Positions 1 through 64,000 of a stretch of 64,000 nucleotides of DNA are shown piece after piece. The translations under genes were made by a program, and so were the position numbers. Numbering within the stretch: position 1 is the stretch's first letter; the number at the start of each line of letters is the position of its first letter. The notes below the pieces were generated by a model that saw only the letters and a list, made by a program, of their open reading frames with translations, had not been told where the DNA came from and made no database searches. The DNA is from Dichetophora obliterata (lineage: Eukaryota; Arthropoda; Insecta; Diptera; Sciomyzidae), in NCBI GenBank assembly GCA_963920525.1, contig OY986437.1, forward strand, positions 194,885,511 through 194,949,510, in the 5' to 3' direction.

Positions 1-1
1 A

Positions 2-527
2 GGATTTTTCGGGAGAGTGGCTGCGAAAAAACCACTTCTGCGACCACCAAACAAGAAGAAAAGATTGGAAGTTGCCATGTAACATAAAGACTGGACTATT
101 GATCCATGGAAATCGTTCCAGTTACGAGGGAGTTGATGAACTCGTTAAAATTTATGGCATATTGAAACTGAAAAACTATCATCGTATACTGCAGTACTGC
201 ACAATACCATCTGGAATTGGCCTTATCGGTTATGGATTCAGCTATCAACAAGACTATGATCCCAAGTACACTTTAAAGTTGTGTTCTACCTATTTAGAAT
301 GAAAAGAAGAAGGAGTGATGCAAAAAATAGTTTGGCCTCCGCAATCTCCAGATGCAAATCCTATCGAATTGCTGTGGGAAGAAATGGATCGTCAAGTGAG
401 AGATTTGAAACCAACCAGCCAAATTTTCATGTGGAATTATTTGAACGAGGTTTGGAACAACTTTCAAATACAAAAGCTTCAAAATTTTTTCAATAGAATG
501 CCCAGAACCTGTGCTGCTATAATATAA
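2..527 (+). pseudogene. Tc1-like transposase remnant
   Basis: A decayed Tc1-family transposase, the enzyme that cuts and pastes its element at TA sites. Near position 2 the frame reads GRVAAKKPLLR followed by a lysine-rich stretch, as in the second helix-turn-helix region of Tc1 proteins. A run ending in WTIDPWKSFQ follows, and 315-527 gives the C-terminal block WPPQSPDANPIELLW with the last catalytic acidic residue region. The pieces lie in different frames with several stops, so it is dead. The 5' part lies outside the window and I found no terminal inverted repeat on the right. Confidence 0.85.
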
Positions 528-624
528 GCAAAAGGTGGTTATTTCTATGAAAAGAAGCTGGCCTGATTACATTAAATTTTATATCTATAAAATATATTAT
601 GTTTTTACAAAAATTAATGTAAAT

Positions 625-836
625 CGTTCAAACCAAGTGCTGGTTAGGCAACCGTCGGTTTTTTTTGTAATCTTGTCAGCTGTTCCTTCGATTAGCAGCT
701 TACCGAAACCACAACTTGTCGTTAACGTAATCAGCACTTAACTGACAGTTAAGCCTGAACCGAACTTTGAGAAAGAGCTGTTTTGCTAACTGCTGATTAA
801 AGTTCTGATTAGTGCTTAACCGGAGATTGAGAAAGC
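625..836. mobile_element. Partial PIF/Harbinger-like MITE
   Basis: A 5'-truncated relative of the complete MITE at 16455-17041. Shared landmarks in the same order are a CAGCTGTTC stretch, TTAACTTAATCGGCACTTAA-like sequence, CCGAAC.TTGAGAAAG, TTTTGCTAAC and the terminal GAGAAAGCGGCCCTAA. The right end GGCCC followed by TAA fits the TTA target preference of the complete copy. No open frame is present. It immediately follows the Tc1 relic. Confidence 0.6.
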
Positions 837-2247
837 GGCCCTAAGTCTGCTAAAAACGGCAACAAACATAAGAAGTTAATTTTTTATTAAGGGTTTCCAA
901 ACTTTTGACCGGCAGTATAGATTTCTTGTCCAAGGTTTCCATTTGAGCCATAATTCATACAAAAACTCATCCTTGATGTGAGTAGTTCCAGTACAAAATG
1001 ATTGGCCATATTATCGTTCACTTATAAAAATCATATAAAAGTTCCATAGAAACCACAAAAGGTCAGATATTAGCCAGTCATTGAAGCCTATTAAGCTGCA
1101 ACAAGCTCTAGTAAACTGTAAAAAGCTGGCCAAACTTATTGTAATATAGTCTCTTGTCCAAAGACAATAAAAACCTATGAGAATCGGCTTGGATGCGTCT
1201 AAATCGTGAAAACGCGAATACTTAAAAACGTGAACGAGTGAACGAACCTGTTTACTCGTGTAGTTTTGCTACTGCACGTGTAGTACGTGCTTAAGATTCA
1301 CGTGTAGTTCGAGTACGTATTTTCAAAAATTAACTTCACGTAGTTCGAACTTCCGTGTACACGTGTAGTTCGAAACACGTGCTTAACCCAATAATGACAA
1401 CGTGATATATCATACGTGATAAAAGCATTTTTTAAAAATTCCTCAAAAATCCTCAGCCATTGTAAAGCTTTTGCTTCCAACAGTAAGAAAATTTATAAAA
1501 TTGACATTAAAAGCCTTTTTATGTACTTTTTCGCGCCAGTTCGTCAAGTATTTAAAAAAAGTGAACAATGCCACTCAGGTGAGTTATTTTGCTTTATAAA
1601 CCTCAAGAAAAAGAAAATGTAATTAAAAAAGTGCATTAGGTTAAAGTGGAACGACTACGCTACGAAATAAAAAATTTTGCAATTTATAATTTTTTCTAAT
1701 TTTTTTTTAGATTTTTTTTATTTCTCTACTTACAAACGTTTATAATCATGCGTTACCCTTATGCGTTTATAATCATGCGCTTCGCCACACCCAAATCCTT
1801 TAGATGTTTTTTTTTAACTTCAGAGTTTTCCGTCTTATATTAATACAAACTTTTGCTGAAAATTTCAAAAGCATTAATGGGTTAAGTTGGAGCTCTACTA
1901 TAAACGCTTTTAAGAGCAATTCGTTCATAATAAATGCAAAGTCGTTGATCATAAAAATTATGGAAATTAAAAATTGAGCACATTGAGGACTGTATCGAAA
2001 AGAAACTGCACACTTTCAATTTAATTTTAATACTTTTCGCAGTGTAGATGTTTGATTGCAATGCGGTAAACACCGTTAGAAAGTATAATTAATTGTTCCT
2101 TCTTTCTCCTCTATTCTTATCTTAGTTTTTGCGATGCCTCAAGTCGTAGAGCTCGTGCATAAGAAAATTCTGCGTACAAAAAAATACTTACAAAAATCTA
2201 ACTAAAGGTATAAAGCTGGTGTAAAGCTGGTAGAATCAGAAATAGTA
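837..2247. other. Gene-free AT-rich stretch with ACGTG-rich patch
   Basis: I see no gene here. Positions 1205-1390 hold about ten ACGTG cores, many as ACGTGTAGTTCGA-like units in both orientations, a degenerate short repeat and not a coding segment. At 1739-1780 a short TTTATAATCATGCG unit is duplicated in tandem. The remainder is low-complexity sequence. Confidence 0.5.
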
Positions 2248-2559
2248 TAATAAATAGGGATATTTGATATTCATCGATGCATTGGATCTACTCGATGTTT
2301 ACATTGCGATACATCGACTAGATCCGATATTTTGTAAAGCTATTGATTTACTCGATGAATTGATGTATTTTCATAAAACATCGAAAGAATTTTAGCCAGC
2401 TTATGAAATTGCATAAAAGAATAAATAAATTAGAGCCTGTGCCGCGCTTCTGGCAGCGTAAATACAAGTAACAGTTACCAAAGTTTAATGTGTAATGTAA
2501 ACATAGCTTAAACGTAATCTAGAAATGGATATTGGCAGCGCGAGGAAGATTTTTCTTTT

Positions 2560-2913
2560 CCTGAGTTACACACAGTACCAAGAAAGAGTAAGACAGCGAG
2601 ATAGTACCGCAAGCCAAGAAACCACATAGTATATCATGGTACACGGATGGCTCGAAAACATTGGAAGGTGTAGGCGCAGGGGTGTACGGGTCAAGAATTA
2701 AGCACTCTGAACCTATTGGGACAATACCCAGTATCTTCCTAGTAATACAGCTGTGTGCACAATTCAACCTAGACCGGAAATACAAGGGTCAGGATATTAT
2801 GTGATGTCGGGCAGTCAAGCAGCAATTAAAGCAATAGTTTCCTGTGAAATATCATTGAGAATAGCATGGGAATGCCCAAAAAACTTAATGAACTAGGCAA
2901 GAATAACACCGTT
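2560..2913 (+). pseudogene. LINE RNase H domain, first half
   Basis: Conceptual translation from about 2631 gives YTDGSKT and GVGAGVYG, the opening of the RNase H domain of R1/jockey-type LINEs, which removes the RNA template. The later block reads SGSQAAIKA where the family has SDSQAA, so one catalytic aspartate is already lost. The frame ends in LNELGKNNTV at the Polinton insertion and resumes at 5676 with TVTILWVPEHKG. Stops and frame changes upstream show the element was dead. ACCGTT (2908-2913) is the left copy of the insertion's target duplication. Confidence 0.8.
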
Positions 2914-3128
2914 AGTAGAGTAGCTATGAGAGTTCTGGCTCAAAAACGCGTGTATTTTCTTATGGGCCTCCAAATTCACAAAATTGTGGCAAACTGCGCA
3001 GTCGGCGTCGCTGCCCGAAAGTAGTGTATTTTGTTGTTGTTTGGTGCGCCCTACGATCGGTCAAGTTGGCTGATAGTAGGGTGGCTGAAGCGTGTTGTTG
3101 TTGTTGCAAATTGGCGATAAGCATGCAA
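2914..3128 (+). repeat. Left terminal inverted repeat of the Polinton-like element
   Basis: The reverse complement of 5461-5675; all 215 positions align without gaps and I find one mismatch (a T/C in the GGCAAACTGCGC stretch). It contains a (GTT)n-like tract near 3106 and a GATCGGTCAAG motif that recurs just inside at about 3160. Such ends are bound by the integrase and, in family models, prime protein-linked replication. Confidence 0.9.
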
Positions 3129-3424
3129 GATGTACGGACGGAGGGATAGCTAGGGGGGTATGATCGGTCAAGCTAGCTGAAGTGGGAGATAAGCAAGCAT
3201 AGAAGACGTATGGGCAGACAGTCGGACAGATAGTCAGATGGATGGACGGACGGGGAGATAGCTAGAAGGTGATAAGCCCAAGCTTCAAAGCGAGCATAAT
3301 GTTTATAGTTTTAAGTCGCTACATAAACTTCGGTGGTGTTGTTGTTGTTATAAATCAGCATTTCAAGTTTAAGGTGATAAGCCCAGACCCAAAACAAAGA
3401 GAATAATGTATAGAAGTAAAGAGT

Positions 3425-3496
3425 GTAGTTGTTATGCATTTTAATAATTTTAATATAAGTTGACTGACTAATGTAAAAACAAAGTATGAAAGCAGC
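3425..3496 (+). repeat. Left subterminal inverted repeat of the Polinton-like element
   Basis: Starting at GTAGTTGTTATGCA and ending at AAAGTATGAAAGCAGC, this segment is a diverged inverted copy of 5045-5116. It lies about 300 bp inside the left terminal repeat; its partner lies about 345 bp inside the right one. CAAGTTTAAG/GATAAG motifs between the two repeat layers also recur on both sides. This suggests an older, longer terminal repeat partly broken up, or a shared terminal replication signal. Confidence 0.7.
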
Positions 3497-3629
3497 AGAA
3501 TAAATTAAGCTATCGATTGAAAGCGATATCATAACCATGACCATCATTGCCAACTATGCCTTTATAAATAAAGCAAAACGAGTTGATTTATATATGAATC
3601 ATTATTGTTCTTTTATTGATTTGCTATAT

Positions 3630-4849
3630 TTAAATAATTCTTATGATTTCCTTTGTTAGAGGAGTGTATTCAATTAAGCGATCATGGATTACCAAACAGT
3701 AAGCTGACGTTTTGTCTGGAATCGGTTTGTTTGCTTCGGTGTAAAACTCAATTCGTACATCAATAGGTCCTGTTTTAACTGCTTCACTTTAATGTGTTAC
3801 ATCAACAACAATAAGCGGCGCTGTTGCCTTATATTCAACAACATTGAGCAATGGTTGAGGTTCCCGCATATAATAATAACTTTGCTGAAATTTTGCATAC
3901 ATATCATATAGAATAGCATACTGTCCCATTTCAAAGCGCGTATTTAAATCATCATAGGGATATGAATCAGAGTTTAAATGAACTTTTAAATTAGTTATAT
4001 TACAATGGTCGAACGTATTTCCTTCCTCTTTGCTCCTCTCATTTTGTAGACCAATAATAAGAAATCTAGGTCTTTCATTTTGCTGACTCAGTTTTACATT
4101 CCATAAAACCTTTGTACTTTTACTTTCTGAAATCCTAGGATTTACATGACAGTCCCAACTTCGAAAAGCCATTAAAATAGGGTTTTCATTATAATTATCT
4201 TGTACATTTCCAATTTCGAAAAGTCCGATAGTTGTATGTGACGCATTTTCCATGTTATATCCAGTATTGTCAATTTTAATTGATCTGCGGCATTAGTAGG
4301 ATAATATGAGCTATCATTAGACGAAGAACGTTGAAGGATAAGCTCATGCTTCGAATTTAATATTATTTTAGTGTAATCTTCGGCAAATCCCATCAACATT
4401 TTTAGTGGTATACAGCAACTAAAGTGATTTTTTTCCAAAGTTAGACTTTCATCAGGACACCAACCAGTGTTTTTTAATGCATCGCTTTCAGCTTTATTCA
4501 ATGATACAAAATTTTTCATGGTGGATGAAATTCCAAGATTGCGTGTACGATCAACTTCAAAACCATTAATTTCATATCGAATTTCGCCAAACAAATATGA
4601 CACAAAGTTATTTTTAAATTTCACACCTGTTGTTGCCACATCTTTTCCACCTTCACGTTTTACTATAAAACCATGAATGTAAATCATACTCTCACTTGGT
4701 AAGACAAATAGGTCCTGATTTTGAATTGGTATACGAATCTCATCGTTATTGTTGAATGATTTTAAATAGGGAGAGTAGCTATGGTAGTCCCTCTTTATAA
4801 TACTCTCATCATATATTGGTTTTTTAAGGACATTCAATATTTCGTTCAT
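3630..4849 (-). pseudogene. Double-jelly-roll major-capsid-like protein of a Polinton/Maverick
   Basis: About 406 codons from ATG at 4849 to TAA at 3630. The product resembles the double-jelly-roll capsid-like proteins of insect Maverick-type elements: an N-terminal block with NEILNVLKKP, a central PLKMLMGFAEDYTK block, then MAFRSWD, FDHCNITNLK, YAILYDMYAKFQ and a C-terminal AYCLVIHDRLIEYTPLT block. The gene is broken by a one-base frame change near 4185-4215 and by an in-frame stop at 3789-3791; the downstream frame stays open and conserved to 3630. Capsid proteins of this fold build icosahedral shells in Polinton relatives. No other Polinton gene is left. Assignment rests on remembered motifs, not a search. 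Confidence 0.8.
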
Positions 4850-5044
4850 GATTAAAGCTGAAATCCCAAGAACTTACAATTTTTATGTTTAATGTTGATA
4901 ACAGATTCTTTTTTATATGTCCTCGCTCGAGAGTTGATGTAGGACTAAATGGACGGCACAGTTGAGTATGGTCATGCTTATGATGACGCTTTGACTCTCT
5001 AGCTTAATTTTATCATTAACCCCGCAGCCGTCGCAGCCGCCTTT

Positions 5045-5116
5045 GCTGCTTTCATACTTTGTCTTTACATTAGTCAACCAACTCATATTAAATTTATTTA
5101 AATGCTTAACAACTAC
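5045..5116 (-). repeat. Right subterminal inverted repeat of the Polinton-like element
   Basis: Diverged inverted partner of 3425-3496. Flanking sequence (5015-5045) is locally GC-rich with GCAGCCG/TCGCAGCCGCC repeats, unlike the rest of the element. The 4850-5460 interval holds no gene, only short GATAAG/CTTATC-type subterminal motifs. Confidence 0.7.
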
Positions 5117-5460
5117 CTTGCTGCCTTATCTTGAACTTGTGGTTTTTGGCACGCTTATTATGCTTACTATGAAGCTTGGACTTATCATCTTTAACCTGAA
5201 ATTTGTAGCGACTTAAATTCATAAACATATTATATTAAACAAGCATGGGAAAAATAACAAATATTTTACTTCTTCACTGTTTCCTTATCTTAAACTTGTT
5301 GTTTTGGGTCCGCTTATAAGGGGTAAAGAAGTAAGCAGTGAAACGGAATGATCGATATAAAGAGAGGGGGATAGAGTGATAAATAAAGGGGGCAAGAGGG
5401 AGAGAAAGGGTTACTCACAATTTTTGTTCCATCTAGTTAGCTGGCTGTCGATCCACCATA

Positions 5461-5675
5461 TTGCATGCTTATCGCCAATTTGCAACAACAACAACACGCT
5501 TCAGCCACCCTACTATCAGCCAACTTGACCGATCGTAGGGCGCACCAAACAACAACAAAATACACTACTTTCGGGCAGCGACGCCGACTGCGCGGTTTGC
5601 CACAATTTTGTGAATTTGGAGGCCCATAAGAAAATACACGCGTTTTTGAGCCAGAACTCTCATAGCTACTCTACT
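5461..5675 (-). repeat. Right terminal inverted repeat of the Polinton-like element
   Basis: Partner of 2914-3128, ending in CTCTACT directly before the target duplication ACCGTT at 5676-5681. Near identity of the two ends contrasts with the decayed capsid gene. Either the element moved recently by borrowed machinery, or the ends were homogenised by conversion. Confidence 0.9.
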
Positions 5676-6275
5676 ACCGTTACTATACTCTGGGTCCCAG
5701 AACACAAAGGAAAACAAGGTTACGAAGAAGCTGATGACTTAGCGCGACAAGGCGTAGCGACAAAATGTATACGACCAGAACCATTCTGCGGATTGCGCAC
5801 ACATTCTATAACAGAAGAACTAAGGAGGAAGGAGAGACAAAAACGATCAAACCTGTGGAAAAGCCTTCCAAAGCTAAGACAATCTAAATTGCTCCTCAAA
5901 GATTTTAGCACTTGGATAACAAAATTGTGTATAAGCTTAGGCAAACAAAATCTAAGAATTTAAACGGGGTTTCTTACAGGACGGGGCTTACACTGTAAAC
6001 CTAAATATCACTTGATGAAATTGGGCATCGAAACCGAAAGCAACTGCCGTTTCTGTGAAGAAGCTGAGGAGACTCCAATACAGCTACTTACAAACGCTGT
6101 AGCTCGCAGACGTAAGCTAGGTCTGGGGAACTTTGAGTGGAGTCTAGAGCTAATTTCATCCCTTGAACCTAAAAACATACTCAAATTCATAATTCCCAAA
6201 ACTCAAATTTGGGGATTATGTTCCTTGGGGTTATCTTACGTCACCGTTAAGGAAAGGGCTGACTTCATTGTGATG
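5676..6275 (+). pseudogene. LINE RNase H C-terminus and zinc-knuckle tail
   Basis: Continuation of the LINE at 2560-2913. The frame reads TVTILWVPEHKG, then EEADDLARQG and PEPFCGL, the end of RNase H with the invariant late block (WVPEHKG..EEAD). From about 5965 a second frame gives a TGRG, HLMKLGI and CRFCEEAEETPIQLL block, the cysteine-rich C-terminal motif of R1/jockey-type ORF2. A stop after about 5960 and a frame change separate the two pieces. The 3' end fades near 6275. Confidence 0.8.
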
Positions 6276-6729
6276 TAATGCTAGAAAAAGTAATCGATTT
6301 TGAGAAAACATCGATGTTCCCCAATGATGTATCGGATAATATCGATGCACTGTCTCGATGCAGTACATCGAAAAAAAAATCGATGTATTTTCCAAGTGGA
6401 CACCCCTAATAATAAATTTCGAAGATACCTGTTCTCTCAAAGATCTGCCAAAAAGTGGAAGAAACATTTCCATGAGATCCGAAACTTGATTTTATTTTTA
6501 GGTACTTACTTTAATAAACAAAAATAATTCAATGGCTGTGTGAGATTTGGCAAAACAAGATAGAACCAGTGCACAGTGTTTGATGTAGACTCAAACGATT
6601 TTCCTCAAATTCGGGATATCAAGCTTTTTGACATAATTTCCATATCATTATTTTGTAGACTGCTGCGATGCTGAAGTGTATCCTCTTCTTCAAAGTCTTT
6701 TTAAAATTTTAATTGCCTGTAAGTGGAGC

Positions 6730-7079
6730 AACTGAATTTTCTCTGGGCACTCTCGATTGATTTCAACTATCGACGGGTAGCTATCGAATGATTTCGATAA
6801 TTTCGACAATTCGTTCGAATATTTCGTTCATTTATTTACTTAAAAAAAATAGTAAATATTGCATTAAACTATCGAATGACTAAACTATCTGATTTAGCTA
6901 TTGAATGATTTTGGCTATCGAATAGATTTTTCATTCATTTGAATTGTAACAATAGTAGCTGATACAAAGAACTATCAAATGATGTTTGCTATTCATTCGT
7001 TCGACTTAAAAAACCTCTAAATAGCTATTAACTAGTATGCTATTAACTAGTATGCTATTAACTATTAGCTATTAACATT
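6730..7079. repeat. Degenerate CTATCGAATGATTT repeat region
   Basis: Several imperfect copies of a CTATCGAATGATTT-like unit occur between 6760 and 7005, followed by three copies of GCTATTAACTA at 7022-7065. No open frame. The preceding 6410-6730 holds no recognisable gene. Confidence 0.5.
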
Positions 7080-7353
7080 GGCCCATTATCATAGTCAAAT
7101 AAAGTCGACTTTAAATTTAGCGCAAGCTTTTTGACAACATATTCAGTCTTACCAAAAAACATTTTCATGCCGACTCTAAGTTTAGTGTGAGCTTTTCTGA
7201 CATTTTTTCTATAGAATTTGCTGTCAAAAAGCTTACACTAAATTTAGAGTCGACCTTAAAATGTTTTTTGGTTAGGCTGATTATATTGAAAAACTGTCAA
7301 AAATGCTTATACTAAATTTAAAGTCGACTTTATTTTGACTATGATAATAGGCC
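7080..7353. mobile_element. Foldback MITE with TSD ATT
   Basis: A 274-bp element whose two halves are inverted copies. The ends read GGCCCATTATCATAG and, on the other strand, GGCCTATTATCATAG, and the arms meet at a loop near TTTTCTATAGAATT. AAAGTCGACTTTA and TAAATTTAGAGTCGAC blocks repeat four times. ATT lies at 7077-7079 and 7354-7356. It encodes nothing and needs a transposase from elsewhere. Confidence 0.8.
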
Positions 7354-7579
7354 ATTATAATTTTCATTTAAACGCAAATCAAGCAGTGTTGTTAAACGTA
7401 CTTTTTCAGTTATGTACATTTGCTGTACTCACAATTCGTTGAATCAGTTGAAGGTAAAGGTGAATTTACACATTTCACTCAAAACGATGACAGTGAACGT
7501 TAACGTACATTATTTAAAGTGTAAATTTAAAATTTGATGTTGAATGTCAAAACACATTCGTTGGTTGATTTATTTTATT

Positions 7580-8006
7580 GAGGCTGTTCAGACTTGCCTC
7601 AAATGAGGCGGCTCACTTGCCTCATTTTGACGTCTACAGGCAAAGGGAAAAGCGGGAAGGTGACATGTTACTTAAGGCAAGAATTTTAAAAATTTTAAAA
7701 ATTTTGCGACTCATTTTGACGTACGTCGGAGTGAAGTTTGTTGTGTTGAAATTTTTACTCTTTTTAGTTTGTTCTGGAGCGAATTAATTTTGTTTATTCA
7801 TTGTTCTTCGCAATTTAATACTTTTTCAATTGTAAAAACTTGAGCATTTAATAATTCAAAAGAAAACAAACGAAAAAAAAACAATAAACGCCAAAATGAT
7901 GCAGCCTCAAAGTGAGGCAATAGTTTGTGTGTGAACACCTGATAGCTAACTTATGTCAAAATGAGGCAAGTAAGTCGCCTCATTTGAGGCAAGTCTGAAC
8001 AGCCTC
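7580..8006. mobile_element. MITE with GAGGCTG termini, copy 1
   Basis: A 427-bp element with terminal repeats beginning GAGGCTGTTCAGACTTGC, inverted at both ends over about 50 bp with few mismatches, and ATT at 7577-7579 and 8007-8009. It shares an internal TTTTGACGTCTACAGG to GGTGACA segment and an AAAATTTTAAAAATTTTGCGA tract with 15836-16265, so both are one family. The weak open stretch inside is not coding-like. Confidence 0.85.
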
Positions 8007-8410
8007 ATTGACGTTTACAAAAATGCAATAAGTAAAAGCAATACAAAAATTTCCAAAAACCAATCCAAATTTGGAAAATATGGAGTATGATTGCAGTATG
8101 ATTGATGTTCAGGAATTAAATTAAAAAGTTTCAACTTTCTGCTTGAAGTTATGTTAACACCTTTGAATTGTGGTCCAGTACGAATGACACATCAGTTCGA
8201 TTTGCTTTCACTTTCATCAAGAGAAGGAAGACCTTCTACTTCTTTCACTCTTCAAGGTGGAAGACAATCATTTTCATTTTAAAGATGAAATTGAATTTAC
8301 ATTTTTCAAATCAGATGATTCATCTAAAGTGAACAATGGCAGTGAATCGTGTAAATTTGCCTTAAGCAAACAACGTGCAAATGAAAAAACTATCGAAGAA
8401 TTTGAATATA

Positions 8411-8709
8411 TCTTCCGTGTTTTGCCATATCAACTGATGACTTGATCCACAGTCCCTTCAATATCATAATGAATATTTTATAAAGCATGTCCGTTCAATC
8501 TTTCTTCTGTTGTCGTAAAATGTATTTCAAATAGTAAAGGGAACTATCGAGTAATTTGAATATTTTTACTCGATAGTTCCCATTACTATTTGAAACATAT
8601 TCTACTAGAACAAAAGAAAAATTGAACGGACTTGCTTTATAAAACATTCATTATGACATTAAAGTGACTGTGGATCAAGTCATCGATTGATATGGCAAAA
8701 CACGGAAGA
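8411..8709. repeat. Long hairpin (arms about 145 bp)
   Basis: A near-perfect palindrome. The left arm opens TCTTCCGTGTTTTGCCAT and the right arm closes ATGGCAAAACACGGAAGA; the apex lies near 8560 around ACTCGATAGTTCCC and its inverse. Arms include GATGACTTGATCCACAGT and GTCCGTTCAAT matches. Probably a foldback element; no target duplication was found. The ends are set by loss of pairing. Confidence 0.8.
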
Positions 8710-10335
8710 ACAGGTTAGATTTCATGTCGTGATTAGTTTTTTCAAACAGGGTTTAGAAATTTGTTAGTTCATTTAATTTAAAAATGTAAGTCAAAATTTT
8801 ATTCGTTTCTTTTTATTTTCATTTAAGTTATGTAAAATTTTTTTGAATATCATACATATGAACTTTGTATATAAAGTCACCAAAGACTGGGTAACTGGAC
8901 TTTTAATTGAATTAATCGTAAGACTTGTTTTTTTAAAAATTGCCGTATTTGAGTTATTCAAGAAACCAGTTTTTATATTTTGCCAAATTCAAATTAGATT
9001 TTGAATTATATTGCTATTTTTAGTGAATTGCATTTTCATACACCGAAATATTATTTTTAATTAAATTTTTTCATATGCTTATCACGTAATATTGCGACTA
9101 TCACCAATATCTGCAACTGCTACGAAGTCACATTTTTTGGATCGCCCCCTCCAAATGGAGTATCTGGATCCGCGAATGAATTGGAGGTCATTATAGAAGA
9201 AGGAGTTGTTGGGAAGAAGTTGCTCAGCAAGTAGGTTTGAACTTTGTTTGACCGTGATTATGCGAGTTGAACATGGGCGAAGGAGTTGCGTGGTATTTAT
9301 ATTCTGAGTTTGTTTTTTCAACATTTTTTGGCTGAAAATTAAAGTTATTATTTATTTGCATATTTTAGTGTCTGTATGCCTTTTTAATGCATGATTTTGA
9401 ATTTCATGTTTAAAAAGAATTCAAATCATTTTGTAATTTTTAATGCCATTTTAAAGTTTATATCAATCGATAAGAAACAGAAAATGTACTGCTATTGTTC
9501 TGTAACTCCTATGTTTGAGATATGAAAATAAGATTTTTCAGACGATCGACAAAATCCAGCCAAAAAAGTATACAAAAGAAAAATTCTATTGCAGCAAAAA
9601 TAAATATCAAGAAACAACCAGCTTAGAAAGCATCAATACTGTCACATTTTGTTAGATGCAAATAACAAAGTGAAGTATAAAACCTAAACATTTTAGAAAA
9701 CGAATAAAAAGATAAATTTAAAATTTTTAAATCTATATGCGATGGAAAAAATCTACGATATTTATGAAAATATTGGCAAAGTTATTTAAAAAATTCAAAA
9801 AATATGTACATGCATTTTTACATGTGATATTTTACTCTTTTAATAAAAAGAGCCTTTAAAAAAATTGCATAAGTCAAAATGTGAAAGTAGACCAATGTAA
9901 TATAGTAGAAAATAAAATGGTGCGATTACGTTGAATAACTTGGTCAATACAACAGTTTTTTATAAAAGTTCAACTATTCGGAAGCGTCTAGTTTGGGTTT
10001 TTTTTCGAGAATTAAAGAATTTTCAAGGAATAGTTTTAACATATTCTTTCGCTATTTCATGCAAAAAATTAAAAATACCAAAATTGAATTACGAGAGTTA
10101 AAGCATTTGGAACTTAACTTAATTATATGAAACTTTGAATGAATTTCCACATTGATCTGCTACCAAACATAGGAAAGGCCAACAAGACATCTATATTTTT
10201 TTCAAAGACCCAAAATAATTATTTTTTTTAATAATTATTAATTTTTTGAGCTAAAAAAAGTTTGCGGTATTTTGAAAAATATTTTATTCGTTTACGTAAT
10301 CTTGTAACAGTTATAGATTACAAAAAGTTTACGTT
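8710..10335. other. AT-rich stretch without recognised genes
   Basis: Low-complexity AT-rich DNA. A short minus-strand open stretch at 9082-9324 is slightly richer in GC than its surroundings (SIWRGRSKKCDFVAVADIGD) but matches no family I know. I see nothing else to annotate. Confidence 0.4.
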
Positions 10336-10346
10336 GCTAATAACCA

Positions 10347-10680
10347 GGGCTCAGATTTTGATGACCTAAAAAACTGCAAAAATTACCTAAAAAATTACAA
10401 AAATTACTTAAAAACTGCAGAAAATTACCTAAAATCTCTCAAAAATTACCTAGAAAAGCAAACAGTTACATAAAAACTAAACAAAAAAAAATAAGGCTTT
10501 AAAAATAAAACACTGCTAAACTTAAAGTTTATTTTATATTAAAGATTTTTCTAAATGACCTTGTTATTTATTATGTTGATTTTATATGATTTAAATACAA
10601 ATTCTAAATGTTTGATAGTTTAAATCATACTTGATTTTAAATACAAATTCTAGTTGTTTGATAGTTTAAAATCGTTTTAT
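10347..10680. repeat. AAAATTACCTAAA degenerate repeats and a tandem duplication
   Basis: From 10360 to 10460 an AAAAATTACCTAAAAA-like unit occurs about six times. At 10574-10665 a roughly 45-bp unit (TTAAATACAAATTCTA, then TGTTTGATAGTTTAAA) is repeated twice. The segment begins with CAGGGCTCAG, which resembles an hAT end and precedes the hAT transposase relic. Confidence 0.5.
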
Positions 10681-10779
10681 TGAGCTTTAGGTCAAAGTTA
10701 AAACAATTAGTTGTTCTAACGAATCTTTCCAAAGAAACAACAATTTTTTTAAATATGAAAATATGCTGATTTTATTGCA

Positions 10780-10970
10780 ATTTCGGCCCTGCTAATTGTT
10801 TATTTTATATAATTTTTATACATAGCACGATTGTCTGCCAAAATGTTTTTGTATACTGGAAAACTTCTTTCTACTTCTGCACTGATGAGAGGAACATATT
10901 TAAAAGCCAATATGTAATCGGATGTAAGTTCCCCTTCTAATTTCATAAAGGTTTTATTCATAAAGGTCTA
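10780..10970 (-). pseudogene. hAT-family transposase C-terminal fragment
   Basis: On the minus strand the translation runs through KLEGELTSDYILAFKY and then VPLISAEVERSFPVYKNIL. The block PLxSAxVERSFSxYKNIL is typical of hAT dimerisation regions in insect BED-type transposases and host genes derived from them. Only about 60 residues remain and there is no start or catalytic region, so it is a relic. Upstream (10340) and downstream sequence gives candidate ends but no matching 8-bp duplication. Confidence 0.7.
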
Positions 10971-11041
10971 TAAACAATGCTTATCATTTTTCGAGAGGTA
11001 ATGTTTTTGAATGAAGGAACTCTATTGTTAAAAATGTTCTA

Positions 11042-11340
11042 ATACTATGTTTCTACCTGCTCGAAATATTTAGATTTTGTGAGATTTCATAAAATCTCTA
11101 GTGAAATTGACTGATACTAGTAGCTAGTAGCAATTTGGGACAAACAAAAATTTAAGAGCTCCGGAAATGGCAAAAAAATATAACAACGTAATTGCTCCTT
11201 CACGATTTGCTCATTCTTAAATTTACGAAAATAAGTCTTAATTCTCAAATGAAATCTAGTTGTCATGACATGCTAAATGGAAACAAATTGAAATCACTTT
11301 TTCAAAATTGTAAGATTTCAAGCAAATGGAAACATAGTAT
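11042..11340. mobile_element. MITE with ATACTATGTTTC termini, copy 1
   Basis: Inverted ends ATACTATGTTTC..CCTGCTCGAAAT and their reverse complement bound a 299-bp non-coding segment. Its right two thirds (from 11127) recur as a direct copy at 11836-12036, sharing GTAGCAATTTGGGACAAAC and AAGAGCT.CG.AAATGGCAAA. Target duplication unresolved. Confidence 0.65.
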
Positions 11341-11835
11341 CAGCTCTCTATACGAGCAAAGAGTAGTAAAGAGTTGTCAGTTCTGCACAGTTGCGTTTGT
11401 GCAGAAATTTGTGATTAGTGAGTGTTGGACGAATGTGGATGTGAATGAAGGCGATAAAATCGAAATTTGTCGCCTGACTTTGATCAGCTGTGCTTAGCTG
11501 ACGTTGCTTTGTGGTTTCGACGTTTAGCGAAGAATGATCTGTATGAGTGCGAAGAAATAGAAAATAGAAAGCGTGTGATAAACTACTCTTTGATACGAGT
11601 TTAAGATTTTAAATTCTTGTGATTTCAACAAAATCTAATACAAAATGTCGTAAAATGCAATGCGGCATCCCTGAAAAGTTATACATCACTATTTAGCTTT
11701 TGTCAAAATGATCATATTGGCAATGACAACTAATTAATTACTTAAAAAAACAATACTAACATTAATAATAAAAAAGAAATTGACAAAACAAGGATATATA
11801 AAAATAAAAATGTTTGGAGCTTCATTGAGGAGCAA

Positions 11836-12036
11836 TAGCTGGTAGCAATTTGGGACAAACAAAAATTTAAGAGCTTCGAAAATGGCAAAAGAAAAGCAAC
11901 AACGGAATTGTTTCTTCCCGATTTGTTCATTCTTAAATATATGAAATAAAGTCTTGAAATTAAATCTTGCTGGCACTGCCAGATATAAACACTTTAAAAG
12001 CACTTTTTCAAAATCGCAAGATCTCGTGCAGATGGA
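11836..12036. mobile_element. MITE with ATACTATGTTTC termini, partial copy 2
   Basis: Direct repeat of 11127-11340 with scattered differences, ending in GCAGATGGAAACAGTA. The left terminus is not recognisable, so this copy is truncated or diverged. The interval 11341-11835 between copies holds no gene. Confidence 0.6.
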
Positions 12037-12039
12037 AAC

Positions 12040-13000
12040 AGTAGTTAGAGAGGTGTATTTTGAATAGATTTATGAAAAAATTGTCAGAAAGAAGTACAAT
12101 AAGTAAAAAGAAGTACTTTTAGCGTACTTCGATACAAGAAGTACAGCGAGAAAAAATAAGTAAAACACTCCCAAAAGGAGTTAGTCACATTTTGTGTACA
12201 GTACGGATAATGCGTATTATTCTACCGTGGTTTCATTTTTGTTTTGACGAATTTTTGTTATTTTTTTCTCTCTTAACAATTTAAAAAATTAAAAATGCAC
12301 TTACCATTAATGGATTTCAAATTTATGTAAAATTTCTAATAATTTTGTGATTACAATTTCTTTTTAATACAATTACGCAATTAACTCGGTTAATTAACTT
12401 TTTTAGAACACGCCATTAAACGCTCTTATTTAGGTTTCATAGTTAGGTTTTATGTGTTTATTAAAATAAACGAACAAAATTATATATTTTATTTATATTA
12501 CTTATATATTTATTAACATAATTTTCATTGAAGTTAGTAAATAAAAATAATTTAAAAAGTTATTAATGCACTAAGAATTTGGAGCATTAAAAGTACTAGA
12601 ACAAAATTAATAGTAGTCTATATAGTACCAATTAGTATGATATTTGGGCAACCGTGTGCATTTTTAGCTCTAAGGACATTGCTCTCATCATGGGCTCTCA
12701 TGATTTTTTCTGCTCTCATTTTCAAATAAGCATACCAATTTGAGAAAACGTCAAAAATACGAATAACCTTATGGTAATTGAATCATGGTATTTTACTTCT
12801 ATGATTTTTCACATATCTAAATGACATATTCTTTATTGGCAGCACTATTCTGCATAATGTTAAAATTTTCTTGCAGCAGAGACATGCACCACAGACTTTG
12901 CACGCCCTCTGCCGTTAGTACTTCACAGTAGTAACGTAACAGTCAGCTTTCTTTCGAATGTCACATTGGTATATGTTCTGTTTCGAGCTGACATTCTATA
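12040..13000. other. AT-rich stretch, nothing recognised
   Basis: Very AT-rich with no coding-like frame, no clear terminal repeats and no known family. A run of AAGAAGTAC-type short repeats sits near 12090-12150. Confidence 0.4.
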
Positions 13001-13930
13001 ACGTTACGTTTTTTTTTGTAATCTGCCAAAATTTTTAAGCAGCAAATGCATGCAGTTCAGTTGTTCTTCTTCGGTCAAAGCTATCGCACAGTGTTTGTGA
13101 TTAATAAAAATTTGCCGAATTTTATCCGATAACGCGTTCGCAAAACGGATTAAACTGTCTAGAGACGACGCAGTGCATGGTTTTGGACTTATTTTTTGTC
13201 TTTTGTGCGAGCGTGTCTTGTTTTTTCGCTTCGAAAAAAGTTTGCTTAATATTTGTGTTGTATAGTGCGTGCTCGCTCGCACTTTTTACTTAGACGCACA
13301 CAGCAGCATTGTTCTTGTGCTGTTCGCACGCATCTCGGCTGTACGGTTTGTGTGAGTGTGCAAGGCAAGTGCTTAAAGAAAATACAAAATAAACGTAAGA
13401 AAATGTGTAAATGTGAAGTTATAAAATAATTAATAGGCGAAAGAAATTGGCGACATGTAAATTATGTGAAAAATCAATGAAAATAAATATTAGCTGATAA
13501 AGAGTTGTAGAAGAGAAAAGAATTGTACAAGTGTAGAAAAATAATAGTAAAAAGTGACGTCATTGTTGTCTGCAATTTAATTAGAGAAAAAAAAAATGAA
13601 AAAATAGCAAACCCAGTGCAACAAACGTAAATTAACTGGCTCCGTATTGTTTTTTTGCTTTGTTTTACTAACGTGTTTTTATAGTTTTTGGCTTTATTAA
13701 AATATACTTAAAACATTACCAAAAGCCAAGTTCACGCGGACTTTCGACAAGAAATAAATTATTTAAAAATACGCAAAAACAATTAAAACAAGAAAATAAA
13801 CAAACAACACAACAACAACAACTGCTGAGACAAAGAAAGGTCACAGACAACAAAGGCAACAGCTCTGAAGAAGTAGAATAAGTAAATTTATAGCAGAAGG
13901 AAATTCGCAAGCGGTTCAGAGCCAGCTATC
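13000..13930 (+). promoter_or_regulatory. Possible promoter and 5' leader of an unidentified gene
   Basis: Composition changes here to a mixed, non-repetitive style like fly 5' leaders: a TTCAGTTG initiator-like motif near 13054, GC-containing sequence with GAGCGTGTCT and GCTCGCTCGCAC, then an A-rich CAA-rich tract (ACAACACAACAACAACAAC at 13800-13825). No coding exon follows before the repeat at 13968. It could be a non-coding first exon of a host gene, or chance. Low confidence. Confidence 0.3.
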
Positions 13931-13967
13931 AGAAGAGTTGCCAACTTTGCAATTTGGTGAAATTATT

Positions 13968-14836
13968 TTGGGAACATATTACCTTTAGCTAGAATGGACT
14001 TTTTTAATTTTTTTTCTTCAAAATGTGTATTTGGAGCTAAAAAAGTGAATAGTGAAAAAATTAGAGGTCGCTCTCAAGACGTTTAAAAGTTATAGGGGTC
14101 CAAACTTAAAAAAATGGCCTTAAAACATGCTGTATTTTTTAAATTTTTTTAGAAAAGTAAGCATTATGGGTATCAAAAGAAAGATAATACGAGCACCTAT
14201 TCAACGAGGTATCAAACATTAAAATCCATGCATAACTTTTTAAGACATAACTTCTTTTATACTTAAATATTTTCGTTTTGTAGTGTTAAAAACAATATTC
14301 CGTACAAGGGCAAAACACTTTTAAGCAGGCAGTCCAAATTATATAAAAAAAATTTTAAGAATTTTTGAAATATTTTGGAACTGTTAACTAAACGGTAAAT
14401 AAATAAAGCGCCGCAGACGAAAAATTGCGGCGATTTTTCATAACAGTTTTTTAAATATTTACATAGTAAATTATATAGCAACATTAACGATGGTTATAGA
14501 AAGCGCCGCTATTTTAATAACAATTTTTTTGTCTTTTAAATTATCCTTAATTTTTTACATTCAAATTCATGGAATTGATTTTTGTCGTTTTTACATTCGA
14601 ATTCATGGAATTAATTTTTGTCGTTTAAAATTTGGAAGCAAAATAGTTGGATATAGCAAGGATATGGCAAGTTTTTTTACCCATTTTTCAACTTTGGACC
14701 CCTATAACTTCTAAACCAGATGAGAGCGACCATTAAATTTTTCAGATTTGGAATAAGAAGTCCTTAATACATGTTTTCCACGAAAAAAAAGTGAAAAAAT
14801 TTAATTTTAGCTAAAGGTAAAATATTCCAAAAAAGA
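13968..14836. mobile_element. Inverted-repeat element of the GGGGTCCAAA family
   Basis: Left arm (13968-14240) and right arm (about 14655-14836) are inverted relatives. The ends both carry ACCTTTAGCTA, and inside them TATAGGGGTCCAAACTT appears once in each sense, with AGGTCGCTCTCA facing TGAGAGCGACC. The core holds a GCGCCGCAGACG stretch and, at 14535-14620, a 36-bp unit repeated twice (ATTCATGGAATT). No coding capacity seen. Confidence 0.7.
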
Positions 14837-14856
14837 ATGTCCAGAGAAAAAAAATT

Positions 14857-15120
14857 GAATCATTTCAAGAATAGTGACAATGGCGTATTTTTTTCTATAA
14901 AATGTGTATTTCAAGTTAAAAAAGTTAATGATGACAAATATTCAGGCAAATCTACAGTGGTTTAGGAATTATTGGGGTCCAAAGTTGGAAAAATGGGCCC
15001 AACAAATATAGCTGTTTTTCTTTTCAGTTTTCCAGCAAAACTAAGCATTATTGAGGTATGAAAAGAAGGATAATGCGGTTATCTATTTAACGAATTATTA
15101 ACTAGAGATACAACGGAGGC
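14857..15120. mobile_element. GGGGTCCAAA family, fragment
   Basis: Direct relative of 14000-14240: AAAATGTGTATTT, GGGGTCCAAAGTTGGAAAAA and AAGCATTATTGAGGTATGAA in the same order. It lies just downstream of the larger element. Another diverged piece, in inverted orientation, is at 19180-19440. The following 15125-15835 holds no gene I recognise, only a CCGGATATC motif that recurs near 18185. Confidence 0.6.
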
Positions 15121-15835
15121 CGGATATCTAGCCTTAATTTACTATTCGGCTATTGCATGGTAGAAAAATACAGGTAGATGCACCAGATGAAAGCATACCG
15201 CCGGAAATGTCAAAACACAGCAAAACTTTTTATTTATTTTCTTTTTTTTCTATTCGCCACATAGCTAAATTTGATAGACATGGCAATTTGGAAAGATAGC
15301 ACAGTCAGCGCTGCAGATACCACTTTCCTTATACCATGGGCTATTGTTATTTACTTAACAGAGATTTATTAAAAAAAAATAATTTTAAGAAACTATCCGT
15401 CCGATCGGATGCCGGATATTGAGTTACTATCGCTACAGCAAGGAGCTGAAAGGTACCTTTAGGCAAGCGATGTCAAATGAGTGTATTTTTTAGAGTTAAT
15501 CGACCAATATTCGTAAAGATCGCGACTGCGATCAAGTTGAACTCCCTTCAAGAAAGAAGTAATCAATCTCGGTCGAAATTGCGTTTTTCTCTTGATTGCG
15601 CTGAATATTATTTTCATCTGCCACTTTATTTAAACAATCCCAATGTCCCAATCCCAGTGTCGTGAGATGTCAAAGTTACTATTACCATTAGACAATAATT
15701 TTATAGGAGTAAAAATTATTTAGATTTTATTATTTTAGCAATTATTTTTATTATAGTGCATTTCATGCCACATGGTAAGTTTCGTAAACTGTATATCGTA
15801 ATGTTCCTACCTTTTTTGACATGTACGCACTTATA

Positions 15836-16265
15836 GAGCCTGTTCTCACGCGCCTTACGTTAGGCGGAACATCGGATTAATTTTGACGTCTACAGGTAAG
15901 GTGGGAAGTGGGAAGGTGACAAGTTACGTGAGGCAGCATTTTCAAAAATTTTAAAAATTTTGCGATTCATTTTGACGTCTGTTACTTTGAAGTTTCATTG
16001 TGCCTCATTTTCCTCGTGGTTCTCTTATGTTTTAGCGCAAATAAATTTTGTTTTGCATTGGTTGGGTTTTCTGTTTGCGTTGCTGTTTAATTTAAGACTT
16101 ACAAAGTAATGAATTCTCCGAAATTTAACACCACATTTATGGACTGTTCTCGGAATGCAAAATAAGGCGGGATTAAAAAAGTCGGTAGTAAGAACACCTG
16201 ACAGATGCATAGTGTCAAAATAACGCCATTACTCTGCCTTTATTAAGGCGAGTGAGAACAGGGTC
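15836..16265. mobile_element. MITE with GAGGCTG-type termini, copy 2
   Basis: A 430-bp relative of 7580-8006. Its ends read GAGCCTGTTCTCAC and, inverted, GACCCTGTTCTCAC, and ATA flanks it at 15833-15835 and 16266-16268. Internal match: TTTTGACGTCTACAGG and GGGAAGGTGACAAGTTA. It abuts the left edge of a LINE RNase H fragment, possibly inserted in it. Confidence 0.85.
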
Positions 16266-16268
16266 ATA

Positions 16269-16451
16269 AGAATTCAAAGTGGGCTCACATTCAGATAGTC
16301 AAGCGGCTTTAAAAGCTCTTTAAGCCTACGAACTTGAATCAAGACTAGTCTCCAACTACGTAGAACTATTAAAATAGAATTATGGTGGGTTTCAGGTCAC
16401 GAAGGATTCGAGGGCATAGAAAGGGGACAGCCTTGTCAAAAGAGGAGCGTC
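16269..16451 (+). pseudogene. LINE RNase H fragment, left of MITE
   Basis: Second copy of the LINE family seen at 2560-6275. The frame gives HSDSQAALKAL, keeping the aspartate that the first copy has lost, then WVSGHEGFEGI and LVKRGAS at the MITE boundary. After the MITE the frame resumes at 17045 with TPIVPEPFCSL, aligning with the first copy's PEPFCGL. Internal stops mark it as dead. Confidence 0.75.
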
Positions 16452-16454
16452 TTA

Positions 16455-17041
16455 GGGCCGTTTTCTCAATGTCAGGTTAGCAAAGCTCTTAACCGGGAGT
16501 TAGCTAACCGTACGATAACTTAAAAAACAGTTTCGTTTTCACCAATTGTTGGTTAAGTAACTGTCGGTTAAGTCATTAATTGTGAATTTTTTCAATTGTG
16601 AATACGCTAAACTGCGTATCAGCTGTTTACGCATGTTTGTTTTTTATTTTTGGTGCGAAAGTTGTAAATATCTAACAAGGATTAATTAATAAATAATTTA
16701 AAAACGCAACAGAGTGCTGAACTTTAGTGCATATGAAGAAAGTGCATTACTCTTCCACGTAATCACGCATATGCGCATATGTTCTTCTTATATTTTGGAT
16801 CGAATTCAAGTTAGAAAAAAAAAAACGAAATCTTCATAATTTTATCCATTTTTAATTATAAACTATATAATTATTTTTTATACAACACAGCTGTTCTTCC
16901 GATTAGCAACTAACCGGAACCTTAACTTGCCGTTAACTTAATCGGCACTTAAGACCTAACCGAACATTGAGAAAGTGCGGTTTTGCTAACCACCAGTTAA
17001 AGTTCCGATTAGTGCTTAGCCGCACACTAAGAAAATGGCCC
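16455..17041. mobile_element. PIF/Harbinger-like MITE with TSD TTA
   Basis: A 587-bp element with ends GGGCCGTTTTCTCAATGT and, inverted, GGGCCATTTTCTTAGTGT. TTA flanks it at 16452-16454 and 17042-17044. A 3-bp TTA duplication and GGGCC termini fit PIF/Harbinger. The interior has CCGGTTAG/CTAACCG-type repeats but no transposase. It interrupts the LINE RNase H frame, so the precise pre-insertion site can be inferred. Confidence 0.85.
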
Positions 17042-17690
17042 TTAAACTCCTATAGTACCTGAACCATTCTGTAGCTTAGCAAAATCCTCTAATATTTACC
17101 CGTCTGAGGATTATAGTAACTCATAAAGTACAAAATAAATACATAACCTAAGTTATAAAAAAAGTTGTAGTAGATAAAAAAAAAATACCGATTTTGAATA
17201 AAGTTTTAATTAATTAATAAAAGGCTACATTCTAGAAAAAATTAGAATAGGGGAGATAAGAAATTTCAGTGCCACTGGAACAACACTAATGAACAGAGGC
17301 AATCTAAGACATTTTTAACTCTAAGTAAAGCAAAACCCAAAGATTTACTCAAGCTCACCGAAGCAGACTTAAGAATTTTTACCAGTTTCTTCACAGGTCA
17401 CTGCTCACTCAGATAATATCTTAAAAAGATGGGTCTTTCTGAGTCAAACGTCTGCAGGCTATGTGAGGGGGAAGAAGAAACCCCTGAACACATACTATGT
17501 GAATGTCCGGCAAGCTTTTTGGAGGGGAAGTAGTGCCCTCGTCAGCAATTTGGAACACCAAGCCAGAGACAGTGCTAATATATATAAAAAGCCTAAATCT
17601 GGAGTGTTAATTAAGGGCATGCACAATAAATCCTATGAGTTGCGTTGCACATGGGCCCACTTTAAACTAACTACTTAGAATTTTTGCGAC
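17042..17690 (+). pseudogene. LINE 3' portion, right of MITE
   Basis: Continuation of 16269-16451. Conceptual frames give FFTGHCSLR, then LKKMGLSESNVCRLCEGEEETPEHILCECPA, the conserved C-terminal CxxC..H..C motif of R1/jockey-type ORF2. Stops and a frame change interrupt it. Downstream to about 18050 the sequence is 3' untranslated-like and AT-rich. Confidence 0.8.
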
Positions 17691-18257
17691 TTTATTTGTA
17701 AACACTATTTTGACGGCAATGATACACAAAACAAAACGGATATTATCAAAGTCAAGTGAAAATCTATTTATGCCATTCATTTGTTTTGTCCATTTTTTTT
17801 ATTTGTATTTTTTTACACGCTTGAAAAATTAGAAACACAAAACAGCTGACATTTTGAGTTTGACAGCATGCAGGTTACGCAGGCTTATTTACGACATACG
17901 GGACAAATTCAGTGCTTAAAATGTTAGGAACCTCAAATCGCGATGTTTATATAAAAAAGTGACGCTTAGTAAGTTTTTACGAAATACGAGCTTACGAAGC
18001 AGTTCCGAAGTGACATGAATCGCACTTATGTAAAGGTGTTTTAAACTTTATTTGCCATAAACAAATGGCAACACTACATCCGTATATTGTAACTTGTCGA
18101 ATAAGAAATATATTTAATTTGGTGACAACGAGGCAATGGACCTACCATCCGGCTGAAAGATATTCGGCCTTGCAGCTCGCCGGATATCCGGCATCCGCCC
18201 AATTCAATACCGTTGCATGTCTATTATTAACCATAAAAATCCATGCATAATTCTAAC

Positions 18258-19029
18258 CCAGCGTCTACACGGGACAGTGCAAGTACGAACTACTTAATAC
18301 ATTTAAAAATTTTTACTAATACACTTATTTGATTTACTGTCTGCGGTTCAGTGTTCACTATCAGCGCTACTGTCAACGAAATTTCAGAGACAGTGGATTT
18401 TGGCACTTGCAGACAGTAAAGGGATTAAAGTGTTTATTTTGTTTTGATTTTGGGCATATTTTCGGATTTTTTCGAGATATCTGCTATTTTAACAATAATC
18501 AACACTAAAAACTTTTCTACGATTGCTAGCAAAAATGGAAGTGAAGCTAAATACGACGCAAATATTAAAGTAAATTAAATGTACATAGTTTATAATTATA
18601 TAATTAGTAAATTTATAATATTTTGTAATTATATAAAAATAATTATTTAAAAGAACCGCAATGGCAGCGCGAATCTTCGCATTCGACGATATCTTGTTAA
18701 TCAACTTGCACTTGCACTTGTAGTCGCTTGCAACTTGCCGCTAATTTCGAGTTTTTTCGAATTTTTTAAAAGTTTAATTTAATGATTTTCTGTCCTGTTT
18801 GTTTATTTCACGCAGCAATTTGATGACTAAAATTAACATTTCTCATCTCACTAAGATTAAGTGAGTGCTAGCAATTTGAGGGAATTTTTATTCACACCGA
18901 ATTGAGTGTTCACTCTGGACAAAACACTCTCCCCGAGAGAATCCCCTCAGAGTGTTCGCTCAGCTTACATTATTTTACTTTTAAGTTGACTTTACTTTCG
19001 AATTTGCACTGTCCCTTGTAGACGCAAGG
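18258..19029. mobile_element. MITE with GCGTCTACA termini
   Basis: Ends CCAGCGTCTACACGGGACAG and, inverted, CCTTGCGTCTACAAGGGACAG flank about 772 bp of non-coding DNA. Inner sequence has tandem TTGCACTTG units near 18705-18730. The target duplication is unclear. Upstream, 18040-18250 carries a CCGGATATCCGGCATCCG stretch with no gene. Confidence 0.65.
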
Positions 19030-19449
19030 TAAAAGAGATAATTTTTTCGGACTTGGAAAAATATTGCACATTGTAACTTTTTTGTTTCTATTTAGTTATT
19101 ATCTCCCCGTTCATGCGGCATGTAAAAGATTATTTTTAAATGTCAACATAATTGATCTACAAATACAAATCATTACAATAACTTTTTGGTGAAAATAACG
19201 TCAAAGGTCCTTTTTTTTAGATATTAAAGTTATGCATTAATAATTGATATCATTTATAGGTCATAAAATAACCTTTCCTTTGATACCCACTATATTCACT
19301 TAAAAGGGATAACCACTAGGCTTTCAGACCCATTTTTCCAACTTTATGTCTATAACTTTTAAACCAACTGAAATTGGACTAACATTAATTTGGATAAAGG
19401 AGTTCTTAGTCCATATAATCTACAAAATAAATTTAAAGTAAAAGTTCTA

Positions 19450-19738
19450 AAAGGGGTTACACATTAGCGAACTTGTTCCTCAAACAACATGGCGGGTCTA
19501 ACTTGTTCGAAAAAGGTAGCGTTCAAATTAAATTCAAACGTGTTCGTCATACAATCGAAGAATTTTTGTTGTTTTTGCCATAATTTTGTTTTACAATCCT
19601 GGTTTGAAGGAGAAAATCAAAAATTTTTGCCAACAGGCCAACAGGTTCGACAAACCATCAAATTAGCTTCTTAACTATCAAATTGGTTCGAACATGGCTG
19701 CTGTACGACGAACAGGTTCGCTAATGTGTAACCCCTTT
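19450..19738. mobile_element. MITE with GGGGTTACACATTAGCGA termini
   Basis: The two ends are inverted copies over at least 20 bp (GGGGTTACACATTAGCGAAC) with further matches (TGTTCG) inside. Length 283-289 bp depending on whether flanking A/T runs belong to the element. A short open stretch inside has no family match. Fine target duplication not resolved. Confidence 0.8.
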
Positions 19739-19739
19739 A

Positions 19740-20264
19740 ATAGCTATTCTTGAATTATTTCGAAAAATCGATGCCTACACAAAAAAAAAATTTTTACTGA
19801 GTAGGTACCTGCCTGCCTGCCTGCTTCAGTGTTTGCTCTGTCCGCAGACTTAAGCTGTAACCAACCCCCTGTTTAAGTCCTTTACAACACAGCTTAAGTC
19901 CTTTATGATTGATGATCCTTTATGATGAAGTAACACTTGTTCGAACAAATCCGTTAGAATTTTAATGTTCTCATCGGCTATTTAATCATATGAAATATGA
20001 CAAGCCTTTAACTCTATCGAGGTTACCGTCTGTTCTAGTTACTCTTTATTTTTTTCGATATTCTTTGGAGTTCGACGAGTCTGCCAAAGTAGTTACACCA
20101 TAGAATTGAAGTGAATTTTGCTTCGCTAGAAGCTAGTGTTTTTAACTGAAAGCTGGCTATTGGCACAACCAAATGTTCAATTATTTATGATCTTTACCGA
20201 AATCGATAAATTACACTATGAGACAATTCAAGGGTCATGGAATCTAACGAAAAAGCGACCAACA
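19740..20264. other. Gene-free, contains a CAGGCAGGCAG-type repeat end
   Basis: At 19806-19853 is a GCCTGCCTGCCTGC to CTTAAG segment resembling the right end of the large element ending at 46228; a similar segment is at 22388-22436. The stretch near 20010-20060 (AACTCTATCGAGG, CTGTTCTAGTT) recurs near 23520-23550. No gene seen. Confidence 0.4.
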
Positions 20265-21860
20265 CATCTCTAAAAGGGTTTTCTAAAGTTAGCTCGCTTT
20301 TAAAAGATATAGGCATTGAAAGTTTGCCTCTTGCAGAGTATTTTTTAAAAATGAAGTGCTCATATCGAATTAAAAGTTCTTTTTTTAATTTCTCATTCTA
20401 AGAGGTCTCCAAAGTTCCATAGGGTGGTCTCCCAAAAAAAGGATGTCTCCCTCTCCCGCAAGGACAAAGTTGTTTTTGAAAAAAACTGTAAAATATAACG
20501 ATCTATAAATGCCTAGATTTTTGTAAGAAAAACTAAATATGTCTTAAAGCAAAAGTAAATATAGACTTTAACTTACAATATCTCGCCAAATAAGATGCCA
20601 CTCTTGATTTTTACTCATAGTGTCCTGTGCGAAGGTTATTCAAATCTTGAGGTACACTACAAACAGCACAGAACTTTTGATTGTTATCTGATTGTGTTAA
20701 TTTTAGTGGTTGTTAAATTTTAAACAAAGTGTTGGTAAATGTTAAAAATTAAAGTGTGTACGTTTTCCTTATATTTGGTGTATTTAAAATTTGCACATTT
20801 TTTGCCTATGCATTTACTGTTTTTGACAAACTTGAACACAATTTTTCAACTTTTTGAGAAAAATTTATATAAGGCTTTATATCTCAAGCATCAGAAGTGG
20901 TAAAATAATTTTCGCTTTTTGAATTCTTGAGATATCTCTTTTAAGGTTATTATTTTTTTTAAAACACATCTTAAAAGCAATTGTTAAATCAATTGAAACT
21001 CATCGAATGGCAGGCTCAGAAACTCAAAATTTTAGTTTAACATTTTGGTAAATGTTGAGCTGAGGTACATATATAATAATAATAAATTTCATGTTAAGCA
21101 GAAAATTTTTTTAAAAAAATCGAAATACAAAAAGGAATCGTGGTCTTAATCTGGTGTTTTAAAAAAATACTTTCAGACAGTGTTTCGTTCAGAAATATTT
21201 TAAGAATCCAAATTCACAAAATTATTTTCGGTACCACTTCTGATGCCAAAAATATACAAAACCTTGTCTGAAATTTTTGAAAAACTTATAATATTGCATT
21301 CAAAATACATTTCTCGAAAGAAAAGAAAATATGCAAATATTTAATTCGCCAAATTTAAAAAAAACGTAAACACTTCAATCAATAACACCAACATTTAGAC
21401 AATCAGATAACAATCAAAAGATCTTTGCTATTTCGAGTGTACCTTTGGGTTCGAGTATCTCTCACACAGGACAATGAGGGTAGAAATCGAGAGTTGCATT
21501 TTGTTTGGCGAGATATTCTTACTTAAAGACTGTATTTCATTTTGCTTTAAGGCATATGTAGTTTTTCTTACAAAAATCAAAGCATTAATAGATTGTTATT
21601 TTTTACTATTTTTCTCAAAAAACAACTTTGTCCTTGTGTAAGAGGAAGACATATTTTTGTTCTCTCTTAATTTTTTTTTTTTTTAGATCTTTACCACAAT
21701 GTAACTTTTGAGACCTCTTAGAATGTGAAATTCGAAAAAATTATAATTCGATACGCCTTAATGAGCAATTTATTTATAAAAAATACTCTGCAAGAGGCAA
21801 ACTTTAAATGTCTATATCTTTTAAAAGCGAACTAACTTTGCAAATTCCTTTAAGAGTTTT
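20265..21860. repeat. Very long foldback element (arms about 0.7 kb)
   Basis: A roughly 1.6 kb inverted repeat. Outer matches: TTTTAAAAGATATAG with CTTGCAGAGTATTTTTT on the left against AAAAAATACTCTGCAAGAG with CTATATCTTTTAAAA on the right. Mid-arm: ACTTACAATATCTCGCC facing GGCGAGATATTCTTA, and GATTGTTATCTGATTGT facing ACAATCAGATAACAATC. The inner match GCATCAGAAGTGGTA faces TACCACTTCTGATGC, with the loop around 20980-21150. Arms are diverged and indels are frequent. No coding frame. Confidence 0.85.
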
Positions 21861-22990
21861 CTTGCTATACACTAGTATTATCATTCTGTGCTATCCGCTT
21901 TTCCGTTAGAAAAATGTGTTGCACAGTGTTATTTATAGATTATTTAGTTAAGTTGACATTAACTAAAGACTCCTTTCTCCTGAATTCTGTGGAATATTTT
22001 TCTTTAGAGCACCGACCAGAAAACTTCAAGTCTTAGTGCAAATTTTTAAGTGCGTGGAAGCCAAGTTAAACAAATAAATGCAGTGCAGTTGCATTTTATG
22101 CAAATCAAGTTCTATCAAGAGGAAATAGAACAAAAATATCACCATTAACAATGGCACGATAACGGTTTCTGAGACGCCAAGATCGCTAGTTATCAAGTTA
22201 ACGATTTTTAAAATATTCCACTCTACGAAGCCTCTATGAACATTCGGCTTTATCTTTGCTAATGTTTGACTGATCTGAATGATTCGGTTACTATTCGAAA
22301 GACAATTTAAATTCTTTGATACAATCATATAATAACATTACAATCATATGGTTTATTGTTTTTAACTTATTCATAGTTAATTTACTGTCTGCCTGCCTGT
22401 CTGAATCGGCGTTCTCTTTGGCCGTAACCTAAGTTGAGACTACAAATGCGAAAATTTTAAACTCTTATAGTTTCAAGGTTTTCTTAAATTATTTCCTTTT
22501 GAAATGAGTGTTTTTGAGAAAATAATACAGCTCCCGAGGCGCCAAGGTCTGAGAGTGCAGTTTTGAAGTACTCATTGAGAAAATAAGATTCACCAAAGGA
22601 ATTAGCGATTTATCGTTTTATTATCGAGTTATCGATTTTCAAAATTTCAAAAGAATTGCAAGCGAGACACACAAGAAGTTGAACGCTCTCTTTGATCTTT
22701 ATCCATTATGAAATCCATACACGCTGCAACCAAAGCAAAGCTGGAAGTGCAACTTTGAAGTTTTTGACAGTAATCACGATGAAGTCGCAGCTTGTGTGTC
22801 GAAGTCCCGCAACTCAATGACGGTTGCAACTCAGTTTGATGCAAAATCAAAATTGTTTAATCTTTTGGTCGCATTTGCTGTTTTTTGCGTGTATGACAAA
22901 ATGGATTACGTCAGTCAACGCAGCGTGCGTGTAAAACGTATTAAAAAAGACGTAATCTGGTTGCAGTTTCACTAATGTTTTGGTTGCAGT
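21861..22990. other. Gene-free mixed sequence
   Basis: No gene recognised. Two related TGAGACGCCAAGATC and CGAGGCGCCAAGGTCTGAGA stretches occur at 22170 and 22535, with TATCGAGTTATCGATTTTC nearby, hinting at an old repeat. A CTGTCTGCCTGCCTGTCTGA segment sits at 22385. The GC-richer 22640-22850 part has an open minus frame with no family match. Confidence 0.35.
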
Positions 22991-23044
22991 GAGTATTAAA
23001 ATTAAAAAAAAAAAATTAAAATATGTATCTGGGAAAAAAAAATA

Positions 23045-23200
23045 GTTTTCTTTGTAATTATGAAATTGTATGCCAAAGACGTGGGTTGTGGATCGCTGGT
23101 AAAGCCGGTAGCGGGACGCGGTTTTGGTACCTTGCCCTGCCCTTCACCGTGACCATCGACCACTTCTTCACCATTGGAAAATTTACTTCTTGAAAAAAAG
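23045..23200 (-). other. GC-rich coding-like island, unrecognised
   Basis: A sharp GC-rich block in AT-rich DNA. The minus strand reads KFSNGEEVVDGHGEGQGK then VPKPRPATGFTSDPQPTSLAYNF with fly-like codon use. A pyrimidine-rich tract ending in AG lies just upstream on that strand (near 23190), and a possible AG|GTACC donor is inside. It may be an internal exon of a host gene or a fragment of a processed copy. I do not recognise the protein. Confidence 0.3.
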
Positions 23201-23278
23201 TGGAAAAATGCAATAGACAAAACATCTTTCTTGAATTAAGATTGTGAGCTTTAGATCAAGTGAGTTTTCAAGAAGGCA

Positions 23279-23303
23279 ACAACAACAACAACAACAACAA
23301 CAA
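23279..23303 (+). repeat. (CAA)n microsatellite
   Basis: About eight CAA units followed by CTC. Similar CAA/GTT tracts recur at 25342 and 38360. At 23547-23645 a TTATTTCAATATTCATTGGTAG unit is repeated three times in tandem. Confidence 0.8.
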
Positions 23304-24284
23304 CTCTGTATAGAGTCAATCACTTAGCTGACTAGACAGTCTGTTTCGGAAATCGCTACATATTCCTCATCAGTAGTCTTTGAGTGATTAAGCTGTGATC
23401 AACTCACTGTTTAAACTAGCATATGAATGTACAGATCCTCTTATTCATTCTCATGAATTGTGTGGCTGCTAATCATATGACACTTCAAAGCAGGAGGCCA
23501 TTTTAGATCACCGCCATCAACTCTATCAAGGGTTGCCATCTGTTCTAGTTGCTTCTTCATTTATTTCAATATTCATTGGTAGTTGCTAGTTTTTATTTCA
23601 ATATTCATTGGTAGTTGGTCTAGTTGCTTCTTCATTTATTTCAATATTCAAAACATCTTTCTGCCTTTCGGCCTTAAAAAACTGATAAACTTTATACTCA
23701 GTTTGATCAAATATTAAAAACTAAAATCTAAAAAAAAAATAAATGAAAAATCGGTCTAATATTCAGAATCGCCAAAAAAATACAAAAATATTGTTTTTAA
23801 ACAAAAAATGTTTACAACTATAGTGAGATTATGTGCCAATTTCTTCAGAAGTTTTTGGGACTACTTACATATTTTGGAATTTAAAAAAAAACACCCACAT
23901 TTATTCAGAAAATTCTGCACAAATCACACCTTTTTGAGTAAGCATAAGGCATTTTTTGTTTACATTTTTTTTTTAAGGACAGATTCTTTTCGAACAAAAA
24001 TATAAGTTTGTTGTGTATTGTAAATTTGTAGAGTCGCCATTTTGCGAAAACCCTCTTGAATTGAAAAAGAAGTCTCGCATCATTCAAAAGAAGGCATTTC
24101 AACAAAAATTTGTGGTTAAGCCTCTAAAAACTATTTTTTGCACACGAAATACTTTACCCATTAAACTTTAGAAATCGAATTTTATAAAAATAAAATTTCT
24201 ATTTGGTATTTGAGTATGTTAGATTATGGTCCGATTAAAACAAATTTTGTATTAAAGATAATTTTTGACATTTATGTGTCATAG

Positions 24285-24823
24285 CGTAATCTGGAGGTCC
24301 AATTCTCACACACTCTTTTCAGTATATTAGGCTGTATTTCGGCACTAACGCTTTGAATGTTGGCTTCCAAGTACTTAATTGTTATTGGATTATCGCCGTA
24401 GACAAGTGGCTTTACATATCTTCAAAGAAAATAATCTAATGGCGTTAAATCGCACGAACGAGGTGGCCATTTGACAGGTCCATTTTGTGAAATTAATCGT
24501 TCGCCTAATGTTTCTTTCAGTAAATTAATTGTATAGCGTGCTGTGTGATATTTGGCGGCGTAATGATGAAACCACATGTCTGCAACCTTAATTAATGCCT
24601 TCCAATGAGGCGCGAAAAAGTTAACAATCATGTCTCTGTACCGCTTAGCGTTGACTGTAGTCTTATGACTATCATCACCGGTCCATAAAATGAACCAATC
24701 GGTGTCTTTTTTTGGACGAAAACCATAAAACACACGTAATGCCCGTTGTGTTTCTTGAATAAGAAACATATTTTTTCAATAAATTTGAACAATTGCAAAC
24801 GTTGCCCCGGCATGAGTCTATTC
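24285..24823 (-). pseudogene. Mariner-type transposase, internally deleted
   Basis: The N-terminus reads MPGQRLQLFKF (family: helix-turn-helix start), followed directly by the catalytic-core C-terminal half, so a large internal piece is missing. The core gives AKRYRDMIV, then WFHHYAAKYHTAR (second catalytic Asp of the WFQQDGA motif replaced), then NGPVKWPPRSCDLTPLDYFL with the last Asp. A stop follows at 24422 where a Trp codon is expected, but the frame goes on with RYVKPLVYGDNP to WTSRLRYD near 24290. Clearly non-functional. Confidence 0.85.
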
Positions 24824-24974
24824 ACGATGAAGTGTCAAACTAAACAAACCTCAAAACAACCGAGAAATGTCAAATTGGCTGTCACAGAAAAAAAAAACGT
24901 AATTTTGGGTGCAGCTTTTATGAAAGTGTTGCATTGTGTGACATTGTTTTTTTTACCTCGGCTCAGACATAGAA

Positions 24975-25130
24975 CCGTTTTTCATTACGAAATTCTCGAG
25001 CAACAATTGACTTCGCCGCAAGCAGTTTTTGACTACTCGGGTTGAAAGGGGACTTTCGTCAACCCCTCATGCGGGCGAATAATCAACAAACTGCTTGCGG
25101 CGAAGGCAATAATTGCCGAGTGAAAAACGG
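24975..25130. repeat. Imperfect palindrome
   Basis: CCGTTTTTCA and CTTCGCCGCAAGCAGTTT on the left are matched by AAACTGCTTGCGGCGAAG and TGAAAAACGG on the right, around a CGTCAACCCCTCATGCGGG loop. More GC-rich than its surroundings. Probably a small foldback element; no target duplication identified. Confidence 0.7.
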
Positions 25131-25324
25131 CTCATACAAAACTGCCTTAACACTCATCAGCTGAGTTAACAGATGTGAAGAACTGGAAAAGAAGGGGTTT
25201 TACACATTTTTTATATAAAAGTTGGCAACTCTGCTTATTACTAGTACATACTTAGCGAACCCTTCTCTTAAATTGGCTCGATGAATATCACTCACTTGTT
25301 AGCCTTCCACACAATTGACTTGCT

Positions 25325-26200
25325 TAAATTCACTTCATGTTAGTTGTTGTTGTTGTTGTTGTTGTGATTGTGTTCTTTCTAACAACCCACACACAAGCAC
25401 ATAACAACCTGCCCAGCTGCCAACAACTTGTCCTCTGTCGTCTGACTTGGCTGTCTGGCAAACTGTCTGTCAGTTTCCTGTTGTTGTTAAGTGCATCATA
25501 ATAATGTACAAAGCATGTGTGGCCTGGAACATGCAATTGGGTTTGGTTGGACACTTCAGCCCAAACAAGTCAACCATCCAGACACATCCATTGAAAACAG
25601 GTAGCTGCTAGGTTGCTCGGTCTCAGTTGCGTGCCACGCCTTGCCACTGCCATGACATGACTTGATTTTTATGCTATACTCTCAGCATAACTGAGTACAA
25701 GGATTTAAAATTTAATTTCATTGCTTGTCATTGCAGCTGTCATTAAATTTGCTTTTGAGAATTGACTGAGCATCAAAAAACTACTTACATGTCCAGCTTA
25801 AGAGAGATAAAAGCAGGCATTCGATGATGCCACCAACGCATAATCGACATGAACATGGATGTGAAATTCTGACTTTCATATTAGCACAGGCAGGTTGTCC
25901 GGAGAAGTTTGTCTGTGTTGGTCGTTATTGAATTCAATAGAATGCGTGACAATTTTCAAATAAATATATACTTATATTCAGCTGGTTTTGGTTTGTGTGG
26001 TTGAGGAATTTAATTTGCTTTTAATGAAAAATAAATATTTGTCTACTGATTACCGGACAAGTAAATACTCAAATAATAAGTAGTGAGAACTGTAGTGTAA
26101 ATGAGAAAAAAACAATCGTTGTAAGTCAAGAAAGGGAAAAAGTTACTTGATTCTTTAAAAATATTAATCTTAAGGATTGCGTCACATAAAACTGTCAATT
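25325..26200. other. Non-repetitive host-like region with (GTT)n
   Basis: Begins with a (TTG)n tract at 25342-25371 and then carries mixed, higher-GC sequence with CTGTCTGTCAGTTTCCTG, AAGTGCATCATAATAATG and GAGGAATTTAATTTGC, in the style of conserved fly non-coding DNA. No transposon signature and no coding exon recognised. A regulatory role is possible but unproved. Confidence 0.35.
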
Positions 26201-26231
26201 ACATTTCTTTCCATACTGTACTATAGAAATA

Positions 26232-28378
26232 CAGTGAAATCTCTCTTCAGCGGACACCGAAGGGACCATCGAAATGTGTCCGCCCTAGGGGGGTGTCATT
26301 AACAGAAAAAATAAAAAAATTTATGTAAAGAAATAATAATTACATAACAATGTTTTTAGAATACATATTTTATTTCAATAAATATTCATTCATTGTCGTT
26401 TGTCGTGTGTTGGTTTTAACAATAACATCTTGAAAATGTAATTCAAGTGATGAAAGTATATTCATAGCCTCAATATCTCCTTTGTATTTGACAAACGCTT
26501 TAAGATCTCGTGTCTTATCCATAGCCTCTTTATATGTAGAGATGTTGCTTCTTATTTCTTGAAGATCTATTGGTTCACATTCCTCTGCAGAGTCGTCGGA
26601 AATTTCTTGCATCTTTGCAATTGTCTCGGTCAATGAATCCAGTTGATCCAATGCTGATCTTTCAATAACTAAATCCTCGTCAACTTGGTAAAAATCATTT
26701 AAGCTGTTTAAAGTACTGGATCCAAAAAACCCTCTTCTCTGAATTTCGGCAAGTACGTTTAGCGGCAACTCATCTTCAGGCTCAAATTCACCATCAAGTG
26801 TTGTCTGATTATCCTCGCCATCCAACGTAAATCCCGCCTTACGAAAACAATTTGAACTGTTTGAGGAGTAACTTGGTCCCATGCTTTTTTAGTAAAATAA
26901 ACGGCATCCAATAAGTTAATTCGTTTCATTAAATCGTGGGATGAATCGGCCATTTCGATGTTTACTAGTAAGTGCTTTAGTATTAAATTTCTGTAATTGC
27001 TTTTAAAATTTTTAATAACTCCCTGATCAAGCGGTTGACTGATGGAAGTACAATTAGGAGGCAAGAAATGTATTTTAATGTTTTGATAAACGTTATTTTT
27101 TGGATGTGATGACGCATTGTCCAGAAAAAGCAAAATTTTTCTTTTTTGTACTGCCATTTTTCGGTCGAAATTTTCCAACCATGCGTTCATGATTTCCGAC
27201 GTCATCCATGATTTTGTGTTGGATTTCAATATCACTGGCAAGTTATCTTTATTTAAATTTTTAAAAGCTCTTGGCTTAAATGACTTGCCAATAACTAAAA
27301 GTTTTTCCTTGTCTCCAGCCATGTTCGCACAATGCAAAACTGTTATCCTTTCTTTGGTCAGTTTGCCTCCTCAACATTTTTCATGTTTCAAATTCATTGT
27401 TTTGTTTGGCAGTGCTCTAAAATAAAGCCCAGTTTCATCGGCATTGTAAATATCTCTTGGTGAGTAACCCCTCACTAAAGATGGCAGTTTCACTAAAAAT
27501 GATGCGACATCCTCAGGATTAACAGAGGCAGATTCTCCAGATATCGATTTGAACGTAATATTGTGGTGAATTCTGAATTTTTTAAGCCAACCGGATGAAG
27601 CGTTGAATGTAATGTTACCCAATGATTCAGCTATTTCTTTAGCTTTGCTTCGTATTTATGGCCCTAAAATAGACAATTTATACATATGCCTCTTAAAATA
27701 CATAATTATTGTTGGGGGAAAATGAAAGATAATTTTCATTCATATTCATATGTAGTAATCCCTTAAGAAATCCTAAAATCTTACTTACCGGTTAATGGAA
27801 TTCCTTTATTGCGCGCTGCAACAAACCATTCATAGCACAATTGATCTATTGTGAGCCCATCTTCTTTCAAAAATCTTCTCTTTTCATTTAAATTTGCGTT
27901 GGAATGCCATGTTTTCATTAACTCTTCCCTTTTTTTTATAATGTCAGAAGCTTGAGTTTTACCAATATTAAATCGCTTCGATAAATTTCTCACACTTAAT
28001 TTTTCTCTATTGTACACTTCAAGCACATCTACTTTTTGTTTTAGTGTCAAAATAGACCTCTTTTTATCCATTTTCAATGTCTGGTTCGCACGAATGTATA
28101 CTAACGAATGGCAAATGCAATTTAAAATGTTGTTAATGCGTTTGTGGCTGTATTATTTGGGGAATCCCATAAATCGCTTAAGCGAAAAACGAACTAGATG
28201 TCCGCACAATAGAATTTTTTTTTGTCAAAGAGCTGTCCGCGTCCGTTCAAGAGAGCGTCCGCTCAAGGGAGAGTAGCTGCAATGTATTTCTTATGGAACG
28301 CTGCCGGGACCTAGCTACTGTGTCCGTCCAAAGGGGGTGTCCGCTCAAGGAAGGTGTCCGTTATGGGAGATTTCACTG
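26232..28378 (-). mobile_element. pogo/Tigger transposon
   Basis: A 2147-bp element flanked by TA (26230-26231 and 28379-28380), with ends CAGTGAAATCTC inverted on both sides. Both ends carry subterminal GCGGACAC/GTCCGCTCAAG repeats, three or more on the right (28197-28360), as in Tigger elements. It encodes a transposase on the minus strand. Structure is complete but the gene is broken. Confidence 0.9.
26370..28077 (-). pseudogene. Tigger-type transposase with intron
   Basis: DDE transposase of the CENP-B/jerky/pogo family. Order: psq-type helix-turn-helix (KRSILTLKQKVDVLEVY), second helix-turn-helix (SSGWLKKFRIHHNITFKSISGE), then the catalytic core with YNADETGL, LLFLDNASSHP and SISQPLDQGVI, giving Asp-Asp-30-Asp, and an acidic C-terminus. 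The N-terminal exon ends at 27789 with a GTAAGT donor and exon 2 starts at 27663 after TTTTAG; the 125-bp intron restores the TG-P junction known in the family. Defects: an in-frame stop just after the acceptor (27656-27658), a stop at 27371-27373 after EKC, and a one-base frame change near 26845. Confidence 0.88.
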
Positions 28379-28380
28379 TA

Positions 28381-28985
28381 TGCAAATTCAAACATTTATA
28401 TTTTATTAACTCGGAATTGGGCATTTCTGAAATGTCAGAATATGTGTTAAGTGTCGTCTATTAAATAAACAACTTATACATAATTCATTTTATTTATATT
28501 TTATTTATTTACACATAATATATTTTGGCATACAACCACGGATATCTTCTGAGCATCACTATGCATTAGTATTAAATAGACAAAAAATATTGAAAGTTTG
28601 TACAAAACAATTTTAGATGAGAATATTTGTTTCATAATTTTTAGAGCTTGCTTTTTAGTAGTCGGGTTTTAGTTTTTTTAACTTATTTATTAATATTATT
28701 TTGGAGTTATCATTTTTAAATTATGTGCTGATCAAATTATAAACAAAGATGCTAATTATGTCACTAAAAAATTTTATTAGTTCAGTTTAATGTGACGTCT
28801 CATTGCCTACAACCAGTGGACGATCCAAACTCTTCCAACGATCTCATTTTTCAAATTATGATAATTATTATAGTATGAAGTATTTTAGAAGTGATAGTGG
28901 AACAGATGAACATACATACATATATACCGGTCAAAGACATGTACCGCTCCCTTTGCTTTGCCGTAGTCGGGTAAAAAAGGTTATT
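28381..28985. other. AT-rich stretch, nothing recognised
   Basis: No coding frame with family resemblance, no clear inverted repeats. An ATACATACATATATA run sits near 28912. Confidence 0.4.
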
Positions 28986-28989
28986 TAAC

Positions 28990-29825
28990 GCAAAAATAGC
29001 TATCGAACAAGAATTGCGAGAAAGCATTATTAAAGCTTCTTAAAAGCAACCTCAGTGGACTTTTAAAAAAAATTCAAAGAGGAAGAGGCTAACCCTAAAA
29101 CATAGATGCCCAGTAGTGGCTGATATCAGCAAATTAAACTCACACGTATACTTACGCTCTTTTGTTTGATCGTCAATCAACCAAAAGGAAATCAGCATGT
29201 TGAGTGGGAGAGACAAACTGCACTTGCAGAACTTCTGTGTCACTCTCACCAGTAGTATTTCGTCACTCTCACCAATACTACTACCTTGGGCATCTATGCC
29301 CTAAAACCATTTCTCGCGCTATTAAACGATTTAAAAAGGCCGCATGAATATTGATCGAAAGAAAGGTTCTGGTAAAAAGAAGAGGCCACATGATGAACGC
29401 AAAAAGGCGAAGAAAGTTGTGACTATTTTGAAGAAATACCCTAGCATTTCGAGAATGAAACTGGCGAGAAAGGCTGATTGCTAAGAATCTGTCATGCGCA
29501 AGGATAAAAAGGAAGCTGGGCTGAGTACGTGCAAGGTGCAAAAAGTTTTGTATAGAAACGCCGTAAACAATAAAACCGCAAAACAATGATCCAAAAAGAT
29601 GAAACAAGATTTTGTTGAGAAATTCGAATACTGCAATTTTATACTGCTGATTCTCAAAGAAATGTAGCTGAAGAATTGAAAACTAAAAAGATGATTAAAT
29701 TCCCAAAAAAGTTCCATGTTTGGCAGGCAATTTGCAGTTGTGGCAAAAAGATCTGGCATTTCGTAACATCGGGTGCAATTAACGGCGATATACGAGTAAA
29801 ATAAATGAGATTGCTTCCATTTCTC
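28990..29825 (+). pseudogene. Tc1/mariner (IS630-type) transposase remnant
   Basis: From about 28995 the plus strand gives IEQELRESIIKAS, then after the MITE at 29101 TISRAIKRFKKA and IDRKKGSGKKKRPHDERKKAKK. Next come YPSISRMKLARKADC, GLSTCKVQKVLYRNAVNN, and in another frame KFPKKFHVWQAICSCGKKIW with SGAINGDI. These follow the order helix-turn-helix, linker, start of catalytic core of an insect IS630/Tc1 family. Many stops; the C-terminal third is absent. Confidence 0.8.
29101..29298. mobile_element. 198-bp hAT-type MITE
   Basis: Perfect 11-bp terminal repeats CATAGATGCCC / GGGCATCTATG and an exact 8-bp target duplication CCCTAAAA at 29093-29100 and 29299-29306. It sits in the Tc1-type transposase relic, whose reading resumes after it. 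The interior contains a GTCACTCTCACCA unit repeated twice. No coding capacity. Confidence 0.9.
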
Positions 29826-29959
29826 GATTTATGTCACTAGAGTTAAAACGGACTTAGAGTGTAGTTTCAAAGAAATAAAGTGATTTTGGTGTCTGAGAGG
29901 CCAATCTCCCAAACTGAACTAAGGCCTACTGAGAGATACTGAGCTTAGTTAAAAGAAAA

Positions 29960-30061
29960 TGTACTTACTTAGTTGGCGCTACAACCGTATGTCGATCTTG
30001 GCCTCAGTTTGCCTGCGCCTATCTGCCTGCCTGTCTGAATCAGCGTTCACTGTCCGCAACC
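29960..30061 (-). pseudogene. RTE-like LINE, 3' end
   Basis: The minus strand ends in AAGATCGACATACGGTTGTAGCGCC followed by AACTAAGTAAGTA, the usual tail of an insect RTE-type LINE. The part at 30009-30061 (CCTGCCTGTCTGAATC to CCGCAACC) resembles the right end of the large element ending at 46228, so it may be a separate PIF-type piece lodged in the LINE tail. See 30452 and 31709 for the upstream parts. Confidence 0.55.
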
Positions 30062-30064
30062 TAA

Positions 30065-30448
30065 GGCCGCGTTCATAGTGAACGCTTTTAGCTTAGCCGA
30101 GAGGTTTAGCTGAAAAACGCTTTGTGTATAATCATATGGAAAAAGCTCAAAGCGTTCATAGTGCTAGCATAAAGCTAGTTGTTCTTGCTTTCTTCTTGGG
30201 TACTTTTTGTGCTGAACTTTCCACCGTTGTTATGCTTTGTGTTTTCAAGTTCCTTTGAACTTTTGTTTGTTATTGGTATGATCTTTCAAAGCACATCAGC
30301 CATAAGCATAAAGCCACACTATGAACACCAATAAGCTCAATAAGCTACTTTATGCAGCGGTGAATAATCGTTCACTATGATCAAAAAAAGCTTGACAAAG
30401 CAGCTTTATGCATCAGCTTCAGCCAAAACGTCCACTATGAACGCGGCC
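30065..30448. mobile_element. PIF/Harbinger-like MITE with TSD TAA
   Basis: A 384-bp element with ends GGCCGCGTTCATAGTG inverted at both sides over about 20 bp, and TAA at 30062-30064 and 30449-30451. Internal AAAAAGCT and GCATAAAGC repeats are inverted pairs. Non-coding. Confidence 0.85.
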
Positions 30449-30451
30449 TAA

Positions 30452-30496
30452 GAATGTGCACCAGCCATTTCTGTCTCTCGCTTGCTGGCGCCAGCA
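30452..30496 (-). pseudogene. RTE-like LINE, short ORF2 C-terminal piece
   Basis: Minus-strand reading WRQQARDRNGWCTFL, matching the WRxxARDRxxW motif at the end of many insect LINE ORF2 proteins. It joins YWRK at 31709 across the hAT-like insert, with the duplicated WR codons being the 8-bp target duplication. Confidence 0.7.
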
Positions 30497-31708
30497 AGGT
30501 TGCCAGTAATGTGGGAAAAATCCCATTCGTGGTAATTTTTTATTGGTCTTGGGAAATTTTATTTTTTGGAATTCCCATGGTATTTTTTAATTTAGCGTGG
30601 TATTTTTTAATCGCATGGGAATTTGGGAATGTTTTTCTTAAAAATTTGTTTTTAACTTTTTTTAAGCAAAAATTTAATAATGGTATTCGATGAACTACGA
30701 GTATATATACAGAAGCGTAAAGCTATAAGTTAACTCTGCACATTTTCTCGAACTTGCCCTTAATAAAAACGATTAAAAAGCATATTTGTTTTAAGAACAA
30801 GTTGCCATCATGAAAACTAAGTAGCTATTTTTTGACATATGGCAATACTGACCTAAATTTTTGATTTTTTGCAAGCGTAAAGTTTACAAAAATTATTTTA
30901 AAATGCCAAAAATAATAAAAGTATAGTTACTACCAAAACAATAATAAAAAAAATTGCAAGTTACTAATCAAATCCACTGGTTTTCAATTCTCTTTTAAAA
31001 TTAAAATAAAATCACAGTTGCCATTATATGATCTACTTGCACCGCATTTTCGTAAGCTGCGTATGCAAAATCACTTACATTTTGTTGTTGCAAAATACGC
31101 TCCAGTTAATCAGCCCGATTCTGAATAATTTTTCCCGGGGAATCGAAAAAGTGAGTTTTCATTTTTAAGATAGCAGAAAAAGATATCACAAATGTTTTTG
31201 TTTACAATCATGAATATCGGCGCTTGATGAACAATTTTGCATTAAAAATTTCCAAAATGTTCTTGAACTTTATCTTAAAAATGTAAACTCTCTTTTCCAA
31301 TTTCCCTGTAAAAATTGTTCAGAGTCGTGCTGAATATATTGCCCTTACGCTATTGATATCACAAATACGCAGTTCATTGAATGCCACTATTATTTCTTTG
31401 TGGTATTTGTAATTTTTTTTTAATTTTTTATGCATATGGGTTTTATTGTGGTATTTTTCAGTGTGTATGCGATTTTTTGTGGGATTTTTTAACGCATATG
31501 GGATTCTTAGAAGGGATTTTTAAAACGAGTGGTATTTTCGTGGTAATTTTTAATGATCGTTGGATTTTTTGTGGTATTTTTCAATTGCGGTGGGAATTCT
31601 TTTTGTTTACCTTTGCCGTGAGAATTATGGTGGTATTTAATTTATGTTACTGTGGGGAAAAGGAAATTTTCGTGGGAATTGTTCCGAATTTTGACTGGCA
31701 ACCTTTTA
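30497..31708. mobile_element. hAT-like non-autonomous element
   Basis: Ends AGGTTGCCAGT and, inverted, AGGTTGCCAGTC after a few extra bases. CGCCAGCA (30489-30496) and CGCCAGTA (31709-31716) form an 8-bp duplication with one mismatch, confirmed by the LINE frame running through it. The interior has many GTGGTATTTTTTAA-like units on both sides (30530-30630 and 31395-31680) and a smaller MITE at 31110-31334. No transposase. Confidence 0.75.
31110..31334. mobile_element. MITE with TTTTTAAGATA arms, copy 1
   Basis: About 225 bp. Left arm CAGCCCGATTCTGAATAATT through GAAAAAGTGAGTTTTCATTTTTAAG faces TCAGCACGACTCTGAAC through GAAAAGAGAGTTTACATTTTTAAG on the other strand. The middle shares GATGAACAA and TTCCAAAATGTTCTTGAAC with 34588-34784. 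Lies inside the hAT-like element. Confidence 0.75.
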
Positions 31709-32275
31709 CGCCAGTAAGAAATTCAAAGCTTCGTCAGGTTGTCCTCTACTTGGTCTTTCCAACAAGGTGCAGTCGTCCTCTTCTGCGTTGACCGCCGCTG
31801 GGTACCGAATCGAATACTTTTTTACTGGAGCGAAGCCGCCCGATTTTAATGCGCTTGACTATGTCGATGTCAGCCTACAGCTCATACCGTTGTTCCTCAT
31901 TCCACCGTATTCGGTACTCGCCATTGATGCAGATTGGTCTTCTTACGAAGAATCATCTTACGAAGAATCTTTCCCTCGAAGGCTCCTAAAGTCTTTTCAT
32001 CTGAACTGCTCGGCGTCCAGGTTTGTGATGCATAAAGTAGTACGTGCATGGTGAGTGATTTATAGAGCGCGATTTTCGTTCTATGAGAGAAGGCTCTGCT
32101 TTTCAATTGCCTACTGAGCCCAAAGTAACACCTGTTGGCAAGAGTTATTCTTTGTTTGATCTAAAAGCTGACGTCGTTGGTTGAGTTGCTGGATCCCAGA
32201 TAGACGAAGTCCTTCACAATGTCGAAGGAGATATTGTCAACTGTAACGTGGGTTCCAAGACGCTGGGACTGTTTG
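31709..32275 (-). pseudogene. RTE-like LINE reverse-transcriptase C-terminus
   Basis: Minus-strand reading from 32275: GTHVTVDNISFDIVKDFVYLGS, then CYFGLSRQLKSRAFSHRTKIALYKSL, VLLYASQTWT and LGAFEGKILRKM, followed downstream by WKDQVEDNL and YWRK. This is the post-palm region typical of RTE-like insect LINEs. Stops occur after NDVSF and elsewhere, so it is dead. The element runs toward 29960 and is split by the hAT-like element and a PIF MITE. Confidence 0.8.
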
Positions 32276-32279
32276 TTTG

Positions 32280-32745
32280 TTTGTTGACACCAGACCCAAA
32301 AGAGAGGTGTAGGCAGCAAAAAAAGTAGTCAAAGGCCTTCAAGACTTAAAAAGAAAGTGGTCTTCAGCAGCAGTAATGGTGTAAGACACTACCATATAAA
32401 AATGAATGGAAGTAGTTCCTGAAACTATATGCTAGTTTATAAAAATCCGACTACTGGTTCAAAAGATGTCATCATTTTTGAAGCAATCAATTTTATTCGA
32501 CGCAGTCCTTATCTTTTTGTTTAAATCTGCGTTGCCATTTTAATACCATCACGCGTACTGTGTAAGGTGTATATTAAGTATGACACTCCTTTTTATAAGG
32601 CCCAAAAGGTGGCGTGATAGGTATTGCACAATATATATATTCCTAATGAGCATCACCTCTTGACATGATTTAACCATGTCCGTCTGTCTGTCGTGTAGGT
32701 TTCTGTCGTAATTAAATAAAATTCGATATATAAACTTCTATCTAA
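32280..32745. other. Gene-free intergenic stretch
   Basis: No coding frame recognised. Contains CATGTCCGTCTGTCTGTC near 32686, common in fly non-coding DNA, and no terminal repeats. Confidence 0.4.
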
Positions 32746-32749
32746 TAAT

Positions 32750-33370
32750 TAAAGACCAAATAAAAAATTTGCCAAATTGGATAAAAACCAAGCCTACTTC
32801 CAATACAAAATGACTTTTTCAAAACGTTAAAATATCTCAAAATTGCACAAAAACTTAATATATGGACTTTTTATGTACCCCCCTCCCCTCCCATCCATAC
32901 ATAGTGACCATATGAAAATGGTAAAATTTCTTTAAATTCCACGAAAATTAATCCAATGACTTCAAATACGCACATACTATTTTACCTCAAATTCGCATTC
33001 TGAGTATGAAATTCAATCAAATCGAATAAAATTCACGCCCCCACCTCCCATACAAAGTGTCCTTATGAAAACGATAAAATATCTTAAAATTCCACAAAAA
33101 TTCAAAATGATTTGCAAATAAGCTTTAATTTTAACTAAGTACCCTAAGTCTGAAATTTGATAAAATAAAATTAAAACTGCGCTTACCTCCCAATTAAAGT
33201 GACGTCATAATAAAAGCAAAACTTTCATAAATTCTACAAAAATCATTGTCTTATGTCATATTTTTCACATGAACTTTAATATTCACAACACACTCCGAGT
33301 CTGCAATTTTCAATATTTGGATAAAAACCACGCCCCGTAAAATGTGACGTCATCAAAGTAATCAACATTC
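32750..33370 (+). repeat. Degenerate minisatellite (about 130-150 bp unit)
   Basis: Four or more diverged units, each with a TGGATAAAAACC-like or AATAAAATTCACG entry, a CCTCCCAT.CAAAGTG block, TATGAAAACGATAAAATAT, then AAAATTCCACAAAAATT. Starts fall near 32775, 32880, 33025, 33170 and 33320. Unit length drifts. Non-coding. Confidence 0.65.
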
Positions 33371-34587
33371 AAAACTTAGAAAAGACTAAATAACACAGTT
33401 GTGGGGATATCTTAACTGCGACCCAGTCGAAAATAATTTCTTTAATAAATAAATAAAATAATAATTAATAATAAATTTTAAATAACAACAAATTGCAAAT
33501 TTTTTCTTGTCAGTTCCAAAAAATTTCGTAATTTTAAGCGTAGCTTACCTTGAGCTGCAGCTGCCGTGTTCTTTTTACAGTTTTTGGCATATTAGTCTAT
33601 GCTGACCTTTAACTTACAGAGTTGAAGTAATTTTTTTTTAGCTTCTCATCATTTGGAGAAGGTACACATTTATTGCATGGTCATTTTTTTTTGCGCTTGG
33701 CTTTAATTTCGCCGAACTAACGAATGAGCAGGCTGAGTCATAAGCTATAAAAATATGTCTAGTTGTGGTTTTTGTGTTGTAGTTTTTAGTTTTCAGATTA
33801 TAAGAACTGAAAATCTTAAACAATGCGTTTAAAGAATAATATTGAGAAATTTTTGTAATATTGGATAATATAAAAATTTCATAAAAATACTTCCGACTTA
33901 TCCATTAATGAGCTGTGCTCGTGTGAAGATGAAATAAATCCGTATAAACTACAATATTTCAAGTTTGAGCGCAATCTTTTTAGAATTTCACGTTATAAAT
34001 CAAAATTTTGGTAGCATCGAATTTATTAAAATTTTTTTCCAATGTTTTTCCTACTATTCTATTGTTAACCTTCCTATACTCGCGCATTGGTCTCACAGAC
34101 CGACAAATCAATAATTTGATGTTTTTTCAAAAATTAAAGTCAGATATATGTATGCCTATATTCGAAGTTTATATATAAACTTATTCATAGTGTCGAAAGG
34201 TCCTTAAACCATAGCGGTTTTAGTTCACTTTCTTTTTACTTTATGCAATTACTCAACTGCGCCTTTAAAAGTTTCTCTTAAAAAATATTCAAACTCATAA
34301 AAATAATCTTAAAACATTTAATAATCTTAAAATTTAAAATAAAATATAATCTAAAAATAATGAAATAAATGATAAAAAAAAAATAAATGAAATAAAATTA
34401 AATTGGTAAAGCAGAGGTCCGTAGGTTGCGCTGATCCGTAGGTTTGCCTAACATAAAATATAGGAATTAAAAATCTTTTAACAGTAAAATATTACAAGAA
34501 TACAATATAAAAAATAGTATATAAAAAGTAAAATATAAAAAGAATAAAATAAAAAATAATAAAATGTAAAAAGAATAACATATTAAT
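33371..34587. other. AT-rich stretch, nothing recognised
   Basis: No gene seen. A CCTATACTCGCGCATTGGTC segment at 34073 stands out from the AT-rich background but no partner was found. 34310-34570 is dominated by AAAATAAAATA-like low-complexity sequence. Confidence 0.4.
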
Positions 34588-34784
34588 CAGCCAATTATGA
34601 AGCCTTTCTCTCATGAAATCGGAAAAGAGAGCTTTATTTTTTAAGATTTTTTTTAACACTTATGTATATTGACGGTTGATGAACAAATTTCCATTAAAAA
34701 TTTCCAAAATGTTCTTGAACTTTATCTTAAAAATGAAAACTCTCTTTTTCGATTCCCCGGGAGAAAAGTTTTATGATTGGGCTG
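34588..34784. mobile_element. MITE with TTTTTAAGATA arms, copy 2
   Basis: About 197 bp; arms CAGCCAATTATGAAGC through GGAAAAGAGAGCTTTATTTT and, inverted, CAGCCCAATCATAAAAC through GAAAAAGAGAGTTTTCATT. It shares a middle segment with 31110-31334. The right end lies about 20 bp from the start of the tandem array, which may have expanded from its flank. Confidence 0.75.
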
Positions 34785-34803
34785 AATATAAATATTTTTT
34801 AAA

Positions 34804-37450
<2,647 letters not shown>

Positions 37451-37459
37451 TAAATTTAA

Positions 37460-38280
37460 AATAAACCGAAAAATAAATATTATATTAAAAAAAAAATAAG
37501 ACTGAATGTTGATTCTAAAGTAAATTGTACGTTTGTTGTGATAAATTCATAAATGCTTTTCCAGTTAAATTTTGCAAAAATACAAATAAATACTGCATAA
37601 ACGATGAAAATTCATTATATGTACTTTAGTCGAACACTTTTTCGGCACTATTTTTTTATGACAGAAATTTTATTTTGCAGAAAACAATAAATAAAAACAT
37701 TACTTTTATCACATATTACCCATTCGATTTCATTGGCCCAATTTAAAACTATGGCCAACACACAAACCTTTCTCTTACTAAATTTTAAATAAAAAGCAAA
37801 ATAATAAAATTGAAATAAATGAAAAATAATACATAGATATTTTAATTCGTAAAAAATAAAAAAAATTTATTGATAAATAAATTTAATAATATTTAAATTG
37901 AATAACAAATAAATTGAATAATTATAAAATATAATATATGAAAAAAAAGTTCAAGATACAACTTTTGTTAAAAAAATTAGTATGTAATAATATAAAGTGA
38001 ATAAAAAAATAATACAAATAAAAGGTAATAATAAAATGTAAATATGTAAAAATTAAAAGAAAACTCCGAAAAAATGTGCAATAAATAAGCCAAAAAAAGG
38101 TGGTCTGTTCTTAAAAAATTCTGCTCGTTTTAAGTTTTTAAAAATATTAAGAGTACTTTTAATTTATAGAAATATTTAGCTGCGAAATTACTGCAAATGC
38201 TGATATTTATAAAAAATAAGCTCGAGAAAACGTATTTTGTGCAATAAAACAAAGTATTGAGTAAAAAATAATCCAAAAAA
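37460..38280. other. AT-rich stretch upstream of Ehbp1
   Basis: No gene or terminal repeats recognised. Composition stays strongly A-rich down to the change of character near 38281. Confidence 0.4.
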
Positions 38281-38866
38281 ACTAACAGACAACAGCTGAA
38301 ATATTAACAACAATCCTTTCGACTGACGACAGAACACCAACTGTGTTCATTGTATTGACAACAACAACAACAGCAACAACAACAATACCTTATATTGTCA
38401 TTTCTTTTCCAAGCCAAGTTAAATTCATCAAAATTAGTGCGAAAAAGATTATCTACAACAAAGAACAGTAAGCTAGCTAATCAAGCGTAGCAGCCATTCT
38501 TCCGTGGTGTCTTTGACCGAGCTGTGCTCGTCACGGTGCTTCTTCTAATTAAGTCAACACATGAGCGACATTAAGCAACATACACAAGGTGCTCTAGCAT
38601 AATAAAACAACAACAATAAATCTTAAGATCTAACAAACCTTAAGATCTGCTTTTGTTTTGTGGAATATTAATTATAACGGCTGGTTGTATAATGCTTTAA
38701 AATAAAATAAGAGTATCTACGGGAAATTATCCACTTGACGCTCAACAACAACAACTTTAACATTATTACACACACACCCACTCGCATAAATTAGCATAAT
38801 CATATTTACGCTTCCAACTGCACTTAACTCCTTTTTGCAACAATAACAACAGCAACTCTCAACATT
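38281..38866 (+). promoter_or_regulatory. 5' flank and leader of Ehbp1
   Basis: Mixed composition with fly-leader features: CAACAACAACAACAGCAAC at 38360, more CAACAACAAC near 38740 and CAATAACAACAGCAAC just before the ATG. No TATA box can be assigned and the start of transcription is not visible; part may be promoter and part transcribed leader. It abuts the coding exon at 38867. Confidence 0.5.
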
Positions 38867-38970
38867 ATGGGCAGCGTCTGGAAGCGCTTGCAGCGTGTTA
38901 ACAAACGTGCTGCTAAATTTCAATTCACCTCCTCGTATCACGAGCTGCGTCTGGAGACAACGGCAAAGTG
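38867..38970 (+). CDS. Ehbp1: EH-domain-binding protein 1, first coding exon
   Basis: ATG in the context CAACATTATGG opens a 34-codon exon plus two bases: MGSVWKRLQRVNKRAAKF.. then SSYHELRLETTAKW. This is the N-terminus of the EHBP1 family, whose NT-C2 domain starts with xSVWKRLQRVxKxAxKFxF. EHBP1 proteins link EHD proteins and Rab8/10 to actin through a CH domain and act in endosomal recycling and exocytosis; fly Ehbp1 has been tied to Notch-ligand trafficking. The exon ends inside the Trp codon (phase 2) at a GTAAGT donor (38971). It is GC-richer than its surroundings with host-like codons and no defects. The rest of the gene is not found before 64000. Confidence 0.9.
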
Positions 38971-40593
38971 GTAAGTGTTACTTTAAGAACCGTTATTTAT
39001 TTATTTATCTATACCAGAAAGTATCTATTTTATTTAAAAATAAAATTTTATAACTAAAGCTAACATTGATTTGCATATAGTTCACAACAGGTTCATTGGA
39101 ACCTGTGCACAATTGTGCAATGAGTGTTGCAGTTTTATTGAGTAACTTAATCGTGGTTTGAGAAACCTTATAGCGTACTCTCGCACTTACTTAAAATACA
39201 CTCCCTGCAAAAAAAAAAAACGCATCACCAGATATGTTCTTGACATGAGCTCAAAAATCAACCAAAATTAGCATGTTGACAAAAGTTTTTGATTAGGATT
39301 TGTTGGTTGATGTCTTGACTTAAGCCCTGCCACAAAGATTTTAGCAGCTGAGGCAAGTGCAAATCAGCAAGTTGCTTTATATAAAAAAGGCGAAAAATCA
39401 TATTATTTTTACGTAGGGTTTTTTTATCAACAAATGTAAAAATAATTGTGCAAACATAACATTTTCAAGTATTTTTGAAAGCAGAATATTCCTTAAAGTA
39501 ACAATATTCACCAAAAGTTTTGTTTTAAAAAATAATGGCGGTACGTTTAAAAATAGCCCCACTTTTTTCTGAAATTTAATTTTTTATCAACTTTTGCAAA
39601 AGGTTGCAAAATTTTTTTTAATTTTTTGAGTGTCATCTGTTTTTACCAATCACCACTGATGAGAAGACGAAGTGTGACCATCGAAATATTTACATTGTTG
39701 TACAAGAAATATGGCGTTTTGGGCGCAAGACTAATAAAATGGGTCACTAATGAGCCATGTTAACCGTCGGATTGAAATTTATATATAGTAGGTACGATCG
39801 AAACATGACAGACCCTTGAGAATAGAGACTATAATAAAACAAAAACCATAAATTCTACTGTACAGAATTCATATCAAAAATGAATCCAGGCCAAGAAGAT
39901 CACTTGAAGTTGTGTACAATTTCATCATTTTTATCTATGATTATGTGATGGCAAAACAGAAAAAAGGAGGTTAAAGTAGAAAGAGTTGTCTTAATATGAC
40001 TCTGGTTTCTAGGTACATAGATTTCTTTGTTTAATCTATTTAACTTTCTACCTTTTAGATCCCTCTGGAACGATATGCATTTTTTTAACTAAAATCCAAC
40101 CTCTAAATTATATAAATTTTATTGATTATCACAACAAGTACGAAACCTCCATTCAATACTTTTATTCATCAGGAAATTGGTTTTACTCACATATTTTTTT
40201 AACTTTTTTTGTTTAATTTGGGCTCAAAATCCGGTTTAAATGGCGAAATTTTTAGTATATCTTTAAGTTTCCATCAAGAAATATTTTGTAACATTTAAAA
40301 AGTTTAAAAAATTTCACGACTTAGGTTGCGGCCAGAGTGAATCCAGATGCAGACGTGCAGGCAGACAGGCACATGCAGCAACCTGCATAGGAAATAAGTC
40401 GTGCAGAGTAAATGTGGGCGATCAGTACAGGTTGTCGTACGATCAGTACTGCCGCATTTTTAGGTAAATCAGCAACACATAATAATATACAGTTGCGGTC
40501 AAAATAATAGCAGTGCTCTTATATTCAGACATGTTTAGATAAATAATACTAGTCTACAAATTCTGGAGCCGGTAAGCCTATTCTTATTCCAAT

Positions 40594-40870
40594 ATGTACT
40601 TTCAACGTCTTCAGCCCGACACAACTGTTGAAAATGTATTGACTTTTATCAAACATAATAAATTGTTGAGTCAATATGCATTTTGTTCATGCAAAAAAAA
40701 TAGGTAATAAACCTTCCCATGCTTCCTTTATTCTCACAGTTCCAGCTGAAGAGTTTGCAACTGTTCTAAACTCTAATTTGTGGACTGATAATATACTCGT
40801 TACAGAGTTTCAGCCTAAGAATAAGCCTAGAGGGACGACTCAAGCCGCTCGTCAATCCCAAAAAAACTGA
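40594..40870 (+). pseudogene. LINE ORF1 C-terminal part
   Basis: Reads YFQRLQPDTTVENVLTFIKHN, then after a frame slip KPSHASFILTVPAEEFATVLNSNLW and FQPKNKPRGTT before a stop. This resembles the RNA-binding C-terminal part of ORF1 proteins in jockey/CR1-type LINEs. It stops at 40868-40870 and ORF2 begins immediately. The 5' part is missing, a typical 5' truncation. Confidence 0.65.
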
Positions 40871-43652
40871 ATAGGTTATCCCTTTACTATCAAAATGTAA
40901 GGGGATTACGCTCTAAGACGCGAGACATATTTTTAATGTCTCAGAATTTCTCTGAGGATATTATCGCACTGACTGAAACTTGGTTAAACGGAAGCATTAC
41001 TGACTTAGAATTGTTTGAAGGAACTCCTTCGTTAGTTCCATTATTGTTATTCCCTGCTCTGCTAACATCGAACTTATATGCGTCAAGGTTGTACATTCCA
41101 ATTCTAATGTATATCTTATTAATGCATACGTTCCTCCTAAGAGCAGTGTAGAAGTTTATGCAAGCCTTGCGGATTGCATAGAATATGTCATAAGCATAAT
41201 TGACGTTAATGACGACATTTAATTGTTAGGTGATTTTAATCTGCCTGACTTGAAATGGGAATCTTCTGACGATGATACATATTTTTGTGCATCTAATTCG
41301 AAGACTCGCCAAGAGCATATATTTGTTGATAATATATGTTCTGACTTACAACAAGTGAGTTGTATTTATAATAGTCGTGAAAGACTTCTTGACCTGGTCT
41401 TAACTACAGATAGTAACAATGTGATTGTTGAGAGGGCCCCTCATGTTTTGACTGCTGTTGATGAATACCATCCACCATTGAGCATATGGTACAAATCAGA
41501 CAGGGATAATATAGTAAAGTCTAACTCAATAGATAAAGTTTATGAATTCAATTTTAAAAAAGCTGACTTTTTGAAGTTGAATCATTTACTTCAAAGTAAA
41601 CTTCATGTTATTTTAGAATATGTTAATAATAACACTCTTGATAATTCAATTAATTTTTTTTATATGGAAATCTTTGCTATGTTTTCTCTGTCCGTGCCAT
41701 ATAGCCTCAAATTTACGAAAAATTGTGCTTACCCCTGGTACACAAAGGAGTTAAAGATTCTTCGCAACAGCAGGAATAGGGCATGGAAAAAATATGTCTG
41801 TAGCTTAGACTTGAATGACCTAGAAATCTACAAGCGTTTGTTTCTGGATTTTGAAAATTGCTCAGCTACCTTATATCAAAATTATTTAGACAGTACTAAG
41901 CTGAGAATATTGTCTGATCCGAAGAAATTCTGGGGTTTCATAAACACCAAAAAAAAATCTGATGGATTCCCTTCATCATTTAAGACCTCTGACGGATTTA
42001 CTGACGATCCTGTCGTAATTTGTGGTCTATTTGCCAATCTCTTTAAAGAGTCATTTTGTTCAGACTCTTTTAATCCTGATGAAGAGTACTTTGAATATAT
42101 GAACTCTACACCCAGGGTTTCGTTGGATTCTATATCCTTTACTTCAGAGGATATTTTAAAGTATATTGGGTTGATCGATGAGGATTTTAATGCTGGACCT
42201 GACGGAATTCCTGCCGCAGTGTTAACACGATGTGGTTCCGTTCTAAGTCAACCACTGTCCATGTTATTCAATAAATCAATTAGCGAAAGTATTTTTCCAC
42301 TTTTTTGGAAAAAATCTTTTATAGGTCCTATCTATAAAAAAGGTTGTAAGAACGATATAAACAACTACAGGCCTATCGCGAAACTCTCGTCAATTCCAAA
42401 ACTTTTTGAGCGCCTCGTGTATGATCGTGTGAAAATTCACTGTGGGAAGGTCATGACAACTCGTCAGCATGGATTTGTTACTGGCAGATCCACTGTGTCT
42501 AATCTCCTCGATTTTACAACGTTTTGCTTAAATTCATTTTATTCAGGTAACCAGGTCGACTGTATTTACACTGATTTTAGTAAAGCATTTGATAAACTGC
42601 CACACAACTTAATTCCATTTAAACTAAAGTTAATGGGTTTTCCACAATTTTTTGTAAGCTGGATTCAATCGTATCTGACAGAGCGATCTTATCAAATACG
42701 ATTTCGAGGCGTATTGTCAGCTGAATTTATTGCTGAATCAGGTGTTCCTCAAGGTAGCCACCTTGGTCCACTTCTGTTTATTTTAGCCATTAATCAAACC
42801 CACATCAAACACTCTCATCTACTTATCTATGCAGATGACATGAAAATATACAGAACAATAGATGCTAAAGACAATTCAGATCTGCTCCAGTCTGATTTGA
42901 AATCCTTTGAAATTTGGTGTTCTAAAAACAATAGGTTTCTAAATCCAGATAAATGCCAAACTATGACCTTTTCGCGAAAAAGGAATAATTTAATTTTTGA
43001 TTATACGATAAAAGATACGGCTTTAAATCGTGTAGATTCTGTCAAAGATCTTGGTATATGCATGGATTCTAAGCTATCGTTTAACGTTCATATTGATTAC
43101 ATTTGTAAAAAAGCATCTTCTATGCTCGGGTTTATGAAACGCTGGGCCAAAGAATTTAATAGTATGATCACAACTACAACGCTGTATTATGCAATTGTGC
43201 GACCTCACTTAGAGTATGCAAGTCAAGTTTGGTCCCCAAGTTACAATGTACATGTTGAACGTATAGAGAGAATCCAAAAACGTTTTGTTCGGTTTGCTCT
43301 AAGGGGCTTAAGTGCAACTGACACTTTAAACCTTCCTCCTTATGAGGATCGTTTAAAACTTTTAAAAATGCAATCTTTGAATGAGAGAAGGAAGTCTGCA
43401 GATATCGTCTATTTACACCAACTCATAACTGGTGTTTTCGATTCACCAGAACTTCTAACTCTTATAAATTTTAACACTAACCGTAGAAGCAGTAGAAATG
43501 CTAACAATTTAATTTACTTACCTTTTAGTAGAACAAATTATATGGCTACTGCTCCTTTACATCGCATGAGTACCTTTGTTAACAACTGTAGCTTTTTTGA
43601 TGTTAACTTATCGAAAGGTCAACTCAAAAGTAGATTGAAAACTAATGTATGA
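40871..43652 (+). pseudogene. Jockey/CR1-type LINE ORF2 (endonuclease and reverse transcriptase)
   Basis: The endonuclease part opens LSLYYQNVRGLRSKTRDIF and IALTETWLNGS, then lacks its middle (deletion with frame change near 41030-41065), resumes as INAYVPPKSSVEVY and passes a stop at about 41219-41221 before LLGDFNLPDLKW. From 41226 the frame is open for more than 800 codons: NAGPDGIP, YTDFSKAFDKLPH, SGVPQGSHLGPLLF, and the catalytic YADDMKIY, then the HLEYASQVWSP and SLNERRKSADI tail, ending at 43652. The usual FINDL segment before YADD reads LAINQ. Reverse transcriptase looks complete and young; endonuclease is broken. Confidence 0.9.
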
Positions 43653-43773
43653 TTAGATCTATGTAAACGCATGGTTAGTTGTTATGTCTTGTGTTGTCCC
43701 TGAGCCCAACCCATATTATGGTGGGTAAATTTTTCTCACTTTGGATTGTTTTGGACCGCTCTTATCGATATCA

Positions 43774-44103
43774 TTGGGGCTATTCACGGTTTGAGCGTAC
43801 TTTTAGCAAATCGTATTTATAGCATTTGTTATTGTTCGAATTGTGAGCACCTCGCCATGTGGCTGTCGTATAAAAAGACTGTGCAACTCTATGATGTATG
43901 TAATTATGCGGCTGTAGACAGAGCATAAAAATACGAGGTACAAAAAACACGTCCAAGGGCTGCTTTTATTTACGCGTGCCTGCGTATTTGCATTTGTATG
44001 CAAAACAACAGCAAAGCAAAATGCGCTTTCGTAAATTGGCGTACAAATAGCAGATCGAACAAATGGCAGACCAGCGTATTCGAACTGTGAATGGCCTTAT
44101 TGA
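43774..44103. mobile_element. MITE with GGCTATTCACGGTT termini
   Basis: Ends GGGGCTATTCACGGTTTGA and, inverted, AGGCCATTCACAGTTCGA. Interior non-coding with TTTACGCGTGCCTGCG. Boundaries good to a few bases. It follows the LINE 3' region (43653-43773). Confidence 0.65.
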
Positions 44104-44203
44104 GATGTTTTGGTGTTATTTGGGCTGGTTCTTAAGATGATCCAATGCGGAGAAAGTGCGAAAAAGCTGTAGTAGCTGAACTCTATTGTTATTGCATGTA
44201 AAT

Positions 44204-44835
44204 TTTAACGCTGGTTTCAAATCTGTACTCAGTTTCCTCCTACTTTGTACAATTTTCAAGATACAGAGTGTTTTACCTGTTTGGCAGATGTTTAGTATTA
44301 TTGATCTAGAGTCTAAACTACTCACCGCAAAATAAAAGTTTATATTTTGTATTTAAGAAAAAATATCAACCTTTCAATCAATATATTAACCACTATCGTG
44401 TCATGTGAGCTAAAACTTTGAGATTATCCAACGAAACATCAACAGATTTTGTATCTTTTCTTTTAGTGGAGCTGTTATCATCCAAAGTTAGAATATAGAA
44501 AAAACTGTTGATTAAGTGTATTTTTACATGAAAAACAGACATTTTAAATTTTGACGATTACAGCTACGCTAAAACAAAAGATACAAAATTTGTTGATATT
44601 TTGTTGGATACTCTCAAAATTTTAGCTCCTTTACAGCACATGACACGATAGTGGTTGATATATTGATATAAAAGTTGATATTTTTTCTAAAATATAAAAT
44701 ATTGTTTCTTATTTTATGGTTAGTAGTTTCGATTCTAGATCAATAATACTAAACACGTGCCAAAAACGTAAATCACCCTGTATCTGGAAAATTTTACAAT
44801 ATAGGAGGAAACTGAATACAGATTTTGAACCAGCG
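44204..44835. repeat. Foldback segment, arms about 300 bp
   Basis: Left arm (ACGCTGGTTTCAAATCTGTA, CAGTTTCCTCCTA, GTTTAGTATTATTGATCTAGA, CCACTATCGTGTCATGTG) mirrors the right arm in reverse order with modest divergence. The loop lies around 44500-44550. Directly adjoins the right end of the Tc1-like element and may be its original interior. Confidence 0.8.
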
Positions 44836-45264
44836 TTGATGTACATATAGGAACTATAATGGGTTTACCGGATCCGAAATTTGTAGACAAGTATTTTTTA
44901 TGCAAACATGTCTGAAAATAAGAGTACTGCTATTATTTTGACCACAGCTGTATGTACCTGAAGATCGGGTGGGTTGGATATAAGTTTTAAGAATCTTATC
45001 ATTAGTTTAAGGACAGGTTTGAATAAAAACTTTTCGATATTCTTTTTTTAAGAGTCTAGAACTGGGTTTCTGTCCAACAATCTAATTTAAGTCACTTTTC
45101 ATTGCTTAATTAAAATTTACTTAATATTGCAAGTTGACAGTGAAAACACTTTAACCCATTGTGCAACCGTTTTACAGAATTGTAACTGACCGAATAAATA
45201 AGACGCCAAGAAACAACTAATTGCATGGCTTAATTCGACTTATGATAAATTTTAGTCATTTGAC

Positions 45265-45560
45265 TCGCCGAAATTTAAAAGTATTTTTTGGGGCACCACG
45301 AAATAGACCCTAATTGAAATAAGCCCGAATGCAATAACACCCAATAAAATAAGTCCCAACGAAAATGAAATAAACTCCAAACGTAAAAAATGAAATAATG
45401 CCCAAATGCAATGAAATAACGCCCAAATGAAAAACAAAATAAGTACAAAAATTTGGGGATAATGTTATGAAATAACACCCAACAGAAAAAGTTAAATAAT
45501 CCCTATAACTATAAAAAGGTTTCAACTTGAAATGAAATTATCACAAAATAAATTAAATAA
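45265..45560 (+). repeat. Degenerate GAAATAACGCCCAA repeats
   Basis: About twelve imperfect units of roughly 16-25 bp with the pattern (T)GAAATAA followed by a C-rich CCCAA, such as GAAATAACGCCCAAATG and TAAAATAAGTCCCAACG. Bounded by TTTTTGGGGCACC on the left and TTTGGGGCTCTGGCC near 45645. Resembles a short minisatellite; non-coding. Confidence 0.65.
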
Positions 45561-46860
45561 CCCCCAATGAATAGTCACTTCTTTAATTGGTGACGGGATA
45601 TAGCCTAAAATGAAAAATCCCAAATTTAAAATTTAAAATATGATTTGGGGCTCTGGCCAGTTTCAAAAAGGTCATAAGATCAAAGAAAGTGCCGGTCGTT
45701 AGCCGAAATCGGCTTTGTAAGGAAAGCAGAACAACTGAGGTAAATATGCCTGAAAGAACAACATTTCGTGCAAGGCAAATCATTTTTTAATACGCACCTT
45801 TCACAGAAAATAATCTTGCCAAAAATTATCAAAAATGCAAAATGTGTAAAACTAAAACAAATTGAAGAAGTGGGGAAAATTGAAAAACAAAACAACTTTT
45901 GGCCTAATTTTTGAGAAAAACTTGTGAATTTTAGAGGTTTTTTCAAAAATATATATTGCATTGAATAAGTGAAGAAACGATTTATTTTTTCTCATTTCTC
46001 CAAAGTCGTTTAATTGAACTTTCAGACAAAAAAATATTAAAATTGTGGTCTTAAAAACGCAGTTTTCTTAAAAAATTACAAAACGACAAAAAAACTCAAA
46101 TCAGTACGAGAAACCAGTTTTCACTCTGCACACTTGACCAGGTTTTTAATGAAATAAGTCAGTTTTGTAGTACTGGTGCCTGTAAGCAAACCTGCCTGTC
46201 TGCATCTGGATCCACTCTGGCCGCAACCTTAAGCAAAAAAATTTGTGTATATGGCACTAACTGAAAACTGCGATTATATCAAAATGGACTGCTTTTTTTT
46301 ATTAAAAACTATAATTCATTGTTGCTTGAGGGTAAAAAAAAAATTTCTGCATTAAAAAAACAAATGCTATTTTAGGACAATTCTCTTAACATTTATTAGT
46401 TAAAGAATCTTGTTAAAAATATTGGTATTTTTTGACTTTTTTACATAAAGCATAATATATTAATATTTTTGCATAAATACATGGGCAGGGTATGTATTTA
46501 ATAGCAAAATAGAAGAAAACACTGTTTTAAATTGAAAAGCATATACCAGGGTGGTTTGAAAATTTTCCTACCTAACAAAGTTGCAAGAAATTTTTTATTT
46601 CTTTTTTAATTTTTTTTTTATTTAGTGGAAAAGAAAGTTTTTTTACTGTTTTTTTACTGTTTTTTTATATAAAATATAAAAGTTTTTTTATATAAAATAG
46701 ATTGAAATAAATACAAATTTTGCTCACCTTTCTTCTTCCATAACTTTTGCGCAGTATAAATATTAATTTTGCCGGGGTCTTGCATTTTGCGCGCGTCAAA
46801 TACAAAATTTTGATTTTTCCAATAGTTGCAAAATTCCTGTATTGAATGTGCTACTTTGAT

Positions 46861-47019
46861 ATGTTGCGCAATATTTCTGCAGTTATTGAGACTCTAACAA
46901 GCCCCTTGTCTACTGCTGAAAACGATTTGGCTACGTTGTCAAAAAGGTCGTGTTCTAAATTCGAAGACCGCTGTTGCAAACTATTCGACATGAAAAATTC
47001 ATTGCTTCGTAAGTATTAA
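46861..47019 (+). other. Small open frame, 52 codons, unrecognised
   Basis: ATG at 46861 to TAA at 47017. It reads MLRNISAVIETLTSPL, STAENDLATLSKRS, then CSKFEDRCCK and DMKNSLLRKY. Base composition is more balanced than the flanks, and a CTTC|GTAAGTATT donor-like site lies just before the stop, so it could be part of an exon or an old transposon gene. No family recognised. Confidence 0.15.
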
Positions 47020-47989
47020 TTTCTCCACTCTCAAATATTACCAGCATTAAGAAAAATGTTTTGGCTTTTATTTTTAACAGGAAAATTAAAAAATTAGGTC
47101 CAAATTAAAAAAAAATCCAATTTGTTGGAAACCTTTATTTTTCGTAATCAAAAAATAATATGATTAAGTTTTAGCGTAAATCTTTCGAAAGCTAAGAAAA
47201 GGGCATATATTTCTTTTTTGGGACAAATTTTTCTATCTTCGTCAGTGTAAGCGATTGAAATAATGTCCTTTCTTAAAAACGAAAAATTTGGTGGCAAATT
47301 TTGTATGGAATGCCCAATATATTTTGTATGCAACAATTGGTTTGGAAACATAATGTCCAACGTTATGTCTAAATCGAGATGGACATTATGGCCGTATAAT
47401 AATTTTCCCTTGTGCGGAATTTTAAAAACAACATTCCGTTCAAGGGCATATCATTAAGAAAAAGGAAATAGAGCTTGGAGCGGACATAATATCTATGGAC
47501 CTTATGTCCCCCACCGCAACAATTATGTACAATTTTTTATTGAAATCCTATACTAATTTATATAAGCAATATATTTTGTTCAAAAATTTTTTTAAACATT
47601 ATTTGTAAACATTTTTTTTTGTTCTCGGAACAAACATTTTTTTTTAACAAAATTTATTTTGTTTTCGAAACGAAATTTATTTTTTGAATACTTGTTTTTT
47701 ATTTTATGGCTAAGTTTTAATTATTTCTATTTATCAAGGCGTTCTTTAGTAACCGAAAAATTACTGTTTTTTTAATGATTAAAAAATAAATAAATTTAAA
47801 AAATTTAAATTTTAATTAAAAAATTGTTTGTCTGCTTCATAGGTCGTCTTTTATTAACTGATTTAAAAAAAATTATAACAACATAATACAAAAATTTTTT
47901 GAGCAATAACATAACATTGAACTTACAGGTGTCCATACTGTACAACTATAACAATCATAAAACTTAAACATTTTTATTATTAAAATGCA
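47020..47989. other. AT-rich intron sequence with a repeat fragment
   Basis: No gene. A GGAATTTTAAAAACAACATTCCGTTCAAGGGCA-like segment at 47415-47450 resembles 14283-14315 in the GGGGTCCAAA element, indicating a related fragment. The rest is low complexity. Confidence 0.4.
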
Positions 47990-48705
47990 TACAGGGTGTC
48001 CGGTGGCGATTTTTGTATTGTAAACAGTTATTACTTTTGAACGGTGACAGCTACAGATGCGCGGGTGCAGCCGTTAGTAGCGCGACCGTTGTGAGTTATT
48101 TAGTCACAAAGAAGCGTTGCACAGTGGCCCCAAATGGACTTTTGTGTCTCAAAAATCTGTAACTTTTTTGTCTGTTCGTATAATTAAGCCAAACTTGGAA
48201 TATATTATCTATGATATTCAATAAATCGTTTGAACTATTTTTTTTTTCAAAATCCGTGCTATTTTTTAGTACTAAAATTTTATTTAAAGTTAAGAAATAT
48301 ACGATTATGGCTTGACTTGCGCGTTTCAAAATTCTCTAACTTACGTGTCTCTTGCAATAATTAAGCTAAATTTAAAACATATTTTCTATACTATTTAATA
48401 AATCATTTAAACTACTTTTCTTTAAAATACATTTTAGTTTTTAGTATCAAAATTGTGTTTTAAATTTAAAAAAATACGATTTTGGCTGTAAAAAATATGT
48501 AACTTTTTTGTTTCTTGAAATATTTAAGCCCAATACGGAATGTATTCGAAAATCTATTTTAGTACTAATTTTTCAAGTTCTAAAAATACGATTTTGGGTT
48601 TCCAAATTGTGTAACTTTTTTGTCTCTTGCAATAATGAAGCCAAATTTAAAATTTATTTTCTATGATATTCAATTCATCATTAAACTTAGTTTTTTTTCA
48701 AAATA

Positions 48706-49991
48706 TTGGGGGTTGGAATTAGTTTTAAAGGTTTTCTAAGAGATGGCGTAACTATCAATAGATCGCATCGGGCACACCTGTGACTATATTCATTTCAAAG
48801 CACATTGTCTAAGCTTCATTTTTTAGTATGTGTCATTCCACTGAAGTGTAAACAACATATATTTTTTTCTCTGTGAACATGTCGACTTTCGTTCCAACAA
48901 AACGCAATTTGCGGGAAGGTTTACTTTTGTGCTTCCATTTGAAGAAAAAAGCGGTTGAAGCACAACGCACGCTTACTGAGGCTTACGGGGACTATGCTCC
49001 ATCGGTTTCTACTTGTGAGTACTGGTTCCGTCGGTTTAAAAAAGGTGATTTTGATACGGAAGACAAAGAGCGTCCGGGCCAGCCGAAAAAGTTTGAAGAT
49101 GAGGAATTGGAGGCTTTGCTCGATGAAGACCCGTGTCAAACCCTTCAAGAATTGTCAGAATCATTGGGAGTCGACTTATCAACGGTCGGCAAACGCTTGA
49201 AGGCCATGGGAATGATTCAAAAGCAAGGAAATTGGGTGCCGTACCAGTTGAAGCCGAGAGACGTTGAACGGCGATTTTGCATGTGCGAACAACTGCTTCA
49301 ACGGCATAAAAGGAAGAGTTTTTTGCATCGTATTGTCACTGGCGATGAAAAGTGGATCCATTACGATAATCCTAAGCGAAAAAAATCGTGGGGACCACCC
49401 GGCCATGCATCAACATCGAGGGCCAAGCCGAATATTCATGGCGCCAAGCTTATGCTGTGTATTTGGTGGGATCAGAAGGGTGTCGTGTACTATGAGCTGC
49501 TAAAACCTAACGAAGCCATCACTGGGGAACGCTACCAACAACAATTGATGCAATTGAGCCGAGCATTAAAGGTTAAACGGCCGGAATATGCCAAAAGACA
49601 CGACAAAGTGGTTTTTCAACATGACAGGCACGGCCACATGTTGCAAGAACCGTCAAGGAAACGTTGGAGGCGCTGAATTGGGATGTGCTACCCCACCCGC
49701 CTTATAGCCCAGACATAGCCCCTTCCGACTACCACCTATTCAGATCGATGACGCATGGCTTGGCTGAGCAGCGCTTCACTTCTTACGAGGATACCAAAAA
49801 ATGGGTCGATTCGTGGATTGCCTCAAAAGACGAATCGTTCTTCCGGCGCGAAATCCATATGCTGCCAGAAAGATGGGAAAATGTTGTAGCTAACGATGGA
49901 CAATACTTTGAATAATATACATTGTACCGTTGTTTCTAAATAAATGCTCAAAAACCGAAAAAAAACCTTTAAAATTAATTCCAACCCCCAA
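48706..49991 (+). mobile_element. Mariner element, nearly intact
   Basis: A 1286-bp element with 30-bp ends TTGGGGGTTGGAATTA.. inverted with one mismatch, flanked by TA at 48704-48705 and 49992-49993. Size and layout are those of a full mariner. It is the innermost and so the youngest layer of this nest; its gene has one visible frame break. Confidence 0.92.
48879..49915 (+). pseudogene. Mariner transposase (DD34D), one frameshift
   Basis: About 345 codons. ATG at 48879 (MSTFVPTKRNLREGLLLCF). N-terminal helix-turn-helix region with LTEAYGD and CEYWFRRFKKGDFD, linker WVPYQLKPRDVERR, then IVTGDEKWIHYDNP (first Asp), VVFQHD (second Asp) and PPYSPDIAPSDYHLF (third Asp), ending LPERWENVVANDGQYFE. 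Closest by eye to the mauritiana-type mariners. One missing base near 49626, right after the second Asp, throws the frame; all else is open. Expressed, it would give a truncated protein. Confidence 0.92.
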
Positions 49992-51175
49992 TACATTTCA
50001 GTTTTTAGTACCAAAATGTTGTTTTAAATTTAAAACAATACGATTTTGGCTGTAAAAAATTTATAACTTTTTTGTTTCTTGAAATATTTAAGTCCAATTT
50101 GGAATGTATTTTCTTTGATATTTAATAAATCACTTGAACTAATTTTTTCCAAAATCCATGTACTATTTTTTTTTCAAGTTCAAAAAATACGATTTTGCGT
50201 TTCAAAATTGTGTAACTTTTTGTCTCTTGCAATAATGAAGCCAAATTTTAAATATAATTTCTATGATATTCAATAAATCATTCAAACTACTTTTTTTCAA
50301 AATCCCATGATCACGGAAAACAAACCATCAACACAAAAATGGTATTTGTTGAAGAATTCTGACATAAACCAGAAAACATATGTTATAGAATAATACGCTG
50401 CAAGACAAAGACATGGGATCCATAAAAAATTAAAGAAATAGTTGAATTGTGCAATTACTATAAAAAACCCAAAAACACGAGTTTATAATATGTGATGAGT
50501 TAGAAAGGACAGCAAGGTCCCCTTTTGCATTCCTACGCCACTGGTTTCTTCTAGACAAACATGTATTTGAGAAACATGCAGATTTTAACGGAATTATCAA
50601 TTGCGACTGCATGAACAGAGTTTCATAAAAGAAAAAAAAAATATAAAGTTTATGGGATATTTTTTGCCATGTACCTACGTTATGAAAATTTAAATTTCTC
50701 AAAAAGGGCAAAATTGGAGCAACTTATTTTTTGTCTAGCTACTAATACACCAAGAAATCAAATGCACTATGAAAGAAAACAGCGCAAGACAACGCATCTT
50801 TTTAAACCTTAATCAAAAATGCAAAAGCAGGTTGATAAAAGTATTAAATTTACTAAATAAAACTATTTTTTGTTTTCTTTTTATTTTTTCAGAAAGCTTA
50901 AATTTTAAGCTTTCAAACAGTATATGATATACTTGTATGATCAACTCAAAAAGAATTGAAAAAATTCGATTAAAAACGTTATATAGAACTGTGTCTTAAG
51001 AACACTTTAGCAAGCCATATAACTGAATCGTGTGAATTTTTTTATAAAATTTTCATTGTAGTAAAAAATTTGACCCTTTTCTTAGATTATTTTCATAATC
51101 AAGAGTAATTTTGTAAAAATCATTTATGAGACGCAATCGTCCATTTGGGCCCACTGTGCATTGGTTGGGAGAGCA

Positions 51176-52345
51176 TCGCACTTTTATTTTCGAAGCATTT
51201 TTAACGAGCAACTTTTGATTCATTACGGTGCAGCTTAAGTTCTGTAAACGTTACAATATTCCACGAATTGGAGATGCGTCATCAAAAACCTTGATTCGAT
51301 ATTGGGTAGCAAGATTGAGAACTTCAAGATCAGGTCAACCTGCTCATCGCCAAGGCCCAGTTCCATTTGTATCGACTGAAGAAAACATCTGTCGTATAAG
51401 TGATTCAATTATCCAAAATTCACGCATGTCACTAAGTGCACGCTTGTAGGCTTTAAGGTAGAATTATAATAGACGTAATGTAAAGTAACGAAATGTTGTC
51501 AACTGTCATCGGAACGGGACGTAATGTAAGAAAACGTTGAAGCAATTATAATAGTCAGTAGCCAGGAAGTTGTTTGTCGTAAATAATTGCACTTTCCCGT
51601 ACAAGTTCAATTAAAACTTCGACATCCATAGCTGCGGATATAGAGAACTATCACATTAATAACGAAAACTCAACAAAAAGCGTAGTTCATTAATATAAAA
51701 TAGCGCAATAATCGAACCTAACCTCAATGTTCAGTTGCTCTTTGAACAGACGTAATGTAAAGTAAGGTAGAAATCGAAATTCAACGGATCTTTATGTCCC
51801 GTTACATTACGTTACGTTTATTATAATCACTTGTATAAGAAAGTATTGTTTGAAAAAATAAGTGAAAGAACGCACTGCTCAATTGACATTAGACCACATA
51901 CATTACGTCTATTATAACTGGACCTTTAGGGATCGCCTTATCGACATTGCACAAAATATTGAAAAATAAATTTAAGTTTCATCTCTACAAAATACCGATA
52001 ACCCAGAAATTAATCGAAAGTGACTATCAGGAAAGATTAAGTTATGCCGATAAGATGTTAGTGACTTTCAGGGTATGTCTTGGCGGGGTGACGTACCCTA
52101 GCCAGCAAGATCACCTGATCTGACTTCATGTGGCTTCTTTTTATGGGGCTACCTCAAGAGTATCGTCTAACGGAAACAACCTACCAGTACAGTTCAACTG
52201 GAAGAAAGTATTCGGGCGAATATTGCGAAATTTTCAGGCAATCTCTACCAACGTGTTTTTGAAAATATGCATGAATGATGGGAAGAGTGTTTGGTGCAAG
52301 AAAGGCAGTAGTTACTTATCAAAAGTTGTTTTTAAATAATAAAAT
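51176..52345 (+). pseudogene. IS630/Tc1-mariner transposase fragments
   Basis: The N-terminal part gives EHRTFIFEAFLTSNF, QLKFCKRYNIPRIGDASSKTLIRYW, GQPAHRQGPVPFVSTEENI and MSLSARL, then the frame continues after the MITE as ALGIALSTLHKILKNKFKFHLYKIP. The catalytic middle is deleted. The C-terminus reads a GDV.P.ASKI..SDFMWLLF block and HVASFYGAT in shifted frames where the family has PARSPDLTxCDFFLWG. Multiple stops. Belongs to the outer element 47992-52448. Confidence 0.75.
51456..51924. mobile_element. MITE with TTATAATAGACGTAATGT ends
   Basis: A 469-bp element: TTATAATAGACGTAATGT is inverted near both ends, with TTTA at 51452-51455 and 51925-51928 as probable target duplication. Extra ACGTAATGTAA copies, about six in both senses, lie inside. 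The transposase frame (ARL..ALGIALSTL) closes across it, proving insertion. Confidence 0.8.
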
Positions 52346-52458
52346 TCATATTCATGTACATTTAAAAAATATAACGATATTCAGTAAAACTTCATTATTT
52401 ATTTTACTACGAATTTTTTACAAGTGAAAATTGCCACCGGACACCCTGTATAAACGTT

Positions 52459-52632
52459 TAACGTGAATTTAGCTTAGTGCGCCTTGATAAACTACGTTTT
52501 GTTGTCCACGTCCTCTTTTCTGTTTACAGTACTTTTGATGTTTTTTTGAATATGTAGACTCTCCAGAATTAGCCTTGTGTTGTAACTTGTTTCTTTGTCG
52601 ATGATCTTAACATTGTCAAGATCAGCTGTGTG
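52459..52632 (-). pseudogene. Penelope-like element, C-terminal end
   Basis: The minus strand reads ADLDNVKIIDKETSYNTRLILESLHIQKN and ends VNRKEDVDNKT at a TAG (52492). This is the segment after the GIY-YIG domain in Penelope-like proteins (xxFDxxNVKIL..E..YxxRLxxE). It joins GHTA at 58671 across the 6 kb hAT insert; GCTGTGTG is duplicated at the junction. Confidence 0.85.
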
Positions 52633-52889
52633 CAGTGTTGCCAGGTAAGGGGATTTCCACCTAGACTTAGGGGTTTTTAAACTGTGTTGGGGGATTTTAG
52701 AGGTAATGAATCTTAAGGGGTTTTTTTAGTGAGATTTAATTTTTTTAACGATTTTTTAGGGGTAAAAACAGTTGAATTGGCAGCACTTCAAATAAATTAC
52801 TAAAAATTTCCCACTTCACTTCAAACTTGCTTCGCGCTGTACGTGCACTTGATTGATTCCGTGTAAAAACTAAAAACAAAGCAAGTCGT

Positions 52890-52990
52890 CCTTTGTAGTC
52901 TAGTGAAGAGTGAGCTAGACTATCAACTCAGAGGTCCCTGGTTCAAATCCGGATTCAGGCATGGTTCTTTTTGCTTTCTTTGTTGTTCAC
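52890..52990 (+). mobile_element. tRNA-derived SINE, head only
   Basis: A-box-like TAGTCTAGTGA at 52896 and B-box GGTTCAAATCC at 52940-52950, spacing as in a tRNA gene, followed by GGCATGGTTCTTTTTGC. Matches the head of 55828-56210 with a handful of differences. No aminoacyl-stem pairing or 3' end typical of a working tRNA. Confidence 0.75.
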
Positions 52991-53158
52991 TACATTAACG
53001 CAACGGCACCGGTCTCCGACCGGGTTCATGTATGCGTCCGGACTATGTGCCAGTTAAATCAAAACCACGAAACGGCACGGTTTGACGGTTTCGAGAGAGT
53101 AAAAAAAGATAAAAAAGGAGTCTCAAGTTTATCGAATTTTTCGCGGAAATAAACTGAC

Positions 53159-53762
53159 AGTCAAACCTAAATCAGCGCGTTGAGCGGAGCGTTGATAGCC
53201 GCTTTACGTTCACGCGTAAGTACCATACCTAAATAAAAGCGGTAGGCGGCAAGCAAATGTCAATCTTTAGATAAAAGAAATATTTTGCAATTAGAAATTT
53301 TATAGTATATTAAGCGAATTGTTATGCTACCCGGCAGATTTAATTCTTTGCCAATTTCTTCCCAAATTTTTTCTTTAAATTTAACATCTTTGTATTAAGG
53401 TTCCTTCTTAATATAAAGACATGGGTTTCTTTGCACTAATTCTATTAGGTGCTATAATTTTCACAAGCATTAAAACTATACTCAAACTATAATTATCAAC
53501 AAAATTCTTACCTCCATATTGCAAATTCAATAAACGTTCGAAAAAGAGTAAAAAATAAACAATTGTTGTCACTTTAAAATTACTTTGCTTTCACTTTTGC
53601 TTTTGATGTGTGCAACTTCACTTCTTAACGCTCTGTCAAAATTGGATTTTCCAACCGCTCAGCGTTGCCGCCGCGTTATTATGGTTTGCTACATATAAAT
53701 CGTATGGGCATGAGAAATTTTTGACAGATAAAAAACGCTAACGCGCTGATTTAGGTTTGACT
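53159..53762. mobile_element. MITE with CAGTCAAACCTAAATCAG ends
   Basis: CAGTCAAACCTAAATCAGCG is inverted at the two ends of a 604-bp non-coding segment; TGA precedes the left end and follows the right end, a possible 3-bp duplication. Interior has a GCGTTGAGCGGAGCG stretch matched by CGCTCAGCGTTGCCGCCGC near 53657. Confidence 0.75.
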
Positions 53763-54138
53763 GTGAGCGGTTTATTTTTCTGTGAGAGCGCAGTCCGAAA
53801 TGCATTTACCTTCTTTAATTCTGCCATGTTTTTATGAAAATTTAATTCAATTGCAAAGGCTTCTCACTTACATTTGCTTCGTTCTTTCGATGTTTTTTTA
53901 CTTTAACAGCGTCAGTAGCAGCGCCTGACAGTTAATTCAACAGTTGTGTTCATGTAGCATTGAATTTTTTCGCTCGATTAAATTGCGTATGCTACCTGAT
54001 CAGTTTTAGTGAGCGCTACCAAAATTTTACCATTCAGCGAATTTTTACACAACAGTTGCCAACTGTTGTCTGGGCTGAATGCGGCCACTGTGTCCCGTCA
54101 TAGTACAATATCGTAGAAACTTCGAAAAAGGCATCACT

Positions 54139-54607
54139 CATGGCAGAATAACCAGGTAGGCTCACTGGAAACATGCTCTCTACGACAAATAAAACAATAA
54201 CAAATGCGTAGCTATAATGTCAAAATATATTTTGTCAATTCAAAGCAGCCGTACATAGCGACACAAACAAATTGGTTACTGAACATTCTAACTAGTAGTC
54301 AAATGAAAATTTTATTAAAAGTTAATTTTGATTTGCTTTGTTTACAGCCAAAATACAATGAATTCTGTATTATAACTATAAACACAGCTCATTTTATAAA
54401 ATTTGTAATGATTTTAATAAAATTTTTTTATATTTTCACACAAAAAATCTGGGTACTCGCTTTATTTATACGGTTACGAGTAAATTATACATCCATATGG
54501 CTGAACGAATAAAAATAAATTGTCAATAGTGACATTATAGCTACGCCAATGTTTTGTTCTCTCGTTTTTTGCTCTCCGAATTGCATCTACCTGGTTATTC
54601 TGCCATG
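54139..54607. mobile_element. hAT-type MITE, TSD GCATCACT
   Basis: A 469-bp element with ends CATGGCAGAATAACCAGG in inverted sense, inner matches GCGTAGCTATAATGTCA on both sides, and a perfect 8-bp duplication GCATCACT (54131-54138 and 54608-54615). The ends are related to those of the 2.05 kb element at 60064. A weak AT-rich open frame inside is not convincing as a gene. Confidence 0.9.
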
Positions 54608-54637
54608 GCATCACTGAGCTCATTCGTAGCGCCATTA

Positions 54638-55452
54638 AGGTGCTCCCAGACTATATGTTTCATACAGATAACATGTCAAAAAATTACATACAGAATTTTA
54701 TCTGTGTGTCAAAATTAAGTTTTTGTCATTTAGTTTTTTTCTTTCGTCTCCACACTACCTGACGCGTCATTTGAAAATAAAATACAGCTTTTGAAATTTT
54801 TGTAAACCGTAAAGCTCTAAAGTGTCCTCCTTTGGCCATTCAAACTAAGAATAAATTCATTACAAATCAATTTATTGAATAAATATCTTAAAATTTGACT
54901 TTTTTTCCATTTTCACATAAAAAATTTATCAAACTGATATTTTGTACAGATGGAAAAACATACGAAATTAAAATGCCTCTACACTATATGTTTTATACAT
55001 ATGACACATCAAAAATTACAAATGGACTTTAGCTACAGATAGTGTGGAACATATGAAACTGTGGTTTTGAAAAGTCGTTTGCATTTGCGTATGTAAATTT
55101 TTGAATTAGAACCGTCTCTAATTACGTATGTTTTTTCATCTGTATAAAATGTCAGTTTGATACATTTTTTTTGTGAAAATGAAAGAAAAGGTAAATTTTA
55201 AGATATTTATTCAATAAATTGATTTATAATGAATTTATTCTTAGTTTGAATGGCCAAAGGAGGACACTTTAGAGCTTTACGGTTTAAAAAAATTTCAAAA
55301 GCTGTTTTTTATTTTCAAATGACGTGTCAGATAGTGTGGAGACAAAAGAAAAAAGCTGTCTGACAAAAACTTAATTTTGACACGCAGATTAAATTCGGTA
55401 TGTAATTTTTTTGACATGTCATCTGTATGAAACATATAATCTGGGGGCACCT
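54638..55452. mobile_element. Foldback element with arms of about 320 bp, TSD TTA
   Basis: Left AGGTGCTCCCAGACTATATG faces right AGGTGCCCCCAGATTATATG; pairing continues through ATGTTTCATACAGAT, CTCTAAAGTGTCCTCCTTTG, AATAAATTGATTTATAATG and TACAGATGGAAAAACATACG. TTA lies at 54635-54637 and 55453-55455. The loop is about 54990-55110. Non-coding. Confidence 0.88.
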
Positions 55453-55827
55453 TTAGAGACTGTTCTGAAACATATTAATTATTTTAATATTTTTCTGTAT
55501 GCATATATAAATTGTAAGTATAATAATAAAATAATTATAACTTTTTAATTAAATTTAAAAAGTTTATAAGGTAAATAAAAGTGGTTGGAATGTGGTTACG
55601 TAAACATTTCTTACGTTCCATACTCCGACCACTTGGTCGGTAACGGGATTTTTACGCTACGTAAAAAATATAACTTTAGTGCTTAATTAAACTTTAAACG
55701 TTAAATTCTTGTGAGAATACTTAACCTACACATAATTTAACTTTGAAGAACCTGTATACGACCTAGTTTACGTCAATAAGATTTGTCATAATTTGACTTA
55801 AAACTTATACGTTCTTATCTTTGTTGG

Positions 55828-56215
55828 CCTTTTTAGCCTAGTGGAGAGTGCGCTAAGCTATCAACCCAGAGGTCCCTGGTTCGAATCCGGGTTCGGGCAT
55901 GGTTCTTTTCCCTTTCTTTGTTCTTTCCTACATTTAATAATTATGGAAAAATAAAAATCCACAACTAAATTGTGGAAAATATGGAATTAAAAGACACGAA
56001 CAACTAAGGGCTTGAAATGCATGCCGAGGTAAAGGCATAACACTAGCCTCGGTTAAAAGCAATTCAAATTGTCTTTCACGGTTGTTTCGCCTAATCAATA
56101 ATTCACGTATGGTTCCAATCAATTCTTCTAAATAAATCTATCTCTTTCCTTTCAGGTCAAAGACCAAACCTTGTTTGTATAAGGTGCATGCCATGGTTCT
56201 TTGATCATTATAAAA
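55828..56215 (+). mobile_element. tRNA-derived SINE, long copy
   Basis: A-box TAGCCTAGTGG (55834-55844) and B-box GGTTCGAATCC (55878-55888), then GGGCATGGTTCTTTTCCC. The unrelated body follows (about 55940-56210) and recurs at 58085-58335. The head fits an RNA polymerase III promoter. Head and body adjacency appears only here, so the unit could also be two elements side by side. Confidence 0.7.
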
Positions 56216-56400
56216 AAAAAATTTTATTTTCCTGTTTGAACATATAATTGCTTTATCAATTTATATTTCAACTTTATATTTATTTTTATTTTCTTTGTGT
56301 ATTCTTTGACACTGCACGGTACATTCAAGTTTATACAACAGTTATTTATTAAAAAAATACATCTGAATTCGTCAACGTAATTATTAAAAACAAATTTAAT

Positions 56401-57225
56401 ACGGTCGGAAATATGGCATATTTAATTTTCTATATTTCTGTTTCCGTCCGCCTCAGTTGGATACTAGTATCCAAAAAGTGTCTATAGTGCGACGGCTTGT
56501 ACTCGTTAAACATCATGAATTCCAAAAAAGTTTAACATTCCTCGCAAAAAGCTGGAAAAGACTTTAATTGATGTAAAAGAAATAATTGTAGTATTAGGCA
56601 AGCTGTCAAAATTAACAACGTTCCAAAGACTATCTTAATAGACCATTTACAAAATAAACACAAAAGTCCTGAAAATGTTGATAGTCCGACAGTGTTAACA
56701 TTAGAGGAAGAAAATAGTCTAGTCAAATGGATAGTAGAAATGGGATTTCCTGTAACGAAAACTCTAATCGATTCTGTTCCAAAACTTATGAAAATCATAA
56801 AAAAATATGTTTAAATATGATCATCCGGGTGGTATGATGGATTCCATACGCGCCACAGAGAATTTCCAAGAGGGTACCACAATTGCTGTCTTTGTGCAGA
56901 GAATACTGGCATTGAAGCATAGTATTAGTAGTTGGTTTTCCAAAATTAGAAAAGAATTAGAGAATAATAGAAAAAATATACCTGATTCAATAGTATTTGA
57001 AGACAGAAAATAAAAGGAAACCTGATATGGAAAAAACATCAAAGTATATAAATAAAATGATATCCTACAGCTGCCACAAGTGAAGAATTCATGGAGCATC
57101 AAAGAAGAGTCGAGGAAGAAAAACAAACCAAGGAAAAAGAGAAATTAAATAGGGCTCAAAAACAAAAAGATAACTTGAAAAATAAGAAAACTAAAAAAAA
57201 AGTATTACTTTTTGTGTGATAAAAA
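56401..57225 (+). pseudogene. pogo/jerky-type transposase relic
   Basis: The plus strand reads a psq-like helix-turn-helix (RQAVKINNVPKTILIDHL), then PTVLTLEEENSLVKWIVEMGFPV, the second DNA-binding domain, and after a gap KHSISSWFSKIRKELENN and SEEFMEHQRRVEEEKQTKEKEK, a charged C-terminal segment. The catalytic core is missing and stops are frequent. GGTCGGAA motifs occur at 56402, 57825 and 57850, possibly subterminal repeats. The remainder to 58080 is AT-rich without genes. Confidence 0.7.
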
Positions 57226-58084
57226 ATTATGTGATAAAAAAAGTATTACTTTTTTTTACTATAATTTAAAACTATTTACTTATAAGAGAAAGAGAAGAAT
57301 ATTCAAAAGGAGCATACTATATGTTATCATCCGATAGGAAGGGAAATATTTTCCTGGAATAGTAATACACCTTATTGACCCTATTGACAATGGCTTAAAT
57401 GTGAAGACAGTGACGATGAGTAGAAACTTCCCTAACACCTCATCGTGTTTCTTATAATGTCCCTGAACTTAATGATCTTCGTAATAAAGCTGATTAATGT
57501 TAGTTTTTATACTTAAAAGTGCATTTCTTAGGTTTCCATGTTTTTAAAATTGAAATATTATTTTTAAACAACTAGTTTCTTATTATTTTTATTTATCTAA
57601 ATGATCTGAGTAAAAAATGTGATAAATATTAGCTGTTCTAAATTTAAAATTTTTTTTTTTGCTTAAAACCAGAAGTTTTTAATCAAAATCGTTTATTGGA
57701 ATTGAGTTTTACGTTTATAATAAACATTATGTATTTGAAAAATGATACTATTTTTTAATTTAAATGTAAAGAAGTTTATTTTTCTTATTGTTACATTGGC
57801 GGTTGGAATCAGGTACTGTAGTGGTCGGAATCAGGCAAATTAATCACAGTCCGGTCGGAAATCGGTTCACTTTGTGTTTTCTTCCATCAGTTTTAAAAAA
57901 ATAGAAAATTGAAATAAAAACTATCATTTAAATATTTTTATCCTATTTTTCCGGCGGGAAATATAAGAAGACCTTCAACTAAAGGTCAATTTTAGTAGAA
58001 TTACATAAAATATTTATATATCTTCTAGTAGATTCAAGCAGACATGTTGATAAGCGGTCGGTATTCGGTGCCCTTACGTTATTG

Positions 58085-58335
58085 AAACAAAAAAATCCAT
58101 AACTAAGTGGAAAATGTTGAAAGGACAGGAGCAACTGAGGGCTGGAAATGCTTACCGAGGTTAAGGCATAACACTAGATAATTCAAATTGTCTTTCACGT
58201 TTGTTCCGCCTAATCGATAATTCACGTATGGTCCCAATCAATTCTTCCCCTAATACTCTATTCCTTGCCTTTCAGGTCAAAGACCAAGCGTTGTTTGTAT
58301 AAGGCGCATGCTTTGATTCTTTGATATTTTTTCTA
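58085..58335 (+). mobile_element. Body of the SINE-associated repeat, second copy
   Basis: Direct repeat of 55945-56205 with several small deletions: GGCATAACACTAG, AATTCAAATTGTCTTTCACG, TTCACGTATGGT.CCAATC and TTTCAGGTCAAAGACCAA in the same order. No tRNA-like head precedes it. Lies near the right end of the hAT element. Confidence 0.75.
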
Positions 58336-58670
58336 AAAAAAAAAAAATATGGGAAAAACTATAGACAGAAAAGATATGCCCAAAAGTATATTAAAAAGTG
58401 GGAGACTGAGCCTCCTTTCAAAAGTAAGACTTCATTTTAAGGTCAATTTTACATTGGACAATTGAGAACTATAAAGCAATTTTCTACCCTTGTCAAAGAC
58501 GTCCAACAGCTCAGCCCTTTAAATACATAGGCTTGCATTGCAGTTGCACTACTTTTCAGTTGCCCCCCATGAAAATGCTGTATGTTTTTCGAAAAAAAAT
58601 TTTAGGTGAATTTTAGGGGTATTTGAAATCTAATCTAGGGGTAAATGGTGAAAGACACCTGGCAACACTG

Positions 58671-59475
58671 GCTGTGTGTCCAGCATTGTTGATGTGTTGT
58701 GCTAACGCCGTAGTCTCTTTTCGTTTTTGTATGTCGTATGCATGTTCGTTTATTCTTGTTCCCAGTGCTCTCTTTGTTGTACCAATGTATATTTTGTTGC
58801 ACGGCTCGTCGTTTCCTATACAGCTGATCTGGTAAATTACATTGCTTTGTTGTGTTCTGTCTTTTGGTGTTTTCGTTCGGCTGAATATTGTTGCTAATTT
58901 TGCGGCTGGTCTGTGAGCAAATGTAATATTGTTGTTTTTGATAATTTTTCGTAGATGTTTTGTTGTCCGTGAGTTTGTGGATGTATGAAACTTTTTTGTG
59001 TGTTGCTTCGTTGTTTTCATTATCTACTTATTTTCTGTTGTTTTTGTTCGTTTTTTCCCCGTTTATAAGTTTTTTATTAGTAATTTGTAGTTATTGTCTT
59101 GTAGTATTTTGGTTATTTTCTTAAGGTTTTTATCTAAAAATTGTTCGTCGCTAATTTTTGTAACTTTGTTTATCATATTTCTTGTAGTGTTGATGTTTGG
59201 ATGTCTGGGTTGATTGGAGAAGTAATTAATAAGTCTTCTTGATGACGTCGGCTTGCTATACTAGTCAAAACTTAATTTGTTGTCTTTTCGATGTATCTTA
59301 AGATCAAAATACGGAATGTTGTTTTCTTCTGCTTTTTCTACAGTGAACTTAGTTTTGGATGGTAGGCTTTCATCTCGTTCAAGGTTTGGTCAATGTCATT
59401 TTTGTTTTCAATAGCCAGAATGTCATCCACATATATAAAAATTGTTGTTACTTTGATGTTCTTCTTTGTCAAAAT
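58671..59475 (-). pseudogene. Penelope-like element: RT end, linker, GIY-YIG domain
   Basis: The minus strand starts with FIYVDDILAIENKND (reverse-transcriptase YVDD motif) near 59440, then NNIPYFDLKIHRKDNKL, a stop, KPTSSRRLINYFSNQPRHPN, further stops, and from about 58990 SNVIYQISC..CNKIYIGTTKRALGTRINEH, the GIY-YIG endonuclease-like domain that defines Penelope-like retroelements. ENNAGHTA-type sequence ends at the hAT junction and continues at 52632. 5'-truncated and broken by several stops. Confidence 0.85.
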
Positions 59476-59794
59476 AGTGCGTGTTTCCTCTACATTTTTT
59501 TTATAACCAAGCTATTTTGTTTATTATTTATCCCTTACTATTTCAATCACTAATCTTATGGCCTAATTTTCTAAAACGATCGCAGTCACTTGTGTCAAAT
59601 TTTCATATCTTGCAATATATTTTAAAGGAAAATTTCTGTGAGAGAGAGGGAGAGGAATTGTTCTAATTCATATAGAAATAGAATTGCCAGACAAAAAAAA
59701 GTGCTTTATACAAAATAAGCCCATTAATATTTAATAATCTTAAAAAATAATTCTTGAAAAAATTAACACACTTGTCTTCTGTTTTCAAACCATT

Positions 59795-60063
59795 TTATTG
59801 TTGGATGTCATTTACACAGACTTTAGTAAAGCTTTTAATTAAGATTTTAACTAAAACTATCTCTTCTTGGATTTCTAACTCACCTGGTGAGATGGATTGA
59901 ATCATACTTATCCAATGGAACACAAAGTGTTATATTTCAACTCGTAAAGTCACCGGAGTTTCCTGTGCCGCAAGGAAGCCATCTTGGGCCTCTATTGTTT
60001 TTACTTTATATAAACGATTTACCATCTGTTATAAAGCATTGCGATATTTTATTATATGCTGAT
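59795..60063 (+). pseudogene. LINE reverse transcriptase, part before YADD
   Basis: Reads VIYTDFSKAFN, then in other frames MRWIESYLSNGTQS and PVPQGSHLGPLLFLLYINDLPS, ending LLYAD at the hAT insertion. Same jockey/CR1-like family as 40871-43652, more decayed. The frame continues at 62117 with ADDVKLVL. ATGCTGAT (60056-60063), part of the YAD codons, is the left copy of the target duplication. Confidence 0.85.
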
Positions 60064-62116
60064 CAAGGCATATTAATCAGGTAGGCTCGATTGAAAAGAC
60101 GCTCTCAAAATTTGAAATCTTGTTCTTCTTCACGTTGTGAATTGAAATCCTTGTCAGAATCAGCTGTTTCACAAAATCAAGATCAGGGTGTCGTGCAGTA
60201 TTTTGTTTGCTTACTTAATGCCTTAGTTCAATACATGTGTTAATATGGGTTGCCGTGCATACTTTTTGTGTTTAAATTTAAATAGGGGTATTTACGACTC
60301 AGTGCACTTGCCAGTGCAGTTGAGGACTTGTGCAGTTAGGTTATCATGAACACCACTATCACTTTTTCAAAGCTGTTAAATTTATCAACGTTCACAACTG
60401 CTAAAGTCCTAAAGTTCAAGGCAATAGTAGAATAGCATTTGTGCAGATTTTGGACGTACGCGTATTTTTTTTTTTTTTTTGTAAAGTGCACAAGCCCTTG
60501 TCTGCAATGGCAATGCACTGAATCGTGAATACCCCTAAAATTTATAAATATTGCAATGGAAATTAATTTTTAATGGTTAATTTTCCAATTCTTATTAAAA
60601 AAATTATTGAGTGTTTGAAAATTGACGAAAAAGTTTTGAAAATTGCCGGAAAGCTTAGGGTTTTGTCTTTATTACTACATGAAATCTTTCGTGGTGGTCC
60701 GTTAAGATCTCGGAAACGGTAGCACCTAAGGGCATCAAATTTACAACATTTGTTGTCAAGGCTAATATCTCGAGTAATAAAAAAAAATGCCACACCCCCT
60801 ATTACCGCCCACAAATCAATAAAAACGCTATATTTCAGACAAATTCTGTTGTATTGGACTAAAATTTTGTAATTTAGTTCGTATAGTTAATCTCGGCAAC
60901 TCAACAAAAATGAGCAAGGTGCTCAAACTATAACAACGCCCACTTTTAAGAAATCATTATTGTTGCTATTTAGAGCTAATGTAAATTTACAAAAAAATTT
61001 CAAATTAACCAAATCCTTAAACTATTTCACATTTTATAGCTGTTTGTATGTAAAAGTAAAATATTTTCTTACATAAAACCGGTATTTTCTCAAAAACTAC
61101 CGTTATTACTACGAATTATGAAGAGTAAATTATTGAAGTCTGAAAATTCATCTTTCATTTGGTGTATAAAATATATGATTTATTTATTCTCGGTTGAAAT
61201 AATTTCGTAATTTATATTTAAGTAAAAAATATTTAAGATTTAACTCGTACAAAAATAAGACAAGAAGAATCATGATTTCCCAGTTTACGGAATGTTTATT
61301 TTAAAACATGTTAATTCTATTTTTATACTATATTTGGTGAACTTAAACTGTAAAAACACCTTTGAAATTGGCTTATTTTTGTTTTTTAGTATCTAGAGTA
61401 AATTTACCTATAATTTTAGGATACTTTGTCAAATATCTTGTGATATGTAAAAAAAACAATATATACATTGACATATCAACTGAAAGGTTAAATTATAGGC
61501 TTTTTGAATAAGATATTTTTTTTGCATATTAATAATGCAATTTTAGTAGAAAGTAAAGGGTTTATCAGTAATAAATGTATTTATAATATGAAATCTCTAA
61601 TATAATGAAATATGTTGTTAAAATATATATGGTTTGTATTTTTTCTGACCGATTTAATTCCCTTTCAAATAACATGTCAATATTTAAACTCAATTATTTA
61701 TTGGCAAAAATATAGATGTTTTTTTTGCATAGATATTTTAGAAAAAAATTTAAAAATCGATATATCGATAATTCCTTTCGTATATTTAAATGTTTCAATG
61801 AGTACTTTAAAACTGCATTTTCAAATCTTGGCGCCCCGGTAATCGGAAGCGTGCCTATTGATTTCTTGCAACTACATATATGATACAAAATAGTAGTGTA
61901 GAAGTATGCATACTTAAGTACTAAAGTATTACTACAATAGTACTACATCTGGCAACTATGGGTGTAAGCTCAACTTTTTTCATGTCAACTTTTTTCGTTT
62001 GACATGATTTTGACAGAATTGTAGGTATTGTCGAAAAGGAATCAAGACAAACACAGAATATAAGGGGTATTTATTAAAGTCTCTCCGTATCGAGCCTACG
62101 TGGTTAATATGCCTTG
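60064..62116. mobile_element. hAT-type non-autonomous element, TSD ATGCTGAT
   Basis: A 2053-bp element with ends CAAGGCATATTAATCAGG and, inverted, CAAGGCATATTAACCACG, continuing GTAGGCTCGAT on both sides. Perfect 8-bp duplication ATGCTGAT (60056-60063 and 62117-62124). No transposase frame recognised; the interior is AT-rich and holds a MITE at 60284. Its ends resemble the 469-bp element at 54139. Confidence 0.9.
60284..60536. mobile_element. MITE with AGGGGTATT ends
   Basis: AGGGGTATTTACGACTCAG faces AGGGGTATTCACGATTCAG; pairing continues with TGCACTTGCCAGTGCAG against TGCATTGCCATTGCAG. 253 bp, non-coding, nested in the hAT element. Target duplication not clear. Confidence 0.8.
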
Positions 62117-62860
62117 ATGCTGATGATGTCAAACTTGTTCTCTCATATAAAAATGAGTAAGACGCTTTATTACTGCAAACTGACATAGATCATCTGTGTA
62201 GCTGGTGCGAAGTTAATTGCATGAAGCTCAACTTAAAGAAATGTAAGCACATGACTTTCTCTCGTAAACAGCCATTTAGAAGTAACTATAAGGTTGGGTG
62301 TTTTTGATGATCTAGGAGTGACCATGGACCCTAAACTTCGCTTCCATATTCATATAAAAAGAATAACTAGTAGGGAAAATTTTACTTTAAGGTTTATAAA
62401 ACGCTGGTCAAAGGAGCTTAATGATCCTTTCATAACTAAAACCTTATTAACGTCACTAGTAAGACCCATTTTAGAATATGCATCAGTTGTTTGGTGCCCC
62501 CGATATGGGTGTTATATTGACGAAATTGAATCTGTTTAAAAACAATTTCTTTTGTTCTGTTTGTGACCCAAACTTTCAATTACCATCTAATGAATATCGA
62601 TTAAAACTAATAAACCTACCCTCTTTAAAGAATCGGAGAATTATGCTAAATGTTAGTTGGGTTATAAAACTTTTACATGGCTATGTTAATAGTCCATATT
62701 TGTTAATTAAAATTTACTTTAATGTCCCTCTTCGACCTAGAAGATCTTTTGAGCTTCTTCATATCAATTTTTGTAGATCGAACTACTTGCAAAATGAACC
62801 ACTGAGAAGTGTTTGTGTGGACTTTAATATTTCTCGGACGTTATATCTTTAAATGAATCC
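62117..62860 (+). pseudogene. LINE reverse transcriptase, part after YADD
   Basis: From ADDVKLVLSYKNE through CSWCEVNCMKLNLKKCKHMTFSR, then (frame change) DDLGVTMDPKLRFHIHI, FIKRWSKELNDPFITK, RPILEYASVVWCP, and in a further frame LINLPSLKNRRIMLNVSW ending near 62852. This corresponds to the post-palm region of the copy at 40871-43652 (RPHLEYASQVWSP, SLNERRKSADI). At least two frame changes. 3' sequence follows to about 63503. Confidence 0.85.
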
Positions 62861-63503
62861 TTATACTCAATTAAACATACAATTCTTGATTATCTACAGC
62901 ATCATGACTGATTTTGACCATGCTATAACAAGGATACTAAATTTTTACCTGGAGTCTGATGAACGTTATTTTGCTATGCAAATCGGACTGGTTTTGCACT
63001 GGGCTGGTTTGGGAATTTTTCCAATTAACCAGCGTGGAGAATAATCACCTGCAGCACCGCTACTGATATTAACCACGTGTTCTCAAACACATATCTGATT
63101 GAAATTTGTGCGAGAAACCACCCTCTTAAGCCAGGACTCCAACGGCTTTGGGTAGGCAGAACGTTATATATTATATAAAAGCTTATTAGAGCGGTGTTTT
63201 ATTGGGTATGAGACGTCGTTTGTCTCTACTCCACCGTTCTAGACCGATACATCAGGTGTTGCTAACTTGACCTTGTTTGTCTTGGAGCGCGACACTTGAA
63301 GTGTTGCTTACGTGACCTTGTTTGTCTTGATAACGCAACGTTCCTATGCTGTTGGATAACATAATTTTTATATTATGTATTTTTATTTATTATGTTATTA
63401 ATTTTTAAACTGTTTAATACGTAACTGAAATGTTATTAATTTCTTTTTATAATTTTAAATTGCTATAAAGCCTGTTAAGGCTTAGCAACTAAATAAGTAA
63501 ATA
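62861..63503 (+). other. LINE 3' region
   Basis: Downstream of the LINE coding relic. A GTGTTGCT.AC.TGACCTTGTTTG unit is repeated twice at 63257-63333. The segment ends TAAAGCCTGTTAAGGCTTAGCAACTAAATAAGTAAATA at about 63466-63503, a tail style common to jockey/CR1 LINEs. Non-coding. Confidence 0.5.
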
Positions 63504-64000
63504 CCAAATTTGTATTTCAATTGAAAATGATGAAGTTGTATCGCATAAATGATATTTCCGGTGATTTTGAAACGATACTTTGAAACCACAAATTATCCTC
63601 AAAATTACTTAACCTTAGATTTTTGTCCTCTACGTGAATTCAAAAACCATTAAAATCGTCGAGTGACACTAAGAAATTTTAACGTAAACATATTCTACCT
63701 AGCCTTTAGCATTTTAATTTTTATGTTACAAGAACATTTGTTATTTTAATTTTTATGTTAAATGTATGAATACATGTAACGCTGTGGTTTTCTTGCCCTT
63801 TTTGATTTCTATTTTCTTTTTACATGTTTACTTGTTCTCTGTAGTGTTGCCGCTTTTTTTACCCGCACTTTACTTTGGTAAAATAATATTTCTTATTAAT
63901 GGTGGTTGTTTTTTTTTTTTTTTTGTACATAAATTTAATAATTGTTCCCTTTTTCCCTTAGTCATTCTTAGTAATATGTTGATTTGAGATAAAGAGACGA
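63504..64000. other. AT-rich intron sequence, nothing recognised
   Basis: No gene, no inverted repeats seen. TTATTTTAATTTTTATGTTA is duplicated at about 63710-63760, and a T-run sits at 63910. Confidence 0.4.

What the first reader, a model, noticed from the sequence alone, without database searches (positions are those of the whole stretch)
2914..5675. Miniature capsid-only Polinton/Maverick
A 2.76 kb element has all structural hallmarks of a Polinton (AG..CT ends, 215-bp inverted ends, 6-bp duplication ACCGTT) but keeps only a double-jelly-roll capsid-like gene. Full Polintons are far larger, and small derivatives retaining only the capsid gene would be an unusual class. Ends differ at one base while the capsid gene has a frame change and a stop, suggesting mobilisation in trans by a complete relative.
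Basis: partly seen in the sequence, partly recalled or inferred. Interest (0 to 1): 0.9.

Follow-up and report, generated by a model that had tools for sequence, protein, structure and literature searches.

The report
Deleted Polinton capsid element in fly
A short mobile element in what looks like a fly genome carries only a broken virus-shell gene, but it has the same ends as separate elements carrying shell, packaging and DNA-copying genes, as if the genes of one virus-like transposon had been shared out among several pieces.

Summary
Window 2914-5675 has 215-bp inverted ends (1 mismatch), AG..CT termini and an ACCGTT duplication, and sits inside a retrotransposon's RNase H gene. Its gene is a broken double-jelly-roll (DJR) major capsid protein. 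It is an internal deletion (~1.65 kb) of a 4.3-4.4-kb element that encodes the DJR capsid plus a penton.

The same ends recur in this 1.31-Gb genome. Of 22 places classified (of 30 found), 13 carry capsid sequence, 8 are ATPase-class (A32-type packaging ATPase) and 1 carries a B-family DNA polymerase. 13 of 17 copies tested show 6-bp duplications. Genome-wide, 46 of 89 polymerase matches form inverted pairs; in one 17.75-kb element read in part, the ends match and the centre is a palindrome of the ATPase. A fuller Polinton with RVE integrase exists in the genome but was not shown to share these ends.

Best reading: a non-autonomous, end-sharing family derived from Polintons, with shell, packaging and replication genes on different elements, inserted by an integrase acting in trans (inferred). 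The boldest surviving reading is a multipartite Polinton. The genome scan for capsid genes near an integrase did not complete.

The parts
2908..2913 (.). target-site duplication ACCGTT, left copy
   Evidence: empty site
5676..5681 (.). target-site duplication ACCGTT, right copy
   Evidence: empty site
2914..3128 (+). 215-bp terminal inverted repeat, left, starting AGTAGAGTAG
   Evidence: 59 matches in the genome
5461..5675 (-). 215-bp terminal inverted repeat, right, 1 mismatch to the left one
3630..4849 (-). broken DJR major capsid gene in three open pieces (5' piece 4172-4849, middle piece 3789-4292, 3' piece 3630-3788); frame change between the first two, stop between the last two
   Evidence: described only, pieces searched apart
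4950..4956 (.). junction of the internal deletion (element position about 2040); the ~1.55-1.65 kb missing here holds the penton gene in L033 and L038
3425..5116 (.). second pair of imperfect inverted repeats inside the ends (3425-3497 and 5044-5116, 73 nt, 90%), a trace of a more symmetrical layout
2592..5963 (+). host sequence on both sides: RNase H part of a decayed non-LTR-type retrotransposon, interrupted by the element (identified by eye)

Best explanation
Window 2914-5675 is a dead, internally deleted copy of a non-autonomous Polinton-derived element. Its parent type (4.3-4.8 kb) carries two virion-shell genes, DJR major capsid protein and penton, between ends that are shared with separate elements carrying an A32-type packaging ATPase, or a B-family DNA polymerase in a palindromic layout. 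An RVE integrase that recognises the common ends, encoded by a Polinton elsewhere in the genome, inserts all classes and leaves 6-bp duplications; the polymerase copies them beforehand. Shown: ends, duplications, gene content, shared ends over three gene classes, the deletion, past purifying selection on the capsid gene, and presence of an integrase-bearing Polinton in the genome. Inferred: integrase and polymerase acting in trans, and any particle formation.
For: Ends and TSD. DJR capsid by profile and fold. Penton by fold: best match mavirus penton 6g41, E 3.9e-9. Same ends on three gene classes: 13 capsid, 8 ATPase, 1 polymerase of 22 places classified. 6-bp TSDs in 13 of 17 copies tested. 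End identity between classes 93.1-95.1% on average against 96.0-96.2% within the capsid and ATPase classes, with classes intermixed in a tree of 25 ends. ATPase elements keep the gene order of the fuller Polinton: ATPase 88-90% identical, then residues 21-94 of the following ORF, in 8 of 8. Polymerase palindrome L031/L032 keeps a protease-like piece 84-85% identical to that of the fuller Polinton. Integrase there: PF00665 E 8.9e-15. Capsid dN/dS 0.18-0.20 between L048 and three other full copies, 0.09-0.18 for the window's 5' piece against the four.
Against: No integrase was found between these ends in any stretch read. The fuller Polinton's left 3.6 kb lacks the 215-bp end (only matches of up to 68 bp to inner repeats) and its right end was not read. 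4 of 17 copies tested gave no clean 6-bp duplication (L035, L040, L051, and the palindrome at C1:289.22 Mb). dN/dS is 0.36-0.98 in pairs with the divergent copies L040 and L052, and uninformative for the penton (0.27-2.53 or undefined, dS at most 0.021). Only 22 of 30 places were classified.
Confidence: 0.75

Rival explanations
1. Multipartite Polinton (a special case of the best explanation): the shell, packaging and replication elements cooperate in trans as segments of one system.
For: Gene sets look like modules: shell genes MCP and penton stay together in 11 of 13 capsid-class places; polymerase and ATPase elements have the same ends; purifying selection on the capsid gene between L048 and three other copies; no capsid or penton in the 8.9 kb read right of the fuller Polinton's polymerase.
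Against: No evidence of cooperation, particles or expression. Integrase is not on any element with these ends that I read. Complete Polintons in the same genome could supply everything. A distant relative has capsid and polymerase on one contig (L053), so the split is not general.
Confidence: 0.25
2. Plain deletion derivatives (the other special case): one complete Polinton with these ends, not found here, threw off internal deletions, and the classes are simply the ones that amplified; retained genes mean nothing.
For: The window element is itself such a deletion; ATPase elements are collinear with a piece of the fuller Polinton; L035 and L045 are further deletions; several capsid copies are broken.
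Against: Capsid dN/dS well below 1 between L048 and other full copies; repeated recovery of gene-complete classes; no complete Polinton with these ends among the 22 places read, though only 40 of 866 candidates were scored.
Confidence: 0.5
3. A non-Polinton cut-and-paste transposon that captured Polinton genes.
For: No integrase was found between these ends.
Against: Three element classes with Polinton hallmark genes, AG..CT termini and 6-bp duplications; no other transposase was recognised as belonging to these elements, though nested insertions do occur (L044, L043).
Confidence: 0.05

Closest known systems
Polinton / Maverick transposons (Eupolintoviridae)
   Same: long inverted ends, 6-bp duplications, DJR MCP, penton, A32-type ATPase, B-family polymerase
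   Different: known Polintons are 15-20 kb with these genes on one element (PMC4028283, part 1 of 4 of the text read); here they lie on separate short elements, and polymerase elements are palindromic
Segmented bidna-like viruses (Vesanto virus)
   Same: up to twelve segments with similar terminal inverted repeats and a B-family polymerase (PMC8363768 and PMC11071296, passages)
   Different: parvovirus-type single-jelly-roll capsid there, DJR capsid with penton and packaging ATPase here; integrated copies here
Spodoptera Maverick elements with parvovirus VP1-like protein
   Same: the fuller Polinton of this genome also has a phospholipase A2-like ORF
   Different: Sf Mavericks are reported to lack the usual DJR protein (PMC5803895, passages); whether the fuller Polinton here has one was not settled
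Non-autonomous deletion derivatives of DNA transposons
   Same: internal deletion with intact ends
   Different: the parent element keeps a pair of shell genes, under purifying selection for the capsid

Membership tests
Polinton/Maverick | 6-bp target-site duplication | tested here: met
   window ACCGTT; 13 of 17 copies tested
Polinton/Maverick | long terminal inverted repeats with AG..CT ends (rule recalled) | tested here: met
   215 bp, 1 mismatch
Polinton/Maverick | DJR major capsid protein | tested here: met
   PF21738; fold of intact relative
Polinton/Maverick | polymerase B and RVE integrase on the same element | tested here: not met
   neither in the 2.76-kb window element
Polinton/Maverick | ends shared with a polymerase-bearing element | tested here: met
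   L031/L032; C1:289220996-289238745
Polinton/Maverick | ends shared with an integrase-bearing element | tested here: inconclusive
Bidnaviridae / Vesanto-like segmented viruses | parvovirus-type single-jelly-roll capsid | tested here: not met
   DJR fold
Internal deletion derivative of a longer transposon | collinear with a longer element except for one gap, ends kept | tested here: met
   against L033 and L038
Multipartite DNA virus or transposon | segments needed together, packaged or moved together | not testable with these tools
   needs expression or particle data

The most novel reading that the evidence does not exclude
A multipartite Polinton: in this lineage the genome of a virus-like transposon is split into end-sharing segments (MCP+penton; ATPase; polymerase with ATPase as a palindrome) that act in trans and integrate separately, that is, a segmented DJR-capsid system with a palindromic replication segment.
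Probability: 0.25. Interest if true: 0.92.

Novelty: new variant of a known kind. Interest (0 to 1): 0.7.

Why it matters
Whether Polintons are viruses or transposons is a long-standing question. A genome in which shell genes, packaging ATPase and polymerase sit on separate elements with common ends makes it testable: if shell elements without polymerase are kept under selection and spread, capsids matter to them; if not, capsid genes are passengers. The recurring inverted pairs of polymerase genes bear on how Polinton DNA is copied before insertion. For annotation, short unknown fly repeats with PF21738 or orphan A32 ATPase genes can be filed as Polinton derivatives.

Tried and rejected
IMG/VR scans for the capsid (single sequence, then alignment) and the penton gave no confirmed relative. 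The genome-contig scan gave one distant hit, a 4.1-kb contig filed under a Balneolales MAG (L053; that it is not bacterial is my inference), with a capsid 30.6% identical to L033's and part of a polymerase 32% identical to P0111 on one strand. PDB sequence search with the 5' capsid piece: no match. Pfam did not name the 1138-aa polymerase frame (weak Endonuclease_7 below cut-off and zf-MYST); it was identified by motifs read by eye, by its homologues (2732, best 120 listed, some with PF03175) and by the PF03175 genome match at the same place. The penton has no Pfam match, nor has the 190-aa frame of the ATPase elements above a cut-off. dN/dS against L040 and L052 (0.36-0.98) was not used for the selection claim; the two polymerase arms of L031/L032 differ too little (dN 0.0026, dS 0). 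Ends of L035, L040, L045, L051 and L052 were left out of the end comparison. Ten paper searches listed no title on an end-sharing split Polinton; listings only, and passages or a section of seven papers.

The genome search answered only. The others came back busy. So the PF21738, PF04665, penton and second end scans were never run. Counts are lower bounds (40 of 866 and 91 of 520 candidates scored).

Full report
The window lies in an unnamed 1.31-Gb genome of 76 contigs (G000:C3:194885511-194949510). The closest named protein relatives include flies (Lucilia, Haematobia, Calliphora, Drosophila takahashii), so I take it for a fly; the species was not identified. The element 2914-5675 has 215-bp inverted ends with one mismatch, AG..CT termini and an ACCGTT duplication. 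Joining the flanks gives an open RNase H frame across the site.

A deletion copy. Against the 4405-bp and 4322-bp elements L033 and L038 the window element aligns in two blocks, 1-2040 and 2040-2762 (97.0-97.6%), so about 1.55-1.65 kb is missing. The missing part holds a second gene on the other strand, up to 268 aa in L036. It has 489 homologues (120 listed, none named) and no Pfam match. The predicted fold of a relative (P0233, pLDDT 82.7, one low-confidence stretch 130-155) best matches the mavirus penton (E 3.9e-9), then adenovirus penton bases. The gene is present whole or in part in 11 of 13 capsid-class places. So the parent element carries two shell genes.

The same ends on other genes. 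The left end matched 59 times; the 40 long matches belong to 30 places (10 pairs, 20 single ends). I classified 22, window included, and left 8. Thirteen hold capsid sequence: the window, L033-L038, L040, L042, L045, L048, L049, L052; L042 is partly withheld as N. Eight are ATPase-class: L039, L041, L043, L044, L046, L047, L050, L051. Here the frames of L046 and L043 pass the cut-off of Pox_A32 (2.1e-8, 3e-8), a piece of L041 stays below it (20.0 against 22.8 bits), and the L039 frame tested had no such hit; L039, L044, L047, L050 and L051 are assigned by DNA similarity. One, L031/L032, is a 16.5-kb element with a polymerase frame on each arm, itself inserted in a capsid element with CGAATT duplicated. 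Its 1138-aa frame shows exonuclease and polymerase motifs (read by eye, names recalled), has 2732 homologues, some of the 120 listed with PF03175, and is a PF03175 match in the genome scan.

Insertion signature. Six-bp duplications were found in 13 of 17 copies tested: window, L033, L034, L036, L037, L038, L039, L031/L032, L041, L043, L044, L046, L050. L035 and L040 had none as delimited, L051's start was not found, and the palindrome at C1:289220996-289238745 had none. L042, L045, L047, L048, L049 and L052 were not tested. Mean end identity is 96.0% within the capsid class, 96.2% within the ATPase class, 95.1% between them, and 93.1% and 93.5% to the polymerase ends; in a tree of 25 ends an ATPase end (L050) groups with a capsid end (L049, support 0.94) and another (L047) with the polymerase ends (0.67). 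This fits common machinery and exchange of ends.

Palindromes. Of 89 PF03175 matches (91 of 520 candidates scored) 46 form 23 convergent inverted pairs and 43 are unpaired. Of one pair I read the left end (L055, 200 N), the centre (L054) and the right end (L056), not the polymerase stretches: the ends are of the same kind (first 80 bp 95% identical to the window's end), the centre carries an A32-type ATPase twice (6.5e-7), and the inverted halves of the centre are 99.85% identical. No integrase frame was recognised in the parts read. The other pairs, apart from L031/L032, are known by coordinates only.

A fuller Polinton. Right of one polymerase with a 1260-aa frame (C2:60036339; 11 such frames are listed, with bit scores 107.4-109.2) lie a protease-like ORF (Peptidase_C48 0.026, below cut-off; adenain-like by eye), a phospholipase A2-like ORF (3.8e-13), an A32 ATPase (2.3e-7) and an RVE integrase (8.9e-15). 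Its ATPase is 88-90% identical to those of the split elements, and the ATPase elements keep residues 21-94 of the ORF that follows it there, in 8 of 8, so they descend from a Polinton with that order. Its left 3.6 kb has no 215-bp end, only matches of up to 68 bp to inner repeats; the 8.9 kb read to the right show no capsid or penton of this family (best E 0.39). What lies further right could not be read.

Selection. Capsid dN/dS is 0.18-0.20 between L048 and the three other full copies (dS 0.13-0.14), and 0.09-0.18 for the window's 5' piece against the four. The three close copies differ too little (dS at most 0.0125; ratios 0.41-0.66), pairs with L040 or L052 pieces give 0.36-0.98, and penton ratios rest on few changes. 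The capsid gene was thus under purifying selection in the lineage of these copies before this one died.

How it probably works. An integrase in trans inserts DNA with these ends and leaves 6 bp duplicated; a polymerase in trans copies it. Shell, packaging and replication genes ride on different end-sharing elements. Whether they cooperate (multipartite) or are deletion products that a full Polinton drags along is not decided. A distant relative has capsid and polymerase on one contig (L053), which suggests that the split is derived.

Compared with what is known. Polintons are 15-20 kb with these genes on one element (PMC4028283, part 1 of 4 read). Segmented bidna-like viruses share ends between segments but have a parvovirus-type capsid (PMC8363768, PMC11071296; passages). 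Ten paper searches listed nothing on an end-sharing split Polinton; the library holds open-licence papers only. Verdict: a new variant of a known kind, with a bold reading that one unanswered genome scan could settle.

Noticed in passing
G000, 23 inverted PF03175 pairs, e.g. C1:289225362-289234377: 46 of 89 polymerase matches form convergent inverted pairs, most with about 6 kb between the domains: recurrent palindromic elements.
   Followed up: partly
L053 (JAKSCW010000326.1), 240-4120: 4.1-kb contig filed under a Balneolales MAG carries a distant DJR capsid of this family and part of a Polinton-type polymerase on one strand; its first 60 bases are a perfect palindrome.
   Followed up: partly
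L031 1-600 and L032 8567-8694: the 16.5-kb polymerase palindrome is itself inserted in the capsid gene of a related capsid element.
   Followed up: yes
L057 260-1144: phospholipase A2-like ORF (PF08398, 3.8e-13) in the fuller Polinton, reminiscent of the VP1-like protein reported for Spodoptera Mavericks.
   Followed up: no
window 48852-49673 and L050 749-1810: two frames that begin alike (TTYIFFSVNMSTFVPTKRNLREGLL), mariner-transposase-like by eye, not tested.
   Followed up: no
window 34725-37484: long minus-strand frames made of a simple FIYIYLYL-type repeat, a large tandem array.
   Followed up: no
window 41223-43649: 809-aa open frame that looks like a non-LTR retrotransposon endonuclease/RT by eye, not tested.
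   Followed up: no
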